A stretch of DNA of 64,000 nucleotides from Sinomonas notoginsengisoli (GTDB lineage: Bacteria > Actinomycetota > Actinomycetes > Actinomycetales > Micrococcaceae): NCBI RefSeq assembly GCF_021554725.1, contig NZ_JAIZDP010000001.1, forward strand, positions 1 to 64,000, in the 5' to 3' direction. The notes beneath the pieces were generated by a model that was not told where the DNA came from, made no database searches, and worked only from the letters and a program-made list of their open reading frames with translations. Shown here in pieces: positions 1 through 64,000 of this stretch. Position numbers and translations under genes: made by a program. Numbering within the stretch: position 1 is the first letter of the stretch; every line of letters starts with the position of its first letter.

Positions 1-64
1 AGGCGGCCACTCGGCGTCGTGCACGGCTCGGTGACGGTACGGCCGTCTGGTGCCTGAGGGAGTG

Positions 65-901
65 CTAGCGCGAGACCCGTGGGCGGAACTCGCGGCTCTG
101 CTGGAGGATCGCGCCGAGCAGTTCGTCGTAGAGGGCGGACGTGCCCCGCGCGGCCTCGCCCGGCCAATGGTGCACGGCGTGCGCAGCGCCCTGGATCTGC
201 TGCCAGTTGGCGACCTCCGGGATATACGGCTCGAACAGCAGCGGGCCGAACATCTGCTTCATCTCTTCGAGGCGGTAGCCGTGCTCGGTCGACGACGGCC
301 GCACGCGGTTCGCGACGATGCCCGCGGGTGAGAGCTTCTGCGCATACTCCTGCTTGAAGAGCTGGATGGCCCTCAGCGTTCGCTCGGTGCCTGCAACGGA
401 GAAGAGGCCGGGCTCGGCGACGAGGAGGACCCGGTGGCTTGCGGCCCAGGCCATCCGGGTGAGGCCATTGAGAGAGGGCGGGCAGTCGATGAGAACGAGG
501 CCGTACCCCTCGATTCCATCGAGAACCATCGAGAGGCGCCGCAGATCGCGGCGGCCCAGGTCCGGGCGGTCGTAGACGCTGCTGAGCGAGCCGCCGTACG
601 CGACGTCGAGGACTCGGTTCTGCTGGCCCGTGAGGGCTGCGGCGCGCCGTACCCATGGGCTCGAGACCACATTGTCCTCGAGGAAGACACGCTTGGGGGA
701 CTTGAGCATCCGCCCCACCTCAAGCTTGCCGCCCGGGTCCACGCCGAGCGCCGTCGAGGCATCAGCGTGCGGATCGAGGTCGACCACCAGAGTGGGGATC
801 CCGGATGCGAGGGCTGCTGACGCGAGCCCTGTGGTCACCGAGGTTTTCCCGACTCCACCCTTGAGGCTGCTGATGCTGAGTACTTGCACGTGAGATTCCA
901 C
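65..901 (-). CDS. ParA/MinD-family ATPase (orphan)
   Basis: This is a deviant Walker A ATPase of the ParA/Soj family, which as a family positions DNA or protein cargo by ATP-driven dimerisation on the nucleoid. The sequence shows KGGVGKT at residues 14-20, the A' motif DLDPHAD at 41-47 and Walker B LIDCPPS at 137-143. The length of 278 residues is normal for ParA. The start is a GTG at 901; a second in-frame GTG at 889, preceded by GTGGA, is equally plausible and would remove four residues. No ParB gene is adjacent, and the neighbour, pyc, is divergent, so the cargo is unknown. It is less likely to be the chromosomal ParA, which normally lies beside parB near oriC. Confidence 0.85.
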   Translation of the reverse strand: MESHVQVLSISSLKGGVGKTSVTTGLASAALASGIPTLVVDLDPHADASTALGVDPGGKLEVGRMLKSPKRVFLEDNVVSSPWVRRAAALTGQQNRVLDVAYGGSLSSVYDRPDLGRRDLRRLSMVLDGIEGYGLVLIDCPPSLNGLTRMAWAASHRVLLVAEPGLFSVAGTERTLRAIQLFKQEYAQKLSPAGIVANRVRPSSTEHGYRLEEMKQMFGPLLFEPYIPEVANWQQIQGAAHAVHHWPGEAARGTSALYDELLGAILQQSREFRPRVSR

Positions 902-1006
902 TATCTATCCGCTGGCCGACCCTCACCATCCTAATGGCCCTTGCCGGCCGCCCCGGGCCACGCCACAGCTCGGAGCCTCTCGGTGCATCCGCTGCATGAG
1001 CGCCAG

Positions 1007-1035
1007 CTGCGATCCGCGAAACGAGACGTTACGAT
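1007..1035 (+). promoter_or_regulatory. possible pyc promoter
   Basis: CTGCGA at 1007-1012 and TACGAT at 1030-1035 are separated by 17 bases and lie about 95 bases before the pyc start. The -10 fits nAnnnT but the -35 is poor, so this is only a candidate. Confidence 0.25.
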
Positions 1036-1130
1036 CGTGATTCAAGGCACAGAACGTTGTCCTGATACTTTGCTGCCATAGACACTAGGCACCACCTAGA
1101 CCAATCCTGCGTTGCGATAACAGGAGTCCC

Positions 1131-4100
1131 ATGTTCTCCAAAATTCTGGTAGGGAACCGCGGCGAAATAGCGATCCGCGCGTTTCGTGCGGGCTACGAGC
1201 TCGGTGCCAAGACGGTCGCGGTGTTCCCGCACGAAGACCGCAACTCGATCCACCGGCAGAAGGCGGACGAGGCCTACCTCATCGGCGAGGAGGGCCACCC
1301 CGTCCGCGCGTACCTCGACGTGGATGAGATTATCCGTGTGGCCAAAGGGGCCGGAGCGGATGCAATTTACCCCGGGTACGGATTCCTCTCCGAGAACCCC
1401 GAGATGGCCCGTGCAGCTGAGCGCGCGGGAATCACCTTCGTGGGGCCGCCTGCGGACGTCCTCGAGCTTGCCGGCCACAAGGTCCACGCGCTCGAGGCTG
1501 CCCGGAAGGCCGGCATCCCGGTCCTGAACTCGTCGGCGCCGAGCTCGGACGTTGAGGAGCTCCTGGCAGCGGCGGACACGATCGGCTTCCCGATCTTCGT
1601 CAAGGCCGTGGCCGGTGGCGGCGGGCGCGGCATGCGGCGCGTCGACACGCGCGATGCGCTCCCCGACTCGCTCAACGCCGCGATGCGCGAGGCAGATGCA
1701 GCCTTCGGCGATCCGACGGTGTTCCTCGAGCAGGCGGTGCTGCGACCGCGCCACATCGAGGTCCAGGTCCTCGCCGACGCCGAGGGCAACGTGGTCCACT
1801 TGTTCGAACGTGACTGCTCGCTCCAGCGCCGCCACCAGAAGGTCATCGAGATCGCGCCGGCACCCCAGCTGGACGAGAATATCCGCCAGGCTTTGTACTC
1901 GGACGCGATCAAGTTCGCCAAGGCCCTCGGCTACGTGAACGCCGGCACCGTCGAGTTCCTCGTCGACACGGTGGGCGAGCGGAAGGGCCAGCACGTGTTC
2001 ATTGAGATGAACCCGCGCATCCAGGTCGAGCACACCGTGACCGAGGAGGTCACCGACGTCGACCTCGTCCAGGCCCAGCTGCGCATCGCCGCGGGAGAGA
2101 CGCTCGAGGACCTCGGCCTCACGCAGGACAAGATCCACCTCAAGGGCGCCGCGCTCCAGTGCCGCATCACCACTGAGGACCCGGGCAACGGCTTCCGGCC
2201 GGACGTCGGCAAGATCACCGGGTACCGGTCGGCGGGCGGCGCGGGTGTCCGTCTCGACGGCGGCACGATCTACCAGGGCGCCGAGATCAGCCCACACTTC
2301 GACTCGATGCTCGTCAAGCTCACGTGCCGCGGCCGCGACTACGCCACGGCGGTCAAGCGTGCGCGGCGCGCCTTGGCGGAATTCCGTATCCGCGGCGTCT
2401 CCACGAACATCCCGTTCCTCCAGGCGGTGCTCGACGACGAGGACTTCGTGGCCGGCAACGTGGCCACCTCGTTCATCGACGAACGGCCCGAGCTGCTCAA
2501 GGCTCGCTCGTCCGCGGACCGCGGCACCAGGCTGCTGACCTGGCTGGCCGAGGTGACGGTCAACAAGCCGAACGGTGAGCTCACGGTCCACGCGGACCCG
2601 CGCGACAAGCTGCCCAAGGTGGATCTCTCGGACGCCCCTGCGGGATCGCGGCAGCGCCTGCTCGACCTGGGCCCCGAGGGCTTCGCGAAGGCGCTGCGGG
2701 AGCAGAACGCCGTCGCCGTCACCGACACGACATTCCGCGACGCCCACCAGTCGCTCCTGGCTACCCGAGTCCGGACGCGTGACCTCGTCGCCGCCGGGCC
2801 GGCCGTCTCGGTCCTCACCCCCGAGCTCCTCTCGGTCGAGGCGTGGGGCGGTGCGACGTACGACGTCGCGCTGCGCTTCCTCGGCGAGGACCCGTGGCAG
2901 CGCCTCGCCGCCCTCCGCAAGGCGATCCCGAACATCTGCCTCCAGATGCTCCTGCGCGGACGCAACACGGTGGGCTACACGCCGTACCCAGAGGAGGTGA
3001 CGGTTGCCTTCGTCAAGGAGGCGGCCGCTACCGGAATCGACATCTTCCGGATCTTTGATGCGCTCAACGACGTGAACCAGATGGCCCCCGCCATCAAGGC
3101 CGTTCGGGAGACGGGGACCGCGGTGGCCGAGGTGGTCCTGTGCTACACGGGCGACCTGCTCGATCCGGCCGAGGACCTCTACACGCTCGAGTACTACCTG
3201 GATCTGGCCCAGAAGGTCGTCGATGCCGGGGCCCATATCATCGCCATCAAGGACATGGCAGGCCTCCTCCGTCCGGCGGCGGCGGCGAAGCTCGTCTCGG
3301 CACTGCGCGAACGCTTCGACCTCCCGGTCCACCTGCACACCCACGATACCGCCGGGGGCCAGCTCGCCACCCTGCTCGCCGCCGTGGACGCCGGGGTCGA
3401 CGCCGTCGACGTCGCCTCGGCGCCGCTCGCCGGCACCACGAGCCAGCCGTCTGCCTCGGCACTCGTCGCCGCCCTCGCGCACACCCCGCGGGACACGGGC
3501 ATCTCGCTGGAGAAGGTGAGTGCACTCGAGCCGTACTGGGAGGCCGTGCGCCGCGTCTACGCCCCGTTCGAGTCCGGACTCCCCGGACCCACCGGGCGGG
3601 TGTACCACCACGAGATCCCGGGCGGACAGCTGTCGAACCTGCGCCAGCAGGCGATCGCCCTCGGGCTTGCCGAGCGCTTCGAGGCGATCGAGGACGTGTA
3701 CGCGGCTGCGGACAGGATTCTCGGCCGGCTCGTCAAGGTCACGCCCTCCTCCAAGGTCGTCGGCGACCTCGCCCTGCACCTCGTGGGCCTCGGTGCCGAT
3801 CCCGAGGAGTTCCGTGAGAACCCGCAGAAGTTCGATATCCCCGAGTCGGTCATCGGCTTCCTCGGCGGTGAGCTCGGCGATCCGCCTGGGGGCTGGCCCG
3901 AGCCCTTCCGCACCAAGGCCCTGCAGGGGCGCACGGTCAAAGTGCGCGAGGAGACTCTCTCCTCCGAGGACTCCGCGGCGCTGCAGGGCGATTCGGCGAC
4001 CCGACGGGCAACGCTGAACCGGCTCCTGTTCCCCGGCCCGACCAAGGACTACCAGGCCAACCGGGATGCCTACGGCAACCTTTCAGTGCTCGACACGCGA

Positions 4101-4532
4101 GACTACCTCTACGGGCTCCAGCGAGGCCACGAGCACATCATCGAACTCGAGAAGGGTGTGCGGCTCATCGCCCAGCTTGAGGCGATCTCGGAGCCCGACG
4201 AGAAGGGCATGCGGACAGTCATCGCAACGCTCAACGGCCAGTCCCGCCCGGTGTCGGTGCGTGACCGCTCCGTTCAGAGCAACGTCAAGCTGGCGGAGAA
4301 GGCGGATGCGACCAACCCTGGTCACGTCGCCGCTCCGTTCGCGGGTGCGGTCACGGTCACGGCCAAGGAGGGCGATCTCGTCCAGGCGGGCGACTCCATC
4401 GCGACCATCGAGGCCATGAAGATGGAGGCCGCGATCACCTCGCCGGTCGCCGGCAAGGTCTCGCGCGTCGTCGTGAGCGGTGTTGAGCAGGTTGAGGGTG
4501 GTGATCTGCTCCTGGTGGTCGGCGCGGAGTAG
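1131..4532 (+). CDS. pyc: pyruvate carboxylase
   Basis: This biotin enzyme makes oxaloacetate from pyruvate, bicarbonate and ATP, and so refills the TCA cycle. The 1133 residues match the usual single-chain form. An N-terminal biotin carboxylase (about 1-450) carries the glycine-rich GGGGRGM loop. The carboxyltransferase domain begins near residue 530 (TDTTFRDAHQS) and has the metal-binding HLHTHDT near 733. The C-terminal biotinyl domain has EAMKMEA with the biotin lysine at residue 1097. The ATG has an AGGAG ribosome-binding site at 1122-1126. The gene is monocistronic: a strong hairpin follows it and its upstream neighbour is divergent. Confidence 0.97.
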   Translation: MFSKILVGNRGEIAIRAFRAGYELGAKTVAVFPHEDRNSIHRQKADEAYLIGEEGHPVRAYLDVDEIIRVAKGAGADAIYPGYGFLSENPEMARAAERAGITFVGPPADVLELAGHKVHALEAARKAGIPVLNSSAPSSDVEELLAAADTIGFPIFVKAVAGGGGRGMRRVDTRDALPDSLNAAMREADAAFGDPTVFLEQAVLRPRHIEVQVLADAEGNVVHLFERDCSLQRRHQKVIEIAPAPQLDENIRQALYSDAIKFAKALGYVNAGTVEFLVDTVGERKGQHVFIEMNPRIQVEHTVTEEVTDVDLVQAQLRIAAGETLEDLGLTQDKIHLKGAALQCRITTEDPGNGFRPDVGKITGYRSAGGAGVRLDGGTIYQGAEISPHFDSMLVKLTCRGRDYATAVKRARRALAEFRIRGVSTNIPFLQAVLDDEDFVAGNVATSFIDERPELLKARSSADRGTRLLTWLAEVTVNKPNGELTVHADPRDKLPKVDLSDAPAGSRQRLLDLGPEGFAKALREQNAVAVTDTTFRDAHQSLLATRVRTRDLVAAGPAVSVLTPELLSVEAWGGATYDVALRFLGEDPWQRLAALRKAIPNICLQMLLRGRNTVGYTPYPEEVTVAFVKEAAATGIDIFRIFDALNDVNQMAPAIKAVRETGTAVAEVVLCYTGDLLDPAEDLYTLEYYLDLAQKVVDAGAHIIAIKDMAGLLRPAAAAKLVSALRERFDLPVHLHTHDTAGGQLATLLAAVDAGVDAVDVASAPLAGTTSQPSASALVAALAHTPRDTGISLEKVSALEPYWEAVRRVYAPFESGLPGPTGRVYHHEIPGGQLSNLRQQAIALGLAERFEAIEDVYAAADRILGRLVKVTPSSKVVGDLALHLVGLGADPEEFRENPQKFDIPESVIGFLGGELGDPPGGWPEPFRTKALQGRTVKVREETLSSEDSAALQGDSATRRATLNRLLFPGPTKDYQANRDAYGNLSVLDTRDYLYGLQRGHEHIIELEKGVRLIAQLEAISEPDEKGMRTVIATLNGQSRPVSVRDRSVQSNVKLAEKADATNPGHVAAPFAGAVTVTAKEGDLVQAGDSIATIEAMKMEAAITSPVAGKVSRVVVSGVEQVEGGDLLLVVGAE

Positions 4533-4550
4533 CGTCTGCACCATGACTGC

Positions 4551-4590
4551 GGCTCGGCCGCGGGCCCGCCTCGGGGCCCGCGGCCGAGCC
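4551..4590 (+). terminator. pyc terminator hairpin
   Basis: A perfect 17-bp G+C-rich stem (4551-4567 with 4574-4590) has a 6-base loop and starts 18 bases after the pyc stop. There is no T-run, as is usual for actinobacterial terminators. Confidence 0.75.
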
Positions 4591-4595
4591 GACGG

Positions 4596-4601
4596 CTAGA
4601 C
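4596..4601 (+). promoter_or_regulatory. -10 hexamer for the MinD-like gene
   Basis: TAGACT, the same hexamer found at several leaderless genes in this window, lies just after the pyc hairpin. It would give a leader of about 75 bases before the ATG at 4684. No convincing -35 was seen. Confidence 0.35.
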
Positions 4602-4683
4602 TGGCCCCGATCGACCACCCGGCCGCTGTGTCGCCGGCAGTGGCACACGTCTTTGGACGTACCGACGAGGCGAACGGGAGCCC

Positions 4684-6117
4684 ATGACCGAGGAGACAAC
4701 GCCCAAGCCCGGGCCGCGACCGCATGCTCGCAAGGCCGCGCCGGACCCGCGCGAGGAGAGCGCCTCGGCCGCGTCCGGGACGTCTGCACCGGAACAGGCT
4801 GTGCCTGCACAGTCCGGGGAGGCAGAGTCCGCACGGCCGTCGGAGGCGGATCACGCAGTGCCGGCGTCATCGCCCGTCGACGTGGTCACCGTGGCAGACG
4901 CCCAGGACCGCATAAGCGCTGATTCCCTCTCGGCATTGAACTCGCTGTCGGTTCCACTCGACCCAAGCGCCGTGCCACAAGCGCCGTCGCAGCCACCGGC
5001 TGGCTGGCTCGCGTCCCACCCGCTCCCGACCTCGGGACCCGGGGTCGCAGGGAAGGCAACGCCCACCGTGGCTGGCACGCCGCCTGTCCCCGACGCCAGT
5101 GGGCCTGCGGCTCCCGGAGCCGACGCGCCCGAGCAGGCCGGGGGCGCCGCCGCCCCCGTCGTGAGCGAGCGGCGAACCCGTGTGGAGGGTCCGGAGCCAG
5201 CCACATCGCTGACATCAGACCGGCTTGTCGCGAAGTCCCCTGCCGCTCCGGTGACGGGGTGGCGCCGGTGGCTGTACTTCGCGACCTTGGGGTACGTGGA
5301 CCTGGGAGACTCCCACGCGGTGCGGCTCCAGCGGGCACTCGAGCATCGGATCGCCACACGGCTGGGGGAGCGCACACGCTACGTCCCCGTGCTCTCCCGG
5401 AAGGGCGGCGTGGGCAAGACCACGGTCACCACGCTGCTCGGCATGGCCCTCGCGGACCTGCGGGAGGACCGCGTGATTGCGATGGACGCCAACCCGGACC
5501 GCGGCACCCTGTCGGACCGCAACCCGGGCCGTGCCACGTACACGGCCCGCCAACTCGTCAAGGACAGGTTCGAGGTCACGTCCTTCGCCCAGCTGTCCAA
5601 TTACACGGCTCGCGAGGGCTCGCGGCTCGACGTGCTCGCCTCGGATGCTGACCCTATGGTTGCCCAGGCGTTCAACGATGCGGACTACCGCGCAGTCACC
5701 GACGTGCTGGGCCGGTACTACTCGATCGTGCTCACGGACTCGGGCACCGGCATGGTGCACTCGGTCATGCAGGGCACGCTCGAGAAGGCCGACGCCGTTG
5801 TCCTCGTCTCTGGCGGGAGCGTCGACGAGGCGCGGCTCGCCTCCGAGACGCTTTCCTGGCTTGAGGCGCACGGGCGAGACGATCTAGTGCGCAAGGCCAT
5901 CGTCGTCATCAACATGGCAGCCGGCGATGGGACGCGGGTGGATGTGGACGAGATCGAGGATCATTTCCGCACGCGTGTCCGGCACGTCGTGCGGATCCCG
6001 CACGACCGGCACCTCGCCGAGGGGTCACAGATCGACTTCGCCAAGCTCCGCCCCGCAACACGTGAGGCGGCCATCCAGCTCGCGTCCCTCGTCGTCGACG
6101 AGCTCACGGAGGACTGA
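4684..6117 (+). CDS. MinD/ParA-like ATPase with long disordered N-terminus
   Basis: The first 235 or so residues are rich in Ala, Pro, Gly and Ser and look disordered. The C-terminal half is a ParA/MinD-type ATPase with RKGGVGKTTVTT near residues 238-249, the A' region MDANPDRGTLSDR, and a Walker B-like VLTDSGTG. This layout resembles MinD-like proteins linked to type VII secretion in mycobacteria (EspI/Rv3876 type), but no ESX genes are in the window, so that link is only an analogy. The ATG at 4684 has GGGAG upstream. It stands alone between pyc and the convergent acyl-CoA synthetase gene. The function is unknown. Confidence 0.8.
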   Translation: MTEETTPKPGPRPHARKAAPDPREESASAASGTSAPEQAVPAQSGEAESARPSEADHAVPASSPVDVVTVADAQDRISADSLSALNSLSVPLDPSAVPQAPSQPPAGWLASHPLPTSGPGVAGKATPTVAGTPPVPDASGPAAPGADAPEQAGGAAAPVVSERRTRVEGPEPATSLTSDRLVAKSPAAPVTGWRRWLYFATLGYVDLGDSHAVRLQRALEHRIATRLGERTRYVPVLSRKGGVGKTTVTTLLGMALADLREDRVIAMDANPDRGTLSDRNPGRATYTARQLVKDRFEVTSFAQLSNYTAREGSRLDVLASDADPMVAQAFNDADYRAVTDVLGRYYSIVLTDSGTGMVHSVMQGTLEKADAVVLVSGGSVDEARLASETLSWLEAHGRDDLVRKAIVVINMAAGDGTRVDVDEIEDHFRTRVRHVVRIPHDRHLAEGSQIDFAKLRPATREAAIQLASLVVDELTED

Positions 6118-6148
6118 GCCGGCGAAGGCCGGATGGCCCCCGCCGGCT
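6117..6148. terminator. hairpin between convergent genes
   Basis: AGCCGGCG at 6117-6124 pairs with CGCCGGCT at 6141-6148, and the spacer contains an inner GGCC/GGCC pairing. It lies between the stops of the MinD-like gene and the convergent fadD-like gene and could serve both. Confidence 0.5.
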
Positions 6149-6158
6149 GTGAGGCGAC

Positions 6159-7979
6159 TCAGACGACGCTCGGCTTCGGTGCGGAGTAGATCTCGTCGAC
6201 ATACTCGCCGAAATCGGTCATGACCTGATCCCTCTTGACCTTCAGAGAGGGGGTCAGGTGCCCCGAGTCTTCCGTGAAGTCCGTCGGGACGATCCGGAAG
6301 GACTTGATGGCCTCCGCTCTGGACACGCTCGAGTTGGCGTGGTCGATGACGGTCTGCACGTGGGCGAGGACGGCTGGGTGCGTCGTGGCGTCCTGCACGG
6401 ACAACCCCGCAGGGAGGCCACTGCGCTCGAGCCAGCCGGGCAGCGCCTCCTCGTCGAGAGTCACGAGGGCGGCGATGAACGGACGCTTCTCGCCCACGAC
6501 CACGACCTGCGACACGAGCGTGTCCGCACGGATCTCGTCCTCGAGCGGCGCGGGGGCCACGTTCTTGCCCCCGGCCGTGATGATGATGTCCTTCTTGCGG
6601 CCGGTGATGCGCAAATAGCCGTCGGCGTCGAGTTCGCCGACATCCCCGGTGTGGAACCAGCCGTCGGTGAATGCCTGGGTCTGGAGCTCAGGCAGGTTGT
6701 AGTACCCGCGCATGACGCACACGCCCTTGGCGAGGATCTCCCCGTCGTCCGCGATCCGCACGCCATTGCCGGGCAGCGGGGGGCCCACGGTTCCGATCTT
6801 GACGAGCGACGGGGTGCCGACCGTAAGCGGTGCCGTGGTCTCAGTGAGCCCGTATCCCTCGAGCACGAGGAGCCCAACGCCGTGGAAGAAATGGCCGAGC
6901 CGCTCGCCGAGCGGTCCGCCTCCGGATACCGCGTACTTGACGTGACCGCCCATCGCGGCGCGCAGCTTCCTGTAGACGAGCACGTCGTACAGTGCATGCT
7001 GGAGCCGGAGCCCGAGAGACGGCTTGCCACCGTCCTCGTGCGCCTTGGACCAGGTGATTGCAATGTCCCCGGCCCGATGGAAGATCTTGCCCTTGCCGCT
7101 GTCCTCGGCCTTCGTGAGCGCAGAGTTGTAGACCCTCTCGAAGATGCGTGGGACAACGAGGAGGAAGGTCGGCTCGAAGCTCTGCAGATCCGCGAGGAGG
7201 TTCTTGACGTCCGGGGTGTGCGCAACCTGGGCGCCCGCAGCCACCGCCAGAACGGAGATGAACCGCCCGAACACGTGCGCGAGTGGGAGGAACATGATCG
7301 TCTTCGATTTGGGTTTGACCACCACGCCGAGAGCCATGGCAGCGTTCTCGGACAGCGCGACGAAGTTCCCGTGGGTGAGTTCACAGCCCTTGGGCCGGCC
7401 CATTGTGCCCGAGGTGTAGATGATCGTGGCTACCGATTCGAGCGTCGCTGCCGACCGGCGCGTCTCGAGCACCTCGTCGGAGACGCTGGCACCGGCCGCG
7501 CGGAGGGCGTCGAGGCCCGCAGTGCTCATCTGCCAGACATGCTTCATCGCTGCCAGGCCCTCGGAGTCGACCGCCTGGCGGATCGCGTTCTCATGATGCG
7601 CGTTCTCGCCGAAGGCGGCCACGGCACCCGAGTTGTCGAGGTTCCACGCAATCTGGCTGGGCGACGAGGTCTCATAGACGGGCACGGAGACAGCTCCCGC
7701 GAACCAGATTGCGAAATCCACGAGGGTCCACTCGTAGCATGTGCGCGCCATGATGCCGACGCGGTCGCCGAGGCCCACGCCCTCGGCGATGAGTCCCTTC
7801 GCGATCCGTTCGACATCGGCGCGGAACTCCTTCGCGCTCACGTCCTGCCATGTGCCGGATGCGTCCCGCTTTGCGAAGAGGGCAGGGTTCGCTGGCTTCT
7901 CCGCCTGCTCGAGGACGAAGTCCGTGGTGTTGCGGGCAACGGGGGTCGGAATGAGGGGCGGGACGATCTTTTCGCGCAC
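6159..7979 (-). CDS. long-chain acyl-CoA synthetase (AMP-forming)
   Basis: This adenylate-forming ligase would activate long-chain fatty acids to acyl-CoA. The AMP-binding signature IIYTSGTMGRPKGCE lies near residues 184-198. A later GYGLTETTAP motif and TGDVGELDADGYL, followed by GRKKDIIITAGGKNV, are the usual A4-A8 elements. The GTG start at 7979 is chosen because AAGGAGA (7984-7990) lies just upstream and the protein then begins at a conserved VREKIVPPLIP-like N-terminus, giving 606 residues. The frame stays open to 9080 but overlaps the glucokinase gene there and is not coding. M. tuberculosis has FadD15 in the same neighbourhood (pknL/aroG/plsC), so it is probably the orthologue. Confidence 0.93.
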   Translation of the reverse strand: MREKIVPPLIPTPVARNTTDFVLEQAEKPANPALFAKRDASGTWQDVSAKEFRADVERIAKGLIAEGVGLGDRVGIMARTCYEWTLVDFAIWFAGAVSVPVYETSSPSQIAWNLDNSGAVAAFGENAHHENAIRQAVDSEGLAAMKHVWQMSTAGLDALRAAGASVSDEVLETRRSAATLESVATIIYTSGTMGRPKGCELTHGNFVALSENAAMALGVVVKPKSKTIMFLPLAHVFGRFISVLAVAAGAQVAHTPDVKNLLADLQSFEPTFLLVVPRIFERVYNSALTKAEDSGKGKIFHRAGDIAITWSKAHEDGGKPSLGLRLQHALYDVLVYRKLRAAMGGHVKYAVSGGGPLGERLGHFFHGVGLLVLEGYGLTETTAPLTVGTPSLVKIGTVGPPLPGNGVRIADDGEILAKGVCVMRGYYNLPELQTQAFTDGWFHTGDVGELDADGYLRITGRKKDIIITAGGKNVAPAPLEDEIRADTLVSQVVVVGEKRPFIAALVTLDEEALPGWLERSGLPAGLSVQDATTHPAVLAHVQTVIDHANSSVSRAEAIKSFRIVPTDFTEDSGHLTPSLKVKRDQVMTDFGEYVDEIYSAPKPSVV

Positions 7980-8140
7980 GATATCTCCTTCGGTATCTCC
8001 CGGGGGCGCGGGAGATGGCTTAACCATATCCAAGCGCACCGGCGGGCGTGTGCCGTGGATCACGGCACCAAAGCTACTGGTGAGTAACAATAGCCGTCGC
8101 GGTCGGCTCGCGCCACACGGGTCCTCTGGGGGGACGCCAC

Positions 8141-8146
8141 TAGACT
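8141..8146 (+). promoter_or_regulatory. leaderless -10 (TAGACT) of the glucokinase gene
   Basis: TAGACT ends 7 bases before the GTG at 8154 and there is no Shine-Dalgarno sequence, so transcription should begin at or next to the start codon. Confidence 0.55.
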
Positions 8147-8153
8147 GGCCCCC

Positions 8154-9218
8154 GTGCGCAGACCCCGCTTCGCCCCGACCTTCCGGCCCCGAGACCCACG
8201 GCTGGGCCCCAAGGGGCTTGCGATCGGTATCGACATTGGTGGCACCAAGGTCGCGGCGGGGGTGGTCGACGCCGCAGGTCGTGTGCTCCGGCGCGCCCGG
8301 CGCGCAACTCCGGGAACGCAGCCACGCGAGGTGGAGCGGGTCATCACCGAGCTCGTCGAGGAGCTGAGCACCGCACACCGCATCGCTTCGGTGGGGATCG
8401 GCGCAGCTGGATGGATGGACCTCGAGGGGGGAACCGTGCTGTTCAGCCCTCACCTTGTCTGGCGCAACGAGCCGCTCCGCGCCAACCTCGAGAAACTCCT
8501 CCGCCGTCGGGTCCACCTGGCCAACGATGCCGATGCCGCGGCGTGGGCCGAGTGGCGTTTCGGTGCTGGCCAGCGAGAGAGCCGACTCGTCTGCATCACT
8601 CTGGGCACCGGGATCGGGGGCGGGATGGTCATGTCCGGCCGTCTCGAGCGCGGACGCTATGGGGTCGCCGGCGAATTCGGGCACCAGGTCATCGTCCCGG
8701 GAGGCCACCGATGCGAATGCGGCAACCGTGGGTGCTGGGAGCAGTACGCCTCCGGCAACGCCCTGGGGCGCGAAGCGCGGGAGCTCGCCCGCGCCAACTC
8801 GCCGGTCGCTCAGGAGCTGCTGCGTGCCGTTGGGGGCAATCCGGAGCGGATCACGGGGGCAGTCGTCACCGAACTCGCGCAGGCCGGAGACGCGGCATCC
8901 ATGGAGCTCCTCGAGGAGGTCGGAGAGTGGCTGGGACTCGGTCTGGCGAACCTCGCGGCGGCGCTGGACCCCGGCACGTTCGTGATCGGCGGCGGGCTCT
9001 GTGACGCGGGCGAGCTCCTTCTTGCCCCAGCGCGGCGGGCGTTCGCGCGGAATCTCACAGGACGCGGGTTCAGGCCTCAAGCGCGGATCGTGCGCGCGGC
9101 GCTCGGTACCGAGGCCGGACTCATCGGTGCTGCGGACCTTTCGCGGGTGAACTTCCGGTCAGACAGGTCGCTGCGGCGAGGCGTCGGCGGCAGGGGTGTG
9201 GCGACTCCGGCCACTTAG
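8154..9218 (+). CDS. ROK-family glucokinase
   Basis: This is a ROK-fold sugar kinase, most likely glucokinase, phosphorylating glucose with ATP. IDIGGTK (phosphate-1) lies near residues 25-31, the catalytic region ANDADAAAW follows, then GTGIGGG, GEFGH and the ROK zinc motif CECGNRGCWEQ near residue 186. There is no N-terminal DNA-binding helix-turn-helix, which argues for an enzyme rather than a repressor. The GTG start lies 7 bases after a TAGACT -10. The first 20 or so residues are an Arg/Pro-rich extension before the core, so a later start cannot be excluded. Its 3' end overlaps the convergent membrane-protein gene by four bases. Confidence 0.88.
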   Translation: MRRPRFAPTFRPRDPRLGPKGLAIGIDIGGTKVAAGVVDAAGRVLRRARRATPGTQPREVERVITELVEELSTAHRIASVGIGAAGWMDLEGGTVLFSPHLVWRNEPLRANLEKLLRRRVHLANDADAAAWAEWRFGAGQRESRLVCITLGTGIGGGMVMSGRLERGRYGVAGEFGHQVIVPGGHRCECGNRGCWEQYASGNALGREARELARANSPVAQELLRAVGGNPERITGAVVTELAQAGDAASMELLEEVGEWLGLGLANLAAALDPGTFVIGGGLCDAGELLLAPARRAFARNLTGRGFRPQARIVRAALGTEAGLIGAADLSRVNFRSDRSLRRGVGGRGVATPAT

Positions 9219-9799
9219 ACGCGGGCGCCGTCGTCGCCGTCGTCGTCCTTATTGTGGGGAAGGCGCATGATCAGCGTCCCGACACCCGCGATGAACGCGG
9301 ATACCAGCAGCACGATGATGTAGCCCGGCACAGTACGCCACACGAGCGCGAACACGAGCAGGGCAACAGGTCCTCCGAGGGCCCCGCACCACGCGAGCAC
9401 GGTGACCGGATCGGCACCGGCTAGCACCGGCTCGGGCTCCTCGGGCACGAAGTCGCCCGGAAGGGAGTCGGATTCCTCCCCAACCGGACCTCGGGCCCGC
9501 GCTTCGGGCCGCTGCCCGGCGAGGCCCAGCGGGTCGAACTGCGAGAAGCCCGCGGCGTCGTCCTCGTGATCGCCCCCTCGTGCGGAATCGGCGGGGTCGG
9601 GCCTCGCGGGTCCGTGACGCGGCCCGCGCCCGCGGCCAGGACCGGCACCCGAGGCGCGTTCAGCGGCAGAGAGCTCGCGCGGCGCCGGGCCGGAGCCGTC
9701 GCCGTCCACAGGCCCGCCTCCCAGGCGTGCGACCAGATCGCGCCATGCGTCGTCGTCGGCTGCGGGGTCGGGGCGGTGGGTATCTGAGGGATCGTTCAT
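9215..9799 (-). CDS. hypothetical membrane protein
   Basis: The 194-residue protein is not recognised. The first 115 or so residues are charged and Gly/Pro-rich, probably disordered. Two hydrophobic helices follow (around VLAWCGALGGPVALLVFALV and YIIVLLVSAFIAGVGTLIM), and the C-terminus is short and Asp-rich. Its ATG overlaps the stop of the upstream hydrolase gene as ATGA, so it is the last gene of a translationally coupled three-gene unit. It may anchor or assist the two hydrolases, but that rests on context alone. Confidence 0.7.
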   Translation of the reverse strand: MNDPSDTHRPDPAADDDAWRDLVARLGGGPVDGDGSGPAPRELSAAERASGAGPGRGRGPRHGPARPDPADSARGGDHEDDAAGFSQFDPLGLAGQRPEARARGPVGEESDSLPGDFVPEEPEPVLAGADPVTVLAWCGALGGPVALLVFALVWRTVPGYIIVLLVSAFIAGVGTLIMRLPHNKDDDGDDGARV

Positions 9800-10599
9800 G
9801 CCAGGTCCCCCAGACCCTGGGCCTTCGCATTCGAGGAATGCTGTCCCGCCCCGGTCATCTCACGAAAGAAGGCCGCGGAGCGCGTGAAGATGGTCTCCGC
9901 GTCATTGTCCAGCGTCGCGACGTGATAGCTGTCGGTCAGCCGGACGAGCCGAATGTCCGTACCACCGTACCGGGCCGTGATCGCCTCCACGCTGCGTTCG
10001 CTCGTGACCACGCGGTCCACAGTGGAGCGGAAGACCAGCAGCGGGGCACTGGCGCGGGGGAGGGCCGTGACCGTGTCACGGAACAGGAGCTTGAGCTGAT
10101 GGGCAGCCGCGACGGGCACCAGCTCATACCCGCCTTCGTCCTGCCCTGACCGCTTGATGTCGTTGTGTATCCCAGGGACGGTCTTCATCACATAGCGCAG
10201 CACGGCGGAAAGGCGCGACCGCGGATCGTCCACGACCAGGGCAGGGTTGACCACCGTCACGGCTGCCACCGGATGGTGCGCCGCGAGCCGCAGGGCCAGC
10301 GCACCGCCCATCGAGAGGCCGGCGGCGACCACGGTGTCGCATTCGCGCGCTAGTTCGAGGTACGCCGACTCGTAGGCGTCGTACCAGCGCCGCCATGGGA
10401 TGCGTGCCAGGTCTCCGATCGAGGTGCCGTGGCCCGGCAGGAGCGGTACGGTGACGCGGAATCCTGCGTCCCTGAGGGCGTCGGCCCACGGCTCGACGGC
10501 GGTGGGCTCGCCTGTGAACCCGTGGCACAGTGCGACGCCGACGGCCGAAGGGGCTTCCATGGCATGAATTATGCACCGAGCGGTGCGCACCTCGGTCAT
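9796..10599 (-). CDS. alpha/beta hydrolase, carboxylesterase/monoacylglycerol-lipase type
   Basis: This serine hydrolase has the alpha/beta fold: HGFTG at residues 26-30 (oxyanion region), the nucleophile elbow GLSMGG near 93-98, the acid in STVDRVV and the catalytic His in SYHVATLD. The pattern resembles Est30-type esterases and monoacylglycerol lipases. The ATG at 10599 is chosen because it overlaps the previous stop as ATGA and has GGAAG upstream. It is a paralogue of the next gene upstream. The neighbouring plsC-like and fadD-like genes suggest a role in acyl-lipid turnover, but the substrate is unknown. Confidence 0.85.
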   Translation of the reverse strand: MTEVRTARCIIHAMEAPSAVGVALCHGFTGEPTAVEPWADALRDAGFRVTVPLLPGHGTSIGDLARIPWRRWYDAYESAYLELARECDTVVAAGLSMGGALALRLAAHHPVAAVTVVNPALVVDDPRSRLSAVLRYVMKTVPGIHNDIKRSGQDEGGYELVPVAAAHQLKLLFRDTVTALPRASAPLLVFRSTVDRVVTSERSVEAITARYGGTDIRLVRLTDSYHVATLDNDAETIFTRSAAFFREMTGAGQHSSNAKAQGLGDLA

Positions 10600-11405
10600 G
10601 CTTCCAGCGTGCTTCGCGGCGCGGCCTGCTCGGCGCACCGCAGGAAGAAGTCCGCAGTCCTGCCGACGATCAGCTCGGCCTCCGGTCCGCGGGTTGCAAC
10701 GTGGGGGCTGTTGTGGAGGGGAACGACCTCCGTCACTGGGCCTCTGGCCCGGTCCATGATCCTCCTCAGGGACGACGGCGGCACGACGGGATCGACATCG
10801 GACTTGAACACGATGAGCGGCGCCGTGACGCGCGGCAGGGCGCGGTCAGTGGCCGCGAAAAGGCGTTTGAGTTCGTGGACGGCGGTGATCGGCGTCCTCG
10901 AATAATCGCCTTCGTCCCCCATGGGCGGGGGAGCGTCTGCTTCCTCGATGGGCCCGGTGGTGCGCATGAACAGGCGGTACGCGCCGATGAAGCGCACCCT
11001 CTGGTCGTAGAAGCCGAGGGCGGGATTCACGACGGCGATCCCCACCACCGGGCCCGGCGCACTGTGGCCTGGGGAGATCGTCCGGTTTTCGGCTGTCCCC
11101 AGCCGCGCCGCGGTGTGGAGGGCGATCGCACCGCCCATCGACAGTCCAGCAACGAAGAGGAGGTCGGTGCGCGCGGAGATCGCGACGCATGCCTGCTCGA
11201 ATCGTTCGGTCCACTCGCGCCAGCGGCGCTTCTCGAGGTCGCGCCAGTCGGTTCCGTGTCCAGGCAAGAGTGGGGACTCGATGTGGAATCCTCGGGCGGC
11301 AAGCCCCTCGGCCCATGGCTGTATGGAGGAGGGCGAGCCCGAGAACCCGTGGCACAGGACCACACCCAGCCGCAGCGGCCGGGACGTGCTGGTGCCATAT
11401 GACAT
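10596..11405 (-). CDS. alpha/beta hydrolase, paralogue of its downstream neighbour
   Basis: The protein has 269 residues with HGFSGSP, the nucleophile elbow GLSMGG, the acid in SDVDPVV and the His in SPHVATRD, matching the downstream hydrolase motif for motif. The two are best explained by tandem duplication. The ATG at 11405 is chosen over upstream in-frame codons because the protein then begins just before the conserved core and because CACGAT lies 6 bases before it. This is the first gene of a unit whose three genes overlap as ATGA. The substrate is not predictable from sequence. Confidence 0.85.
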   Translation of the reverse strand: MSYGTSTSRPLRLGVVLCHGFSGSPSSIQPWAEGLAARGFHIESPLLPGHGTDWRDLEKRRWREWTERFEQACVAISARTDLLFVAGLSMGGAIALHTAARLGTAENRTISPGHSAPGPVVGIAVVNPALGFYDQRVRFIGAYRLFMRTTGPIEEADAPPPMGDEGDYSRTPITAVHELKRLFAATDRALPRVTAPLIVFKSDVDPVVPPSSLRRIMDRARGPVTEVVPLHNSPHVATRGPEAELIVGRTADFFLRCAEQAAPRSTLEA

Positions 11406-11411
11406 GCGTCT

Positions 11412-11417
11412 ATCGTG
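11412..11417 (-). promoter_or_regulatory. possible leaderless -10 (CACGAT)
   Basis: CACGAT on the minus strand fits nAnnnT and ends 6 bases before the ATG at 11405, with no Shine-Dalgarno sequence in between. Confidence 0.35.
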
Positions 11418-11505
11418 ACATCCGGGTCGCCGGTCCGCCGAAGCGCCCCGCGTGACACTACAGTGAATCCAGAAAAGCGCGCTCGCCACGGCGGAAGGGC
11501 CAGCA

Positions 11506-12228
11506 TTGGTCTACTGGATCCTCAAACAGATCTTCATCGGTCCCCTCGTCAAGCTGCTCTTCAGGCCGTGGACCAAGGGCATGGCGAACGTGCCCGGCAA
11601 GGGCGCCGCGATCCTCGCCTCGAACCATCTCTCGTTCTCCGACTCGATCTTCCTCCCACTCATGGTCCGGCGGCCGGTGGTGTTCCTGGCAAAGCAGGAG
11701 TACTTCACCGGCCATGGGCTCAAGGGGCGGCTTACGGCAGCATTCTTCCGGTACACGAACCAGCTGCCGATGGACCGCTCGGGTGGCGAGGCGTCTTCCG
11801 CCTCGCTCGAGACAGGCGCCCAGATCCTGCGCGGCGGCGGGCTCCTCGGCATCTACCCTGAGGGCACCCGGAGCCCCGATGGGCGCCTCTACCGTGGCAA
11901 GGTCGGGGTGGCCAGGCTAGCCCTCCTCAATCGGGTGCCCGTCCTGCCCGTGGCGATGATCGGGACGGAGAAGGTCCAACCGATCGGACAGCGGGTGCCG
12001 TCAATCCGCCGCGTGGGAGTCATCATCGGGCGCCCCATGGACTTCTCGGAGTTCTATGGCCGGGCCAATGAGCGCGGGGTCCAGCGGGAGGTGACCAACC
12101 GGATCATGCGGCAGATCCAGCAGTTGTCCGCGCAGGAGTATGTGAACGTGTACGCTGCGGACGTCAAGGCGCGGCTCGCGGAAGAAGCCGCGCACAGGCC
12201 CTCCCAGGAGCCACCGGCCGACGCATGA
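11506..12228 (+). CDS. 1-acyl-sn-glycerol-3-phosphate acyltransferase (PlsC family)
   Basis: This membrane-associated acyltransferase would transfer an acyl group to lysophosphatidic acid or a related acceptor. It has the catalytic HX4D motif as HLSFSD (residues 41-46) within ASNHLSFSD, and the glycerol-phosphate-binding EGTRSPDG near 119-126. The 240 residues fit the family. The start is a TTG at 11506, supported by GGAAGGG at 11493-11499 with a 6-base spacing and by the absence of a better ATG/GTG. It probably corresponds to Rv2182c of M. tuberculosis, which also lies near aroG and pknL. Confidence 0.9.
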   Translation: MVYWILKQIFIGPLVKLLFRPWTKGMANVPGKGAAILASNHLSFSDSIFLPLMVRRPVVFLAKQEYFTGHGLKGRLTAAFFRYTNQLPMDRSGGEASSASLETGAQILRGGGLLGIYPEGTRSPDGRLYRGKVGVARLALLNRVPVLPVAMIGTEKVQPIGQRVPSIRRVGVIIGRPMDFSEFYGRANERGVQREVTNRIMRQIQQLSAQEYVNVYAADVKARLAEEAAHRPSQEPPADA

Positions 12229-12250
12229 GCGAGGGGTAGCGGCGGTGACT

Positions 12251-12256
12251 TAACCT
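12251..12256 (+). promoter_or_regulatory. leaderless -10 (TAACCT) of aroG
   Basis: TAACCT ends 6 bases before the GTG at 12263. No ribosome-binding site is present. Confidence 0.5.
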
Positions 12257-12262
12257 TGGTAG

Positions 12263-13657
12263 GTGACTGATCTCTCCGTAGCGTCCGCCGTCCGGTTCAC
12301 GAGCACCGCCCAGAGCGGAGCCGCCGACTATCCGGGCCTGGACAACTGGCGTACCCTCCCCATTTCCCAGCAGCCCACCTGGTCGGACGGGAATGTCTTC
12401 CGTGACGCGGTCTCCGAGCTCTCCATCCTGCCGCCGCTCGTGTTCGCCGGTGAGGTGGACGTGCTGCGCGAACGGCTTGCCTCCGCTGCCCAAGGGAAGG
12501 CCTTCCTGCTCCAGGGCGGGGACTGCGCGGAGACCTTCGAGGCTGCCACGGCTGACCGTATCAGCGCCCGCGTCAGGACGATCCTCCAGATGGCCGTGGT
12601 GCTGACCTATGGCGCGCAGTTGCCGGTCATCAAGATGGGGCGCATGGCCGGCCAGTTCGCCAAGCCCCGCTCGTCGGACATGGAGACGCGGGACGGCGTG
12701 ACCCTGCCCGCCTATCGTGGCGACATCGTCAACGGCTACGACTTCACTCCTGAGTCCCGCGCACATGACGCCAGCCGGATGCTCCGGGCCTACCACACCT
12801 CGGCGTCGACCCTGAACCTGATCCGCGCGTTTACTCAGGGTGGTTTTGCGGACCTCCGCCTCGTGCACACATGGAACAAGGGATTCACCTCGAACCCGGC
12901 CCACGCCCGCTATGAGTCGTTGGCCCGCGAGATCGACCGGGCCATCAAATTCATGGACTCCTGCGGAGCGGACTTCGAGGCGCTCAAGCGCGTCGAGTTC
13001 TTCGCGAGCCATGAGGCCCTCCTGCTCGACTACGAGCGTGCGCTCACGCGCATCGACTCACGCACTGGGCTGCCGTATGACACCTCGGCCCACTTCCTGT
13101 GGATCGGCGAGCGAACGCGTGAGCTCGACCACGCGCATGTGGACTACCTCTCGCGCGTCCGCAACCCGATCGGCGTCAAGCTCGGTCCGTCCACGACCGG
13201 GGACGATGCCCTGCGGCTCATCGACAGGCTCGATCCCGAGCGCGAGCCGGGCCGGCTCACGTTCATCACCCGCATGGGAGCCGGGAACATCAGGGAGAAG
13301 CTCCCACCGGTGGTGGAGAAGGTCACGGCCTCGGGGGCCCAGGTCCTGTGGGTCACGGATCCCATGCACGGCAACACGGTCACGAGCCGCAACGGGTACA
13401 AGACGCGCCGATTCGACGACGTCGTCGACGAGGTCCGCGGCTTCTTCGAGGTGCATGAGGCACTCGGCACCGTGCCCGGCGGTCTGCACATGGAGATGAC
13501 GGGTGACGACGTGGCCGAGTGCCTCGGGGGTTCGGATCCCATCGACGAGGCGGCATTCGAGGACCGCTACGAATCGGTCTGCGATCCTCGCCTGAATCAC
13601 ATGCAGTCCCTCGAGATGGCGTTCCTTGTGGCAGGGGCGCTCTCGAAGCAGGGCTGA
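12263..13657 (+). CDS. aroG: class II 3-deoxy-D-arabino-heptulosonate 7-phosphate synthase
   Basis: It catalyses the first step of the shikimate pathway, condensing phosphoenolpyruvate with erythrose 4-phosphate. The 464 residues, with LLQGGDCAETF near residue 80, KMGRMAGQFAKPRS, YRGDIVNGY and the late WVTDPMHGNT and GLHMEMTGDDVAECLGG segments, are typical of the plant-like class II enzyme (Rv2178c type). The GTG start is set by the leaderless -10. A 16-base unit spanning the stop codon is duplicated immediately downstream. The gene is convergent with the PASTA kinase gene. Confidence 0.95.
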   Translation: MTDLSVASAVRFTSTAQSGAADYPGLDNWRTLPISQQPTWSDGNVFRDAVSELSILPPLVFAGEVDVLRERLASAAQGKAFLLQGGDCAETFEAATADRISARVRTILQMAVVLTYGAQLPVIKMGRMAGQFAKPRSSDMETRDGVTLPAYRGDIVNGYDFTPESRAHDASRMLRAYHTSASTLNLIRAFTQGGFADLRLVHTWNKGFTSNPAHARYESLAREIDRAIKFMDSCGADFEALKRVEFFASHEALLLDYERALTRIDSRTGLPYDTSAHFLWIGERTRELDHAHVDYLSRVRNPIGVKLGPSTTGDDALRLIDRLDPEREPGRLTFITRMGAGNIREKLPPVVEKVTASGAQVLWVTDPMHGNTVTSRNGYKTRRFDDVVDEVRGFFEVHEALGTVPGGLHMEMTGDDVAECLGGSDPIDEAAFEDRYESVCDPRLNHMQSLEMAFLVAGALSKQG

Positions 13658-13673
13658 CTCGAAGCAGGGCTGA
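13642..13673. repeat. 16-bp tandem duplication across the aroG stop
   Basis: CTCGAAGCAGGGCTGA occurs twice back to back (13642-13657 and 13658-13673). The first copy ends with the aroG stop codon; the second repeats the SKQ-Gly-stop coding sequence in noncoding DNA. Confidence 0.9.
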
Positions 13674-13698
13674 TAGGAGGGTGGCGGAGCGGGGGCCC

Positions 13699-15690
13699 TC
13701 ACACGACAGTGAGGGTCACCACGCTGCCTTCGGGCACGTCCTTGTCGACGGGGTCCTGAGCACGGACCGTGCCGAAGAACCCTCCGAGGACGTTCTCGAC
13801 CCGGACGTCGAATCCGAGCTGCTTGAGCGCGTCCACCGCCTGCCCCACCTGCTTGCCAACGAAGGTTGGCACATGGACGAGCTTGGGGCCCTTCGAGATG
13901 GTCAGCGTGACCTTCCCGCCCTTTGTCAGGGTGGCACCTGCCGGGGGGTCCTGGGCGACGACAGAGCCTTTGGGAATGGTTCGGTCGTTGACCTCGTTGG
14001 CCGAGACCATAGGCTCGAGGCCGGCGGCACGCAGCGCGGCCAGCGCCTCGGACTGGGTCTTTCCGGTGACTTTCGGCACCGGGATCGGCTGCGGCCCTTT
14101 GGACACGGTCAGGCCAACGGCGGAGCCGTGCCGCAGGAGCGTCCCTGCGCCCGGATCCTGCGCAACCACGACGCCGACGGCCGCCGTCTCGTCGTACGCC
14201 TCCTTGACGGCGCCGACGGTGTTCTTCGCTGCTTCGATGGCCGCCTTGGCGTCATTCACGGTCTTGCCGCGCAGGTCCCCGAGCGGGAACAGCTGCGGCC
14301 CCTGCGAGACGAGGACTTGGACTCCCTGAAACTTCCGGATCTGGCTCCCAGGAGGTGGATTGCTGCCCACGATGAGGCCCGCGGTGACCACGTCGTCGAA
14401 CACGTCTCTGGTCGAGAACGCAAGCCCCGCCTGCTCGAAGAGGGGCCGTGCCTGATTGACCGTGAGGTCCTTGACGGGCGGCACAGTCGCGGCGGCCCCG
14501 GGCCCTACCCCGAAGAACCATCCGGCGAGCGCCGCGATGAGCGCGAGGAGGATGACGACGACCGCCCACACGACTCCGCGCCGTCGGCGGCTGCCGGGGG
14601 CGAGCGTGCGCGTCGGCGTCGCGGCGGCAAGCGCCGACTGCTTCTCGGCGTCGCGCTGGCGCCGGCGCAGTTCGCGGTCGGTTGGGGCCGGTTCGGCCTG
14701 GGCCCGGGGCATTACTGTGGTGTGCTGGGGTGCGGGCGAGGCGGCGATGACCTCGGTTCGTCCTGGGAACAGGGCCTCGGTGTGGGCGCCGTACGCGCCG
14801 GGCCGCGGGATGTGCTGCGTCTGAGCAGCGTGCAGATCGAGCTGGGCGTCGCTCAGGTGCGTGCGGATGTGCCGGATCTCCCCGAGGAGCGCTTCGGCGT
14901 CGACGGGCCGGTCCTCAGGATCGCGTGCGCTGGCCCACTGCACGAGTTCATCGAGCTCGGGGGAGAGGCCGGGCACGAGGGCGGAAGGTGGCGGGACGTC
15001 CCGGGTGGCATGCTGCATGGCGACCTGGACAGGGATCTCCCCGCGGTACGGCTGGTGGCCGGTGAGCAGCTCGTAGAGCATGATGCCTACCGAGTAGAGG
15101 TCGCTGCGCTCGTCGCCGCCGCTGCGCTGCACCAGCTCCGGGGCGATGTACGCCACGGTGCCGAGGGTGACTCCTGTGCTGGTCGAGGTCGTCACGGCCC
15201 TCGCGAGCCCGAAGTCGGCGACCTTGATCTGCCCGGAGTTCCCGAGGAGGACGTTCTCGGGTTTGACGTCCCGGTGCACGAGGCCGGCGGCATGGGCGGC
15301 GCTGAGGCCGTCCACCACGGCGTCGATGAGCGCGAGAGCCTGGCGTGGAGCGAGTGGGCCGTGCTCATTGAGGAGCTCGCGGAGGTTCCGCCCGGGGACG
15401 TATTCCATGACCAGGTAGAAGAGGTCGCCCTCGTGGCCCCTGTCGAGGACGGAGACGACATGCGGGTGCGAAAGGCGTGCCGCGGCCTTGGCCTCCCGCT
15501 CGAGGCGGTCGACGAAGGTGGGATCTTGGCTCAGGTGCGGGTGCAGGACCTTGACGGCCACGTCACGGTCGAGGTTCGTGTCCGTGGCGAGATAGACGGT
15601 GGCCATGCCGCCCATGGCCAAGCGTGAGACCACGCGGTACCGGTCGCCCACGAGCGAGCCCACGAGCACGTCGGTCAGCTTTCCGTTCAC
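13699..15690 (-). CDS. pknL: PknL/PknB-like Ser/Thr protein kinase with four PASTA domains
   Basis: This is a membrane receptor kinase. The cytoplasmic kinase domain (about 1-275) has the glycine loop GGMATVYLA, VAVKVLH with the ATP lysine at 47, HRDVKPEN near 137 and DFGLA. A linker leads to one transmembrane helix near 372-395. The extracellular part holds four PASTA repeats (about 400-663), the domains that bind peptidoglycan fragments in related kinases. The identification as PknL rests on context: aroG on one side, an Rv2175c-like gene and a polyprenyl synthase gene on the other, as in M. tuberculosis. The mycobacterial PknL lacks PASTA repeats, so this is the longer architecture. The GTG start lies 6 bases after TAGGAT. 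Confidence 0.9.
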   Translation of the reverse strand: MNGKLTDVLVGSLVGDRYRVVSRLAMGGMATVYLATDTNLDRDVAVKVLHPHLSQDPTFVDRLEREAKAAARLSHPHVVSVLDRGHEGDLFYLVMEYVPGRNLRELLNEHGPLAPRQALALIDAVVDGLSAAHAAGLVHRDVKPENVLLGNSGQIKVADFGLARAVTTSTSTGVTLGTVAYIAPELVQRSGGDERSDLYSVGIMLYELLTGHQPYRGEIPVQVAMQHATRDVPPPSALVPGLSPELDELVQWASARDPEDRPVDAEALLGEIRHIRTHLSDAQLDLHAAQTQHIPRPGAYGAHTEALFPGRTEVIAASPAPQHTTVMPRAQAEPAPTDRELRRRQRDAEKQSALAAATPTRTLAPGSRRRRGVVWAVVVILLALIAALAGWFFGVGPGAAATVPPVKDLTVNQARPLFEQAGLAFSTRDVFDDVVTAGLIVGSNPPPGSQIRKFQGVQVLVSQGPQLFPLGDLRGKTVNDAKAAIEAAKNTVGAVKEAYDETAAVGVVVAQDPGAGTLLRHGSAVGLTVSKGPQPIPVPKVTGKTQSEALAALRAAGLEPMVSANEVNDRTIPKGSVVAQDPPAGATLTKGGKVTLTISKGPKLVHVPTFVGKQVGQAVDALKQLGFDVRVENVLGGFFGTVRAQDPVDKDVPEGSVVTLTVV

Positions 15691-15696
15691 CCCACG

Positions 15697-15702
15697 ATCC
15701 TA
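15697..15702 (-). promoter_or_regulatory. leaderless -10 (TAGGAT) of the PASTA kinase gene
   Basis: On the minus strand TAGGAT ends 6 bases before the GTG at 15690, without a Shine-Dalgarno sequence. Confidence 0.5.
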
Positions 15703-15760
15703 TGCGCTGCGCGGCCAGCCGCGCCTCAGGCGGGGCATGGTCGCGGGCCTGGAGGAGGTG

Positions 15761-16951
15761 TCACTCAAACGTCTTCTTGTGGGACTTGACCGCGGCGACG
15801 TACTGCTTCGTGTCGTCATACAGGCCGTGCTTGGCCACCGAGTACTGGCCCTGGTAGTAGCCTGCGATCGCGGTATCCTCGTCCTTGCTCGTGCGCACCA
15901 GGGCACGGATGATCGCCACGCCGGCCGTGGCGTTGTCTCGCGGATCGAGGAGGTTGAGCCTCCGCCCGATGAGATCCGACGCCCATTGGCCCGAGGAAGG
16001 CACCAGCTGCATAGCACCGATGGCGTTCGCCGGGGAGACAGCTCGTTGGCTGAAGCCCGATTCCTGGTAGGCGAAGGCGAGCGCGAGCGCCGGATCCACG
16101 CCCATGCGTCTCGCCGTGTCCGCGATGATCTGCTTCATCTCGTCGCGGTTCGGTGCGGGGGAGGCGTTGAGGGCTTTCTTGTTCTCATTGGCCGAGGCGA
16201 CGGTGGCCTCGGGGTACTTGAACCCCATGAACGTGTCCTCGACGAGCGGCTTGACGCGCTCCGACGAGGAGGCCGTGACGTTCGAGGCCGGCTTCGCCCG
16301 GTCCGCGGCCACGGCTGCCGGGACCTTGATGGTCCGGCCCGCGTAGATGACGCTCGACAGACTCAGCCCGTTGGCCGCCAGAAGGTCGCCCAGAGGCACG
16401 CGGAGCCTGGCGCTGATGCCGTAGGGGGTGTCCCCGGGCCGGATCGTGTAGGACGTCGTGGTCGGGTCCGGGCGTGGCGCGTCGGTTGGAGATCCCCCGG
16501 ACGACGGCGCGCGGCCGGGTTCGGTCGCCCGCGTACCCGTGAGCCTGAGTTCCTGGCCCGGTCGGATGACCGTCGTGGGGGTCAGTCCGTTGAGGGCGAG
16601 GACGTGTGCGACGTCGAGCCCGTACTTGCCCGCAATCGAGGTCACGGTCTCGCCAGCACGCACCGTGTACGCCTTCGGTGCTTCTGGGGTCACTGGGGTC
16701 TGGGCCGGTGTGGCCAGGCGGCTCGGCACCGTCACAGCGATCTCGGCCGCTGGCACCACGGCCGCTTGGGCCCTTGTGGCCTCTACGGGCGCGCTTCGCG
16801 ATCCCGCGACGACAGCCGTCTGCGCGGCAGATGCCGGTGCGGCGAGGACCAGCGAGGACAGCCCGACTGCAGGGAGAACGGCGGTCGTCGCGGCGACGAG
16901 CGGCAGGCATGGCCTAGTGGCAGCGGTCCAGTTCGTGCCGGGCGTGCTCAT
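15761..16951 (-). CDS. secreted LysM/lytic-transglycosylase-like protein
   Basis: A signal peptide (about 1-42, ending in APASA) directs export. Two LysM peptidoglycan-binding domains follow, near 92-137 (YTVRAGETVTSIA) and 165-212 (YTIRPGDTPYGIS). A C-terminal transglycosylase-like domain starts near 283 with the FAYQESGF catalytic-Glu motif and the SPANAIGAMQL segment. It probably cleaves glycan strands in the wall. The ATG at 16951 has AAGGAGG on the minus strand (16960-16966) with an 8-base spacing. Its roughly 200-base upstream region includes an A/T-rich tract. The neighbour is the PASTA kinase gene in the same orientation, so kinase and hydrolase may both act on wall state. Confidence 0.88.
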   Translation of the reverse strand: MSTPGTNWTAATRPCLPLVAATTAVLPAVGLSSLVLAAPASAAQTAVVAGSRSAPVEATRAQAAVVPAAEIAVTVPSRLATPAQTPVTPEAPKAYTVRAGETVTSIAGKYGLDVAHVLALNGLTPTTVIRPGQELRLTGTRATEPGRAPSSGGSPTDAPRPDPTTTSYTIRPGDTPYGISARLRVPLGDLLAANGLSLSSVIYAGRTIKVPAAVAADRAKPASNVTASSSERVKPLVEDTFMGFKYPEATVASANENKKALNASPAPNRDEMKQIIADTARRMGVDPALALAFAYQESGFSQRAVSPANAIGAMQLVPSSGQWASDLIGRRLNLLDPRDNATAGVAIIRALVRTSKDEDTAIAGYYQGQYSVAKHGLYDDTKQYVAAVKSHKKTFE

Positions 16952-17150
16952 CCAGTCGACCTCCTTGAGCCGGGCATGTCACTCCTGTGAAAACTGAGAA
17001 AAAAAATTAGCTCTGAGGTTAGAGCGCTTGTATATCGCCGATGTTACGGAAGTGACTATTGTGAATCTGCCACGATTTGCTGACGAGCACAAGACGTCAG
17101 CCGGGGCATGTCCGCCGCGGCTGGACTAGGTGGAGTGCCGCGGCTCGTGG

Positions 17151-17156
17151 CACGCT
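17151..17156 (+). promoter_or_regulatory. possible leaderless -10 (CACGCT)
   Basis: CACGCT fits the minimal nAnnnT pattern and ends 6 bases before the GTG at 17163. It is weaker than the TAGACT sites. Confidence 0.3.
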
Positions 17157-17162
17157 GGAGAC

Positions 17163-17516
17163 GTGAGTGATATTGAGAACCTGGTGTCGGAATGGCTCCC
17201 ACTGCCGGACGTCGCGGAACGACTCGGCTGCCCGGTCACCAAGGTGCATGGCCTGCTGGACGAGGGCGCACTCGTGGCTGCACGGGTAGGGGAGAGGTCG
17301 GTTCGCTCGGTGCCGGCGCTCTTCCTTGACGGGGATCATGTGGTGGACAGCCTCAAGGGCACCATTGCAGTCCTCGCTGACGCGGGGTTCAGCGATGAGG
17401 AGCTGATTGTGTGGCTCTTCACTCCGGACGAGTCTCTGCGAGGTCGGCCGATCGACGCCCTGCGTGAGGGCCGCAAGACCGAGATCCGCCGTAGGGCCCA
17501 GATCCTCGCCTGGTAG
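17163..17516 (+). CDS. Rv2175c-like winged-helix DNA-binding protein
   Basis: The small protein (117 residues) has an N-terminal helix-turn-helix region (WLPLPDVAERLGCPVTKVHGLL) and a conserved C-terminal half ending in RKTEIRRRAQ. It matches Rv2175c of M. tuberculosis in length and pattern; that protein binds DNA and is a substrate of PknL. The PASTA kinase gene is two genes away here, which supports the same kinase-substrate pairing. The start is the GTG at 17163; a longer frame upstream lacks any start signal. Its targets are unknown. Confidence 0.8.
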   Translation: MSDIENLVSEWLPLPDVAERLGCPVTKVHGLLDEGALVAARVGERSVRSVPALFLDGDHVVDSLKGTIAVLADAGFSDEELIVWLFTPDESLRGRPIDALREGRKTEIRRRAQILAW

Positions 17517-17539
17517 CACCTGACATCGCCGGGTGGGCC

Positions 17540-18646
17540 TCAGGAGGTGCGCTGCACCGCCGCGAGGCCTAGCGCCTCGAGTGCGCTGCGCACCACGGGA
17601 TCGACGTCGAGACGGGAGAGGGCCGCGAAGGCCCGGTCCGAAAGGTCGTCGATCAGCCGTTCCACCGCATCGAGTGCGCCGGTGCTGCTGATGAGCGCGC
17701 GCAGCCGATCGACGTCGTCGAGCGCGAGGTCGCCGCGTCCGAGGCCGCGTTCGAGCTCTGCCGCGGAGGCGGCGTCGGCCGCGTCGAGGGCGAGCGCGAC
17801 GAGGACGGTGCGCTTGCCCTCACGCAGGTCGTCACCGGCCGGCTTGCCGGTGGTCTGAGGGTCTCCGAACACGCCGAGCACGTCATCGCGCAGCTGGAAC
17901 GCCTCCCCGAGGGGCAGCGAGAACGCCGAGTAGGCCGCCAGCAGCGCCTCACCGGCCCCAGCGAGCGCGCCGCCGATCCCCAGTGGATGCTCGGTGGAGT
18001 ACTTCGCGCTCTTGTAGCGGATCACGTTCCTGGCCCGGGACACCGCGTCCCCGCGGGGCCTCGACGGGCCGGCCACTTCCTCGAGGATGTCCAGATACTG
18101 GCCTGCCATTACCTCGGCGCGCATGGTGTTGAAGATGCGCCGCGCGGTGGTCGCCGCGCCGGCTGCGGGTCCCACGGCCGCGAAGGCCTCCTCACTGAAG
18201 GACAGGCACATGTCTCCGGTCAGGATCGCCGCGGCGTCGCCGAATCGCTCGCCGTCGAGCCGCCAGCCGGACGCTGCATGGAGCGCCGTGAACCGCTCGT
18301 GGACGCTCGGGGCGCCTCGGCGGGTGTCCGAGCGGTCGATGATGTCGTCGTGGATGAGCGCGGCGGACTGGAACAGCTCAAGGGCAACACCTGCGTGGAC
18401 CGGCTCGGCCGCAAGCGCCGCACCGCCGGCGCCGCGCCATCCCCAGTATCCGAGCAGGGCGCGCAGGCGCTTCCCTCCGGAAGCGAGGCCGGAGATGGCG
18501 TCCATGAGCGGCGCGACGTCCTCCGACACGACGTCCATCACCGCGCGCTGGCGCGCAAGGAAGGCTCCAAGCTCCTCCGAGAGGGCTTCGCGGTACCGGG
18601 CCTGTTCGTCCTGGAAACCGGAGGGCTCCTGCTGCTGTTCCTTCAC
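17540..18646 (-). CDS. polyprenyl diphosphate synthase
   Basis: This is an all-trans isoprenyl diphosphate synthase. The first Asp-rich motif is HDDIID (near residue 98) followed by DTRRG, and the second is RDDVLGVFGD (near 251). It adds isopentenyl units to an allylic diphosphate; product length (geranylgeranyl or longer) cannot be read from the sequence. AGGAG at 18654-18658 lies only 1 base from the ATG at 18652 but 7 bases from the GTG at 18646, so the GTG is preferred. It is probably co-transcribed with the upstream lipoprotein gene, and M. tuberculosis has idsA2 (Rv2173) beside Rv2175c. Confidence 0.92.
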   Translation of the reverse strand: MKEQQQEPSGFQDEQARYREALSEELGAFLARQRAVMDVVSEDVAPLMDAISGLASGGKRLRALLGYWGWRGAGGAALAAEPVHAGVALELFQSAALIHDDIIDRSDTRRGAPSVHERFTALHAASGWRLDGERFGDAAAILTGDMCLSFSEEAFAAVGPAAGAATTARRIFNTMRAEVMAGQYLDILEEVAGPSRPRGDAVSRARNVIRYKSAKYSTEHPLGIGGALAGAGEALLAAYSAFSLPLGEAFQLRDDVLGVFGDPQTTGKPAGDDLREGKRTVLVALALDAADAASAAELERGLGRGDLALDDVDRLRALISSTGALDAVERLIDDLSDRAFAALSRLDVDPVVRSALEALGLAAVQRTS

Positions 18647-18670
18647 CACCATGCTCCTGCGTGCGCCGGA

Positions 18671-19231
18671 CTACTTGAGGGACGCCGGCGCCACGGAAAC
18701 GCCCACCGTTGCCACAGCCTGGCCGTTTGCCGTTACGACCGTGATGGCTGCCGTCTCCGAGCCGTTCGAGCGCACGAAGTCCCGGACCAGTGTGCCTGCC
18801 GCTGCGATCGCCGACGACGCGCTCGACGACGCGCTCGCGTTTGGCACCGCGGTGAAACCCTGGGCGGTCAGGGTCTTGGTGTAGTAGTCGAGCATCTCGG
18901 CTGCCGAGGCCTTGCTGTTCGAGGCGACGATCGAGGCCACGGCGGGCGACGCCGAGGCGTCGAAGCTCGTCGCAAGAGCCGCGGCCCCAGGCATGAGCGG
19001 AAGCGTCTGGGAGGGGAATCCGGCGGCGATCGCACTCACGGTCGAGCTGGCCGAGGCTGACGCCGAGGCGCTCCCTGCGACAGTGGAGGACGGAGCCGCA
19101 GATGTGGATGATGCCCCGGAGGCTGTTGCCTTCGGCGCCGACCCCGCGGCCGGACCTGCGCATGCAGCCATCGCGAACGCAGCCGCAGCCATTGCGGTGG
19201 TCCCTGCGAGCCGTAGGATCCGTCGAGTCAT
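18671..19231 (-). CDS. putative Ala/Ser-rich lipoprotein
   Basis: The protein begins with an Arg-rich N-region, a hydrophobic segment and a lipobox-like MAAC at about residues 20-23, followed by a Ser/Ala-rich linker and a globular part of about 110 residues with no recognised domain. It is probably a secreted, lipid-anchored protein. The ATG at 19231 is chosen, but an ATG three codons earlier (19240) is equally possible; neither has a clear ribosome-binding site. It lies directly upstream of the polyprenyl synthase gene in the same direction, with a gap of about 20 bases, so the two are likely an operon. Confidence 0.7.
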   Translation of the reverse strand: MTRRILRLAGTTAMAAAAFAMAACAGPAAGSAPKATASGASSTSAAPSSTVAGSASASASASSTVSAIAAGFPSQTLPLMPGAAALATSFDASASPAVASIVASNSKASAAEMLDYYTKTLTAQGFTAVPNASASSSASSAIAAAGTLVRDFVRSNGSETAAITVVTANGQAVATVGVSVAPASLK

Positions 19232-19315
19232 GAGTGCCATAAGGGGTGGGTGCGCCTTCCGTCTGCCCGTTGAGGTCCTGCCCAGTCTAGTGGGCTGCCT
19301 GTGCCCCTCCCGGCC

Positions 19316-19321
19316 TACCAT
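19316..19321 (+). promoter_or_regulatory. leaderless -10 (TACCAT) of dinB
   Basis: TACCAT ends 6 bases before the GTG at 19328, and this decides the start. Confidence 0.5.
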
Positions 19322-19327
19322 GGACGG

Positions 19328-20584
19328 GTGGAGACGCAGGACGATGTGCCGCAGGGCGAGCCGCTCGAAGCCCTGAGGCGGCGTGGCATCCTCCACGTCG
19401 ACATGGACGCGTTCTTCGTGGGAGTCGAGCAGCGCGAGCGTCCCGAGCTCCTCGGCCGGCGAGTGATCGTGGGTTTCCCGGCGGAGCGTTCCGTGGTCCT
19501 GTCGGCGAGCTACGAGGCCCGGGAGTTCGGCGTCCGCAGTGCGATGCCGATGCTCGTCGCGCTGAGGCAGTGTCCCGATGCGATCGTCGTGGCCCCTCGG
19601 CACCATCTTTACTACGAGGTGTCAAAGCAGCTTATGCAGATCTTCGGCGACTTCACCGACCTCGTGGAGCCGCTCAGCGTTGACGAGGCCTTTCTCGACG
19701 TCTCCGGAGCCGTCCGTCGGCTAGGGGCAACGCCTGAGGAGATCGCGGCGCAGGTCAAAGCGCGCATCCGCGCAGACTTGGGGATCACGGCCTCTGTGGG
19801 GGTCGCCGCGACCAAGTTCGTGGCGAAGATCGCTTCGGCAAGGTCAAAGCCCGATGGCCTGCTCGTGGTGCGGCCTGAGGACACCGTGGCGTTCCTGCAT
19901 GCGCTCCCCGTAGGGGCGCTGTGGGGGATTGGGGGGAAGACCCAGGAAGTCCTCGCGCGCCTTGGGATCCACACGGTCGCGGATCTCGCGCACACCCCCG
20001 ACTCGACCCTCAAGCGCTCTCTCGGCGCATCGGGCCTCCATGCCAAGCGGCTCAGCTGGGGCACTGACGAGCGTGCCGTGAGTCCCGTGCGTGAGGAGAA
20101 GAGCATCGGTGCGGAAGAGACGTTCGCCACCGACGTCGTGGACGACGCCGCGCTGCACGCGGAGCTCCTCGGGCTCGCCTACCGCGTCGCCGGGCGGTTG
20201 AGGGCCCAAGGGCTTGCCGCCGGGACAGTGGCGTTGAAACTTCGCTACTCCGACTTCTCGACCCTTGCGCGTTCACACACCATGACGGTGCCTACCGACA
20301 GCGCGCAGCACCTCTACTCGGCTGCCCGCCAGCTCCTTGCAGGCTTGGGTGAGCGGCCCCTACCCGTGCGGCTCATCGGACTCCGCGGCGAACGGCTACA
20401 TCGTGCTGCGGGGGCGCCGCGGCAGTTGAGTCTGGACCGTTCCGAGGACAACTGGCGTACCGCGGAGGAAACGCTCGACCGGGTCTCGGAGCGGTTCGGA
20501 GCGGGCATGATCCGCCCCGCCCGCCTCCTCAGGGAGCGCAGCCGCTCACCTGACGGGCCTACCCGGCCCACCGCCGGCTCATGA
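19328..20584 (+). CDS. dinB: DNA polymerase IV (Y-family)
   Basis: This translesion polymerase has the catalytic HVDMDAFFVGVE motif near residue 23 and SVDEAFLDVSG near 117, the two acidic sites of the palm. The TASVGVAATKFVAKIAS segment, a helix-hairpin-helix region (LWGIGGKTQEVLARLGI) and the little-finger domain follow. The length of 418 residues is somewhat longer than the 350 or so of Escherichia coli, with the extra at the C-terminus. The start is the GTG placed 6 bases after TACCAT. No LexA box was recognised upstream. Confidence 0.93.
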   Translation: METQDDVPQGEPLEALRRRGILHVDMDAFFVGVEQRERPELLGRRVIVGFPAERSVVLSASYEAREFGVRSAMPMLVALRQCPDAIVVAPRHHLYYEVSKQLMQIFGDFTDLVEPLSVDEAFLDVSGAVRRLGATPEEIAAQVKARIRADLGITASVGVAATKFVAKIASARSKPDGLLVVRPEDTVAFLHALPVGALWGIGGKTQEVLARLGIHTVADLAHTPDSTLKRSLGASGLHAKRLSWGTDERAVSPVREEKSIGAEETFATDVVDDAALHAELLGLAYRVAGRLRAQGLAAGTVALKLRYSDFSTLARSHTMTVPTDSAQHLYSAARQLLAGLGERPLPVRLIGLRGERLHRAAGAPRQLSLDRSEDNWRTAEETLDRVSERFGAGMIRPARLLRERSRSPDGPTRPTAGS

Positions 20585-20792
20585 GCGGTGACGCCGCAGC
20601 GTCCCTTTTGGAACCTACCCGGACGTCATATCCTTAAAGAACCTCGAATATCGGGTGCAGTGGGTCGGCTGGGAAAGTCCATCTGTGGTCGGGTCGGCAG
20701 CGTCTCGTCCGTTGGAGGGAACCCGAGGCTGGTTCAATGCGTTGGTGCAGGTGATGGGGCCGTCCATCGAATGCATGCGTGAAGGAGTCGCC

Positions 20793-21152
20793 ATGCCTCT
20801 CTCGGAGCACGAACAGAAGATGCTGGAGCAGCTCGAGAAGCAGCTCCACGAAGAGGACCCGAAGTTCGCCGATTCCATGGGCGCTGATGCGCTGAGGACT
20901 TTCTCGACAAAGCACATCGTGCTCGGTGTCCTAGGGGTCATCGTGGGAATCCTCGTCCTTCTCGTCGGAGTCAGCATCCAGAACATCTTTGTAGGCGTCC
21001 TGGGCTTCCTGCTCATGGGGGCGAGCGTCTACTACGGAACGCTCCGTCGTCCGGGCCGCCGCCTGCGGTCGGGCCGCTCGAAGGGCTCCGGCGGTGGATT
21101 CCTCCACCGGCTCGAAGCCCAATGGGAGGAACGTCGGCGCGAGGAAGGCTGA
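20793..21152 (+). CDS. DUF3040 membrane protein
   Basis: The 119-residue protein begins MPLSEHEQKMLEQLEKQL, the hallmark of DUF3040, followed by two adjacent transmembrane helices near residues 42-80 and a basic Arg/Gly-rich tail. The family is found in actinobacteria and often lies just upstream of mraZ, as here, but its role is unknown. The ATG has AAGGAG at 20782-20787. A terminator hairpin separates it from the mraZ promoter, so it is a separate transcription unit. Confidence 0.88.
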   Translation: MPLSEHEQKMLEQLEKQLHEEDPKFADSMGADALRTFSTKHIVLGVLGVIVGILVLLVGVSIQNIFVGVLGFLLMGASVYYGTLRRPGRRLRSGRSKGSGGGFLHRLEAQWEERRREEG

Positions 21153-21544
21153 GAACATCCCGATGCCCTCGGCGCTCGGTCGGTTGAGGCCAGCCGCCTA
21201 GGAGACATCGACAGGCCCTTGCCGCACGTGACGCTGCGAGAGCTGGCACGCGACTCCTTGACCCACTGGACGGCTTGACGGTGCCCCGGAACCAACGGTT
21301 CCGGGGCACCGTCGTGTGTTCTGTCGCAGCATCCCTCCACTTCACTCCCCACGCGGTCCTGACCCGACCCGAAACCACTCCCGACGCCAACGCCCGTGGG
21401 GGAGCCGCGCCGTCATCCGTCCTCACGAGATGGAGGTGCCGTCCATCTCCTCCACCGCCGCGGGTTGGACTGGCCTGCGCGATAATCCGCGGAATTTCGC
21501 GGGAATTTTTTGTACAGGTGGTGCGACATGCGTGTCCCTGCGCA
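21153..21544. other. noncoding region between the DUF3040 gene and mraZ
   Basis: Besides the strong terminator at 21278-21312 this region holds an 8-bp inverted repeat (GAGATGGA at 21427-21434 with TCCATCTC at 21442-21449). It also has a short stem CCGCG/CGCGG (21487-21502) followed by six Ts (21506-21511). No convincing coding sequence was seen, and the RNase P RNA core motifs were looked for and not found. Confidence 0.5.
21278..21312 (+). terminator. strong hairpin after the DUF3040 gene
   Basis: A perfect 16-bp stem (21278-21293 with 21297-21312) has a 3-base loop and is followed by a T/G-rich stretch. It should end transcription from the DUF3040 gene before the division cluster. Confidence 0.85.
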
Positions 21545-21572
21545 TTGACGGGGGAGGGTTGTGGAGTAAAGT
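21545..21572 (+). promoter_or_regulatory. promoter of the division and cell-wall cluster
   Basis: TTGACG (21545-21550) and TAAAGT (21567-21572) with 16 bases between them are the best sigma-70-type promoter in the window. The start of transcription would be near 21579, inside the repeated MraZ sites, with about 60 bases of leader before mraZ. Confidence 0.6.
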
Positions 21573-21600
21573 GGTGGATGTTGGAGGGAAGTGGCGGGTG
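21561..21600 (+). promoter_or_regulatory. MraZ operator: four decameric repeats
   Basis: Four consecutive 10-base blocks start GTGG, GTGG, TTGG and GTGG at 21561, 21571, 21581 and 21591, each with G at position 6. MraZ of other bacteria binds direct TGG-type repeats spaced by one helical turn upstream of its own gene. The repeats overlap the -10 element and start site, which suggests autorepression. Confidence 0.6.
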
Positions 21601-21638
21601 AGGACGGTCGGCCTCGTAACTGACAGGTGGTGGTGCCG

Positions 21639-22070
21639 GTGTTGCTCGGTACCTATTCGCCGCGTCTGGACGAGAAAGGGCGCCTCATCCTCCCGGCGAA
21701 GTACCGCGACGATCTGGCCGACGGGCTGGTTCTGACCCGGGGCCAGGAGCGCTGCATCTACGTCTTCAGCCAGAAGGAGTTCAAGAGAGTCCACGAACAG
21801 ATGCGGGAGGCCCCTATCTCCTCGCGTCAGGCTCGTGACTACCTCAGGGTCTTCCTGTCTGGGGCCTCCGACGAGGTGCCTGACAAGCAGGGGCGCGTGA
21901 CGATCCCCCAGAACCTGCGGAAGTACGCGGGCCTGGACCGGGACCTGGCCGTGATCGGCGTGGGAACCCGAGCCGAGATCTGGGACGCCCAGGCATGGGA
22001 GGACTACCTGACCGAGAAGGAATCCGCCTTCTCGGAGACCGACGACGAGGCAATACCCGGGATCCTGTGA
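21639..22070 (+). CDS. mraZ: transcriptional regulator MraZ
   Basis: MraZ is an AbrB-like, ring-forming DNA-binding protein that represses the division and cell-wall operon. Two SpoVT/AbrB-type repeats are visible, at the N-terminus ([21 protein letters not shown]) and centrally ([22 protein letters not shown]). The GTG at 21639 is chosen because it gives the canonical start just before LLGTY and because AGGTGG at 21625-21630 is 8 bases away; in-frame GTGs at 21627, 21630 and 21633 are alternatives. Length is 143 residues. It heads the cluster and has its own repeat operator upstream. Confidence 0.93.
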
Positions 22071-22203
22071 TCCTGCAGGCTGGCCGAGATCTCCAGCCGC
22101 CCCGCAAAGCCATCCTGGCTCACCTTCCCCGGAGCCAGGCGGCCGATCGGCGCGGAGGGGGATCTGGGCACAGCCCGACCGACACGATGGGGAGGAGTGG
22201 ACG

Positions 22204-23202
22204 ATGCCGAACGAGAACGAGCCGAAGCCGACGTCCGAGCGACACCTCCCCGTGCTGCTGGAGCGCTGCATCAACCTCCTGTCCGCAGGAATCGAGGCGG
22301 CGCGGGCCGCGGGCCGAGGGCCCGTTGTTGTTGACGCGACCCTCGGAATGGGAGGCCACAGCGAGGCGATCCTTGCCCGCTTTTCCGATGCCACTCTTGT
22401 GGGCATCGACCGGGACGAGCAGGCCCTGGCCCTCGCCGGTGCCAGACTGGCGTCCTTCGGGGAACGTGCCAGGCTCGTCCATGCTGTCTACGACGAGATC
22501 CCGGACGTCCTCGACAGGCTCGGACTCGACGGTGCCGACGGGATTCTGATGGATCTGGGGGTCTCGTCGATGCAGCTCGATGAGCGGGAGCGAGGCTTCG
22601 CCTACTCGTACGACGCGCCGCTCGACATGCGGATGGACACCGGCCGGGGCATGACGGCAGCCGATGTGGTCAATACCTACAGCGTCGAGGACCTGACGCG
22701 GATCATCCGCTCGTGGGGCGAGGAGAAGTTTGCGGGCAGGATCGCGAAGAACATCGTCGCCGAGCGCGAGAAGAAGCCCCTCACGACCACGGGACAGCTC
22801 GTCGAGGTGATTCGCGCCGTCGTGCCAGCTGCAGCGGCCCGCACGGGTGGCCATCCGGCCAAGCGCACGTTCCAAGCGCTGCGCATCGAGGTCAACGAAG
22901 AGCTCGACGTGCTCGAGCGCGCCGTCCCAGCTGCCGTCCATTCGCTCAGGGTGGGCGGCCGGATCGTGGTCATGAGCTATCACTCGCTCGAGGACCGGAT
23001 CGTCAAGGGGGCCCTCCAGGCCAGGAGCAGATCGAGCGCTCCTCCCGGATTCCCGGTGGAGCTTCCGGAGCACCGCCCCGAACTGAAGATCATCACCAAG
23101 GGCACAGAAGTCCCGACGGAGACCGAGATCGCCGAGAATCCACGCGCCGCCTCGGCCCGGCTCCGCGCGGCAGAACGCATCAGGACGAGGAGCGGAAGAT
23201 GA
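22204..23202 (+). CDS. rsmH: 16S rRNA (cytosine-1402-N4)-methyltransferase
   Basis: RsmH (MraW) methylates N4 of C1402 in the decoding centre of 16S rRNA using S-adenosylmethionine. The SAM-binding [14 protein letters not shown] lies near residue 40, the [29 protein letters not shown] region is characteristic, and the [13 protein letters not shown] and [11 protein letters not shown] motifs follow. The ATG has GGAGGAG upstream (22191-22197). Its stop overlaps the ftsL start as ATGA. Confidence 0.96.
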
Positions 23203-23867
23203 GCGCAGCAGCACAGCAGACGGTGGGGGTCGCGGGCACGTCCGCCCTGAAAGTGGCGAAGCCCGACCGCCGGACCCCGATCAGTGCCCCACGCCGCGCA
23301 CCCCTGTCGCTCGTCCGTTCGCTGCCCATACGGCGCCGCGCGCCCTTCGCGATCTTCTGCCTCGGTGTGCTCGCGGCGGCGCTCATTGCCGTGCTTGTCC
23401 TCAACATCTCGGTGTCCACCGGCCAGTACCAGCTGGTCCAGCTCCGCAACGAGCAGATGACACTCGCGAAGCAGAATCAAGATCTGACACAGCGCGTCCA
23501 GAACTACGAGGCTCCCCAGAATCTGGCGGCACGCGCGGCACAATATGGAATGGTCGCCTCGACGTCCAATGGGCAGATTGACCTGAAGACGCTCGCGGTG
23601 ACCGGCCAGGCCAAGGCGGCGGAGAAGGGCGCTCCTCAGGGTGCCACGATCGCGCCGCCCGCCGTCGCTGGGCAGATTGCCGCTGTCCCGGCGCCGACGA
23701 CGAAGGACCCGCTTGAAGCACGGGCCGCGGCAGCGGCGGCGGCGGCCGGTGCAGTCGCTGGCGGCTCGGCCGTGCCGAAGCCGGAGGACAAGCCAGCCGC
23801 GAAGCCGGCGGCGGATCTCCACGGTGGGTCGATCCCGGCGCCCGGGCAGAAGACTCCCGGGCAGTAG
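23199..23867 (+). CDS. ftsL: FtsL-like cell division protein with long Ala/Pro-rich tail
   Basis: The position between rsmH and ftsI identifies it. It has a basic cytoplasmic N-terminus (about 47 residues), one transmembrane helix near 48-70, and a short coiled coil with regular Leu/Gln spacing (about 75-110), as in FtsL, which recruits and activates FtsW/FtsI in complex with FtsB and FtsQ. At 222 residues it is about twice the usual length; the extra is an Ala/Pro/Lys-rich tail from about residue 125, presumably outside the membrane. The ATG overlaps the rsmH stop by four bases. Confidence 0.85.
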
Positions 23868-23944
23868 CGTTCGCGTCGCGCGGGTCCGGGAGGACGGTCT
23901 GGCCGCACAGCCGTAGCAGCGAGAGTGGAAGCGTAGGGACCAGC

Positions 23945-25795
23945 GTGACAGGCACGAGCACGGAGACAAGACCCCCCAGTTCCCGCGCGGGCGCCTCCGT
24001 GCCCGACGGCGCGGCACGGCGCGCACGCCGCGCATCCAGCAGGCTCAGGCTCGGGCTCGCTGCGATGCTCGCCTTCCTCATCTTGATCGGGGGCCGGCTC
24101 GTGCTCGTCCAAGGCCTCGACGTCGGAGGGATGGCCGAGGCGGCGCTCAACAAGCGTCTCCAGAAGACCGTGCTCCCGGCAGAGCGCGGCCAGATCGTCG
24201 ATTCGAGGGGCACAGTGCTCGCCTCGAGTGTGGTCCGCTACAACATCACCGTGGACCAGCGGATCGCATCGGCTTCCAACGTCACAGAGCTGGAACGCAG
24301 CGTCGACGCCGGCGACGGCACCAAGAAGATCGTCAAGATCCCGCGCGGTCAGGCCCTGAAGGAGCTTGCAGACGCCATTGGCAAGTCCGTGAACGAGGTC
24401 ACCACCGCGATCACAGGTGATAAGCCCTTCAACTACGTCGCCCGCAACGTCACCCCGGATACCGAGGCGCGGGTCATGGCCATCGGCTTCCCGGGAATCC
24501 TGTCCGAGGGTGTTACCCAGCGCGTCTATCCCAACGGTGCGGTAGGCGGGAGCTTCGTGGGCTTCCTGGGCTCCGACGGTACGGCGCTCGCAGGGCTCGA
24601 ACAGACCCAGAATGACGTCCTGAAGGGCCAGGACGGTTCCCGGGAGTACGAGATCGGCGCCGACGGCCTCCGCATTCCCGTGGCCACGGACAAGCTCACA
24701 CCCGCTCAGGACGGCAGGACAGTCAAGCTGACGATCAACTCGGATCTGCAGTACTTCACGCAGCAGGCGGTGCAGACGCAGACGCAGAAGTACAGCGCCG
24801 AGTGGGGCATCGGCATCGTGATGGATGCCAAGACTGGCAACATCCTGGCGATGGCGGACACCAACTCCATTGACCCGAACGATCCCGGAAAGACTGCCGC
24901 GAAGGATCGCGGGGTGCGCGCCGTGACCGCGGCCTACGAGCCGGGATCGGTGGAGAAGACCATCACCTTTGCCTCCCTCATCCAGGAAGGCAAGGCCAAT
25001 CCGCATTCCGAGTACACGATCCCGCCCACGTACACCGTGGACGGGCAGGAGTTCGCCGACGCCTTCTCGCACGGCACCGAGCAGCGCACCCTCGCCGGCA
25101 TCCTCGGGTACTCGATGAACACGGGAACCGTGATGGCGGGCAAGGAGCTCTCACCCCAGCAGCGCTACGACTGGTTCACTAAGTTCGGCATCGGGCAGCC
25201 CGTCGAGGTCGGACTCCCGGGTGAGGCCTTGGGCATCCTCCACACGCCCGAGGAGTGGGACCAGCGCCAGCAGTACACGATCCTGTTCGGGCAGGGCGTC
25301 ACACAGTCCACGCTCCAGACGGTCCGGGCCTACCAGACGATCGCCAACGACGGTGTGATGCTCCAGCCGAAACTCATCGAAGGCTACGTGGACCGGACCG
25401 GCCACGAGGACCCCTGGCAGACTGCAGCTCCCAGCCAAGTTTTGAGCAAGGAGACGGCGCAACAGGTCAAAGACATGCTGGAGAGCAATGTCACAGAGGG
25501 CGAGGTCTACCCTGCGGGGATCGACGGCTACCGAGTCGGGGCGAAGACGGGCACGTCCGAGGCCCCCCGCGAAGATGGAAAGCCCGGCTACCAGGGCGTG
25601 ACCTCGTCGCTCATCGGCATGGCGCCCATGGACAATCCGCGTTTCCTCGTCGCAGTGGTCCTCCAGCGTCCCAACAATATCTATGGGATCGGCAATGCCG
25701 ACGTCTTCAAGTCCGTCATGTCCCAAGCGCTCCACATGTACCGCGTGCCTCCGTCGACGGGGACGCCGGCGCGTTTGCCGCAGTACGCCAAGTGA
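23945..25795 (+). CDS. ftsI: division-specific transpeptidase FtsI (class B PBP)
   Basis: This membrane-anchored D,D-transpeptidase cross-links septal peptidoglycan. A transmembrane helix near residues 36-56 is followed by the PBP dimerisation domain (ERGQIVDSRGTVLA). The transpeptidase domain has the nucleophile motif SxxK as SVEK near 334, SxN as SMN, and KTGT near 533. The 616 residues are typical for actinobacteria. There is no PASTA domain at the C-terminus. The GTG at 23945 follows a weak GGGA; the gap to ftsL is 77 bases. Confidence 0.95.
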   Translation: MTGTSTETRPPSSRAGASVPDGAARRARRASSRLRLGLAAMLAFLILIGGRLVLVQGLDVGGMAEAALNKRLQKTVLPAERGQIVDSRGTVLASSVVRYNITVDQRIASASNVTELERSVDAGDGTKKIVKIPRGQALKELADAIGKSVNEVTTAITGDKPFNYVARNVTPDTEARVMAIGFPGILSEGVTQRVYPNGAVGGSFVGFLGSDGTALAGLEQTQNDVLKGQDGSREYEIGADGLRIPVATDKLTPAQDGRTVKLTINSDLQYFTQQAVQTQTQKYSAEWGIGIVMDAKTGNILAMADTNSIDPNDPGKTAAKDRGVRAVTAAYEPGSVEKTITFASLIQEGKANPHSEYTIPPTYTVDGQEFADAFSHGTEQRTLAGILGYSMNTGTVMAGKELSPQQRYDWFTKFGIGQPVEVGLPGEALGILHTPEEWDQRQQYTILFGQGVTQSTLQTVRAYQTIANDGVMLQPKLIEGYVDRTGHEDPWQTAAPSQVLSKETAQQVKDMLESNVTEGEVYPAGIDGYRVGAKTGTSEAPREDGKPGYQGVTSSLIGMAPMDNPRFLVAVVLQRPNNIYGIGNADVFKSVMSQALHMYRVPPSTGTPARLPQYAK

Positions 25796-25871
25796 GTTAC
25801 TGCCAGTGATCAGGCGGACCACGGCCTGAGTGCCCGAGGGCGTGCGTTATAGAGTTGGAATCTCCCGATCG

Positions 25872-27587
25872 ATGAAGGTTAATGTGAGCGAGCAGCCCAT
25901 GCCCACGGGCAGGAGCGTGTCCCCAGCGGGTGCGCAGCAGGACAGTCGGCCCCCTTTTCGGCCAGCACACGTGGAGCCCGTGCCCCTCACGGAGATTGCC
26001 GAGATTCTCGGACTCCCGGCGGAGGGGCTCAAGGATGCCTCGCCCATCACCGGGACCAGTCTGGACTCCCGCGCCATCGCCCCCGGCGACCTCTACTTCG
26101 CCCTGCCCGGCGCGTCCCGGCACGGAGCCGACTTCGCACTCCAGGCCGTCGATGCGGGCGCCACAGCTGTTCTGACCGATCACGACGGCGCACAGCGGAT
26201 CGCGCACTCGGAGACCCTCTCGGGGGTTCCCGTCCTCGTCCTGGACAGTCCCCGCCGGGCTGTAGGCCCGGTGTCCGCGCTCGTCTACGGGACTCGTCCC
26301 GGCGCGCCTGGCGCCCCCGTGCTGGTGGGTGTCACCGGCACGAACGGCAAGACCACCACGACGTACTTCACCAACTCTCTTCTGAGCGCTCTCGGGCACC
26401 GCACGGGCCTCATCGGCACGATCGAGATCTCGGCAGGCGGCGAGCGGCTTCCCAGCAAGCTCACGACCCCTGAGTCAACTGACGTGCACGCGCTCCTCGC
26501 GCTCATGCGCGAGCAGGGAGTCACGGCTGCCTCGATGGAGGTCTCTTCGCACGCCATCGAGTTCGGACGCGTGGACGGAGTCCGGTATGACGCGGTGGGG
26601 TTCAGCAATCTCACCCAGGACCACCTCGATCTCCACGGCACGATGGAGGAGTACTACGCCGTCAAGGCGCGGCTCTTCACTCCGGAGCGGGCCGCGCGCG
26701 GTGTCGTGACGGTGGACGATGCGTGGGGTCGCCGTCTCGCCGCCGAGGCCAAGATCCCGATCGACTCGCTGGCCAGCGTCCCTGCGGGCGGCGCAGATGG
26801 CGCCCCGGACGCCGACTGGACTGTCGGCGCGAGGACGCCCTCGGGCATCGGCACCGCTTTCGAGCTGCGACACCGGGACGGCGCCGTGCTGCGCGTGCGC
26901 TCCGGCCTGCCGGGCGCATTCAACGTTGCCAATGCGGCTCTCGCCACACTGCTCGTCGTTGCGGCCGGGGCGCCGCTGGACGCCGTCCAGGAGGCGCTCG
27001 ATGCGGCGGACCCCTTCACGGTCGAGGTGCCCGGACGCATGCAGCTGGTCGGCACCGCGCCGACTGCGATCGTGGACTTCGCCCACAACGCTGATGCCCT
27101 CGAGCGTGCCCTCGAGGCTGTGCGGCCGGTGGACGGGAGCGGACGGCTGATCGTCGTGTTCGGTGCGACCGGGCAGCGGGACGCCGGGAAGCGGCCCATC
27201 ATGGGGGCGGTAGCGGTCCGTGGCGCGGATGTCGTCGTCGTGACCGATGACGATCCGCACGACGAGGAAGCGGCCGGGATCAGGGCGGAGGTGATCGCGG
27301 GAGCCCGCGGGGAGGATGCCGATCTCGGCCTCCGGCGTCGGATCGACGAGGTGGCCCCACGGGCCGCAGCGATCCGGCACGCCGTGGCTCTGGCGGAGCC
27401 CGCTGACGTGATCCTCGTGGCAGGACGGGGACACGAGGTGGTCCAAGAGGTCAAGGGCGTCAACATCGCTCTCGACGACCGTCTCGAGTTGGCCGCGGCG
27501 CTTTCTGCGCAAGGCTTCCCGGTGGTTGGACCGGCGCCAGGATTCTCACCCCAGGGCGGAAACGCACTAGAGTCCGATGCGCAATGA
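25872..27587 (+). CDS. murE: UDP-N-acetylmuramoyl-L-alanyl-D-glutamate ligase (MurE)
   Basis: MurE adds the third amino acid to the cytoplasmic peptidoglycan precursor. It has the Mur ligase P-loop [12 protein letters not shown], the carbamylated-Lys region and the C-terminal domain. The substrate-selecting motif, DNPR in diaminopimelate ligases, reads DDPH here (within VVVVTDDDPHDEEA), so lysine is the more likely substrate, as expected for Micrococcaceae. The ATG at 25872 is favoured; a GTG at 25884, preceded by AAGG, and a longer frame from 25830 are possible. TAGAGT at 25850-25855 may be an internal promoter. It overlaps murF as ATGA. Confidence 0.93.
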   Translation: MKVNVSEQPMPTGRSVSPAGAQQDSRPPFRPAHVEPVPLTEIAEILGLPAEGLKDASPITGTSLDSRAIAPGDLYFALPGASRHGADFALQAVDAGATAVLTDHDGAQRIAHSETLSGVPVLVLDSPRRAVGPVSALVYGTRPGAPGAPVLVGVTGTNGKTTTTYFTNSLLSALGHRTGLIGTIEISAGGERLPSKLTTPESTDVHALLALMREQGVTAASMEVSSHAIEFGRVDGVRYDAVGFSNLTQDHLDLHGTMEEYYAVKARLFTPERAARGVVTVDDAWGRRLAAEAKIPIDSLASVPAGGADGAPDADWTVGARTPSGIGTAFELRHRDGAVLRVRSGLPGAFNVANAALATLLVVAAGAPLDAVQEALDAADPFTVEVPGRMQLVGTAPTAIVDFAHNADALERALEAVRPVDGSGRLIVVFGATGQRDAGKRPIMGAVAVRGADVVVVTDDDPHDEEAAGIRAEVIAGARGEDADLGLRRRIDEVAPRAAAIRHAVALAEPADVILVAGRGHEVVQEVKGVNIALDDRLELAAALSAQGFPVVGPAPGFSPQGGNALESDAQ

Positions 27588-29101
27588 TTGACTTCACAGC
27601 GGCGCAGATCGCCGAGATCACGGGCGGGCGCCTCGTGGCAGACCCAGCCATCGTTCCCTCCACCGTCGTCACGGACTCGCGCGAGGCAGTCCCTGGTTCT
27701 CTCTACGTGGCCAAGCCCGGGGAGCATGCCGACGGCCACGCGTATGTCGGGGCAGCCTTCGCGGCCGGGGCGGTCCTCGCGCTGTGCGAGCGCGAGGTCA
27801 CGGACGACGCCGGCGCGGTCGTTCCCTGCGTCGTCGTGCCGGACGCCGTGCTCGCCATGGGGGCCCTTGCGAAGGCCGCCGTGGCCCGGATCCGGGCTGC
27901 GCGTGCCGAGCGCGGCGAAGAGTTCACTGTGGTGGGAATCACGGGCTCGGCCGGCAAGACGACGACGAAGGACCTGCTCGCGGGTGTCTTCCGCTCGACC
28001 CCGGCCGGCTCCGCGACGCCCGCCGCGACGGTTGCGCCTCAGGGTTCGTACAACGGCGAGGTCGGTGTCCCCCTGACGGTTTTCCAGGCCGAGGAGTCCA
28101 CTCGGTTCCTCGTGATCGAGATGGGTGCGACGGGCATCGGACACATTCAGTACCTCGCCGACATGGTGAAGCCGGACATTGGCGTCGTGCTGTTCGTGGG
28201 GACCGCGCACGCCGGTGAGTTCGGCGGCGTCGAGAACATTGCCAAGGCCAAGGGCGAGCTGGTCGAGGCGCTCGCGCCCGAGGGGACCGCCGTGATCAAC
28301 ATCGACGATCCGCGGGTAAGGGCCATGGAGACGCGGACGCGTGCCAACCTCGCGTTCTTCACCGCCCAGGCAGCCGGCGGGAACGAGGACCGCACTGCAG
28401 AATTCGCGCGCAGAGGGCTGGTCGTCGCGGCACAGGGGGCGACCGTCGACGCAGCCGGGTCGCCCGTGTTCGATCTGGTCGTCGGCGCCGAGGCGCCGGT
28501 CCACGTGCGGAGCCGCCTCGTCGGCATTCACCACACCTCCAACCTCTTGGCGGCGGCCGCGGCGGCGTATGCTGCAGGCGTCCCCGCCGCCCGGATTGCC
28601 GCGTCCCTCTCCTCTCAGGGGCCGAGCAGCCGGTGGCGCATGCAGCGCACCGAGCGTGCCGACGGCGTGACGGTCATCAATGATGCGTACAACGCCAATC
28701 CGGAGTCGATGCGTGCCGCCCTCCAGACACTCGCGGACCTCGGCCGCGGTAGGCGCACGTGGGCCGTCCTAGGCGCGATGCTCGAGCTCGGCGACGAGTC
28801 GATCCCGGCCCACATAGCGGTCGGTACCCTCGTGGTGCGGCTCAACATCGACCGGCTGGTGGTGGTGGGGCGGGAAGCGCGCCCCCTCTACGTCGCCGCG
28901 GTCAACGAGGGCTCGTGGGGCAACGAGACGACCTTCGTCGAGGACGCCGAGGCCGCATACGCGCTGCTGGAGAAGGAGCTCGAGCCGGGCGACCTCGTCC
29001 TCGTCAAATCATCGAACGGAGTGGGTCTGGGCCTTCTCGGCGATCGGATAGCATTGGCGCAGCAGACGGCCCGGCCCACCGACGTCCAGGAACGGAGCTG
29101 A
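27584..29101 (+). CDS. murF: UDP-N-acetylmuramoyl-tripeptide--D-alanyl-D-alanine ligase
   Basis: MurF adds D-Ala-D-Ala to complete the cytoplasmic pentapeptide precursor. It has the P-loop [15 protein letters not shown] near residue 122, the [14 protein letters not shown] region, the [10 protein letters not shown] motif and [11 protein letters not shown]. The length of 505 residues is normal. The ATG overlaps the murE stop by four bases, implying translational coupling, and mraY follows after one base. Confidence 0.96.
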
Positions 29102-29102
29102 C

Positions 29103-30212
29103 GTGATCGCACTGCTGATCGGCGGTGGCCTCGCGCTCGTGTTCGGGCTCGTCGGCACACCGCTCTTCATCCGTCTGCTCGTCCGCAAGGGCTATGGGCA
29201 ATTCATCCGCGACGATGGGCCCACCACGCACCACACCAAACGCGGCACACCCACCATGGGCGGGACCGTGTTCGTCCTGGCATCGGTGGTCGCGTACTAC
29301 ATCACACACCTCATCCTGTGGCTCGCGAACCCGGCCTCGACCGGGCCGTCGGCCTCCGCCGCGCTCCTGCTGTTCCTCATGGTGGGGATGGGGCTGGTCG
29401 GCTTCCTGGACGACTTCATCAAGATCTCCAAGCAGCGAAGCCTCGGCCTGAGTGCCCGCGCCAAACTCATCGGCCAGGGCCTGGTCGGGATCGTCTTCGC
29501 GGTCCTGGCGCTCCAGTTCCCCGACAGGCGGGACCTCACGCCCGCGTCGACCCACATCTCGTTCCTGCGGGACGTCCCCTGGCTCGACCTCGCCTTCGGT
29601 GGAACCGTGCTGGGAGCGATTCTGTTCGTCTTCTGGTCCAACATCATCGTGACGGCTGCCAGCAACGGCGTGAACCTTACGGACGGGCTGGACGGGCTTG
29701 CTGCCGGCGCGTCAATTATGGTGTTTGGGGCATATACACTGATCGGCATCTGGCAGAGCAACCAGTCGTGCGGTTCGGCGCGGGTGATCGGATCCGTCTG
29801 CTACGAGACCCGTGATCCGCTTGACCTCGCGCTTCTCGCGGCCATCATGAGCTCGGCCCTTGTGGGGTTCCTGTGGTGGAATACGTCTCCAGCCAAGATC
29901 TTCATGGGGGATACCGGGTCGCTTGCCATCGGCGCGGCCATCGCAGGCTTCGCGATCCTGTCCCGTACAGAAATGCTTCTCGTGATCATCGGCGGCCTGT
30001 TCATGATCATCACCCTGTCGGTGATCCTCCAGGTCGGCTACTTCAAGGCCACCAAGGGCAAGCGGCTGTTCAAGATGGCGCCGCTCCAGCACCACTTCGA
30101 GCTCAAGGGCTGGGCCGAGGTGACCGTGGTGGTCCGCTTCTGGATTCTCGCCGGGCTCTGCGTCGCAGGGGGTCTGGCCGTCTTCTACGCAGAGTGGGTG
30201 GCAGGACTGTGA
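29103..30212 (+). CDS. mraY: phospho-N-acetylmuramoyl-pentapeptide transferase
   Basis: MraY transfers phospho-MurNAc-pentapeptide to undecaprenyl phosphate, making lipid I. About ten transmembrane helices are apparent. The motifs [32 protein letters not shown] and the late [12 protein letters not shown] are diagnostic. The GTG start at 29103 follows GGAG. The stop overlaps the murD GTG as GTGA. Confidence 0.97.
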
Positions 30213-31750
30213 TCGGTAAACCGTCGTCAACGTCGGCCGAAACGGCCGCACGCCTCGCTTCGCTGACCTCGTGGGACGCGGACTGGTCGGGCCTGCGGGT
30301 TGTTGTTGCCGGTATCGGTGTCTCTGGGTTCGCGGCCGCGGATACGCTCATCGAGCTGGGCGCGAGTGTCGTCGTCGTCGACGCCTCGGTGACCGAGCGC
30401 ACTGAGGCCCAGGCGGAAACGCTGCGGATCGTGGGCGCCGAAGACGTCCTTCTCGGCACCGGGGCGGTCGAGCGCCTCCCGACGGTCGACGGCGCGCAGC
30501 CGGAACTCGTCGTGACCTCGCCCGGGTGGCGTCCCGACCAGGCGCTGCTCGCCGAAGCTGCCCGCCGCGACATCGACATCTGGGGCGACGTCGAGCTGGC
30601 ATGGCGCCTGCGGAACCGCCGGGGGAAGAAGACGGCCGACTGGCTGACCATCACAGGAACCAACGGCAAGACCACCACGGTGGGCATGGCCGAGTCGATG
30701 CTCCGAGCGGCAGGGCTGAAGGCCGCCGCGGTGGGCAACGTCGGCAAGCCCATCCTCGACGCGATTCGCGAACCCGTCGAGTACGACGTCTTCGCCGTGG
30801 AACTGTCGAGCTTCCAGCTCCACTGGGAAAACTCCCTCTCGCCCGTCGCCTCGGTGGTCCTGAATGTGGCTGAAGACCACGTCGACTGGCACGGCTCCTA
30901 CGAGAGCTACCTCGCAGACAAGGCCAAGGTGTATGCGAAGACCCAGAAGGCATGCATCTTCAACGCCGACCAGATCGAGACAGAGCGGATGGTCGAGGAC
31001 GCAGATGTCGTCGAGGGATGCCGGGCGATCGGCTTCACCACAGGGGTCCCTGCGGTGAGCATGCTGGGCGTCGTCGAGGGAATGCTGGTGGATCGGGCGT
31101 TCATCGACGAGCGCCGCAGCCACGCTGCCGAGCTCGCCTCGCTGGGCGACCTCGGTGCCATGGCCCCACGTCACATGGTGGCCAACGCCCTCGCCGCGGC
31201 GGCGCTCGTCCGCGCGTACGGGGTGGAGCCGGCAGCCGTCAAGGCGGGTCTGCAGGCATTCCTCCCTGGTGACCACCGCATCCAGGCAGTGGCAACGGTG
31301 GGGGGAGTCGCCTGGGTCAACGACTCGAAGGCGACCAACCCGCATGCGGCCTCGGCTTCCCTGGCTGCGTTCGAGCATGTCGTGTGGATTGCCGGTGGGC
31401 TCTCGAAGGGGGTCGCCTACGATCAGCTCGTCGCCGACCACGCGAGGCGGCTGCGCGCCGTCGTGCTCATCGGGCGAGACAGCTCGGAGCTCGCGGCAGC
31501 GCTCAGACGACACGCGCCGAATGTCCCCGTCTTCCCCGTTGAGCCGGGTCAGACTGGTCAGAAGCGCCCCGGCGACGAGGTCATGGCCAACGCCGTGCAG
31601 CTTGCCGCCGCGCACGCGGAGCCGGGCGACGTGGTGCTGATGGCGCCCGCCGCGGCGTCGATGGACCAGTTCGACTCCTACGCCCACCGGGGAACAGCCT
31701 TCATCGACGCGGTACGGGCACTGGCAGCGAAGGGGACGAGCGAGGAGTAG
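30209..31750 (+). CDS. murD: UDP-N-acetylmuramoyl-L-alanine--D-glutamate ligase
   Basis: MurD adds D-glutamate to UDP-MurNAc-L-Ala. It has an N-terminal Rossmann-like domain ([17 protein letters not shown]), the P-loop TGTNGKTTT near residue 147, ELSSFQL, and the C-terminal [12 protein letters not shown] motif. The GTG at 30209 overlaps the mraY stop. A longer open frame upstream lies inside mraY and is not coding. Length is 513 residues. Confidence 0.96.
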
Positions 31751-31752
31751 AC

Positions 31753-33102
31753 ATGGCCAGCACGGTGCAGCGGACGCCACCGGCCCCCTCGCGAGCACTG
31801 GCAGGCCTCTGGCGCCGGGTCGTCCGTACCGACTCCGCGAGCAGCGGCACGAGCTACTACCTCATCCTCGGCGCGACCCTCGCGCTGACCGCCATCGGCA
31901 TCATGATGGTCCTCTCCGCGTCGAGCGTGGAGAGCATCGCCGCCGGAGACAGCCCCTACACTGGCGCACTCAAACAGGCCCTGTTCGGCATCGCGGGCCT
32001 GACAGGGATGCTGGTTCTCTCGAGGATCAACGTCCGTTGGCTCAAACGCCTCGCGTGGCCCGGGATCACCGCGACCCTCGTCCTGCTCGTCCTCGTCCAG
32101 CTCATCGGCAAGCGAGTCCTCGGCAACAGGAACTGGATCGAGGTAGCGGGATTCAGCCTCCAGCCGTCTGAGTTCGCGAAGCTACTCCTCGCCCTGTGGA
32201 TGGCGACCATCCTGAACAAGAAGGCCAACCTCCTTGACAATTGGGTCCATGCGCTCATCCCGGTGGTGCCGGTAGGCCTCGGTGTGGCCGGACTCGTCAT
32301 CTGGGGACACGATCTCGGCACCACGCTCGTGGTCCTGCTCATCGTGGTGGCCGCACTGTTCTACGCGGGGGTACCCACCAAGCTGTTCGTCACGGCGGGC
32401 GTTCTCCTCTCCATCGGTGCCATCGGGTTTGCCGTCGCGAGCCCCAACCGGATGTGCCGCATCTACACCTGGATGGGGCAGGATCCGGATTTCTGCAGGG
32501 CTGATGGCGGCGACTTCACGTATCAGGTGCAGAACGGGATGTTCGGGCTTGCCTCGGGCGGCTGGTTCGGTGTTGGCCTCGGGCAGAGCCGGCAGAAGTA
32601 CAGTTGGCTTCCCGAGGCGCAGAACGACTTCATCTTCGCGGTGCTGGGCGAAGAGCTCGGGCTGTTCGGCACGCTCCTTGTGCTCGCGCTGTTCGCGGTC
32701 CTGGCAGTGGCCGTTTTCCGCGTCGTCTCCCGTCAGGCCGAGTTGTTCCCGCGCGTCCTCGGCGGCACCATCATGGCGTGGATCCTCGGTCAGGCCGCGA
32801 TCAACATGGCGATGGTCACCGGCATCGCCCCCGTTATCGGAGTTCCGCTGCCGTTCATCTCCTCCGGCGGTTCCGCCCTCGTCAGCTGCCTCTGCGCCAT
32901 CGGCGTAGTGTTGTCCCTGGCCCGTGAAGACATGCGTCCCGTGAGGACAGCGCGTGCGAGGGACGCCAAGACGAAAGCCCCATCCCGGGGGAGCGGCGCG
33001 CCAAGGCGCCGTCCCCGGGCCAAGGCCGCGAAGCCTGAGCCCACCCGGGGCAAGGGCCGCGGAGCCACAGTGAACCAAGGCAAGCGGAAGGCCAGCACCT
33101 AG
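31753..33102 (+). CDS. ftsW: peptidoglycan glycosyltransferase FtsW (SEDS family)
   Basis: This multispanning membrane protein polymerises lipid II at the septum together with FtsI. It has about ten transmembrane segments, [48 protein letters not shown] and the [10 protein letters not shown] signature near the end. The cytoplasmic C-terminal tail (about 55 residues) is very Arg/Lys/Pro-rich. The gene starts 2 bases after murD. Confidence 0.95.
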
Positions 33103-33104
33103 TC

Positions 33105-34259
33105 ATGCTCCACGAGGATCCCGCAGGGACCCCCGCCCCTGTGCCCCCGCTGTCCGTCGTCCTCGCGGGCGGCGGCACGGCCGGACACATCAGCCCGCTC
33201 CTCGCGATCGCCCGTGCCGTTCTCGAGACGGCCCCCGAGGCCAGGATCCTCGCGGTGGGCACGGCGAGTGGAATGGAGACCCGGCTCGTCCCCGACGCGG
33301 GCTTCAGGCTCGCCGTCATCGACCGCGTGCCCCTTCCCCGCAAGCCCACCCCCGACCTGTTCCGCCTGCCTGCGCGGTTCGTGAACGCCGTGAGGCAGTC
33401 GGAAGCGATCCTTGACTCGGCGGCCGCGGACGTCCTCGTCGGCGTCGGCGGCTACGTGTGCACGCCCATGTACCTCGCTGCCCGGCGGCGGGGAGTACCG
33501 ATCGTAATCCACGAGGCCAACACTCGCGCCGGGCTCGCCAACCGCGTCGGTGCACTCTTCACCAAGCGGGTCGGCAAGGCGTTCCCGGATACCAGGCTGC
33601 GGCACTCGCGCCTTGTAGGCATGCCCATGCGCCGGGAAATCACGGCCCTCGACCGCGGCACCGCGCGCCGGGATGCCTGCGCGCGCCTGGGCCTCGACCC
33701 CGACACGACCACCTTGGTCGTCACCGGCGGCTCGCTCGGTGCTGCGAGCCTGAACCGCACGATCACCGCGTCTCTTGAGGCACTCGGAAGGGCGGGCGTC
33801 CAGACGCTCCACATCACGGGCCGGGGCAAAGCAGTCACCGGTCCCGAGGGTTTGCCGCTCTCGGCGCCCGGATACCGGCAGGTCGAGTTCGTCGACGGCA
33901 TGGAGTCGGCCTACGCAGCGGCGGACCTCATCCTGTGCCGCTCGGGTGCGGGCACCGTATGCGAGGTGGCCGCCGTTGGGCTGCCCGGGATCTTCGTGCC
34001 GCTTCCCATTGGCAATGGCGAACAGGCGCTCAACGCGCGCGGCCTCGTCGAGGCTGGTGCTGCAATTATGGTCCGGGACGCCGACTTCACGGCCGAGTGG
34101 CTCGCGGCCAACGTCCTGCCGCTCCTCCGAGATCAGGAGCGACTCGCCGAGATGTCCCGCAGAGCCTCGGAACAGGGAGTCCGGGACGCAGACATCCAGA
34201 TGGCCGCTATGGTCATGGGGGCCGCGCAGGGCAGGATCCAGGAGGGAACACGCGCATGA
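33105..34259 (+). CDS. murG: lipid II-forming N-acetylglucosaminyltransferase
   Basis: MurG, a peripheral GT-B glycosyltransferase on the inner face of the membrane, adds GlcNAc to lipid I. It has the N-terminal glycine loop [36 protein letters not shown], the central [10 protein letters not shown] and the donor-binding [24 protein letters not shown]. The ATG is 2 bases after the ftsW stop and its own stop overlaps murC as ATGA. Confidence 0.96.
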
Positions 34260-35704
34260 GCGCCATCGAGCCGCTTCCAGCTGGACTCGCCGAACTCGGC
34301 AGGGTCCATTTCGTGGGGGTCGGCGGTGTCGGCATGTCCGCCGTCGCGCGCGTCCTGCTCGCACGTGGCGTCCCCGTGAGCGGGACAGACGCCAAGGACC
34401 TGCCGGTGATGGCCGATTTGGCCGGGCTGGGCGCTCGGATCGCAGTGGGCTACGCAGCCGTGAACGTGGGCGACGCCGATACGGTGGTCCGCGGCTCCGC
34501 CATCAGGCCGGACAACCCGGAAGTCGTCGAGGCCACCGCCCGCGGCCTGCGGATACTGCACCGCTCAGAGGCGCTCGCCGCCGCGATGGAGGGGGACCGT
34601 GTCATTGCGGTTGCCGGAACGCATGGCAAGACCACCACCACGTCGATGTCCACGTGGATGCTCCGGGGAGCCGGGCTCGACCCCAGCTTCGCCATAGGCG
34701 CCAACGTTCCGGCGCTGGGAGTAAACGCGGCGGCGGGGGAAACCGATGTGTTCGTGGCGGAGGCAGACGAGTCGGATGCCTCGTTCCTCAACTACCGTCC
34801 GTCCACCGAGATCATCACGAACGTCGAGGCCGACCATCTGGACCACTACGGCACGGCAGCGGCCGTCCACGCCGCCTTCGATGCGTTCGCTGCGCTCCTC
34901 CCGCCGGAGGGGCTCCTGCTCGCCTGCGCTGACGATCCGGGCGCGCGCGGCGTCGCGGAGAGGCTCGGCAAGCGCGAGAATGCGCCGCGCGTGCTTCTCT
35001 ACGGCACCGCTGCCGACGCCGATGTACGGGTCCGCTTCGACCCTTCCGGATCTGAACTCATGTGGGCGGGACGCAGCTACCCCCTCCATCTGCAGGTGCC
35101 CGGACTGCACAATGCGCTCAACGCCGCCGCTGCCTTCGCGGCCGCGGTCGATGCCGGCGCCGACCCCGAGCGCGCCGCCGAGTCCATGGCAGACTTCTCC
35201 GGGGCGGCCAGACGTTTTGAATTCAAGGGCGAGGTGGACGGCGTCCGCGTGTTCGACGACTACGCCCACCATCCCACCGAGGTGCGCGCCGCGCTCGCCG
35301 CCGCCCGCGCCGTCGCCGGCGGCCACCACGTCCATGTGCTCTTCCAGCCGCACCTGTTCTCCCGCACGCGGGAGTTCGCGGCAGAGTTTGCCCAGGCTCT
35401 CGCAGAGGCAGACACGGTCCGAGTCATGGACATCTACCCTGCCCGTGAGGATCCGATTCCCGGCGTCACGAGCGAGCTAGTCACCGCGAACCTTCCGTCC
35501 GGCGCCTACGCGCCGAGCCCGGCCGCCGCGGTCGCCGACCTCGCTGACGCCGCTCGTTCCGGAGACATCATCCTGACCGTGGGCGCCGGGGACGTCACGT
35601 TCGAGGGGGCCGCGATCCTCGCTGTGCTCGGCACGCGTTCTGCCGAGGCTGCCTCCTCCGAGCCATTGGCACCCTTCGCATCCGAGGCCCCGCATGACTC
35701 CTAG
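34256..35704 (+). CDS. murC: UDP-N-acetylmuramate--L-alanine ligase
   Basis: MurC starts the peptide stem by adding L-Ala to UDP-MurNAc. It shows [12 protein letters not shown] at the N-terminus, the P-loop [10 protein letters not shown] near residue 121, [20 protein letters not shown] and [10 protein letters not shown]. Length is 482 residues. The ATG at 34256 overlaps the murG stop, and a longer frame upstream lies inside murG. Its 3' end overlaps the ftsQ gene by 11 bases. Confidence 0.96.
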
Positions 35705-36866
35705 CGGACGCGTGCCCCGAGTGCCGAGGGTTCCTCGGCCAATGCGCCCTGAGCGGGCATCGGACCAGGACGCACGGGCTGGATCCCACCCAGCCGCCGA
35801 GCCCATGGCCGGAAGGCCCACGATTGACCGACGTGGGCCGACACACCACGGTGCCGTGGAGGCGCTGGAAGAGCGCGGCACCTCCGAACCCTCAGCTGCC
35901 CCGCGCGACCCCTTGTCCTCGCAGGCGGAAGGGCGCATCACGGTCCGCGACACGGCGAAGGTCACGCTCCTGGACCCCGCCCGTGACAGGACGGGGCAGC
36001 AGGAGGCGCCGAACCCGCCGTCGAACTCCACCGAGTCCGGCCGTTCAGAGGGCAAAGCCCACCGGCTCAGAATCCCGTCGTGGAGGCGCAGGGCGCGCAG
36101 GGAGGTCGATGCCGTACCGCGCGGGCCGGGGTCTGCCGATGTACTGGCCTTCCCGGAGCCTCTCGGGCGACGCCGCCGGCGGCGGGTCTTGATCGGTGCG
36201 GCCGTGGCAGTATTGCTCGTCGCAGCCCTCTTCGCGGTACTGCTCTTCACTCGACTCGTCGCGGTGCGGACCATCACCGTCCAGGGCACTCATCTGCTCT
36301 CGGCCCAGAAGGTCGAGTCCGTCCTCGAACCCGTGCGCGGCAAACCCCTCGTGACGGTGGGCAGCGACGAGGTCGCCAGACTTGTGGGGAGGTTCGTGGA
36401 GGTCAAGAGCGCCCGGTCCCGCGCGGTCCCGCCGGACACCCTGGTGGTCCAGATCGTCGAACGCGTTCCCGTAGCTGTGGTCAAGCAGGACGCGAAACTG
36501 CTTGTGGTCGACGGCGACGGAGTGGTGCTCGGCGAGGCGCGCGACACGTCCCAGTACGCGGTGCCTGTGATCGACGGATCCACGACGCCGATGGGCCAGA
36601 CCGTGTTCCGGTCTGTCACGGCGGTACTGGGCGCCCTGCCGGCAGATGTCCTGGGCCGACTCGCCACCGCCTCCGCGCAGTCGGCCGACTCGGTCGAGCT
36701 CAAGCTCTCGGACGGGCGTACCGTCGTGTGGGGCAATGCCGACGAACGAGAGCTCAAAGCCAAGGTGCTCGCGGCGCTCATGAGGGCTGCAGATAATGCC
36801 GAGAAGGGCCAGGCCCCCGTGCGTGTCTTCGACGTGAGCACCCCCCGCCATCCCGTGACCCGGTGA
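35694..36866 (+). CDS. ftsQ: FtsQ/DivIB cell division protein
   Basis: FtsQ is a bitopic divisome scaffold that binds FtsB/FtsL. The first 160 or so residues are charged and Pro-rich, much longer than in Escherichia coli, and probably disordered cytoplasmic sequence. A transmembrane helix near 165-187 is preceded by an Arg cluster. A POTRA domain (VRTITVQGTHLLSAQKVESVL) and the FtsQ domain (VQIVERVPVAVV) follow. The ATG overlaps the murC end by 11 bases. It is the last gene before a 236-base gap ahead of ftsZ. Confidence 0.92.
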   Translation: MTPSGRVPRVPRVPRPMRPERASDQDARAGSHPAAEPMAGRPTIDRRGPTHHGAVEALEERGTSEPSAAPRDPLSSQAEGRITVRDTAKVTLLDPARDRTGQQEAPNPPSNSTESGRSEGKAHRLRIPSWRRRARREVDAVPRGPGSADVLAFPEPLGRRRRRRVLIGAAVAVLLVAALFAVLLFTRLVAVRTITVQGTHLLSAQKVESVLEPVRGKPLVTVGSDEVARLVGRFVEVKSARSRAVPPDTLVVQIVERVPVAVVKQDAKLLVVDGDGVVLGEARDTSQYAVPVIDGSTTPMGQTVFRSVTAVLGALPADVLGRLATASAQSADSVELKLSDGRTVVWGNADERELKAKVLAALMRAADNAEKGQAPVRVFDVSTPRHPVTR

Positions 36867-37009
36867 GTTCGGCATGCCCGACCGGTGTGCCAGATGTGGC
36901 AGAGTGGTGGGGATGATGGAGACAGGATGTACGCACGGCGATGACGCGACACGCCTTGGAGGTCGTTGCACGCCCCGAGGGCGCCCCCTACCGTCTTCCT
37001 AAGAGCTAC

Positions 37010-37046
37010 TTGACATAACTATAACCTTCGACTTGAGGGTTAAGGT
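37010..37046 (+). promoter_or_regulatory. candidate ftsZ promoter region
   Basis: In the gap before ftsZ an A/T-rich patch holds TTGACA at 37010-37015 and the nAnnnT hexamers TAACCT (37022-37027) and TAAGGT (37041-37046). AACCTT and AAGGTT (37023-37047) can also form a small hairpin. No pair has ideal spacing, so the exact promoter is undecided. Confidence 0.35.
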
Positions 37047-37102
37047 TGTGGACTCCGAGCTTCTTGCAGAACCAGCAGGCTTTCGAACAAGGGACACTCA
37101 AC

Positions 37103-38329
37103 GTGGCAGCACCGCAGAACTACTTGGCCGTCATCAAGGTCGTCGGCATCGGCGGCGGTGGCGTGAACGCAGTCAACCGCATGATCGAAGTCGGTCTGCG
37201 AGGCGTGGAATTCATCGCCATCAACACTGACGCCCAGGCGCTGCTCATGAGCGACGCCGACGTCAAGCTCGACGTTGGCCGCGAGCTCACCCGCGGCCTC
37301 GGCGCCGGAGCGAACCCCGACGTCGGCCGCCAAGCCGCCGAGGATCACTCCGACGAGATCGAGGAAGTCCTCCGGGGAGCGGACATGGTCTTCGTCACCG
37401 CAGGGGAGGGCGGCGGCACCGGCACCGGCGGTGCACCCGTCGTCGCCCGCATCGCCCGCTCGCTCGGTGCCCTGACCATCGGCGTCGTCACCCGCCCGTT
37501 CACCTTCGAGGGACGCCGCCGCGCCACGAGTGCCGAGAACGGCATCGAGGCGCTGCGGGACGAGGTCGACACCCTGATCGTCATCCCGAACGATCGCCTG
37601 CTGTCCATCAGCGACAGGAACGTCTCGGTGCTCGACGCGTTCCGCTCCGCCGACCAGGTCCTCCTCTCCGGCGTGCAGGGCATCACGGACCTCATCACGA
37701 CCCCCGGATTGATCAACCTGGACTTCGCGGATGTCAAGTCCGTCATGCAGGGTGCAGGCTCCGCCCTCATGGGCATCGGTTCCGCACGCGGCGAAGACCG
37801 CGCGGTCAAGGCCGCGGAGCTCGCCATCGCCTCGCCGCTCCTGGAAGCATCGATCGACGGCGCGCACGGCGTCCTGCTGTCGATCCAGGGAGGCAGCGAT
37901 CTGGGGCTGTTCGAGATCAATGAGGCAGCACGCCTGGTCCAGGAGGTCGCCCACCCGGAGGCGAACATCATCTTCGGTGCCGTGATCGACGACGCTCTCG
38001 GCGATGAGGCCCGAGTGACCGTCATCGCGGCCGGGTTCGACGATGTCAAGGCCACCTCGCCGTCGCTCGAGGATGTCAAGCCGGTCCAGACGCCTCCGCC
38101 CTCGCCTGCGGGCTCCGCCCCCCAGTCGTCCAGTTCGGGGAACGGTGCGACGTCGGGCCCGCAGCGTGCGGCCCAGTCTGCCCCAGTGCACGCGGGGCTG
38201 AGCCAGTGGAGCCAGGGGCACACAGGGGCGGCCGAGGGCGGCTTCGACGTCGACCTCCCCGCCGTTGTCGAGCCGGACCTCTCGGGCAACCGCAATGACG
38301 ATCTCGACGTGCCCGACTTCCTGAAGTGA
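37103..38329 (+). CDS. ftsZ: cell division GTPase FtsZ
   Basis: FtsZ is the tubulin-like protein that forms the division ring. The tubulin signature [10 protein letters not shown] lies near residue 105, and the T3/T7 loops and the NTDAQAL start are typical. A Pro/Ser/Gln-rich linker leads to the C-terminal peptide DLDVPDFLK, which binds SepF. The GTG at 37103 is preferred because AAGGGA at 37089-37094 precedes it and the protein then starts at the conserved [12 protein letters not shown]. Length is 408 residues. Its stop overlaps pgeF as GTGA. Confidence 0.97.
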
Positions 38330-39051
38330 GCCGCGGTTCGGCCGAGTCTGCTCCATATGGTGGCCTCTTCTGGTGGCGCCGGGACGTTCGTCCCGGCGTC
38401 ACCGTCGCGTTCACGCAGGCGGCCGCCGGCAACCTCGCCTTCCACGTCGGAGAGGATGGCGAGGCCGTTCGCCGACACCGCGCGCGCCTCGCCGCCGAGG
38501 CAGGAGTGCCCTCTTTCCAGTACATGAGCCAAGTCCACGGGTGCGAGGCCGCATGGGCTGGAGATGATGCCGCGCCCACCGCGGATGCCCTGCTCTCCCG
38601 CGGCAAGCCGGTTGCTGTCATGGTGGCCGACTGCGTCCCCCTCGTCCTCGTGGGGCAGTTCCCGGACGAGAGGCCGGCGCTGGCCGCGGTACACGCCGGG
38701 CGGCCTGGCCTGGCTGCGGGAATCGTCACCGAGGCCGTCGCCCGGCTTCGCGACGAGGGAGCGACGGAGCTCGAGGCCTGGCTTGGCCCCAGCATCTGCG
38801 GGCGCTGCTACGAGGTGCCGGAGCAGATGCGCGACCAGGTGGCCGAGATCGTTCCGGGTACCGGCGGCACCACGAGCTGGGGGACCCCGGCGCTCGATCT
38901 CCCCGCTGGAGTGCGGACCCAGCTCGAGGCGGGGGGCGTCGTCGTACATCGGGACGCGGAGGCGTGCACCTACGAGGACGCACGGTTCTTCTCGCATCGG
39001 CGCGCCCCCGGCGTCGGGCGGATCGCGGGCCTCGTCTGGGCACATGGCTGA
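38326..39051 (+). CDS. pgeF: PgeF/YfiH-family (multicopper oxidase-like, LACC1) protein
   Basis: This is a DUF152/YfiH protein. Family members are purine-nucleoside-handling enzymes, and Escherichia coli PgeF removes misincorporated L-Ser from peptidoglycan precursors. Conserved residues are visible in [30 protein letters not shown] and [11 protein letters not shown], supplying His/Cys metal ligands. The GTG overlaps the ftsZ stop, and the position after ftsZ is conserved in actinobacteria and fits a peptidoglycan quality-control role. The exact activity here is inferred. Confidence 0.85.
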
Positions 39052-39754
39052 GGCGGACCGCCGGGCCGAACTTGCGGACAACTTGGCGCGTGTCCGTGCG
39101 CGCATCGGGGCAGCGACCGCAGCGGCGGGGCGCGACGACGAACCCCAGCTCATCGTCGTGACGAAGTTCCACCCTGCATCGGACGTGAGGCTCCTCGCCG
39201 GGCTTGGCGTTACCGATGTGGGCGAGAACCGCGATCAGGAGGCCTCGGCGAAGACGGCCGAGCTTGAGGGCCTGCCGCTGACCTGGCACTTCATCGGACA
39301 GTTGCAGACCAATAAGGCCAAGAGCGTAGTCCGATACGCGGACGCCGTGCATTCCGTGGACCGCCGGGCTCTCGTCAGCGCTCTCGGGAAGGCTGTGGCT
39401 TCTGCCGAACGGGAGCGGGATCTCGCGTGCCTCGTCCAGGTCAATCTCGACCCGGAAGCAGCCTCCGGCCGCGGTGGTGTCCTCCCTTCGGAGGTGCTGG
39501 CCCTCGCCGGCTTGATCGCCGACACGCCGGGGCTGACGATGTCCGGGGTCATGGCGGTGGCGCCCCGTGGAGGCGATCCCGCCGAGGCCTTCGCCCGACT
39601 TGCCAGCGCCTCCGCTCGAGTCACAGAGCGTTTCCCCGGAGCGACGATGGTCTCCGCAGGGATGAGCCAGGACCTGGAGCAAGCCGTCGCGGCGGGTGCG
39701 ACACACCTGCGGATCGGCACCGATGTCCTCGGCGCGCGGCGAACCGTGCGGTAG
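39044..39754 (+). CDS. yggS: YggS-family PLP homeostasis protein
   Basis: The single-domain PLP-binding barrel of the YggS/PLPBP family holds pyridoxal phosphate but has no known catalytic role; it balances PLP and amino acid pools. The PLP lysine is in VVTKFHP near residue 39; [22 protein letters not shown] and [12 protein letters not shown] are family motifs. The ATG at 39044 overlaps the pgeF stop by 8 bases. Length is 236 residues. Confidence 0.92.
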
Positions 39755-39834
39755 CTTCAAAGTGCCGGGACCTTTGGGCCGAGTGGCCCGGCACCGAGTT
39801 TGCACCCAGACCGGCCCGAGGACAGGAGTCGAGC

Positions 39835-40350
39835 ATGGCTGGCGCTCTGCGCAAGACGATGATCTACCTCGGTCTGGCGGACGGCGAGGAGCAGTTCGAG
39901 ACCGAGGCCCACCACGCACGGACGGAAGAGGAACATCCAGTGCACACTGAGCGCGAGGAACGCCGCACCGCCCTGGCTACCCGCGAGGCGGCCCCTGCCG
40001 AGGTGGAGGAGTACCGCGCTCCCGTAACCCCTATCAAACGGGCGGCCGCTGTCCGCGACGAAGGCGGGCTTCGCCAGATCACCACAGTCCACCCGCGCTC
40101 GTACAATGATGCCAAAGTCATCGGCGAGAGCTTCCGGGATGGTATTCCAGTGATCATGAACGTGACAGACATGGGAGAGGCGGACGCGAAGCGACTCGTC
40201 GACTTCTCGGCTGGCCTCGTCTTCGGGCTCCACGGAAGCATCGAGCGCGTAACCAACAAAGTCTTCCTGCTGTCTCCTTCACACATCGAAGTCCTCGGCG
40301 AGGACAAGAAGGTGGCAGACACCCAGGCGACATTCTTCAATCAGAGCTGA
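39835..40350 (+). CDS. sepF: cell division protein SepF
   Basis: SepF ties FtsZ to the membrane and is the main FtsZ anchor in actinobacteria, which lack FtsA. An N-terminal amphipathic helix ([14 protein letters not shown]) is followed by an acidic linker and the C-terminal SepF domain (about 80-165, with [19 protein letters not shown] and [17 protein letters not shown]). The ATG at 39835 has AGGAG at 39824-39828. Length is 171 residues. Confidence 0.95.
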
Positions 40351-40362
40351 TCCGCGGAATCC

Positions 40363-40650
40363 ATGGGCATTCTGTTCGCCGTCCTGTACCTCGTCCTCGA
40401 GCTCTTGTTCATAGCGCTCGTTGCCCGCCTCGTCTTCGACTGGGTGCAGTCCTTCGCCCGTGCGTGGCGACCGCGAGGTGCGGCGCTCATCGCGGCCAGC
40501 GCGGTGTATTCGGTGACAGATCCACCCATGAAGCTTTCCCGGCGGTGGTTCAAGCCGCTCCGGCTCGGTGCGATGAGCCTAGACTTGGCATTCATCGTCC
40601 TCATCATCGCCATCGTGATTGCGATGGCGATCGTTCGGAATCTCGCGTAA
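40363..40650 (+). CDS. yggT: YggT-family membrane protein
   Basis: The 95-residue protein has two transmembrane segments separated by a basic loop with the conserved TDPPMKLSRRWFKPLRLG. It is routinely found between sepF and divIVA in Gram-positives and is thought to belong to the division cluster. Its molecular function is unknown. Confidence 0.9.
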   Translation: MGILFAVLYLVLELLFIALVARLVFDWVQSFARAWRPRGAALIAASAVYSVTDPPMKLSRRWFKPLRLGAMSLDLAFIVLIIAIVIAMAIVRNLA

Positions 40651-40786
40651 GTTCGAGCCAGAGACGTCCGTTCGCGACCCGTCTGCCCCTGAGCACCGGG
40701 GTCGAGTGGAGCGGCCGGTAACAATTCAGATACGGTAGTCATGGTGGCGGACGCTGCCTGACCGATTAGACCTACGAGGTGAGCAG

Positions 40787-41440
40787 ATGGCTCTGACGCC
40801 AGAAGACGTTGTCAACAAGCGGTTCCAGCCGACCAAGTTCCGTGAGGGATACGACCAGGACGAGGTTGACGACTTTCTCGACGAGATCGTCATCGAGCTG
40901 CGCCGCCTGAACCAGGAGAACGACGAGCTCCGCAAAAAGGTCGCCGAGCTCTCGGGGAATCAGGGCGCCGCCCAGGCTGCCGAGAAGCCGACCGCCGAGG
41001 TCCGCGAGCAGGCCAAGCCCGAGCCCGCCAAGGCGGAGGCGCCCGCCACGCAGGCAGCTCCCGTTGCGCAGGGTGCTCCGGATTCCCAGGGCGGGGCAGG
41101 TCGTTCCTCGGCGGCCGACTCCGCCGCCGGTCTGCTTGCCATGGCGCAGCAGATGCACGACAAGCACGTCCAGGACGGCTTGGACCAGCGCGACAAGATC
41201 ATCGCCGAGGCCCAGATCGAGGCGAGCAGTCTCGTCAACGACGCCCAGGAGAAGTCCCGCAAGACTCTCGGTGCCCTCGAGCAGCAGCGTTCGGTGCTCG
41301 AGCGGAAGGTGGAGCAGCTCCGGGGCTTTGAGCGTGACTACCGCTCGCGCCTGAAGAACTACATCGAGGGCCAGCTCCGCGACCTTGAAGCCCGCGGCTC
41401 CGTCGCCTCGGCTGAGGTCTCTGACAACGCCGAGGTCTGA
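40787..41440 (+). CDS. divIVA: DivIVA/Wag31 polar growth protein
   Basis: This coiled-coil protein binds curved membrane at poles and septa and directs wall growth in actinobacteria. The membrane-binding N-terminus has the usual MALTPEDVVNKRFQPTKFR. A first coiled coil, an Ala/Pro/Glu linker (about 60-115) and a second long coiled coil (about 120-205) follow. The ATG has GAGGTGA upstream. A strong terminator hairpin follows, so this is the last gene of the division unit. In M. tuberculosis Wag31 is phosphorylated by PknA; the site here was not determined. Confidence 0.95.
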   Translation: MALTPEDVVNKRFQPTKFREGYDQDEVDDFLDEIVIELRRLNQENDELRKKVAELSGNQGAAQAAEKPTAEVREQAKPEPAKAEAPATQAAPVAQGAPDSQGGAGRSSAADSAAGLLAMAQQMHDKHVQDGLDQRDKIIAEAQIEASSLVNDAQEKSRKTLGALEQQRSVLERKVEQLRGFERDYRSRLKNYIEGQLRDLEARGSVASAEVSDNAEV

Positions 41441-41447
41441 TCGCCCT

Positions 41448-41496
41448 CAGCCCGAAGGCCGGCGGCCGCCCCAGGCGGTCGCCGGCCTTCGGGCTG
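41448..41496 (+). terminator. divIVA terminator
   Basis: A 23-bp stem (41448-41470 with 41474-41496), containing one G-T pair and a 3-base loop, starts 8 bases after the divIVA stop. It is the longest hairpin in the window and lies immediately before the lspA ribosome-binding site. Confidence 0.88.
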
Positions 41497-41511
41497 CAAT
41501 CGGAAAGAAGT

Positions 41512-42096
41512 ATGGACACCACCCCTGACGCCTCGGCCGGTTCCCGGCGGCGGCTGCGCGCCATCGCGCTCCTGGCACTCGTCGCGGCCTGCGCCTACAC
41601 AGCCGACCAGCTGACCAAGCTCTGGGTGACGAGCACCATGGTCGAGGGGCAACGGATCCCCGTCCTGCCGCCGCTGCTGCAGTGGTACTACATCCGCAAC
41701 TCCGGTGCCGCCTTCTCAATCGGCGAGGGCGTCACGTGGCTGTTCACGATCATCATGACGGTCGTCTCCGCGGCCATCCTCGTCTACGCGCGGAAGATCC
41801 GCTCCTTCTGGTGGGGCGTCGCCCTCGGGCTCGTCCTGGGGGGAGCTCTCGGCAACCTCACCGACAGGCTGTTCCGCGAGCCGTCATTCGGGGTGGGGCA
41901 CGTGGTGGACTTCATCTCGCTGCCGAACTTCGCGATCTTCAATGTCGCAGACTCGGCCGTCGTGTGCGGGGTGGCGCTCGTGAGCCTCCTCACGCTGTGG
42001 GGCCTCTCGCCGGATGGGACCCGCCAGCGCCGCGAGGAGGCGTCCGCCGACGGAGGCGAAGCGGGCCGCGGCGGCGCGGCAGGTGACCATGACTGA
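41512..42096 (+). CDS. lspA: lipoprotein signal peptidase (signal peptidase II)
   Basis: This aspartyl membrane protease removes the signal peptide from prolipoproteins after lipidation. Four transmembrane helices are apparent. The catalytic aspartates are in GNLTDRLF and FNVADSAVV. Length is 194 residues, with a charged C-terminal tail. GGAAAG lies before the ATG. The end overlaps rluD by 8 bases, a pairing conserved in actinobacteria. Confidence 0.95.
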
Positions 42097-43015
42097 ACAC
42101 GTGCCCGTGCCGGAGGAGCTCTCCGGAGCACGGGCAGATGCGGTGCTGGCAGAGTTGCTCGGCCTCTCCCGCTCGGCGGCCGCGTCGCTGCTGGCGGGCG
42201 GCCACGTGCAGCTGCACGGCAGGGCCGTGGCAAAGTCGGCGAAGCTAGGCGCGGGGGATGAGTTGGAGATCGAGCGCCCCGACGCGCGCGATCCTCTGGA
42301 AGTGGTGGTGGAGGAAGTGGACGGACTCGAAATCCTCATCGACGACGAGGATTTCGTGGTCGTGGACAAGCCGGTGGGCGTCGCCGCCCATCCCTCGCCC
42401 GGCTGGGTCGGGCCCACAGTGGTGGGCGGCCTTGCAGGTGCCGGGTACCGCATCTCGACGTCCGGCGCCCCGGAGCGCCGCGGCATCGTCCATCGCCTCG
42501 ATGTCGGCACGTCCGGGGCAATGGTGGTGGCCAAGACCGAGCACGCGTACACGCTGCTCAAGCAGGCGTTCAAGGACCGCACGGTCGAGAAGGTGTACCA
42601 CGCAGTGGTCCAGGGAATCCCGGATCCGCTCCAGGGCACCATCGACGCCCCGATCGGGCGCCACCCGGGTTACGACTGGCGATTTGCGGTCGTTGAAGAC
42701 GGGCGCCCCTCCGTTACGCACTACGAGGTGGTCGAGGCCTTTGGCCGCGCGAGCCTCGTCGAGGTCCACCTCGAGACCGGCCGCACCCACCAGATCCGCG
42801 TCCATTTCGCCGCACTGCACCATCCGTGCGCCGGCGACCTCACCTATGGCGCGGACCCTCGCCTCGCCGCTGATCTGGGCCTCACGCGCCAATGGCTGCA
42901 TGCCTACCGGCTGGGGTTCACACATCCCCGGACCGGAGAGCGGGTCGAGGCCGTGAGCCCCTACCCGGCGGACCTGCAGTTCGCGCTCGACGCTCTCCGC
43001 GAGGGCCGCGTTTAG
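42089..43015 (+). CDS. rluD: RluD-family rRNA pseudouridine synthase
   Basis: This is a pseudouridine synthase with an N-terminal S4 RNA-binding domain (about 10-75) and the RluA/RluD catalytic domain. The catalytic Asp lies in [15 protein letters not shown], and the [17 protein letters not shown] motif follows. The family modifies 23S rRNA; the exact uridines are inferred. The ATG at 42089 overlaps lspA by 8 bases. A longer upstream frame is inside lspA. Length is 308 residues. Confidence 0.93.
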
Positions 43016-43102
43016 GGCTTCCGCCATGCCGCCCGCTCGGCGGTTGACCGGCGGTGATCACGGTCCTAACCTGACGGCGGGAGGGGCCGGAAGGAAGGTG
43101 CC

Positions 43103-43687
43103 ATGGACGCCCGGGAGCGGGATCTCAGGCGTGCGGCGATGACTGTCCTCGCCGCGGCAGCGCTCTGGGAGGTCGGCATCACGCCGGTGCCCCGCGTGTA
43201 CATCGAATCCGATCCAGGCAAGAGACTCCAGCTCCTCGAACGCCACCGAGTGTCGTGGGTCGTCGGCGAGCACCTCGCTGCTGCGGGCACCGCTGCGGTG
43301 CCGGCCGCCTTCGTGAGGGTCGCGCTGGCGCTGCCGCGCGGACGCGGCAGGACTCTCGCGGGTGCCGCCGCCGCGGCGCTCGCCGCGGGAGCCCCGCTCT
43401 TCGTCCACGACCTCGCCGTACGTGCCTCCGATCTCGAGCGATTTGCCGGGCGCAGGCTTCCGGCTTGGACGTTCCTGACGTATGCCTGGCTCCACGTCGC
43501 GGCGCTCGGCTCGTTCGCCGGCGCCCTGTGGGCCCTCCCCGGCCACCGGAAGGAGGCCGCCGTCGTCGGCCTCGTGGCCGGAGGCACTGGGGCCTCGCTT
43601 GCGATGACCAAGGACGCGATCCCCGCCGTCTTCTATATCGGTGAGCAGATTGCGGCCGCGAGCCTCCTGAGGCGCAAAGCGAGCTGA
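43103..43687 (+). CDS. hypothetical membrane protein
   Basis: The 194-residue protein is not recognised. About four hydrophobic segments are visible (N-terminal, near 55-75, 85-105 and 125-190), with short charged loops. The ATG is preceded by AAGGAAGG, and TAACCT at about 43067 may be its -10. It lies between rluD and dnaE, and no function can be proposed from sequence or neighbours. Confidence 0.65.
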   Translation: MDARERDLRRAAMTVLAAAALWEVGITPVPRVYIESDPGKRLQLLERHRVSWVVGEHLAAAGTAAVPAAFVRVALALPRGRGRTLAGAAAAALAAGAPLFVHDLAVRASDLERFAGRRLPAWTFLTYAWLHVAALGSFAGALWALPGHRKEAAVVGLVAGGTGASLAMTKDAIPAVFYIGEQIAAASLLRRKAS

Positions 43688-43743
43688 CCCGCGCGAACCG
43701 CGCGTCGCCGTCGTGCTTCCGCGCGGGTGGGGAGCGCGCTGAC

Positions 43744-43749
43744 TAGACT
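43744..43749 (+). promoter_or_regulatory. leaderless -10 (TAGACT) of dnaE
   Basis: TAGACT ends 6 bases before the dnaE GTG at 43756, with no Shine-Dalgarno sequence. Confidence 0.55.
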
Positions 43750-43755
43750 GGTGCG

Positions 43756-46700
43756 GTGACTTCCAGCGGTTCCTTCGCCCACCTCCACAACCACACCGAG
43801 TACTCGATGCTCGACGGGGCGGCGCGGCTCGGGGACCTGTTCAGCCACGCCGAGGAGCTCGGCATGAAGGCGCTCGCGACCACGGACCACGGCTTCGTCT
43901 TCGGCGCCTTCGACTTCTGGAACAAGGCCAACAACGCCGGCATCAAGCCGATTGTGGGCGTGGAGGCCTACCTGACGCCGGGCACGGCACGCCAGGACAA
44001 GACGCGCGTGCGCTGGGGCGAGGGAGGGCGCGATGACGTCTCGGGCGCAGGCGCCTACACGCACATGACGATGTGGGCTGAGACCACCGAAGGCATGCAC
44101 AACCTCTTCCGCATGTCCTCGCTCGCCTCGCTCGAGGGGTATCTCTACAAGCCCCGCATGGACCGGGACCTCCTCCAGTCCTACGGGAAGGGGCTCATCG
44201 CGACAACGGGATGCCCCTCCGGCGAGGTCCAGACGAAGCTGCGCCTCGGCCTCTACAAGGAGGCCCGCGAGGCCGCGGCGGAATTCCGGGACATCTTCGG
44301 CGACGGCAACTTCTTCTGCGAGCTCATGGACCATGGCCTCGACATCGAGCGCACTGTCCAGACGGACCTCATCAAGCTCGCCAGGGACCTTGGCCTCCCG
44401 CTCGTGGCCACCAACGACCTCCATTACACCCACGCCGAGGATGCCTCGAGCCATGCCGCGCTACTGTGCGTGCAGTCTGGCTCGACCCTCGCGGACCCCA
44501 AGCGCTTCAAGTTCGATGCCGACGAGTTCTACCTCAAGTCCCCAGCAGAGATGCGGGCGATCTTCGGGGACCACCCCGACGCGTGCGACAACACCCTGCT
44601 CATCGCGGAGCGCTGCAACGTCGAGTTCAACACCAAGGCTAGCTACATGCCGCGCTTCCCCTGCCCCGAGGGGGAGAACGAGGAATCGTGGTTCGTCAAG
44701 GAGGTCGAACGCGGCCTGCACTACCGGTTCCCGCAGGGCATCCCGGACGAGGTCCGGAAGCAGGCCCAGTACGAGATCGGGATCATCACGCAGATGGGTT
44801 TCCCGGGCTACTTCCTCGTGGTCGCCGACTTCATCAACTGGGCCAAGGACAACGGCATCCGGGTGGGGCCAGGCCGCGGCTCGGGTGCGGGTTCGATGGC
44901 CGCATACGCGATGCGCATTACCGACCTCAATCCGCTTGCCCACGGGCTCATCTTCGAGCGCTTCCTCAACCCGGACCGCGTTTCGATGCCCGACTTCGAC
45001 GTCGACTTCGACGACCGCCGCCGCTCCGAGGTCATCAAGTACGTGACCGAGAAGTACGGCGACGACCGCGTGGCCATGATCGTCACCTATGGCACGATCA
45101 AGGCCAAGCAGGCGCTCAAGGACTCCTCGCGGGTCCTCGGATACCCCTTCTCGGTAGGCGAGCGGCTTACCAAGGCCATGCCGCCGGATGTCATGGGCAA
45201 GGGCATGCCGCTCGCGGACATCCACAACCCGGAGGCGAAGCGCTACGGCGAGGCCGAGGAGATGCGCGAGCTCCTGCGCACCGACGCGGATTCCCAGCGC
45301 GTCTTCGAGACGGCCACCGGGCTCGAGGGCCTCAAGCGCCAGTGGGGCGTCCACGCCGCCGGCGTCATCATGTCCTCGCATCCGCTGATCGACATCATCC
45401 CGATCATGCGCCGCGAGCAGGACGGCCAAGTCATCACGCAGTTCGACTATCCGACCTGCGAGGGACTCGGACTGATCAAGATGGACTTCCTCGGCCTGAG
45501 GAACCTCACGATCATCACCGACGCCTTGGACAACATCAAGCTCAACCAGGGCATCGACTTGGACCTCGAACGTCTCGAGCTCGACGACGCGGCGTCCTAC
45601 GAGCTGCTCGCCCGCGGCGACACCCTCGGCGTGTTCCAGCTCGATGGCGGCCCCATGCGCTCGCTCCTGAAGCTCATGCGCCCCGACAATTTCGAGGACA
45701 TCTCCGCCGTCCTGGCGCTCTACCGCCCCGGGCCCATGGGCGCCAACGCCCACACCAACTACGCGCTGCGCAAGACCAAGCAGCAGGAGATCACCCCGAT
45801 CCACCCGGAGCTCGAGGAGCCGCTGCGCGACATCCTCGACACGACGTACGGCCTGATCGTGTACCAGGAGCAGGTCATGGCCATCGCCCAGAAGGTTGCC
45901 GGCTACTCGCTCGGCCAAGCGGACATCCTCCGGCGCGCGATGGGCAAGAAGAAGAAGTCGGAGCTGGACAAGCAGTTCGAGGGCTTCTCGCGCGGCATGC
46001 GCGAGCGCGGCTATTCCGACGCCGCGGTCAAGGCCCTGTGGGACATCCTCCTGCCCTTCTCCGACTACGCGTTCAACAAGGCGCACTCGGCCGCGTACGG
46101 CGTCGTGTCCTACTGGACGGCCTACCTTAAGGCGCACTTCCCGGCCGAGTACATGGCGGCCCTGCTGACCTCGGTGGGAGACGATAAGGACAAGTCCGCG
46201 ATGTACCTCAACGAGTGCCGGCACATGGGCATCACGGTCCTCCCGCCGGATGTCAACGAATCCTCGCTCAACTTCACCCCCGTAGGCCATGACATCCGGT
46301 TCGGCATGGGTGCCATCCGCAACGTGGGGGCCAACGTGGTGCACGCGATGGTCGCGGCACGGGAGGAGAAGGGCGCGTTCACCGGCTTCTCTGACTTCCT
46401 CACCAAGGTCCCCGCGGTCGTCTGCAACAAGCGCACGATTGAGTCGCTGGTCAAGGCCGGCGCGTTCGACTCGCTCGGGCACCCGCGCCGGTCCCTCGCG
46501 ATGATCCACGAGGAGGCGGTCGACGCCGTCATCACGCTCAAGCGCAACGAGGCCAACAACCAGTTCGACCTGTTCAGCGCCTTCGGGGATGCGGAGGGGG
46601 ACCCGGCGGCTGGCCTCGCGGTCGAGGTCCCTGACCTTCCGGAGTGGGAGAAGAAGGACAAGCTCGCCTTCGAACGTGACATGCTCGGGCTGTACGTCTC

Positions 46701-47289
46701 GGACCACCCCCTGCAGGGCCTCGAGGCCGTGCTCTCGCAGCACGCTGAGGCCGGGATCAGCTCGCTCATTGCGGACGAAGGACCGGCCGACGGCGCGATC
46801 GTCACCATCGCGGGCATGATCACCTCGCTCTCGCGGCGGATCGCCAAGGCCAGCGGCAACGCGTACGCCCGGGCTGAGATCGAGGACCTCGGGGCATCGA
46901 TCGAGGTCATGTTCTTCGGCCAGGTCTACGGCCCGATCTCAGCGATTCTGGCGGAGGACCTCATCGTGGTGGTGAAGGGCCGGCTCCAGCGGCGGGAGGA
47001 CGGCGCGGTGGCGCTGAACGCGATGGAGCTTTCCGTCCCTGACCTTTCGGATGCCACGGGAGGGCCGGTAATCATCAGCATGCCCACCCACAAGGCCACA
47101 GAGCGGGTCGTGACCCAGCTCGGGGATGTCCTGAAGACGCACCCTGGCCACAACGAGGTCCAGCTGCGGCTCCAAGGTTCGCGCAGCATCGAGGTGATGC
47201 GCCTCGGCGTGCACCTGAGGGTGAACCCCAACCCAGCCCTGTTCGGCGACCTCAAGGTCCTTCTCGGGCCCGCGTGCCTCGATGCCTGA
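43756..47289 (+). CDS. dnaE: DNA polymerase III alpha subunit
   Basis: This is the replicative polymerase. The N-terminal PHP domain starts FAHLHNHTEYSMLDG, a metal-dependent nuclease motif that provides proofreading in mycobacterial DnaE1. The palm carries PDFDVDFDDRRR near residue 415. The tandem helix-hairpin-helix region, an OB-fold near 1010-1090 and a C-terminal tail follow. The 1177 residues match DnaE1 rather than the shorter DnaE2. The next gene begins 8 bases before its stop, so the two may be translationally linked. Confidence 0.96.
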   Translation: MTSSGSFAHLHNHTEYSMLDGAARLGDLFSHAEELGMKALATTDHGFVFGAFDFWNKANNAGIKPIVGVEAYLTPGTARQDKTRVRWGEGGRDDVSGAGAYTHMTMWAETTEGMHNLFRMSSLASLEGYLYKPRMDRDLLQSYGKGLIATTGCPSGEVQTKLRLGLYKEAREAAAEFRDIFGDGNFFCELMDHGLDIERTVQTDLIKLARDLGLPLVATNDLHYTHAEDASSHAALLCVQSGSTLADPKRFKFDADEFYLKSPAEMRAIFGDHPDACDNTLLIAERCNVEFNTKASYMPRFPCPEGENEESWFVKEVERGLHYRFPQGIPDEVRKQAQYEIGIITQMGFPGYFLVVADFINWAKDNGIRVGPGRGSGAGSMAAYAMRITDLNPLAHGLIFERFLNPDRVSMPDFDVDFDDRRRSEVIKYVTEKYGDDRVAMIVTYGTIKAKQALKDSSRVLGYPFSVGERLTKAMPPDVMGKGMPLADIHNPEAKRYGEAEEMRELLRTDADSQRVFETATGLEGLKRQWGVHAAGVIMSSHPLIDIIPIMRREQDGQVITQFDYPTCEGLGLIKMDFLGLRNLTIITDALDNIKLNQGIDLDLERLELDDAASYELLARGDTLGVFQLDGGPMRSLLKLMRPDNFEDISAVLALYRPGPMGANAHTNYALRKTKQQEITPIHPELEEPLRDILDTTYGLIVYQEQVMAIAQKVAGYSLGQADILRRAMGKKKKSELDKQFEGFSRGMRERGYSDAAVKALWDILLPFSDYAFNKAHSAAYGVVSYWTAYLKAHFPAEYMAALLTSVGDDKDKSAMYLNECRHMGITVLPPDVNESSLNFTPVGHDIRFGMGAIRNVGANVVHAMVAAREEKGAFTGFSDFLTKVPAVVCNKRTIESLVKAGAFDSLGHPRRSLAMIHEEAVDAVITLKRNEANNQFDLFSAFGDAEGDPAAGLAVEVPDLPEWEKKDKLAFERDMLGLYVSDHPLQGLEAVLSQHAEAGISSLIADEGPADGAIVTIAGMITSLSRRIAKASGNAYARAEIEDLGASIEVMFFGQVYGPISAILAEDLIVVVKGRLQRREDGAVALNAMELSVPDLSDATGGPVIISMPTHKATERVVTQLGDVLKTHPGHNEVQLRLQGSRSIEVMRLGVHLRVNPNPALFGDLKVLLGPACLDA

Positions 47290-47797
47290 AGCCACCCCTA
47301 TGCCCGAGGCTACCTCCGTTCCCGCGCCCCAGCAGCCGGAAGACCGCGGGGAGCGGCATTCGCTGGTGCGCTGGACCGTGTTCCCGGTGCTCGCGGGTCT
47401 CGTCCTCGGAACGGTCTGGCCGGTCGCGGCGCCGGGCGGTTTCGTGTACGGGTCGGGGTCGGACTACGCGACATGGGATGAGCGGGACTTGGTGTTCGCC
47501 GGGCTGGGGCTCCTCGCGGGGCTGACCATGGCTGTAATCCTTGCCTCCACGCGCCGTCGGGCCGCCCTCCCGAACCGTGGCCTGGCGGCACTGGCCGGAA
47601 GCGCTCTGGGAACCTTGGCAGCATGGGGTACCGGCGTGGGCCTCACCCGCTTCCTCGGGTCGCGAGGGGTCAATCCATCCGTCGCGGAATCGGCGTTCGG
47701 ACTGCAGGGTTTGAGCGCGCTCGCGGTGTGGCCGGCCGTCGTGGCCATCGCGGTGCTGGCCCTCACGACGCTGTGGTGGGTACCACCGCCCGACTGA
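47282..47797 (+). CDS. hypothetical membrane protein
   Basis: The 171-residue protein has a short Pro-rich N-terminus and about four transmembrane helices (near 25-45, 65-85, 98-115 and 142-165). The family is not recognised. Its ATG overlaps the dnaE end by 8 bases, so it is probably expressed with dnaE, but nothing in it points to replication. Confidence 0.7.
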   Translation: MPEATPMPEATSVPAPQQPEDRGERHSLVRWTVFPVLAGLVLGTVWPVAAPGGFVYGSGSDYATWDERDLVFAGLGLLAGLTMAVILASTRRRAALPNRGLAALAGSALGTLAAWGTGVGLTRFLGSRGVNPSVAESAFGLQGLSALAVWPAVVAIAVLALTTLWWVPPPD

Positions 47798-47830
47798 GCA
47801 GGCCCGCGCCGCGGCGTCCCAGCCCCCCGC

Positions 47831-47836
47831 TAGACT
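47831..47836 (+). promoter_or_regulatory. leaderless -10 (TAGACT) of hisD
   Basis: TAGACT ends 6 bases before the hisD GTG at 47843; the arrangement is the same as at dnaE. Confidence 0.55.
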
Positions 47837-47842
47837 GAATGG

Positions 47843-49222
47843 GTGACTTTCGGCGCTCCCTCAACCTCCTCGCCCGCCTTCCGTACCATCGACCTGCGCG
47901 GCCAGAGCCTCGGGCTCCCCGAACTGCGCGCAGCGGTTCCGCGGCTCACTGCAGGGGACGGCGCGAGCGTCGAAGAGGGCGTGCGCGGGATCATCTCCGA
48001 CGTGCGAGGAAGGGGCTTCGCAGCACTGGGCGAGCTCGCGGCGAAGTTCGACGGCGTCGAGCAGCGGCACCCGCGCGTCCCCGCTGACGCCATCGAGGCG
48101 GCACTGGTTGGCCTCGATGGCTCGGTCCGTGCCGCGCTCGAGGAGTCCATTGCCCGCGCTCGGGCCTTCGCAGAGGCCCAGGTGCCGGGTGATGTGACGG
48201 TGCACCCCGCTGAGGGCGCCTCGGTCACCCAGCACTGGGTTCCGGTCGGACGGGTCGGCCTCTACGTCCCCGGTGGTCTGGCCGTGTACCCGTCGAGTGT
48301 CGTCATGAACGTCGTCCCGGCCCATGCGGCCGGCGTGCGGTCGATTGCGCTGGCCTCGCCGCCCCAAAAGGACAACGGAGGCCTCCCGCACCCGACGATC
48401 CTGGCGGCGGCCGCTCTTCTGGGCATCGATGAGGTCTACGCGATCGGTGGCGCGCAGGCGATTGCTGCCTTCGCCTACGGCATCCCTCAAGGAACGCACG
48501 ACGGCGCGGACGACCTTCCAGCGATCGCGCCGGTTGACGTCGTGACTGGTCCGGGGAACATCTTCGTCGCGACGGCCAAGCGGCTCGTCAAGGGGGTGGT
48601 GGGCATCGACGCCGAGGCCGGTCCGACCGAGATCGCCATCCTCGCCGACGGGAGCGCCCGTCCCGAGCTCGTCGCGGCAGACCTCATCAGTCAGGCGGAG
48701 CACGATCCGCGCGCTGGCAGCGTGCTTGTGACTGATGCCCCTGAACTCGCTGAGCGAGTCCGCGGGCAGCTTGCGGTGCTCGTCGCCCAGACGAAGCACC
48801 GTGACCGTGTGGTCGAGGCGCTGGCGGGCGAGCAGTCCGGCGTCGTGCTCGTCGACGATCTTGAGGCCGGGATCGCGGTGTGCGACGCGTACGCGGCGGA
48901 GCACCTCGAGATCATGACGGCCGACGCTCCAGCCGTCGCCGCCCGGATCCGCAGCGCGGGCGCGATCTTCGTCGGGGACTACAGCCCTGTGAGCCTGGGT
49001 GACTACTGCGCTGGGTCCAATCACGTGCTGCCGACCTCGGGCACGGCCGCGTTCTCGTCGGGCCTGAATGTCACGACCTTCCTTCGTGCGATCCAGATCG
49101 TGGACTACTCGGAGTCGGCCCTCGCGGGGGTTGCCCCGCACATCCGCAGCCTCGCTGATGCCGAGGACCTGCCCGCCCACGGCGATGCCGTCGACGTCCG
49201 GTTCGCGCCGCTGATCCGTTGA
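47843..49222 (+). CDS. hisD: histidinol dehydrogenase
   Basis: HisD carries out the last two steps of histidine synthesis, the NAD-dependent oxidation of L-histidinol to histidine. The 459 residues show [13 protein letters not shown], the [12 protein letters not shown] segment, the conserved [12 protein letters not shown] and [15 protein letters not shown] zinc-ligand region, and AEHLEIM near the end. The start is the GTG 6 bases after TAGACT. Other his genes are not in the window. Confidence 0.95.
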
Positions 49223-49253
49223 GGCCTGGCTACCCCTACGCGTAGTGTTCAAG

Positions 49254-49269
49254 ACACTACATCTTGTGG
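49254..49269 (+). promoter_or_regulatory. NrdR-box-like site upstream of nrdR
   Basis: ACACTACATCTTGTGG closely resembles the NrdR-box pattern (ACAC-A/T-rich centre-TTGTG). It overlaps a perfect inverted repeat, GTAGTGT (49242-49248) with ACACTAC (49254-49260). A second TTGTGG at 49278-49283 lies 18 bases before the -10 TACCAT and may be the -35. Autoregulation by NrdR is likely but inferred. Confidence 0.45.
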
Positions 49270-49301
49270 TTCTGCCCTTGTGGTCCACGCCCGGCAGTAC
49301 G

Positions 49302-49307
49302 TACCAT
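49302..49307 (+). promoter_or_regulatory. leaderless -10 (TACCAT) of nrdR
   Basis: TACCAT ends 7 bases before the GTG at 49315 and has TTGTGG 18 bases upstream as a possible -35. Confidence 0.5.
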
Positions 49308-49314
49308 TGATGCC

Positions 49315-49806
49315 GTGTACTGCCCGTTCTGCCGCAACCCAGATTCCCGCGTCGTCGACAGCCGGCTCCAGGACGACGGCTCGGCGATCCGGCGACGCCG
49401 GCAGTGCCCTGAGTGCGGCAGGAGGTTCACTACCGTTGAGACGACGAGCCTGACCGTCCTCAAGCGCTCGGGCGCCGGCGAGCCCTTTAGCCGCACCAAG
49501 ATCATCAACGGCGTGCGGAAGGCCTGCAAAGGCCGCCCTGTGACAGACGACGATCTCGCGCTGCTCGCGCAGGAGGTCGAGGAGACGATCCGCGGTGCTG
49601 GCTCGGCGGAGATCCGCGCCCACGAGATCGGCCTCGCAATCCTCGGACCTCTCAAGAGGCTCGATCAGGTCGCCTACCTGCGGTTCGCGAGTGTGTACCA
49701 GGACTTCGAGTCCCTCACCGACTTCGAGGACGCCATCGGGCTGCTGCGTGCTGAGCAGGCAGAGGGAACCGAGCACTCGGACCACGCAGGAAGCGCGACC
49801 GCCTGA
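49315..49806 (+). CDS. nrdR: ribonucleotide reductase repressor NrdR
   Basis: NrdR is a nucleotide-sensing repressor of ribonucleotide reductase genes. The N-terminal zinc ribbon has CPFC and CPEC pairs around [13 protein letters not shown], and an ATP-cone domain spans about 45-135. The GTG at 49315 gives the invariant start (M/V)YCPFC and lies 7 bases after TACCAT. The tail from about residue 150 is short and variable. Length is 163 residues. Confidence 0.95.
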
Positions 49807-49837
49807 TTCGCTGGCCGTCGTCCGCGGTGGAGGGCCT

Positions 49838-50641
49838 CTATGTGGCTAGCTTGTGGTGAATTGCCACCTGGAGCGCGGCCCCCACGATCCCGGCCTCATT
49901 CTTGAGCTTCGCCGGGACGATCGGGGTGCGGAGCTTGAGGTGCGGGAGGTACTCGTCTGCCTTCTTGGAGATGCCGCCGCCCACGACGAACAGCTCGGGG
50001 GAGAAGAGGAATTCAACGTGCTCGAAGTACCGCTGGAGGCGGACTGAGTAGTCGGACCAGTTCAGGCCCTCGCGCTCTCGCGCCACGGCGGAAGCCTTGG
50101 TCTCGGCGTCGTGCCCATCGATCTCGAGGTGCCCGAGCTCGGCGTTGGGGACGAGCCTGCCGTCGAAGACGAACGCCGAACCGATGCCAGTGCCGAGGGT
50201 GATGACGAGGACCGTGCCCTTGATTCCCTCGCCGGCGCCGAAGCGGACCTCGGCGAGGCCGGCGGCGTCGGCGTCGTTGATGACCTCGACGGGCCGGCCG
50301 AGACGCTCGGTGAAGGCCGCGTCCACGTCGTAGCCGATCCAGGACTTGTCGACGTTGGCGGCGGAACGCGCCACACCATGCTGGATGATTGCGGGGAACG
50401 TCACGCCGATAGGAGTACCGGAGTCCGGCGCGCCCTCCCGACGGCCGAGCTCCTCGGCGATGTGGGCGACGGCGTCTGCCACAGCCTCGGGCGTCGAAGG
50501 CTGCGGAGTGTCGACGCGGTAGCGTTCGCCGACGAGCTTGCCCTTCTTGAGGTCGACGATGCCGCCCTTGATGCCGGTGCCACCGATATCGATGCCGATG
50601 ATCGTGGCTCGGGCCTTGCTCTTCTTCTCGTGCTTCGCCAT
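49838..50641 (-). CDS. ppgK: polyphosphate glucokinase
   Basis: This is a ROK-family kinase that phosphorylates glucose, in actinobacteria typically with polyphosphate as well as ATP. It has GIDIGGTGIKGGIVDLKKGK near residue 15 (phosphate-1 motif), NDADAAGLAEVRFGAG and ITLGTGIGSA. It lacks the Cys-rich zinc motif seen in the other two ROK proteins of this window, as expected for PpgK. The ATG has GAGAGGG upstream. It is convergent with nrdR and follows map in the same direction. Confidence 0.92.
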   Translation of the reverse strand: MAKHEKKSKARATIIGIDIGGTGIKGGIVDLKKGKLVGERYRVDTPQPSTPEAVADAVAHIAEELGRREGAPDSGTPIGVTFPAIIQHGVARSAANVDKSWIGYDVDAAFTERLGRPVEVINDADAAGLAEVRFGAGEGIKGTVLVITLGTGIGSAFVFDGRLVPNAELGHLEIDGHDAETKASAVAREREGLNWSDYSVRLQRYFEHVEFLFSPELFVVGGGISKKADEYLPHLKLRTPIVPAKLKNEAGIVGAALQVAIHHKLAT

Positions 50642-50695
50642 GCAATGCCCTCTCGCAGGGTCAGGGGTGGGTAGGGCGGGTGGAGAAAGCGCGGA

Positions 50696-51574
50696 TCACG
50701 GAAGTGTGAGGATTTCGGCGCCGCTATCGGTGACGACGAGCGTGTGCTCGAACTGTGCAGTGCGCTTCCGGTCACGGGTGACGACCGTCCAATCGTCCTC
50801 CCACATGTCCCACTCGATGGTGCCAAGCGTGAGCATCGGCTCGATGGTGAACACCATCCCCGGCTCCATCAGGGTGCTGTAGGCGGGCGCGGCGTCGTAG
50901 TGCGGGATGATCAGGCCTGTGTGGAACGCCTCGCCCACTCCGTGTCCCGTGAAGTCACGTACCACACCGTAGCCGAAGCGCTTGGCGTAGGCCGCGATGG
51001 CACGGCCGATGACATTGATCTCGCGCCCGGGGGCTACTGCCTTGATGCCGCGGCGGAGGGACTCCTGGGTCCGTTCCACGAGCAGCCTCGACTCCTCATC
51101 CACATCGCCCACGAGGAAGGTGTAGTTGGTGTCGCCGTGGACCCCGTCCTTGAAGGCCGTGATGTCGATGTTGATGATGTCGCCCTCGTTCAGGACGGTG
51201 GTGTCCGGGATGCCATGGCAGATGACCTCATTCACCGAAGTGCACAGGGACTTGGAGAACCCGCGGTAGCCCAGTGTCGAGGGATACGCACCGTGGTCGA
51301 TGAGGAACTCATGGCCCACGCGGTCCAGGTCGTCGGTCGTGACGCCCGGCCGGATGTGCTGGCCCACTTCCACGATGGCCTGTGCGGCGACCTTCCCGGC
51401 CGCGCGAACCTTCTCAATGGTGTCCGCGGAGAGCACGTTCGATCCGGTGTACTTTGCGGGTGCCTTCTTCCACGCGTACTCGGGACGGGGAATCGAATCA
51501 GGGACGGGCAGGATTGGGCTCACCGCGCCGCGCTCCAGTGTGCCCACGGGTGCCGTGGAAGGGGTTGAAGGCAT
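50696..51574 (-). CDS. map: methionine aminopeptidase, type I with N-terminal extension
   Basis: It removes the initiator methionine from new proteins. Metal-binding residues are visible in [38 protein letters not shown] and QFEHTLVV, and a substrate His in VICHGIPD. The N-terminal 40 or so residues, with a Pro-rich segment, resemble the extended mycobacterial MapB. The ATG is 6 bases after a minus-strand TAGACT. It is divergent from the small 62-residue gene. Confidence 0.95.
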
Positions 51575-51580
51575 AGGGTG

Positions 51581-51586
51581 AGTCTA
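51581..51586 (-). promoter_or_regulatory. leaderless -10 (TAGACT) of map
   Basis: On the minus strand TAGACT ends 6 bases before the ATG at 51574. Confidence 0.55.
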
Positions 51587-51641
51587 CTAGCCGAGGGGAG
51601 AGCGGGCCTCGTTTTCGCCGGGCCCCCGGAAAGGAATTCCG

Positions 51642-51830
51642 ATGGTCGAGTACTGGTACAACGTCCGCACACACGAGGTCGAGGAAGACGCCCAGAGCGA
51701 CTACACGCAGCTCCTCGGCCCCTACAAGACGCGTGCGGAAGCCGAGAAGGCGCTCGAGAAGGTCAGGGAACGCAACCAAGCCTGGGATCCGGGCGACGCA
51801 AACGGCGACGGATGGAGCGACAGCGACTGA
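51642..51830 (+). CDS. small SPOR-like protein of unknown function
   Basis: This acidic 62-residue protein has a YWYNVRTHEVEE start and a GPYKTRAEAEKALEKVRERN segment that resembles the second half of a SPOR fold. The C-terminus is Asp/Gly-rich. It has no signal peptide or membrane helix, so a peptidoglycan-binding role is unlikely and it is probably cytoplasmic. The ATG has AAAGGA upstream. It lies between the divergent map gene and the convergent panB gene. Confidence 0.75.
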   Translation: MVEYWYNVRTHEVEEDAQSDYTQLLGPYKTRAEAEKALEKVRERNQAWDPGDANGDGWSDSD

Positions 51831-51851
51831 TCAAGGGCACTGCCGAGGGCT

Positions 51852-52721
51852 TCAGAAGCTGTGCTCCGGTCCCGGGAACTCGCCCGAGCGGACGTCCTGA
51901 CGGTACTGCCGTGCGGCGTCGAGGAGGGTCGTGCGGAGGTCCGCGTAGCGTTTGACGAACTTCGCGACCTTCTCGCCCGGCCCGCCGCGCAGGCCCGCCA
52001 TGTCCTGCCAGACGAGGACTTGGCCGGTCGTCGCTCTTCCGGCTCCGATGCCGATGGTCGGGACCGTCAGCGCGGCGTCGATGGCTGCGGCGGTATCGGC
52101 CGGGACCATCTCCATGAGCACACAGAACGCGCCGGCGGCTTCGAGCGCCTTGGCATCTTCGACCAGCCGCACAGCGTTTTCGCCTCGCCCCTGCACCCGA
52201 TATCCACCGAGCGCGTGCTCGCTCTGCGGTGTGAAGCCAATATGCGCCATCACGGGGATTCCGGCCTGTACCATCGCACGGACCGTGTCCGCGTAGTACG
52301 CCCCACCCTCGAGTTTCACCGCGTGGGCCAAACCCTCCTTGAGGAACCGCACGCCGGTTGCGACGGCCTGCGCGGGGGCAGCCTCGTAGCTGCCGAACGG
52401 GAAGTCGGCGACGACGAGGGCATGCGGTGCAGACGTGGCGACCGCCCGCACGAGCGGAATGAGCTCGTCGACTGTGACGGGCAGTGACGTCTCGAATCCG
52501 AAGACGTTGTTCGCCGCGGAGTCCCCGACGAGGAGTACCTCAATGCCGGCCTCGTCGAAGATCTGGGCCGTGTACTGGTCGTAGGCGGTGAGCATCGCGA
52601 AGTGCTCGCCTCGGTTTTTGAGCTGGGCAAGGTGGTGCACGCGAGTGCGCCCGGTCCGCGGCGTGAGTGCGGGACCGCTCCCATACGGCGCGGCAGACTC
52701 GTCAGGATTCGTCGGGGCCAT
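51852..52721 (-). CDS. panB: 3-methyl-2-oxobutanoate hydroxymethyltransferase
   Basis: PanB makes ketopantoate from ketoisovalerate and methylene-tetrahydrofolate, the first step of pantothenate synthesis. It shows [19 protein letters not shown], the [11 protein letters not shown] magnesium-binding region, [22 protein letters not shown] and the GIGAG phosphate site. Length is 289 residues. The ATG lies 6 bases after TAGTCT. No other pantothenate genes are close. Confidence 0.95.
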
Positions 52722-52727
52722 AGCACG

Positions 52728-52733
52728 AGACTA
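52728..52733 (-). promoter_or_regulatory. leaderless -10 (TAGTCT) of panB
   Basis: TAGTCT on the minus strand ends 6 bases before the panB ATG. Confidence 0.5.
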
Positions 52734-52746
52734 GTCGATGCGACAG

Positions 52747-52752
52747 TAGAGT
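52747..52752 (+). promoter_or_regulatory. -10 hexamer (TAGAGT) for glnA2
   Basis: TAGAGT faces right, 13 bases from the oppositely oriented panB -10. It would give a leader of roughly 40 bases before the ATG at 52796. The -35 regions of the two promoters would overlap the opposing promoter. Confidence 0.4.
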
Positions 52753-52795
52753 GGGGGGAGCGTGCAGGGCCCGAGCCATAAGGATGTAAAGACCC

Positions 52796-54136
52796 ATGAA
52801 TCGTCAGCAGGAGTTCGTGCTCCGGACCATCGAAGAACGTGACGTCCGGTTTGTCCGGCTCTGGTTCACGGACGTGGTCGGGTCGCTCAAGTCGGTGGCG
52901 CTCGCACCGGCCGAGGTGGAAGGCGCCTTCGAGGAAGGGCTCGGCTTCGACGGCTCCTCGATCGAGGGGCTCGCGCGCGTGTCCGAGTCTGACATGCTCC
53001 TGCAGCCCGACCCCTCGACGTTCCAGATCCTGCCATGGCGCGGCGAGACCGAGCCGACCTCCCGCATGTTCTGCGACATCCTCACCCCGGACGGCGAGCC
53101 CTCCCCGGCGGACCCCCGCAATGTTCTCAAGCGCACCCTGGCGAAGGCCTCCGAGATGGGGTTCACGTGCTACACGCATCCTGAGATCGAGTTCTACCTC
53201 CTCGAGTCGGACCGTCTGGGTTTGGACGGCGCGCCCGTGCCCGTGGACCAGGGTGGCTACTTCGACCACGTGCCGGGCGGCGTCGCCCAGGACTTCCGGC
53301 GGACTGTGGTCAACATGCTCGAATCGGTGGGCATCTCGGTCGAGTTCTCCCACCATGAGGGCGGCCCGGGGCAGAACGAGATCGACCTGCGCTACGCGGA
53401 TGCCCTCCAGACTGCGGACAACATCATGACCTTCCGTACGGTGGTCAAGGAGGTCGCGCTCCAGCAGGACTCGTATGCGACGTTCATGCCCAAACCGTTC
53501 TCGGCCCATCCCGGCTCGGGCATGCATACGCACTTCTCGCTCTTCGAGGGAGACAGCAACGCCTTCCATGAGGCAGGGGCCGAGTTCCAGTTGTCCAAGA
53601 CGGCCCGACACTTCATGGCGGGGCTGCTGCGCCACGCGAACGAGTTCACCGCCGTGACCAACCAGTTCGTGAACTCCTACAAGCGCCTGTGGGGCGGCGG
53701 AGAGGCACCGAGCTACCTGAGCTGGGGCCACAACAACCGCTCCGCCCTGGTCCGCGTTCCGCTGTACAAGCCGGGCAAGGCCCAGAGCGGGCGGATCGAG
53801 TACCGCGGGATCGACTCGGCCACGAACCCGTATCTCTCCTACGCCGTCCTCCTGGGAGCTGGCCTGAAGGGCATCGAGGAGGAATACGACCTGCCGGCCG
53901 CAACCGACGACGACATTTCGGCCCTCACCAACGCCGAACGGCGCATCCTCGGCCACTCGCCGCTGCCAGCGAGCCTCCACGACGCCATCAACGCCATGGA
54001 GGAGTCCGAGCTGATGGCGGACATCCTCGGCGAGCAGGTCTTCGAGTACTTCCTGCGGAACAAGCGGCAGGAGTGGAACGAGTACCGGCTCGAGGTCACC
54101 CCCTACGAGCTGTACCGCAACCTCGGCATCCTCTGA
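52796..54136 (+). CDS. glnA2: glutamine synthetase-like GlnA2
   Basis: This glutamine synthetase-fold enzyme is shorter (446 residues) than the main GlnA1. The beta-grasp domain has GLGFDGSSIEGL near residue 45. The catalytic domain has SHHEGGPGQNEIDLRY, the ammonia/ATP segment KPFSAHPGSGMHTH and NRSALVRVP. Position before glnE matches Rv2222c. In Streptomyces the GlnA2 member is a gamma-glutamylpolyamine synthetase, so glutamine synthesis is not assured. AAGGA lies upstream of the ATG with a long spacing. It is followed at once by glnE. Confidence 0.92.
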   Translation: MNRQQEFVLRTIEERDVRFVRLWFTDVVGSLKSVALAPAEVEGAFEEGLGFDGSSIEGLARVSESDMLLQPDPSTFQILPWRGETEPTSRMFCDILTPDGEPSPADPRNVLKRTLAKASEMGFTCYTHPEIEFYLLESDRLGLDGAPVPVDQGGYFDHVPGGVAQDFRRTVVNMLESVGISVEFSHHEGGPGQNEIDLRYADALQTADNIMTFRTVVKEVALQQDSYATFMPKPFSAHPGSGMHTHFSLFEGDSNAFHEAGAEFQLSKTARHFMAGLLRHANEFTAVTNQFVNSYKRLWGGGEAPSYLSWGHNNRSALVRVPLYKPGKAQSGRIEYRGIDSATNPYLSYAVLLGAGLKGIEEEYDLPAATDDDISALTNAERRILGHSPLPASLHDAINAMEESELMADILGEQVFEYFLRNKRQEWNEYRLEVTPYELYRNLGIL

Positions 54137-54144
54137 GGTGCGGC

Positions 54145-57100
54145 GTGGCTCCGAGTCTGACGCGCCGCCTCATCTCCCTCGGCTCAGCTGACCCCGACAG
54201 GGCAGAGCGGTTCCTCGCGGCCCGAGAGCTTGAGGGCGTCGATACGGGGGTGCTCCTCGAGGGGCTTGCCGTCGCCCCCGACCCCGATGCCGCGCTCCTG
54301 TCCCTTGTGCGGCTCATCGAGCGCCGTCCGCAGGTGCGCGGGCTCGTCGAGGCGGGGATCGGCCGCAGCGAGCCGCTGTTCCGGCTTCTCGGCGCGTCCG
54401 AGGCCCTCGGCGAGTTCCTCATCCGCCACCCGGAACACACGGAGGTGTTCGATACCCCGCTCTCTGCCGAGCCGGCACCTGCAGACCCGCAGATGCTCAG
54501 GGAGTCGCTCCTCACGGCAGTCGGGGCCGACCCCAGGTCCATGCGTCCCGTCGCGGCGTCCACCGGCCCGAAGGCGCACGAGGCACTGCGGATCGCGTAC
54601 CGGCGGCGCCTCTGCGAACTCGCTCTGCGCGACCTCGGCGCGGCGTCACCGACCGACTTCCTGACCGCCGCGGCCGCCGAGCTGGCCGACTTGGCCGGCG
54701 CAGCCCTCGAGGCTGGCCTCGCCGTTTCCCGCGCCGAGGCAGCGTCGAGCTTCGGGCGCGAGGATGTCGCCGCCGTCGCCCTCGCCGTCATCGGAATGGG
54801 CAAGTGCGGGGCCCGCGAGCTCAACTACATCTCGGACGTCGACGTCCTCTACGTCATCGAGGCCGACGGCGCGGGGCAGGGTCCGGGGGAGATCGATCCC
54901 GCGCGAGCGGTCCAGATCGGGACAATGCTCGCCGCGGGCATGGTCCGCGCCGTGTGGTCCCCGGGCCGGGAACCCGCGCTGTGGCAGGTGGACGCGAACC
55001 TGAGGCCGGAGGGCCGCGACGGGCCGCTTGTACGGACGCTCGATTCGCATCTGGCCTACTACAACCGGTGGGCGGACAGCTGGGAATTCCAGGCACTCCT
55101 GAAGGCCCGATGCATCGCAGGCGACCGGGGCCTCGGCTCACGCTACGAGGACGCCGTCGGCCCCCTCGTGTGGGCTTCTGCGGGTCGCGACGGATTCGTC
55201 GAGTCGACCCAGGCGATGCGGCGCCGCGTCACCGACAACATCCCCGCAGCCGAGGCGGACCGGCAGATCAAGCTAGGGGCAGGAGGTCTGCGGGACGTTG
55301 AATTCACGGTCCAGCTGCTCCAGCTGGTCCACGGGCGCACCGATGAGTCGCTGAGGGTGAGGGACACGACCTCGGCCATCGCGGCGCTCGCGGCAGGCGG
55401 CTACATCGGACGGACAGCCGCAGCCGAGTTTGACTCCTCCTACCGGTACCTGCGACTCCTCGAACACCGCCTGCAGCTGTCGAAGCTCCGTAGGACCCAC
55501 CTCATGCCCACGTCCGAGGATGCACTCCGAGCCCTCGCACGCTCCATGCAGGGCGTCCTCGAAACGGGCCGCTCGACCCCGGAACAGCTCCTGGACACGT
55601 GGCACCGGACCAAGCGCCGCGTCCGTGAGCTGCACGAGCAGATCTTCTACCGACCGCTCCTGAACACGGTGGCCCACTTGAGTCCGGCCGAGGCCAAGCT
55701 CACCCCCGAGGCGGCCCAGGCGCGCCTCGCGGCACTCGGCTACCGGGACCCACAGGGCGCCGCGCGCCACATCGAGGCGCTCACGGCGGGTGTGAGCCGG
55801 CGTGCTGCCCTGCAGCGCCAGCTCCTGCCGGTGCTCTTGGGCTGGATCGCCGAAGGCGCGGACCCCGACGCCGGACTGCTCGCCTTCCGCCGCGTGAGCG
55901 AGGCCCTGGGCGCCACCCACTGGTACCTCGGCCTGCTGCGGGACTCTGCCGCCGCCGCCGAACGTCTCTCCCACGTGCTCGCCGATTCACGCCTCATCGC
56001 CGATCTCCTCGAAGTCTCCCCGGAGTCCGTCAAATGGCTCGGAAGCGACAGCGAGCTCGCGCCCCTCTCCCTCGAGGCCCAGTGGCAGGAGATCCAGTCG
56101 AAGCTCTCCCGCCATGCGGAGCGCTCGGCGGCCATGCGCCTCGTCAGGCTCATCCGCCGTCGGGAGATTCTGCGGATCGCCCTCGCCGACAGCTCGGGGG
56201 TCCTGGACACGGAGTCCGTGGGACGTGCTCTCTCGGACGCCGACCAGGCGGCCGTGCTCGGCGCTCTGCGCGTTGCCGAGGGCGAGGCGGAAGCGGCCGA
56301 CGGCGCGCTGCTCACCCATGTGCTCGTCGTCGCCATGGGTCGTCAGGGCGGCCGGGAAATCGGCTACAGCTCGGACGCGGACGTGATCTACGTGCACCGG
56401 CCCCTGCCGGGCGTGGACTCCGACGCCGCCCAGCGCCAGGCGCTAGCGATCGTCGCGAGCCTCTCCGCACTCCTGACCCAGCCGCTCAAGCCCCCGGTCC
56501 TCGCCGAGCGGGTCCTGTCCCTGGACGCCGATCTCCGGCCCGAGGGGAAGAACGGCCCGCTGGTGCGCTCGATCGAATCGTTCGCTGAGTACTACAGGCG
56601 CTGGGCCCTTGTCTGGGAGGCCCAGGCGCTCCTGCGTGCTCGGCCGATGGCCGGCGACGATGCCCTGGCCCGAGACTTCATGGCCCTCGTGGACACTGTG
56701 CGGTACCCCGAGGAGCTGTCCGCCGGCCAGGTCAGGGAGATCCGCCGGATCAAGGCCCGGGTCGAGTCTGAGCGGCTGCCGCGCGGTGCCGATCCCTCGC
56801 GCCACGTCAAGCTCGGCCGCGGAGGGTTGAGCGACGTCGAGTGGCTCGTGCAGCTCATCCAGCTCCAGCACGCCGCGAGATATCCGCAGCTGCGGACCAC
56901 GGGCACCCTGGAGGCGCTCTCGGCCGCCACGGACCTTGGATTCATTCCGTCGAAGGAGGCGGAACTCCTCGCCGAGGCGTGGCGCCTGGCGAGCCGCATC
57001 CGCAGCGCGAACGTCGCGTGGAGCGGCCGTGCCTCCGACCTGGTGCCCACATCCCGGCGCGACCTCAAGGCTGTTGCGCGGTGGTGCGGCTACCCGCCCG

Positions 57101-57192
57101 AGGCGGCGACCGCGTTCGAACAGCACTATCTCAACGTCACCCGCCGGGCACGGCACGTCTTCGAACGGCGCTTCTACGCAGCGGGCCAGTGA
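54145..57192 (+). CDS. glnE: bifunctional glutamine synthetase adenylyltransferase/deadenylase
   Basis: GlnE adds or removes AMP on the regulatory tyrosine of glutamine synthetase in response to nitrogen status. Two nucleotidyltransferase domains are visible: N-terminal with MGKCGARELNYISDVDVLYV near residues 217-236, and C-terminal with MGRQGGREIGYSSDADVIYV near 730. The GTG at 54145, 8 bases after the glnA2 stop with GAGG before it, gives 1015 residues. The longer upstream frame lies inside glnA2. Its target is probably GlnA1 at 60.5-61.9 kb. Confidence 0.94.
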   Translation: MAPSLTRRLISLGSADPDRAERFLAARELEGVDTGVLLEGLAVAPDPDAALLSLVRLIERRPQVRGLVEAGIGRSEPLFRLLGASEALGEFLIRHPEHTEVFDTPLSAEPAPADPQMLRESLLTAVGADPRSMRPVAASTGPKAHEALRIAYRRRLCELALRDLGAASPTDFLTAAAAELADLAGAALEAGLAVSRAEAASSFGREDVAAVALAVIGMGKCGARELNYISDVDVLYVIEADGAGQGPGEIDPARAVQIGTMLAAGMVRAVWSPGREPALWQVDANLRPEGRDGPLVRTLDSHLAYYNRWADSWEFQALLKARCIAGDRGLGSRYEDAVGPLVWASAGRDGFVESTQAMRRRVTDNIPAAEADRQIKLGAGGLRDVEFTVQLLQLVHGRTDESLRVRDTTSAIAALAAGGYIGRTAAAEFDSSYRYLRLLEHRLQLSKLRRTHLMPTSEDALRALARSMQGVLETGRSTPEQLLDTWHRTKRRVRELHEQIFYRPLLNTVAHLSPAEAKLTPEAAQARLAALGYRDPQGAARHIEALTAGVSRRAALQRQLLPVLLGWIAEGADPDAGLLAFRRVSEALGATHWYLGLLRDSAAAAERLSHVLADSRLIADLLEVSPESVKWLGSDSELAPLSLEAQWQEIQSKLSRHAERSAAMRLVRLIRRREILRIALADSSGVLDTESVGRALSDADQAAVLGALRVAEGEAEAADGALLTHVLVVAMGRQGGREIGYSSDADVIYVHRPLPGVDSDAAQRQALAIVASLSALLTQPLKPPVLAERVLSLDADLRPEGKNGPLVRSIESFAEYYRRWALVWEAQALLRARPMAGDDALARDFMALVDTVRYPEELSAGQVREIRRIKARVESERLPRGADPSRHVKLGRGGLSDVEWLVQLIQLQHAARYPQLRTTGTLEALSAATDLGFIPSKEAELLAEAWRLASRIRSANVAWSGRASDLVPTSRRDLKAVARWCGYPPEAATAFEQHYLNVTRRARHVFERRFYAAGQ

Positions 57193-57247
57193 TGCGCCGC
57201 TTGCCAGTCACAGGCAGCACTGTGAACCACAGGAGGAAAGGGAAACG

Positions 57248-57574
57248 ATGCACGAACTGATCAACGTGGTGCAGGCAGCCGAGGACGAGCTCGAGCGTGC
57301 ACGGAAGAGTCCCCATGGGCGCAGCGCCCGGGCCCTGCTGCGGGACGGCCTCCTGCGCCACACGCTCCTGGCCATCGTGGACGGCCAAGTGCTCGGCGAC
57401 CACGCCAAGCCCGCCGCGGCGACCCTCCACGTCCTCACCGGAACTTTCGTGGTCCGCTCGCAGACGGCGGAGGTCAGGCTCGTCGCAGGCCAGATCGGCA
57501 TCCTCCCTGGGCCGACGCATGACGTCACTGCCGAGGGCGACTCCACCGGGGTGCTCACCACCGTTGCGGGCTAG
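57248..57574 (+). CDS. small cupin-domain protein
   Basis: The 108-residue protein has a cupin-2-like beta-barrel with HVLTGTFVVRSQTAEVRLVAGQIGILPGPTHDV, but several of the usual metal-binding histidines are missing. The N-terminal 40 residues are helical and charged. A strong AGGAGG-containing ribosome-binding site precedes the ATG. It follows glnE in the same direction, and a hairpin terminates it. Function is unknown. Confidence 0.75.
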   Translation: MHELINVVQAAEDELERARKSPHGRSARALLRDGLLRHTLLAIVDGQVLGDHAKPAAATLHVLTGTFVVRSQTAEVRLVAGQIGILPGPTHDVTAEGDSTGVLTTVAG

Positions 57575-57609
57575 GACGTGGCGGTTGGCTTCGTCCACCA
57601 AGTACGACG

Positions 57610-57653
57610 GCGCCCCCGCCCGTTCCGCAGGTGCAGCGGTAGGACGGGGGCGC
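57610..57653. terminator. hairpin after the cupin gene
   Basis: A 9-bp G+C-rich stem (57610-57618 with 57645-57653) extends past one mismatch and has an inner CCGC/GCGG pairing. It follows the cupin gene on the plus strand. On the minus strand it follows the partial glnA 3' end at 57686-57704, so it may once have been the glnA1 terminator. Confidence 0.6.
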
Positions 57654-57685
57654 GGTCGTGCGCGGAACGGAGCCGCGGTGGGGTC

Positions 57686-57704
57686 AGCAGCCGAAGTAGA
57701 GCTC
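57686..57704 (-). repeat. 19-bp direct repeat, copy A (glnA 3'-end fragment)
   Basis: AGCAGCCGAAGTAGAGCTC is identical to 60484-60502. On the minus strand it codes ELYFGC in frame and is followed by TGA, but the preceding sequence (NTLK) does not continue as glutamine synthetase. Confidence 0.9.
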
Positions 57705-57792
57705 CTTGAGGGTATTTGGCTCGGGAGCGGAGTCGCTGAGACGCAGGGCACCTCCCCGAGACCAAGGGAGACGGCGCGACGCGGAGTAGTCT

Positions 57793-58761
57793 TCAGACGC
57801 CTTCCCTGCTGAGCGCCATTCGGGCTGCGCCTGAGGCTGCCGTTTCCGGGCCGAGTTGGACCACGTCCACCTTGCATCCATCCTGTAGATCGCTGAAGCT
57901 GTAGTCCGCCACGGCAGCCTCAAATTCGGCCTGAAACAATTCGTTAGCCGAGGGCCAGTCAACCTCGGAGAAATAGGGTCCAGGGCCTCCTACCAAGATT
58001 CTTTCCGGATTCAGGAGATTCACGAGAACGGCTAAGCCTTGCCCGAAATTTCTTCCCGCGCGTCGAAAAGCCGTCTGCGCGACAACAACTCCTCCCTCCA
58101 CCAGCGATGCGGCTTCTGCCATGGTGGAGACGCCGTGCCTACCTCCCCAATTAATTTCTCGTGCAAGAGTCTCAACCGACAGAAGGGCTTCTAGGCATCC
58201 TCTCGACCCGCAACGACATCTAGCTCCGGCTGGTTGTATCGTGACATGTCCGAATTCGCCAGCTCCACCGGACGATCCCCGCACAATCTCGCCACCCGCC
58301 ACCAAGGCGCTTCCAAGGCCGTGGCCCTCCTCGGCGATGTAAATCACGACGAGGTCGTTGACGCCTGCGAGACCTTCCGTGGTCAGCAGATCGGAGACCA
58401 TACAGTTCACGTCGTTATCGACATAGTTTGGTAATCCAGTGCGATCTTGGAGCTGCGAGCTCACGTCAACGTTCTTCCAATGCCTCCCGTGGGGTGCCAG
58501 GTCCGGTGCATACCTAACGAGGCCCTTCGCATGTTCAACATGGCCCCCCACTGATACGCCGATTGCGGAAGGGCTGTCGTCGAACGAGGAGGTCACGTGG
58601 TCCGCGATCATATCGACAATCTGGTCCGGAGTCTGAAGATCGCCGGGAATCTTCAGTCGTTCTTTAGCCTTCAGAAGACCGTCAGGCATGACAGAACTGA
58701 CGTAAAGGTATTCATGCGTTACGGCATACCCGACGGCGAGGGTGTCACGCTTCAATGTCAT
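57793..58761 (-). CDS. ROK-family protein lacking the first phosphate motif
   Basis: The fold is ROK: N-D-x-N at residues 116-119 (catalytic Asp 117), GLGSALV, GEFGH at 168-172 and the zinc motif CRCGSRGCLE at 182-191. However, the N-terminal DxGGTK motif that binds ATP phosphates is absent, and there is no helix-turn-helix, so it is neither a standard kinase nor a standard repressor. It could be a sugar-binding sensor or a degenerate kinase. The ATG at 58761 overlaps the upstream RelA/SpoT-like gene by 17 bases; a TTG at 58755 with GGAAGG 6 bases before it is an alternative start. Base composition is unlike the host genes. Confidence 0.82.
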   Translation of the reverse strand: MTLKRDTLAVGYAVTHEYLYVSSVMPDGLLKAKERLKIPGDLQTPDQIVDMIADHVTSSFDDSPSAIGVSVGGHVEHAKGLVRYAPDLAPHGRHWKNVDVSSQLQDRTGLPNYVDNDVNCMVSDLLTTEGLAGVNDLVVIYIAEEGHGLGSALVAGGEIVRGSSGGAGEFGHVTIQPAGARCRCGSRGCLEALLSVETLAREINWGGRHGVSTMAEAASLVEGGVVVAQTAFRRAGRNFGQGLAVLVNLLNPERILVGGPGPYFSEVDWPSANELFQAEFEAAVADYSFSDLQDGCKVDVVQLGPETAASGAARMALSREGV

Positions 58762-59584
58762 CCTTCCCGTCGCTGCTAATTTGTGTGTCTCGTACCGCCA
58801 TAATCATGCCCTCCACCCAATGCACGACGTGACCAAGGTAATACACGCCAAACTCCGCGCCCCTGTAATCCCATTGCCAAGGCCCTCGAACCGGGTCCAT
58901 CGTTTCACGGGACCGTTCAAAATGACGGTGAGTCAGGTTGTCGACCATCTCCTGCAAGGCTGTTGTCACTTGAATCTCGACTTCGCTCGTACGTAGTTCA
59001 GGGCCGACGTAATCCAGATCGAGCCCCTTGAATTCTTGGGGAACCCTAACGTGCATCGCATAGTAGCCCGTATCCTTAGCCTTGGTTTCCACCTGCACCT
59101 GTAGGCCGAGCGATTTAGCGTGCCTTTCAATTCGTTCTACGAGGAACGAAACGCCATCTAGGTAGTTGACGGTGAATCTGGTCCGGATAATGTCCCAGAA
59201 CTTTTCAAACCATGTGTCGGGGAGGACCCATCCTGAATTTGGGGCATCCGGCCAATTTGCGTTGTTTTTCACGTTTTCACGCCAGGTCTTGTTGAGAAAG
59301 GACTTCCAAGGCTTCAGATTGAGCGGTGCCGGGTTGGTGCCCGAGAAGAGTCTGTGATGGTTCTCCTGTGCGTAGTCTTGCTCCCACATGGGCAAGCTGC
59401 GTTGGACGCCGAGCCAAAACTCGGACTGCTCGAACTCGGATTTGAGGTCCGCTTGATGATGAAGGAAACGCCCCGGCCTCAACTCCCGCTTGTCGCCATG
59501 CCATGTCTGGTCAAGCCAATCATCGTAGTTTTCGAAACTGGGCCGATCTACTCGCTCGACGTCAGCAATGCGAACAACCTTCAT
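58745..59584 (-). CDS. RelA/SpoT-domain protein (alarmone-synthetase-like)
   Basis: The C-terminal half fits the RelA/SpoT nucleotidyltransferase domain: DIIRTRF at residues 131-137 (place of the D-x-x-G-x-R motif, with Gly replaced by Arg), GYYAMH at 173-178 (GYRSxH motif) and EVEIQVTTALQE at 201-212, followed by LTHRHFE. The N-terminal 125 residues and the WQWDY...LGHVVHWVEGM C-terminus are not from RelA/Rel. There is no HD hydrolase domain, so it could be a small alarmone synthetase or a toxic synthetase (toxSAS) type. GAGG precedes the ATG by 6 bases. It forms an overlapping operon with the ROK-like gene. Confidence 0.78.
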   Translation of the reverse strand: MKVVRIADVERVDRPSFENYDDWLDQTWHGDKRELRPGRFLHHQADLKSEFEQSEFWLGVQRSLPMWEQDYAQENHHRLFSGTNPAPLNLKPWKSFLNKTWRENVKNNANWPDAPNSGWVLPDTWFEKFWDIIRTRFTVNYLDGVSFLVERIERHAKSLGLQVQVETKAKDTGYYAMHVRVPQEFKGLDLDYVGPELRTSEVEIQVTTALQEMVDNLTHRHFERSRETMDPVRGPWQWDYRGAEFGVYYLGHVVHWVEGMIMAVRDTQISSDGKDDIEA

Positions 59585-60071
59585 TGTTTCCTCGCCCCTC
59601 TAGATCGCAGATTTGCCTAATCGAACGGGATTCTCGCGAGATGATCGCGTGATATAGGACCAGAATTTGAGTGCCTGAACATACATGGACTCGCGGTCGT
59701 GCCGGCAAGATCTCCCCCGCGGGGCCGAAGTGATTACAGTGTGCAGACTAGGAGCCCGAGAGGAATATGACAAGGCCCGGGTCACGAGGGAACTGCACGA
59801 CGCGAGCTCGCTCGGGCTCGGCTTACCAGAACGGTGGCGGTCGTAAGTGAGGCCTTTGCACGAGTTCAACGCTTAAGGAATGAGGGTTTGGGCCTAATGA
59901 GCGGTCCCGAAGAGATTGGTTCGAACGTCCTTCCGAGGAGGGCCTTGGAGCGTTCCTTCACCGGTCAGGGGTGGTGATACTCCTTCGATCACCCCCCAGG
60001 TGTCCTAGGCGTTCACAACGGCGCCTTGACACCACGCGGGGTCCACTGGCAGTTGACCAGCCATATGCCAG
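59585..60071. other. low-coding stretch inside the island
   Basis: This is the upstream region of the RelA/SpoT-like gene. It holds the palindrome TCTCGCGAGA (59632-59641), a TATATC hexamer on the minus strand near 59655, a short open frame (59685-59846) and an inverted repeat GGTGAT/ATCACC near 59970-59994. No recognisable gene remnant was identified. Confidence 0.5.
59685..59846 (+). CDS. possible 53-residue protein
   Basis: The short frame starts at an ATG and ends with TAA. It is charged (REEYDKARVTRELHDASS near the middle) and divergent from the RelA/SpoT-like gene. No ribosome-binding site or family was recognised. It could be a small partner of the operon or a fragment of a larger lost gene. 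Confidence 0.25.
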   Translation: MDSRSCRQDLPRGAEVITVCRLGAREEYDKARVTRELHDASSLGLGLPERWRS

Positions 60072-60377
60072 TCAATCCGTATGCGCTTCATGACGATCGG
60101 TGGTCTGACAGCCCTTCCAGTCAGGGGCGCATCTCGTCTTGAACCGCTCCGACTCGGTGCCCGGGTGCTCGTCGCGTCGCATCGGGGCGTTGCACCCCTC
60201 GGCAGCCCGGTGCTTCTCATATTCGGTGATCTCCGGCCGCAAGGGCGTTAGCCAGACAATCAGGCCGCCCTCACCCGTCATCGAGCTCAGGGGTGCTAGA
60301 GCACCGCCTTCCGAAGGCCCCTGATCAGTGATCTCTGCCGTCCTGTGATGGATCATTTGGATGGGGTGGATCAGCAT
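60072..60377 (-). CDS. possible hypothetical protein of 101 residues
   Basis: The frame from an ATG at 60377 gives a hydrophilic protein with RPEITEYEKHRAAEGCNAP and later Cys residues. Codon use looks partly coding, but there is no ribosome-binding site and no recognised family. A second frame continuing at 60005-60098 (MKRIRIDWHMAGQLPVDPAW) overlaps its end, so a frameshifted remnant is possible. Confidence 0.3.
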   Translation of the reverse strand: MLIHPIQMIHHRTAEITDQGPSEGGALAPLSSMTGEGGLIVWLTPLRPEITEYEKHRAAEGCNAPMRRDEHPGTESERFKTRCAPDWKGCQTTDRHEAHTD

Positions 60378-60395
60378 ACGTGACCCGACACAGAA

Positions 60396-60445
60396 GAGTC
60401 CGCGCGAGCAGCCGTCCAGTCGGTTCTGGCTGCTCGCGCGGACTC
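60396..60445 (-). terminator. glnA1 terminator hairpin
   Basis: A perfect 18-bp stem (60396-60413 with 60428-60445) and a 14-base loop lie 36 bases after the glnA1 stop. On the minus strand it is followed by CTTCTGTGT. Confidence 0.8.
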
Positions 60446-60481
60446 TGTGCGGACTGAGGCCGCTACTTCCCTGCAATCCCC

Positions 60482-61906
60482 CTAGCAGCCGAAGTAGAGC
60501 TCGAACTCGTAGGGGTTCGGGCGCAGCGAGAGCGGCATGATCTCCTTCTCACGCTTGTATGCGACCCAGGTGTCAATCAGGTCCTGTGTGAAGACGCCGC
60601 CAGCCTGGAGGAACTCGTTGTCCGCCTCGAGGGCCTCAAGGGCTTCCTCGAGCGACCCCGGGGCCTTCGGGATGTCGCGGGCCTCCTCGACGGGGAGCTC
60701 GTAGAGGTCCTTGTCGATCGGGGCCGGCGGCTCGATGCGGTTGCGGATGCCGTCGATCCCGGCCATGAGCTGGGCCGCGAACGCGAGGTACGGGTTGGAC
60801 GAGGGGTCCGGGGCGCGGAACTCGATGCGCTTGGCCTTCGGGTTCGAGCCGGTGATCGGGATACGGATTCCGGCGGAGCGGTTGCCCTGCGAGTACACCA
60901 TGTTGACAGGGGCCTCGAAGCCCTTGACGAGGCGCTTATAGGAGTTCACGGTCGGGTTCGTGAACGCGAGGACGGCCGAGGCGTGCTTGAGGAGGCCACC
61001 GATGTACCAGCGGGCGAGGTCGGAGAGGTTCGCGTAGCCCTTCTCGTCGTAGAAGAGCGGCTCCCCGCCGTTCCACAGCGACTGGTGGCAGTGCATGCCC
61101 GAGCCGTTGTCGCCGAAGACCGGCTTCGGCATGAAGGTCACGGCCTTGCCCCACTCGAGCGCCGTGTTCTTGATGATGTACTTGAACTTCTGCAGGTCGT
61201 CCGCTGCGCGCACGAGGGTCGAGAATCGGTAGTTGATCTCGGCCTGGCCCGCGGCGCCGACCTCGTGGTGGGAACGCTCGACCTCAAGGCCGGCCGCGTC
61301 CAGGGCGAGGCACATTGCGTCGCGGAGGTCGGCCTGGTGGTCGACCGGGGCCACGGGGAAGTAGCCGCTCTTGAACGGGGTCTTGTTGCCGAGGTTCCCG
61401 CCCTCCTCCTCGCGGCCCGAGTTCCACGGCGCCTCGATCGAGTCGACCTTGTAGAAGGATCCCTGCGGCGAGGACTCGAACTGGACGTTGTCGAAGACGA
61501 AGAACTCGGCCTCGGGGGCGAAGAACGCCGTGTCAGCGATGCCGGTGGAGGCCAGATACGCCTCGGCACGCTCTGCGACGCCGCGGGGATCGCGGTGATA
61601 CGGCTCGCCGGTGCGCGGGTTCACGATGGAGAAGTTCAGGGCGAGGGTCTTCTCGACGCGGAACGGGTCGAGGAAGGCGGTCGTGACGTCGGGGATGAGC
61701 TGCATGTCCGACTCGGCGATGCCCTGGAAGCCGCGGATCGACGAGCCGTCGAAGAGTTGGCCGTTGACGAAGAAGTCTTCGTCAACCGTCTTGGCAGGGA
61801 TGTTGAAGTGCTGCTGGACGCCAGGCAGGTCAGTGAAGCGGATATCGACGAACTTGACGTCTTCGTCCTTGATGTATTTGAGGACCTCGTCCGCAGACTT
61901 GAACAT
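60482..61906 (-). CDS. glnA: glutamine synthetase type I
   Basis: GlnA1 makes glutamine from glutamate, ammonia and ATP as a dodecamer. It has FDGSSIRGF, the [14 protein letters not shown] segment, [26 protein letters not shown] and NRSAGIRIP. The adenylylation tyrosine is in DKDLYELP at residue 402, the target expected for GlnE upstream. Length is 474 residues. The ATG has AAAGGAGT upstream. The 3' end carries the 19-bp repeat that bounds the island. A GlnR-type box lies in the promoter region, so both transcription and activity are probably nitrogen-controlled. Confidence 0.97.
60484..60502 (-). repeat. 19-bp direct repeat, copy B (intact glnA 3' end)
   Basis: This copy is the genuine end of glnA1 (coding ELYFGC, stop TAG) and is identical to 57686-57704. 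Confidence 0.9.
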
Positions 61907-62037
61907 CTGTACTCCTTTACGCAGGGTGGAAAGCAGTCGGGCCAGCGTGGCGCGTGCATGAGGTGCGCGGCGCCGTTCGCCTCGTACGCAACTGGTACCA
62001 CACTACGAACAGGGGGTTTCCCGTCCATGTCAGTATT

Positions 62038-62053
62038 GTTTCGGCGAGGTTAC
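62038..62053 (-). promoter_or_regulatory. GlnR box upstream of glnA1
   Basis: On the minus strand GTAAC-CTCGCC-GAAAC matches the actinobacterial GlnR consensus gTnAC-n6-GaAAC exactly. It lies 130 bases upstream of the glnA1 ATG. An 8-bp inverted repeat TTACACGG/CCGTGTAA (62050-62072) overlaps it. Confidence 0.55.
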
Positions 62054-62141
62054 ACGGCCCGCCCCCGTGTAAACGCTAGCGGCCTGCGAGCTTGAGGGCC
62101 AGTGCGGGTCATTGACCGGAACGCGGGCGCGCCGGCTCTCC

Positions 62142-62147
62142 TAGAAT
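62142..62147 (+). promoter_or_regulatory. leaderless -10 (TAGAAT) of the RDD gene
   Basis: TAGAAT ends 6 bases before the GTG at 62154. Confidence 0.55.
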
Positions 62148-62153
62148 GGATAG

Positions 62154-62588
62154 GTGATCGACCGCAGAGACCTCGGATCCTGGATTAGCGGCCCCCAGCT
62201 CGCGGAGGGCGACTTCCCGGGACGGCGGCTTGGAATGCCCCGCACGGGCCAAGGCTCCGTAGGCCGGCCCGGCCGCAGGGTATTGGGCCTGTGCATCGAC
62301 TGGGCCGTGTCCTACCTGATCGCCGCGGCGTTCTTGGGCGGCAGCCAGATGGACATCCTGCTGGTCTTCGCGGTCGAGCAGATCCTGCTGGTGGGCTTCG
62401 CCGGGTTCGGCCTCGGGCACCGGATCGCGGGGCTCAAGGTGCGCCGCCTCGACGGTGGGCCCGTCGGCATCCCTCGCGCGGCCCTGCGGACCCTCCTGCT
62501 GTGCCTGGTGATCCCCGCCGTCATCTTCGATGCGGACCAGCGCGGCCTTCACGACAAGGCCGCCGGAACGGTCGTCACGCGCTTGTGA
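62154..62588 (+). CDS. RDD-family membrane protein
   Basis: The 144-residue protein has an RDD domain with three predicted helices, starting RRVLGLCIDWAVSYLIAAAF (the D in the RDD-type motif) and including HRIAGLKV near the middle. RDD proteins are poorly characterised; some are linked to ion transport. The same gene lies beside glnA1 in M. tuberculosis (Rv2219A). The start is the GTG 6 bases after TAGAAT. Confidence 0.85.
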   Translation: MIDRRDLGSWISGPQLAEGDFPGRRLGMPRTGQGSVGRPGRRVLGLCIDWAVSYLIAAAFLGGSQMDILLVFAVEQILLVGFAGFGLGHRIAGLKVRRLDGGPVGIPRAALRTLLLCLVIPAVIFDADQRGLHDKAAGTVVTRL

Positions 62589-62636
62589 AACGGCCCAGCA
62601 GCGGAGACGGGCCCAGCGGGTGCCCCAAGGGTGCGA

Positions 62637-62689
62637 ACGTACGCGAAGGGGGCCCCGGCAGTGAATGCCAGGGCCCCCTTCGAGTACGT
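62637..62689. terminator. bidirectional terminator between convergent genes
   Basis: A 12-bp stem (62644-62655 with 62671-62682) has an inner GGCA/TGCC pairing across one mismatch and an outer ACGTAC/GTACGT extension. It serves the convergent RDD and DUF4191 genes. Confidence 0.85.
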
Positions 62690-62711
62690 ACTCGGCTCGC
62701 GCCAAAGGCCG

Positions 62712-63431
62712 TCAGCGGCCGCGCATCGCACGGCGATCGGGACGGATCCGGGTAGGGTCGATGCCCTTCGGGATCGGGAGGCGCGTACCGAGCGAGCCGA
62801 TCCGCTTGGACACCGTCGCAACCTCGACCTTGGTCAGCTGAGGCTTGAGCTTGTTCATCTTGCCCGCGACGCTTCGCAGCGGAGTCTGGCTCTCCTCGCG
62901 TCCGGTCTCGATCACGTGGATCGGAACGTTGGGAAGGATGCGAGCGAGCCGTTTGCGTTCGCCCTCGATGAGCTGGCGGACCCGGGCGCTCGGGCCCTCG
63001 GACACGAGCACGACGCCGGGACGGCCGATCGCGCGGAACACGACGTCCTGAGTGCGCGGGTTCACGGCGACGGGCTGTTCCTCGACGATCCAGCCCCGGC
63101 GGAGCGAGTTGAGCGCGGCGCCCGCGGCACCCGGCTGCCCCTCGATCTGCGCATAGGCTGCACGCTCGGCGCGCCGGCTCAGGATGAACACAGCCCCGAG
63201 GACGCCTAGGAGGATGCCGATGATCAGGCCGGTGATCCAGTTGTCGAGGAGGAAGCCGATCAGCAGGCTCACTGCGGTGATTCCGAGGAACACCAGCAGC
63301 ATGAGCCACACGGCGTTGGGATCGGTCTTCCGGGTCATCTGGAAGACTTGGAGGAACTGCTGGAAGCCGTTGGGCTTCTTCGCCTTCTTCGGAGCCTTGT
63401 CCGAGGGCGTGGTGTCGGTGCTCTTGGCCAT
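62712..63431 (-). CDS. DUF4191 membrane protein
   Basis: The 239-residue protein has a basic N-terminus, two adjacent transmembrane helices (about 42-85) and a soluble C-terminal domain with conserved RAIGRPGVVLVSEGP and LPIPKGIDPTR segments, matching the DUF4191 family (Rv2219). Function is unknown. It lies directly downstream of lipA in the same orientation. TAGAAT lies 9 bases and GAGG about 5 bases before the ATG, so either a very short leader or normal initiation is possible. Confidence 0.87.
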   Translation of the reverse strand: MAKSTDTTPSDKAPKKAKKPNGFQQFLQVFQMTRKTDPNAVWLMLLVFLGITAVSLLIGFLLDNWITGLIIGILLGVLGAVFILSRRAERAAYAQIEGQPGAAGAALNSLRRGWIVEEQPVAVNPRTQDVVFRAIGRPGVVLVSEGPSARVRQLIEGERKRLARILPNVPIHVIETGREESQTPLRSVAGKMNKLKPQLTKVEVATVSKRIGSLGTRLPIPKGIDPTRIRPDRRAMRGR

Positions 63432-63548
63432 AGTGCCTCAATTCTAAGCCACCCGGCGGGAGGCAGGGCTTCGTCGGAGCACGGGTGGCAGCAGAGGGGA
63501 GGCGCTGCCCGTTCCCACAGGCCTCGCCTCCGGTCTGCTACCGGGTCG

Positions 63549-64000
63549 TCAGCCCTGCCGGGCGGCGATCAGGGATGCGGCCTCCTGCCGCGTGGAGCCG
63601 GAGGATTCGATGTGTGCGAGCTGTGGTGGGATCTCCCAGCCCTTCTTGCGCATGGCGGTGGCCCATAGGCGACCGGCCCGATAGGAGGACCGCACGAGGG
63701 GGCCGCTCATCACGCCGAGGAAGCCGATCTCCTCGGCCTCCTGGGAGAGCTCGACGAACTCCTCGGGCTTGACCCAGCGCTCCACGGGGTGGTGCCGCTC
63801 AGAGGGGCGGAGGTACTGGGTGATCGTGATGAGGTCGCAGCCGGCGTCGTGCAGGTCGCGCAGAGCCTGGGAGACCTCCTCGCGGGTTTCGCCCATGCCG
63901 AGGATGAGGTTGGACTTCGTCACCATGCCCTGGCTACGGCCCTGGGTGATGACATCGAGGGAGCGCTCATAGCGGAACGCCGGACGGATGCTCTTGAAAA
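63549..64000 (-). CDS. lipA: lipoyl synthase (3' part, runs off the window)
   Basis: Only the C-terminal 150 or so residues are in the window; the frame stays open to the edge. LipA is a radical-SAM enzyme that inserts sulfur into octanoyl groups to form lipoate. Diagnostic pieces are [36 protein letters not shown] and [16 protein letters not shown]. The radical-SAM CX3CX2C cluster lies beyond the edge. The DUF4191 gene follows, as in M. tuberculosis. Confidence 0.93.

Follow-up and report, generated by a model that had tools for sequence, protein, structure and literature searches.

Two overlapping genes, P0001 and P0002, were found on the minus strand of the window (the whole stretch of DNA analysed, 64,000 nucleotides), within a short element at the 3' end of glnA (Table 1). 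The coordinates and the overlap described for them in an earlier note were reproduced, and both reading frames were intact. The overlap suggests that the two genes are translationally coupled. G+C content was 53.6% for P0001 and 57.6% for P0002 against 67.7% for the whole window, in agreement with the low G+C noted previously, and the motifs DIIRTRF, GYYAMH and EVEIQVTTALQE were present in P0001 in the order that the note had given. An Rfam scan returned no match, and a scan for promoter-like sites found none. One terminator-like site was scored, below the shuffled count; the hairpin beside glnA has a 14-base loop and lay outside the range of that scan.

Table 1. Features of the gene pair and of the insertion at the glnA 3' end (positions in the window)
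Feature	Position	Strand	Basis
P0001, SAS-fold protein, putative effector, 279 aa	58745..59584	-	ORF, family profile, hhalign, fold
P0002, ROK domain, putative partner (neutraliser or sensor), 322 aa	57793..58761	-	PF00480, alignment
P0001/P0002 gene overlap, 17 bases	58745..58761	-	ORF coordinates
Left 19-bp direct repeat, old glnA 3' end, TGA stop just beside	57686..57704	.	
Right 19-bp direct repeat, present glnA 3' end, then element-borne TAG stop	60484..60502	.	
Insertion, 2,798 bp including one repeat copy	57705..60502	.	not seen in 14/14 congeners
Perfect 19-bp inverted repeat beside glnA, inside element, probable glnA terminator	60395..60446	-	

The element is bounded by an exact direct repeat, AGCAGCCGAAGTAGAGCTC, of which no third copy occurs in the window. 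Among 500 control sequences generated for the region by a first-order Markov model, none had an exact repeat of at least 17 bases. The earlier note had not mentioned this bounding repeat. The glnA end was matched in 15/15 genomes of the genus, the window's own included. Congeners were compared by aligned blocks (matches over 80 bases). An empty site was found in seven of the 14, where the sequence to the left of 57704 directly abuts the glnA end and the blocks share 14-19 bases, corresponding to the repeat once. The blocks lay 0.3 to 3.8 kb apart in the other seven, with different DNA between them. A profile search detected the SAS-like gene in none of the 14. Since seven congeners show an empty site with a single repeat and the SAS-like gene was detected in none of the 14, 2,798 bp were inserted here. 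Recombination at the 3' end of a gene leaves such a pattern when DNA integrates. The element may have moved in trans, or may be what is left of a larger one. The single-domain RelA/SpoT-type protein and ROK-like partner of the earlier note are borne out, and they lie in an acquired island.

No tyrosine integrase (PF00589) was found in the element; three places match this family elsewhere in the genome. Apart from P0001 and P0002, no ORF of the element exceeds about 142 codons, stop to stop, and nothing was recognised by eye in the stop-to-stop translation of the 0.9 kb that separates P0001 from glnA. The inverted repeat listed in Table 1 resembles hairpins downstream of glnA in four congeners (L094-L097) and is probably the glnA terminator. 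A similar small ORF was seen downstream of glnA in two congeners (71 aa, L096:1104-1319; within a 126-aa frame, L095:947-1327). The glnA 3' end may be an insertion hot spot. Another congener (L093, 4398-8242) carries a 3.8-kb insert with other genes at the same glnA 3' end, named by eye as GMC-type oxidoreductase and AraC-like.

P0001 is a very divergent single-domain protein of the RelA/SpoT superfamily, an assignment supported by three comparisons. A profile of six relatives matched SAS1 in the PDB (E 8.3e-6), profile-profile comparison (hhalign) to SAS gave E 1.4e-8, and fold comparison placed both P0001 and its relative P0005 with SAS. The closest solved structures were SAS1/RelQ and SAS2/RelP, at 12-19% identity over the fold alignment, and the fold of both proteins was nearer to ordinary SAS than to toxSAS. 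Searched as a single sequence, P0001 matched no family in Pfam, NCBIfam and PADLOC at E<=1 and nothing among PDB sequences; a PHROG search gave one match of unknown function (E 0.35). The cut-off of the Pfam RelA_SpoT model (PF04607) was not reached by P0001 or by two tested relatives, and P0001 is neither of the two PF04607 places in its own genome. The RelA/SpoT assignment of the earlier note was therefore right by family profile, profile-profile and fold comparison; P0001 alone against Pfam gave nothing. The note had also stated that an HD hydrolase domain is lacking, and because no family was matched at E<=1 in the three collections, none was found.

Key residues of P0001 are K91, S95, K99, D131, R136, G173, Y174, H178, E203, Q205 and H219. 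Correspondence to SAS sites was set by alignment and motif spacing, and we take K91/S95/K99 to be the donor-site loop, D131 and E203 the metal-type Asp/Glu, and Y174 the G-loop Tyr. The role of the G-loop Tyr is also described in the part of PMC9712102 available to us. K91-x3-S95-x3-K99, D131, R134-T135, G173-Y174, H178, E203 and H219 were unchanged in 6/6 clade members, whose identity to P0001 is 24-29%. Eight RelA/SpoT proteins served as controls (the host Rel, the host second SAS (L024), five SAS from the order, and L102). The K-x3-S-x3-K spacing was present in three of them, namely the own Rel, the own SAS L024 and L102. Three features were found in 8/8 controls and altered in 6/6 clade members. 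The RxK Arg position is N89 in P0001 and Val or Gln in five relatives, where placement follows motif spacing and the alignment is gap-free for one control only. The Gly of DxxGx[RK] is replaced by R134 in P0001, and the basic residue of ExQx[RK]T by T207 (Leu in five relatives). The Gln of ExQ is Q205 in P0001 and Lys in five relatives. Loss of the GYR Arg (Y175 in P0001, His in five relatives) was considered as a clade trait and dropped; only 5/8 controls have this Arg, so that its absence is little informative.

The altered RxK, DxxG and ExQ positions imply that base and acceptor contacts would differ from those of ordinary SAS. The available part of PMC9712102 reports that CapRel R79 and R116 flank the adenine; by alignment, R79 corresponds to the lost RxK Arg and R116 to P0001 R136 (Lys in five relatives). 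Judged by residue conservation, the catalytic core of the clade may be kept. We consider it rather improbable that P0001 is a pseudo-enzyme or carries out other chemistry, in which case the SAS fold would be kept without alarmone production, as a nucleotide- or RNA-binding sensor or for some other group transfer. Such a protein would account for the three positions constant in every control and altered in the clade, and for an ExQ Gln that is Lys in five relatives and Gln only in the window; but Asp, Glu, Gly-Tyr, His and Lys/Ser/Lys are invariant in all six members despite 24-29% identity to P0001, a pattern that speaks for an active site in use.

The other five distinct loci of the clade, all actinobacterial (L004, L005, L007, L008, L009), each carry a DUF262/GmrSD_N-type gene directly after the SAS-like gene, with a 14-base or 1-base overlap or a 1-2-base gap. 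With the window included, a partner gene thus immediately follows the SAS-like gene in 6/6 loci. Pfam GmrSD_N was confirmed in three partners: G108 (part), M. barkeri and Pseudoclavibacter. The Kineococcus partner is DUF262-type by PADLOC, and that of A. agilis by sequence likeness only, both genes there appearing shortened. No relative of P0002 was found in the SAS-like/DUF262 loci (in a tblastn search of six loci the best E was 0.25), and similar flanking repeats were found around none of four other SAS-like loci. The PADLOC model PDC-M55C matched 3/3 DUF262 partners tested (E 8e-49 to 6e-56); two SAS-like relatives tested matched no PADLOC model. At four of the five DUF262-paired loci, part of the neighbouring genes was checked in Pfam. 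At one locus the gene adjoining the pair matches PDC-M11A (E 2e-171), and another has MazG-like and Schlafen-type helicase genes as neighbours. Tested neighbours at the remaining two were unmatched, except that one of these loci encodes a CoiA-type nuclease at a greater distance. Taken by itself, the SAS-like gene with its DUF262 partner is a candidate defence pair.

PF03235 matched no place in the window's genome at E<=1, so that there is no DUF262 gene elsewhere in it. DUF262 relatives occurred in 164 plasmid records and in five phage records. Eight plasmid contexts were inspected by eye and by product name, Pfam was run on seven of the neighbouring proteins, and no SAS-like neighbour was recognised; the SAS-DUF262 pair has therefore been seen only in Actinomycetota. 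In five of the eight, DUF262 adjoins putAbiC, HipA or DUF5677, or lies one to several genes from AAA_15. DUF262 may serve as a shared partner for effectors of several types. On a Klebsiella plasmid (L113:1970-4563), a DUF262 gene akin to the partners of the SAS-like genes overlaps with a gene of putAbiC type.

Relatives were sought in draws of genomes that overlap and that each count the own genome: 3/297 in the order search, 1/396 in the phylum search with query A1, 30/396 in the order search with profile A2 (27 of the 30 being partial-profile matches only, E 2e-8 to 8e-4), 6/365 in the bacterial-family search (four weak) and 3/394 in the class search (one weak). Seven of the 27 weak profile matches were examined and rejected as clade members, all seven being ordinary SAS with GYRAxH and ExQxKT; L028 and L102 were examined among the five weak matches of the family and class searches. 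Single-sequence searches of plasmids and phages gave no relative of P0001, and plasmids gave none of P0005. A scan of genome contigs, which relies on short peptide patterns, yielded no relative among 17 pattern stretches with P0001 and four among 72 with A1. On viral contigs, P0002 gave 0/4 stretches, A2 0/126, and DUF262 three weak relatives among five.

A ROK-paired SAS-like gene was thus seen once, in the window genome. The earlier note had proposed a neighbourhood survey in which recurrent ROK-RelA/SpoT pairs would mark a system; the pair was found only in this genome, and the other 5/5 loci have a DUF262/GmrSD_N partner. With a single instance of the ROK pairing, its recurrence is not supported. 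What is supported is a SAS-like clade with an exchangeable downstream partner, and a broader ROK-paired group is possible beyond the genomes searched.

P0002 was assigned to the ROK family by PF00480 (E 1.3e-35, 123.8 bits against a cut-off of 22.9), which spans residues 43-315 of 322; Pfam reported no other domain. Relatives listed from 100 genomes of the bacterial family share 27-41% identity with P0002. Eleven of them were aligned (399-738 aa by the frame taken), and all eleven have, by eye, an HTH-like stretch before the ROK domain; this is absent from P0002, whose sequence begins within the ROK fold. Of these relatives, 10/11 keep the D-x-G of the ATP loop; P0002 has G11 and A13 instead, which upholds the earlier description of a ROK fold without DxGGT. 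P0002 retains D115-N-D117-V-N119, GE169FGH172 and a Cys cluster (C182, C184, C189), so that the predicted sugar-site and zinc-site residues are kept. Its best PDB matches were Lmo0178, a ROK-family transcriptional regulator (1z05), a glucokinase and Mlc. On a plain reading, P0002 would be a ligand-binding ROK domain, neither kinase nor DNA-binding. Its position and co-insertion with P0001, taken by themselves, point to a putative neutralising or sensing role; the antitoxin, sensor and co-effector roles suggested in the earlier note are likewise candidates.

The two genes might instead be unrelated cargo that overlaps by chance on a decaying element, the ROK gene being a truncated repressor unlinked to the SAS-like gene. 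The single instance of the pair, a P0002 without the N-terminal part of its relatives and an element without a tyrosine integrase all fit this account. Both frames are nevertheless intact with a 17-base overlap, and the partner follows the SAS-like gene immediately at every one of the six loci; we regard chance association as improbable.

A regulated, non-toxic alarmone enzyme is conceivable. The ROK protein would then sense a sugar or sugar phosphate and adjust the production of (p)ppGpp-like nucleotides, coupling the stringent response to carbon supply. P0002 is most closely related to ROK repressor-like proteins, and ROK repressors, Mlc among them, act as sugar-linked regulators; P0002 also retains the sugar-site and zinc residues, and P0001 has a fold nearer to ordinary SAS than to toxSAS. 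Two further RelA_SpoT places exist in the host genome, so that extra synthetases are tolerated. Against this, relatives of P0001 are paired with DUF262, a defence-type domain, and the gene sits with a single partner on an insertion seen in none of 14 congeners. We judge this explanation unlikely, if somewhat less so than the pseudo-enzyme or the chance overlap.

Known systems were compared with the pair. According to the available part of PMC11782079, the toxicity of toxSAS comes from pyrophosphorylation of tRNA CCA or from making (pp)pApp, and it is neutralised at the donor site by pZFD-type domains or at the acceptor site by Tis1-like ones; PMC9712102, likewise consulted in part, describes the release of CapRel by a phage capsid protein. 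P0001 shares with toxSAS (CapRel, FaRel2, FaRel, PhRel) a single-domain SAS fold, the lack of a hydrolase, an adjacent partner and a mobile-element setting. The antitoxins in the material available to us are pZFD, Tis1-like or Panacea-linked, whereas the partner of P0001 is ROK and that of its relatives DUF262-type, and P0001 lacks the RxK Arg, by alignment one of the two adenine-flanking arginines. SAS1/RelQ and SAS2/RelP have in common with P0001 the fold, the metal-type Asp/Glu, the Gly-Tyr G-loop and the Lys/Ser/Lys spacing; P0001 differs in its longer N-terminal part, its changed RxK, DxxG and ExQx[RK] and the absence of a Pfam RelA_SpoT match. DUF262 is present in GmrSD, BrxU, SspE, Menshen, Dazbog and PD-T4-2 (PMC10952713, available part). 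These DUF262/GmrSD_N defence systems share a DUF262-type protein with the five relatives of P0001 but, within that part of the source and the literature searched, have no SAS-fold partner. P0002 resembles ROK repressors (Mlc, Lmo0178) and ROK sugar kinases in its ROK domain and its sugar and zinc motifs, and differs in having neither HTH nor DxGGT and in following a SAS-like gene. In the literature searched, toxSAS did not appear together with the ROK family, nor RelA SpoT with the ROK family and toxin-antitoxin, nor alarmone with DUF262; PDC-M55 was not mentioned. Alarmone synthetase and ROK came together in one paper, on B. subtilis Rho. The available main text of PMC10440598 (combinatorial TA network) names neither ROK nor DUF262. 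The earlier remark that the pairing was not known as a described system agrees with its absence from this literature. The pair may be viewed as a SAS-fold effector with an adjacent partner, putatively toxSAS-like, and so as a variant of a known arrangement.

The best reading, to which we give an even chance, is that a small integrated element carries a module of two genes, an effector and its partner, with P0001 a toxic enzyme and P0002 its control. The parts that we infer are the activity and toxicity of the enzyme, the formation of a complex, the nature of the signal and a part in defence. P0001 would probably use ATP as the donor of pyrophosphate, or of a related nucleotide group, for transfer to a nucleotide or to tRNA 3' ends, and growth would stop. 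P0002, without DNA binding or an ATP motif, would hold P0001 in check until a ligand or infection-related signal reached it and P0001 was released. The toxSAS/CapRel logic would fit, with the SAS-fold effector gene followed by that of a control protein that can be exchanged. More tentatively, and at less than an even chance, such loci could be undescribed two-gene immune modules, in which a divergent SAS-fold effector clade is placed under exchangeable sensors (DUF262 NTPases in the other actinobacteria seen and, here, a repurposed, non-catalytic ROK sugar sensor that moved on a 2.8-kb integrase-less glnA element).

The pair is compact and testable, and is a clean example of two-gene cargo at the glnA 3' end. 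If the effector-partner reading is true, a clade of alarmone-synthetase-fold effectors has been overlooked by standard family models, with two partner types, DUF262 and ROK, that are not named as toxSAS partners in the parts of the sources available to us. The ROK partner would then tie growth arrest to a sugar-type ligand.
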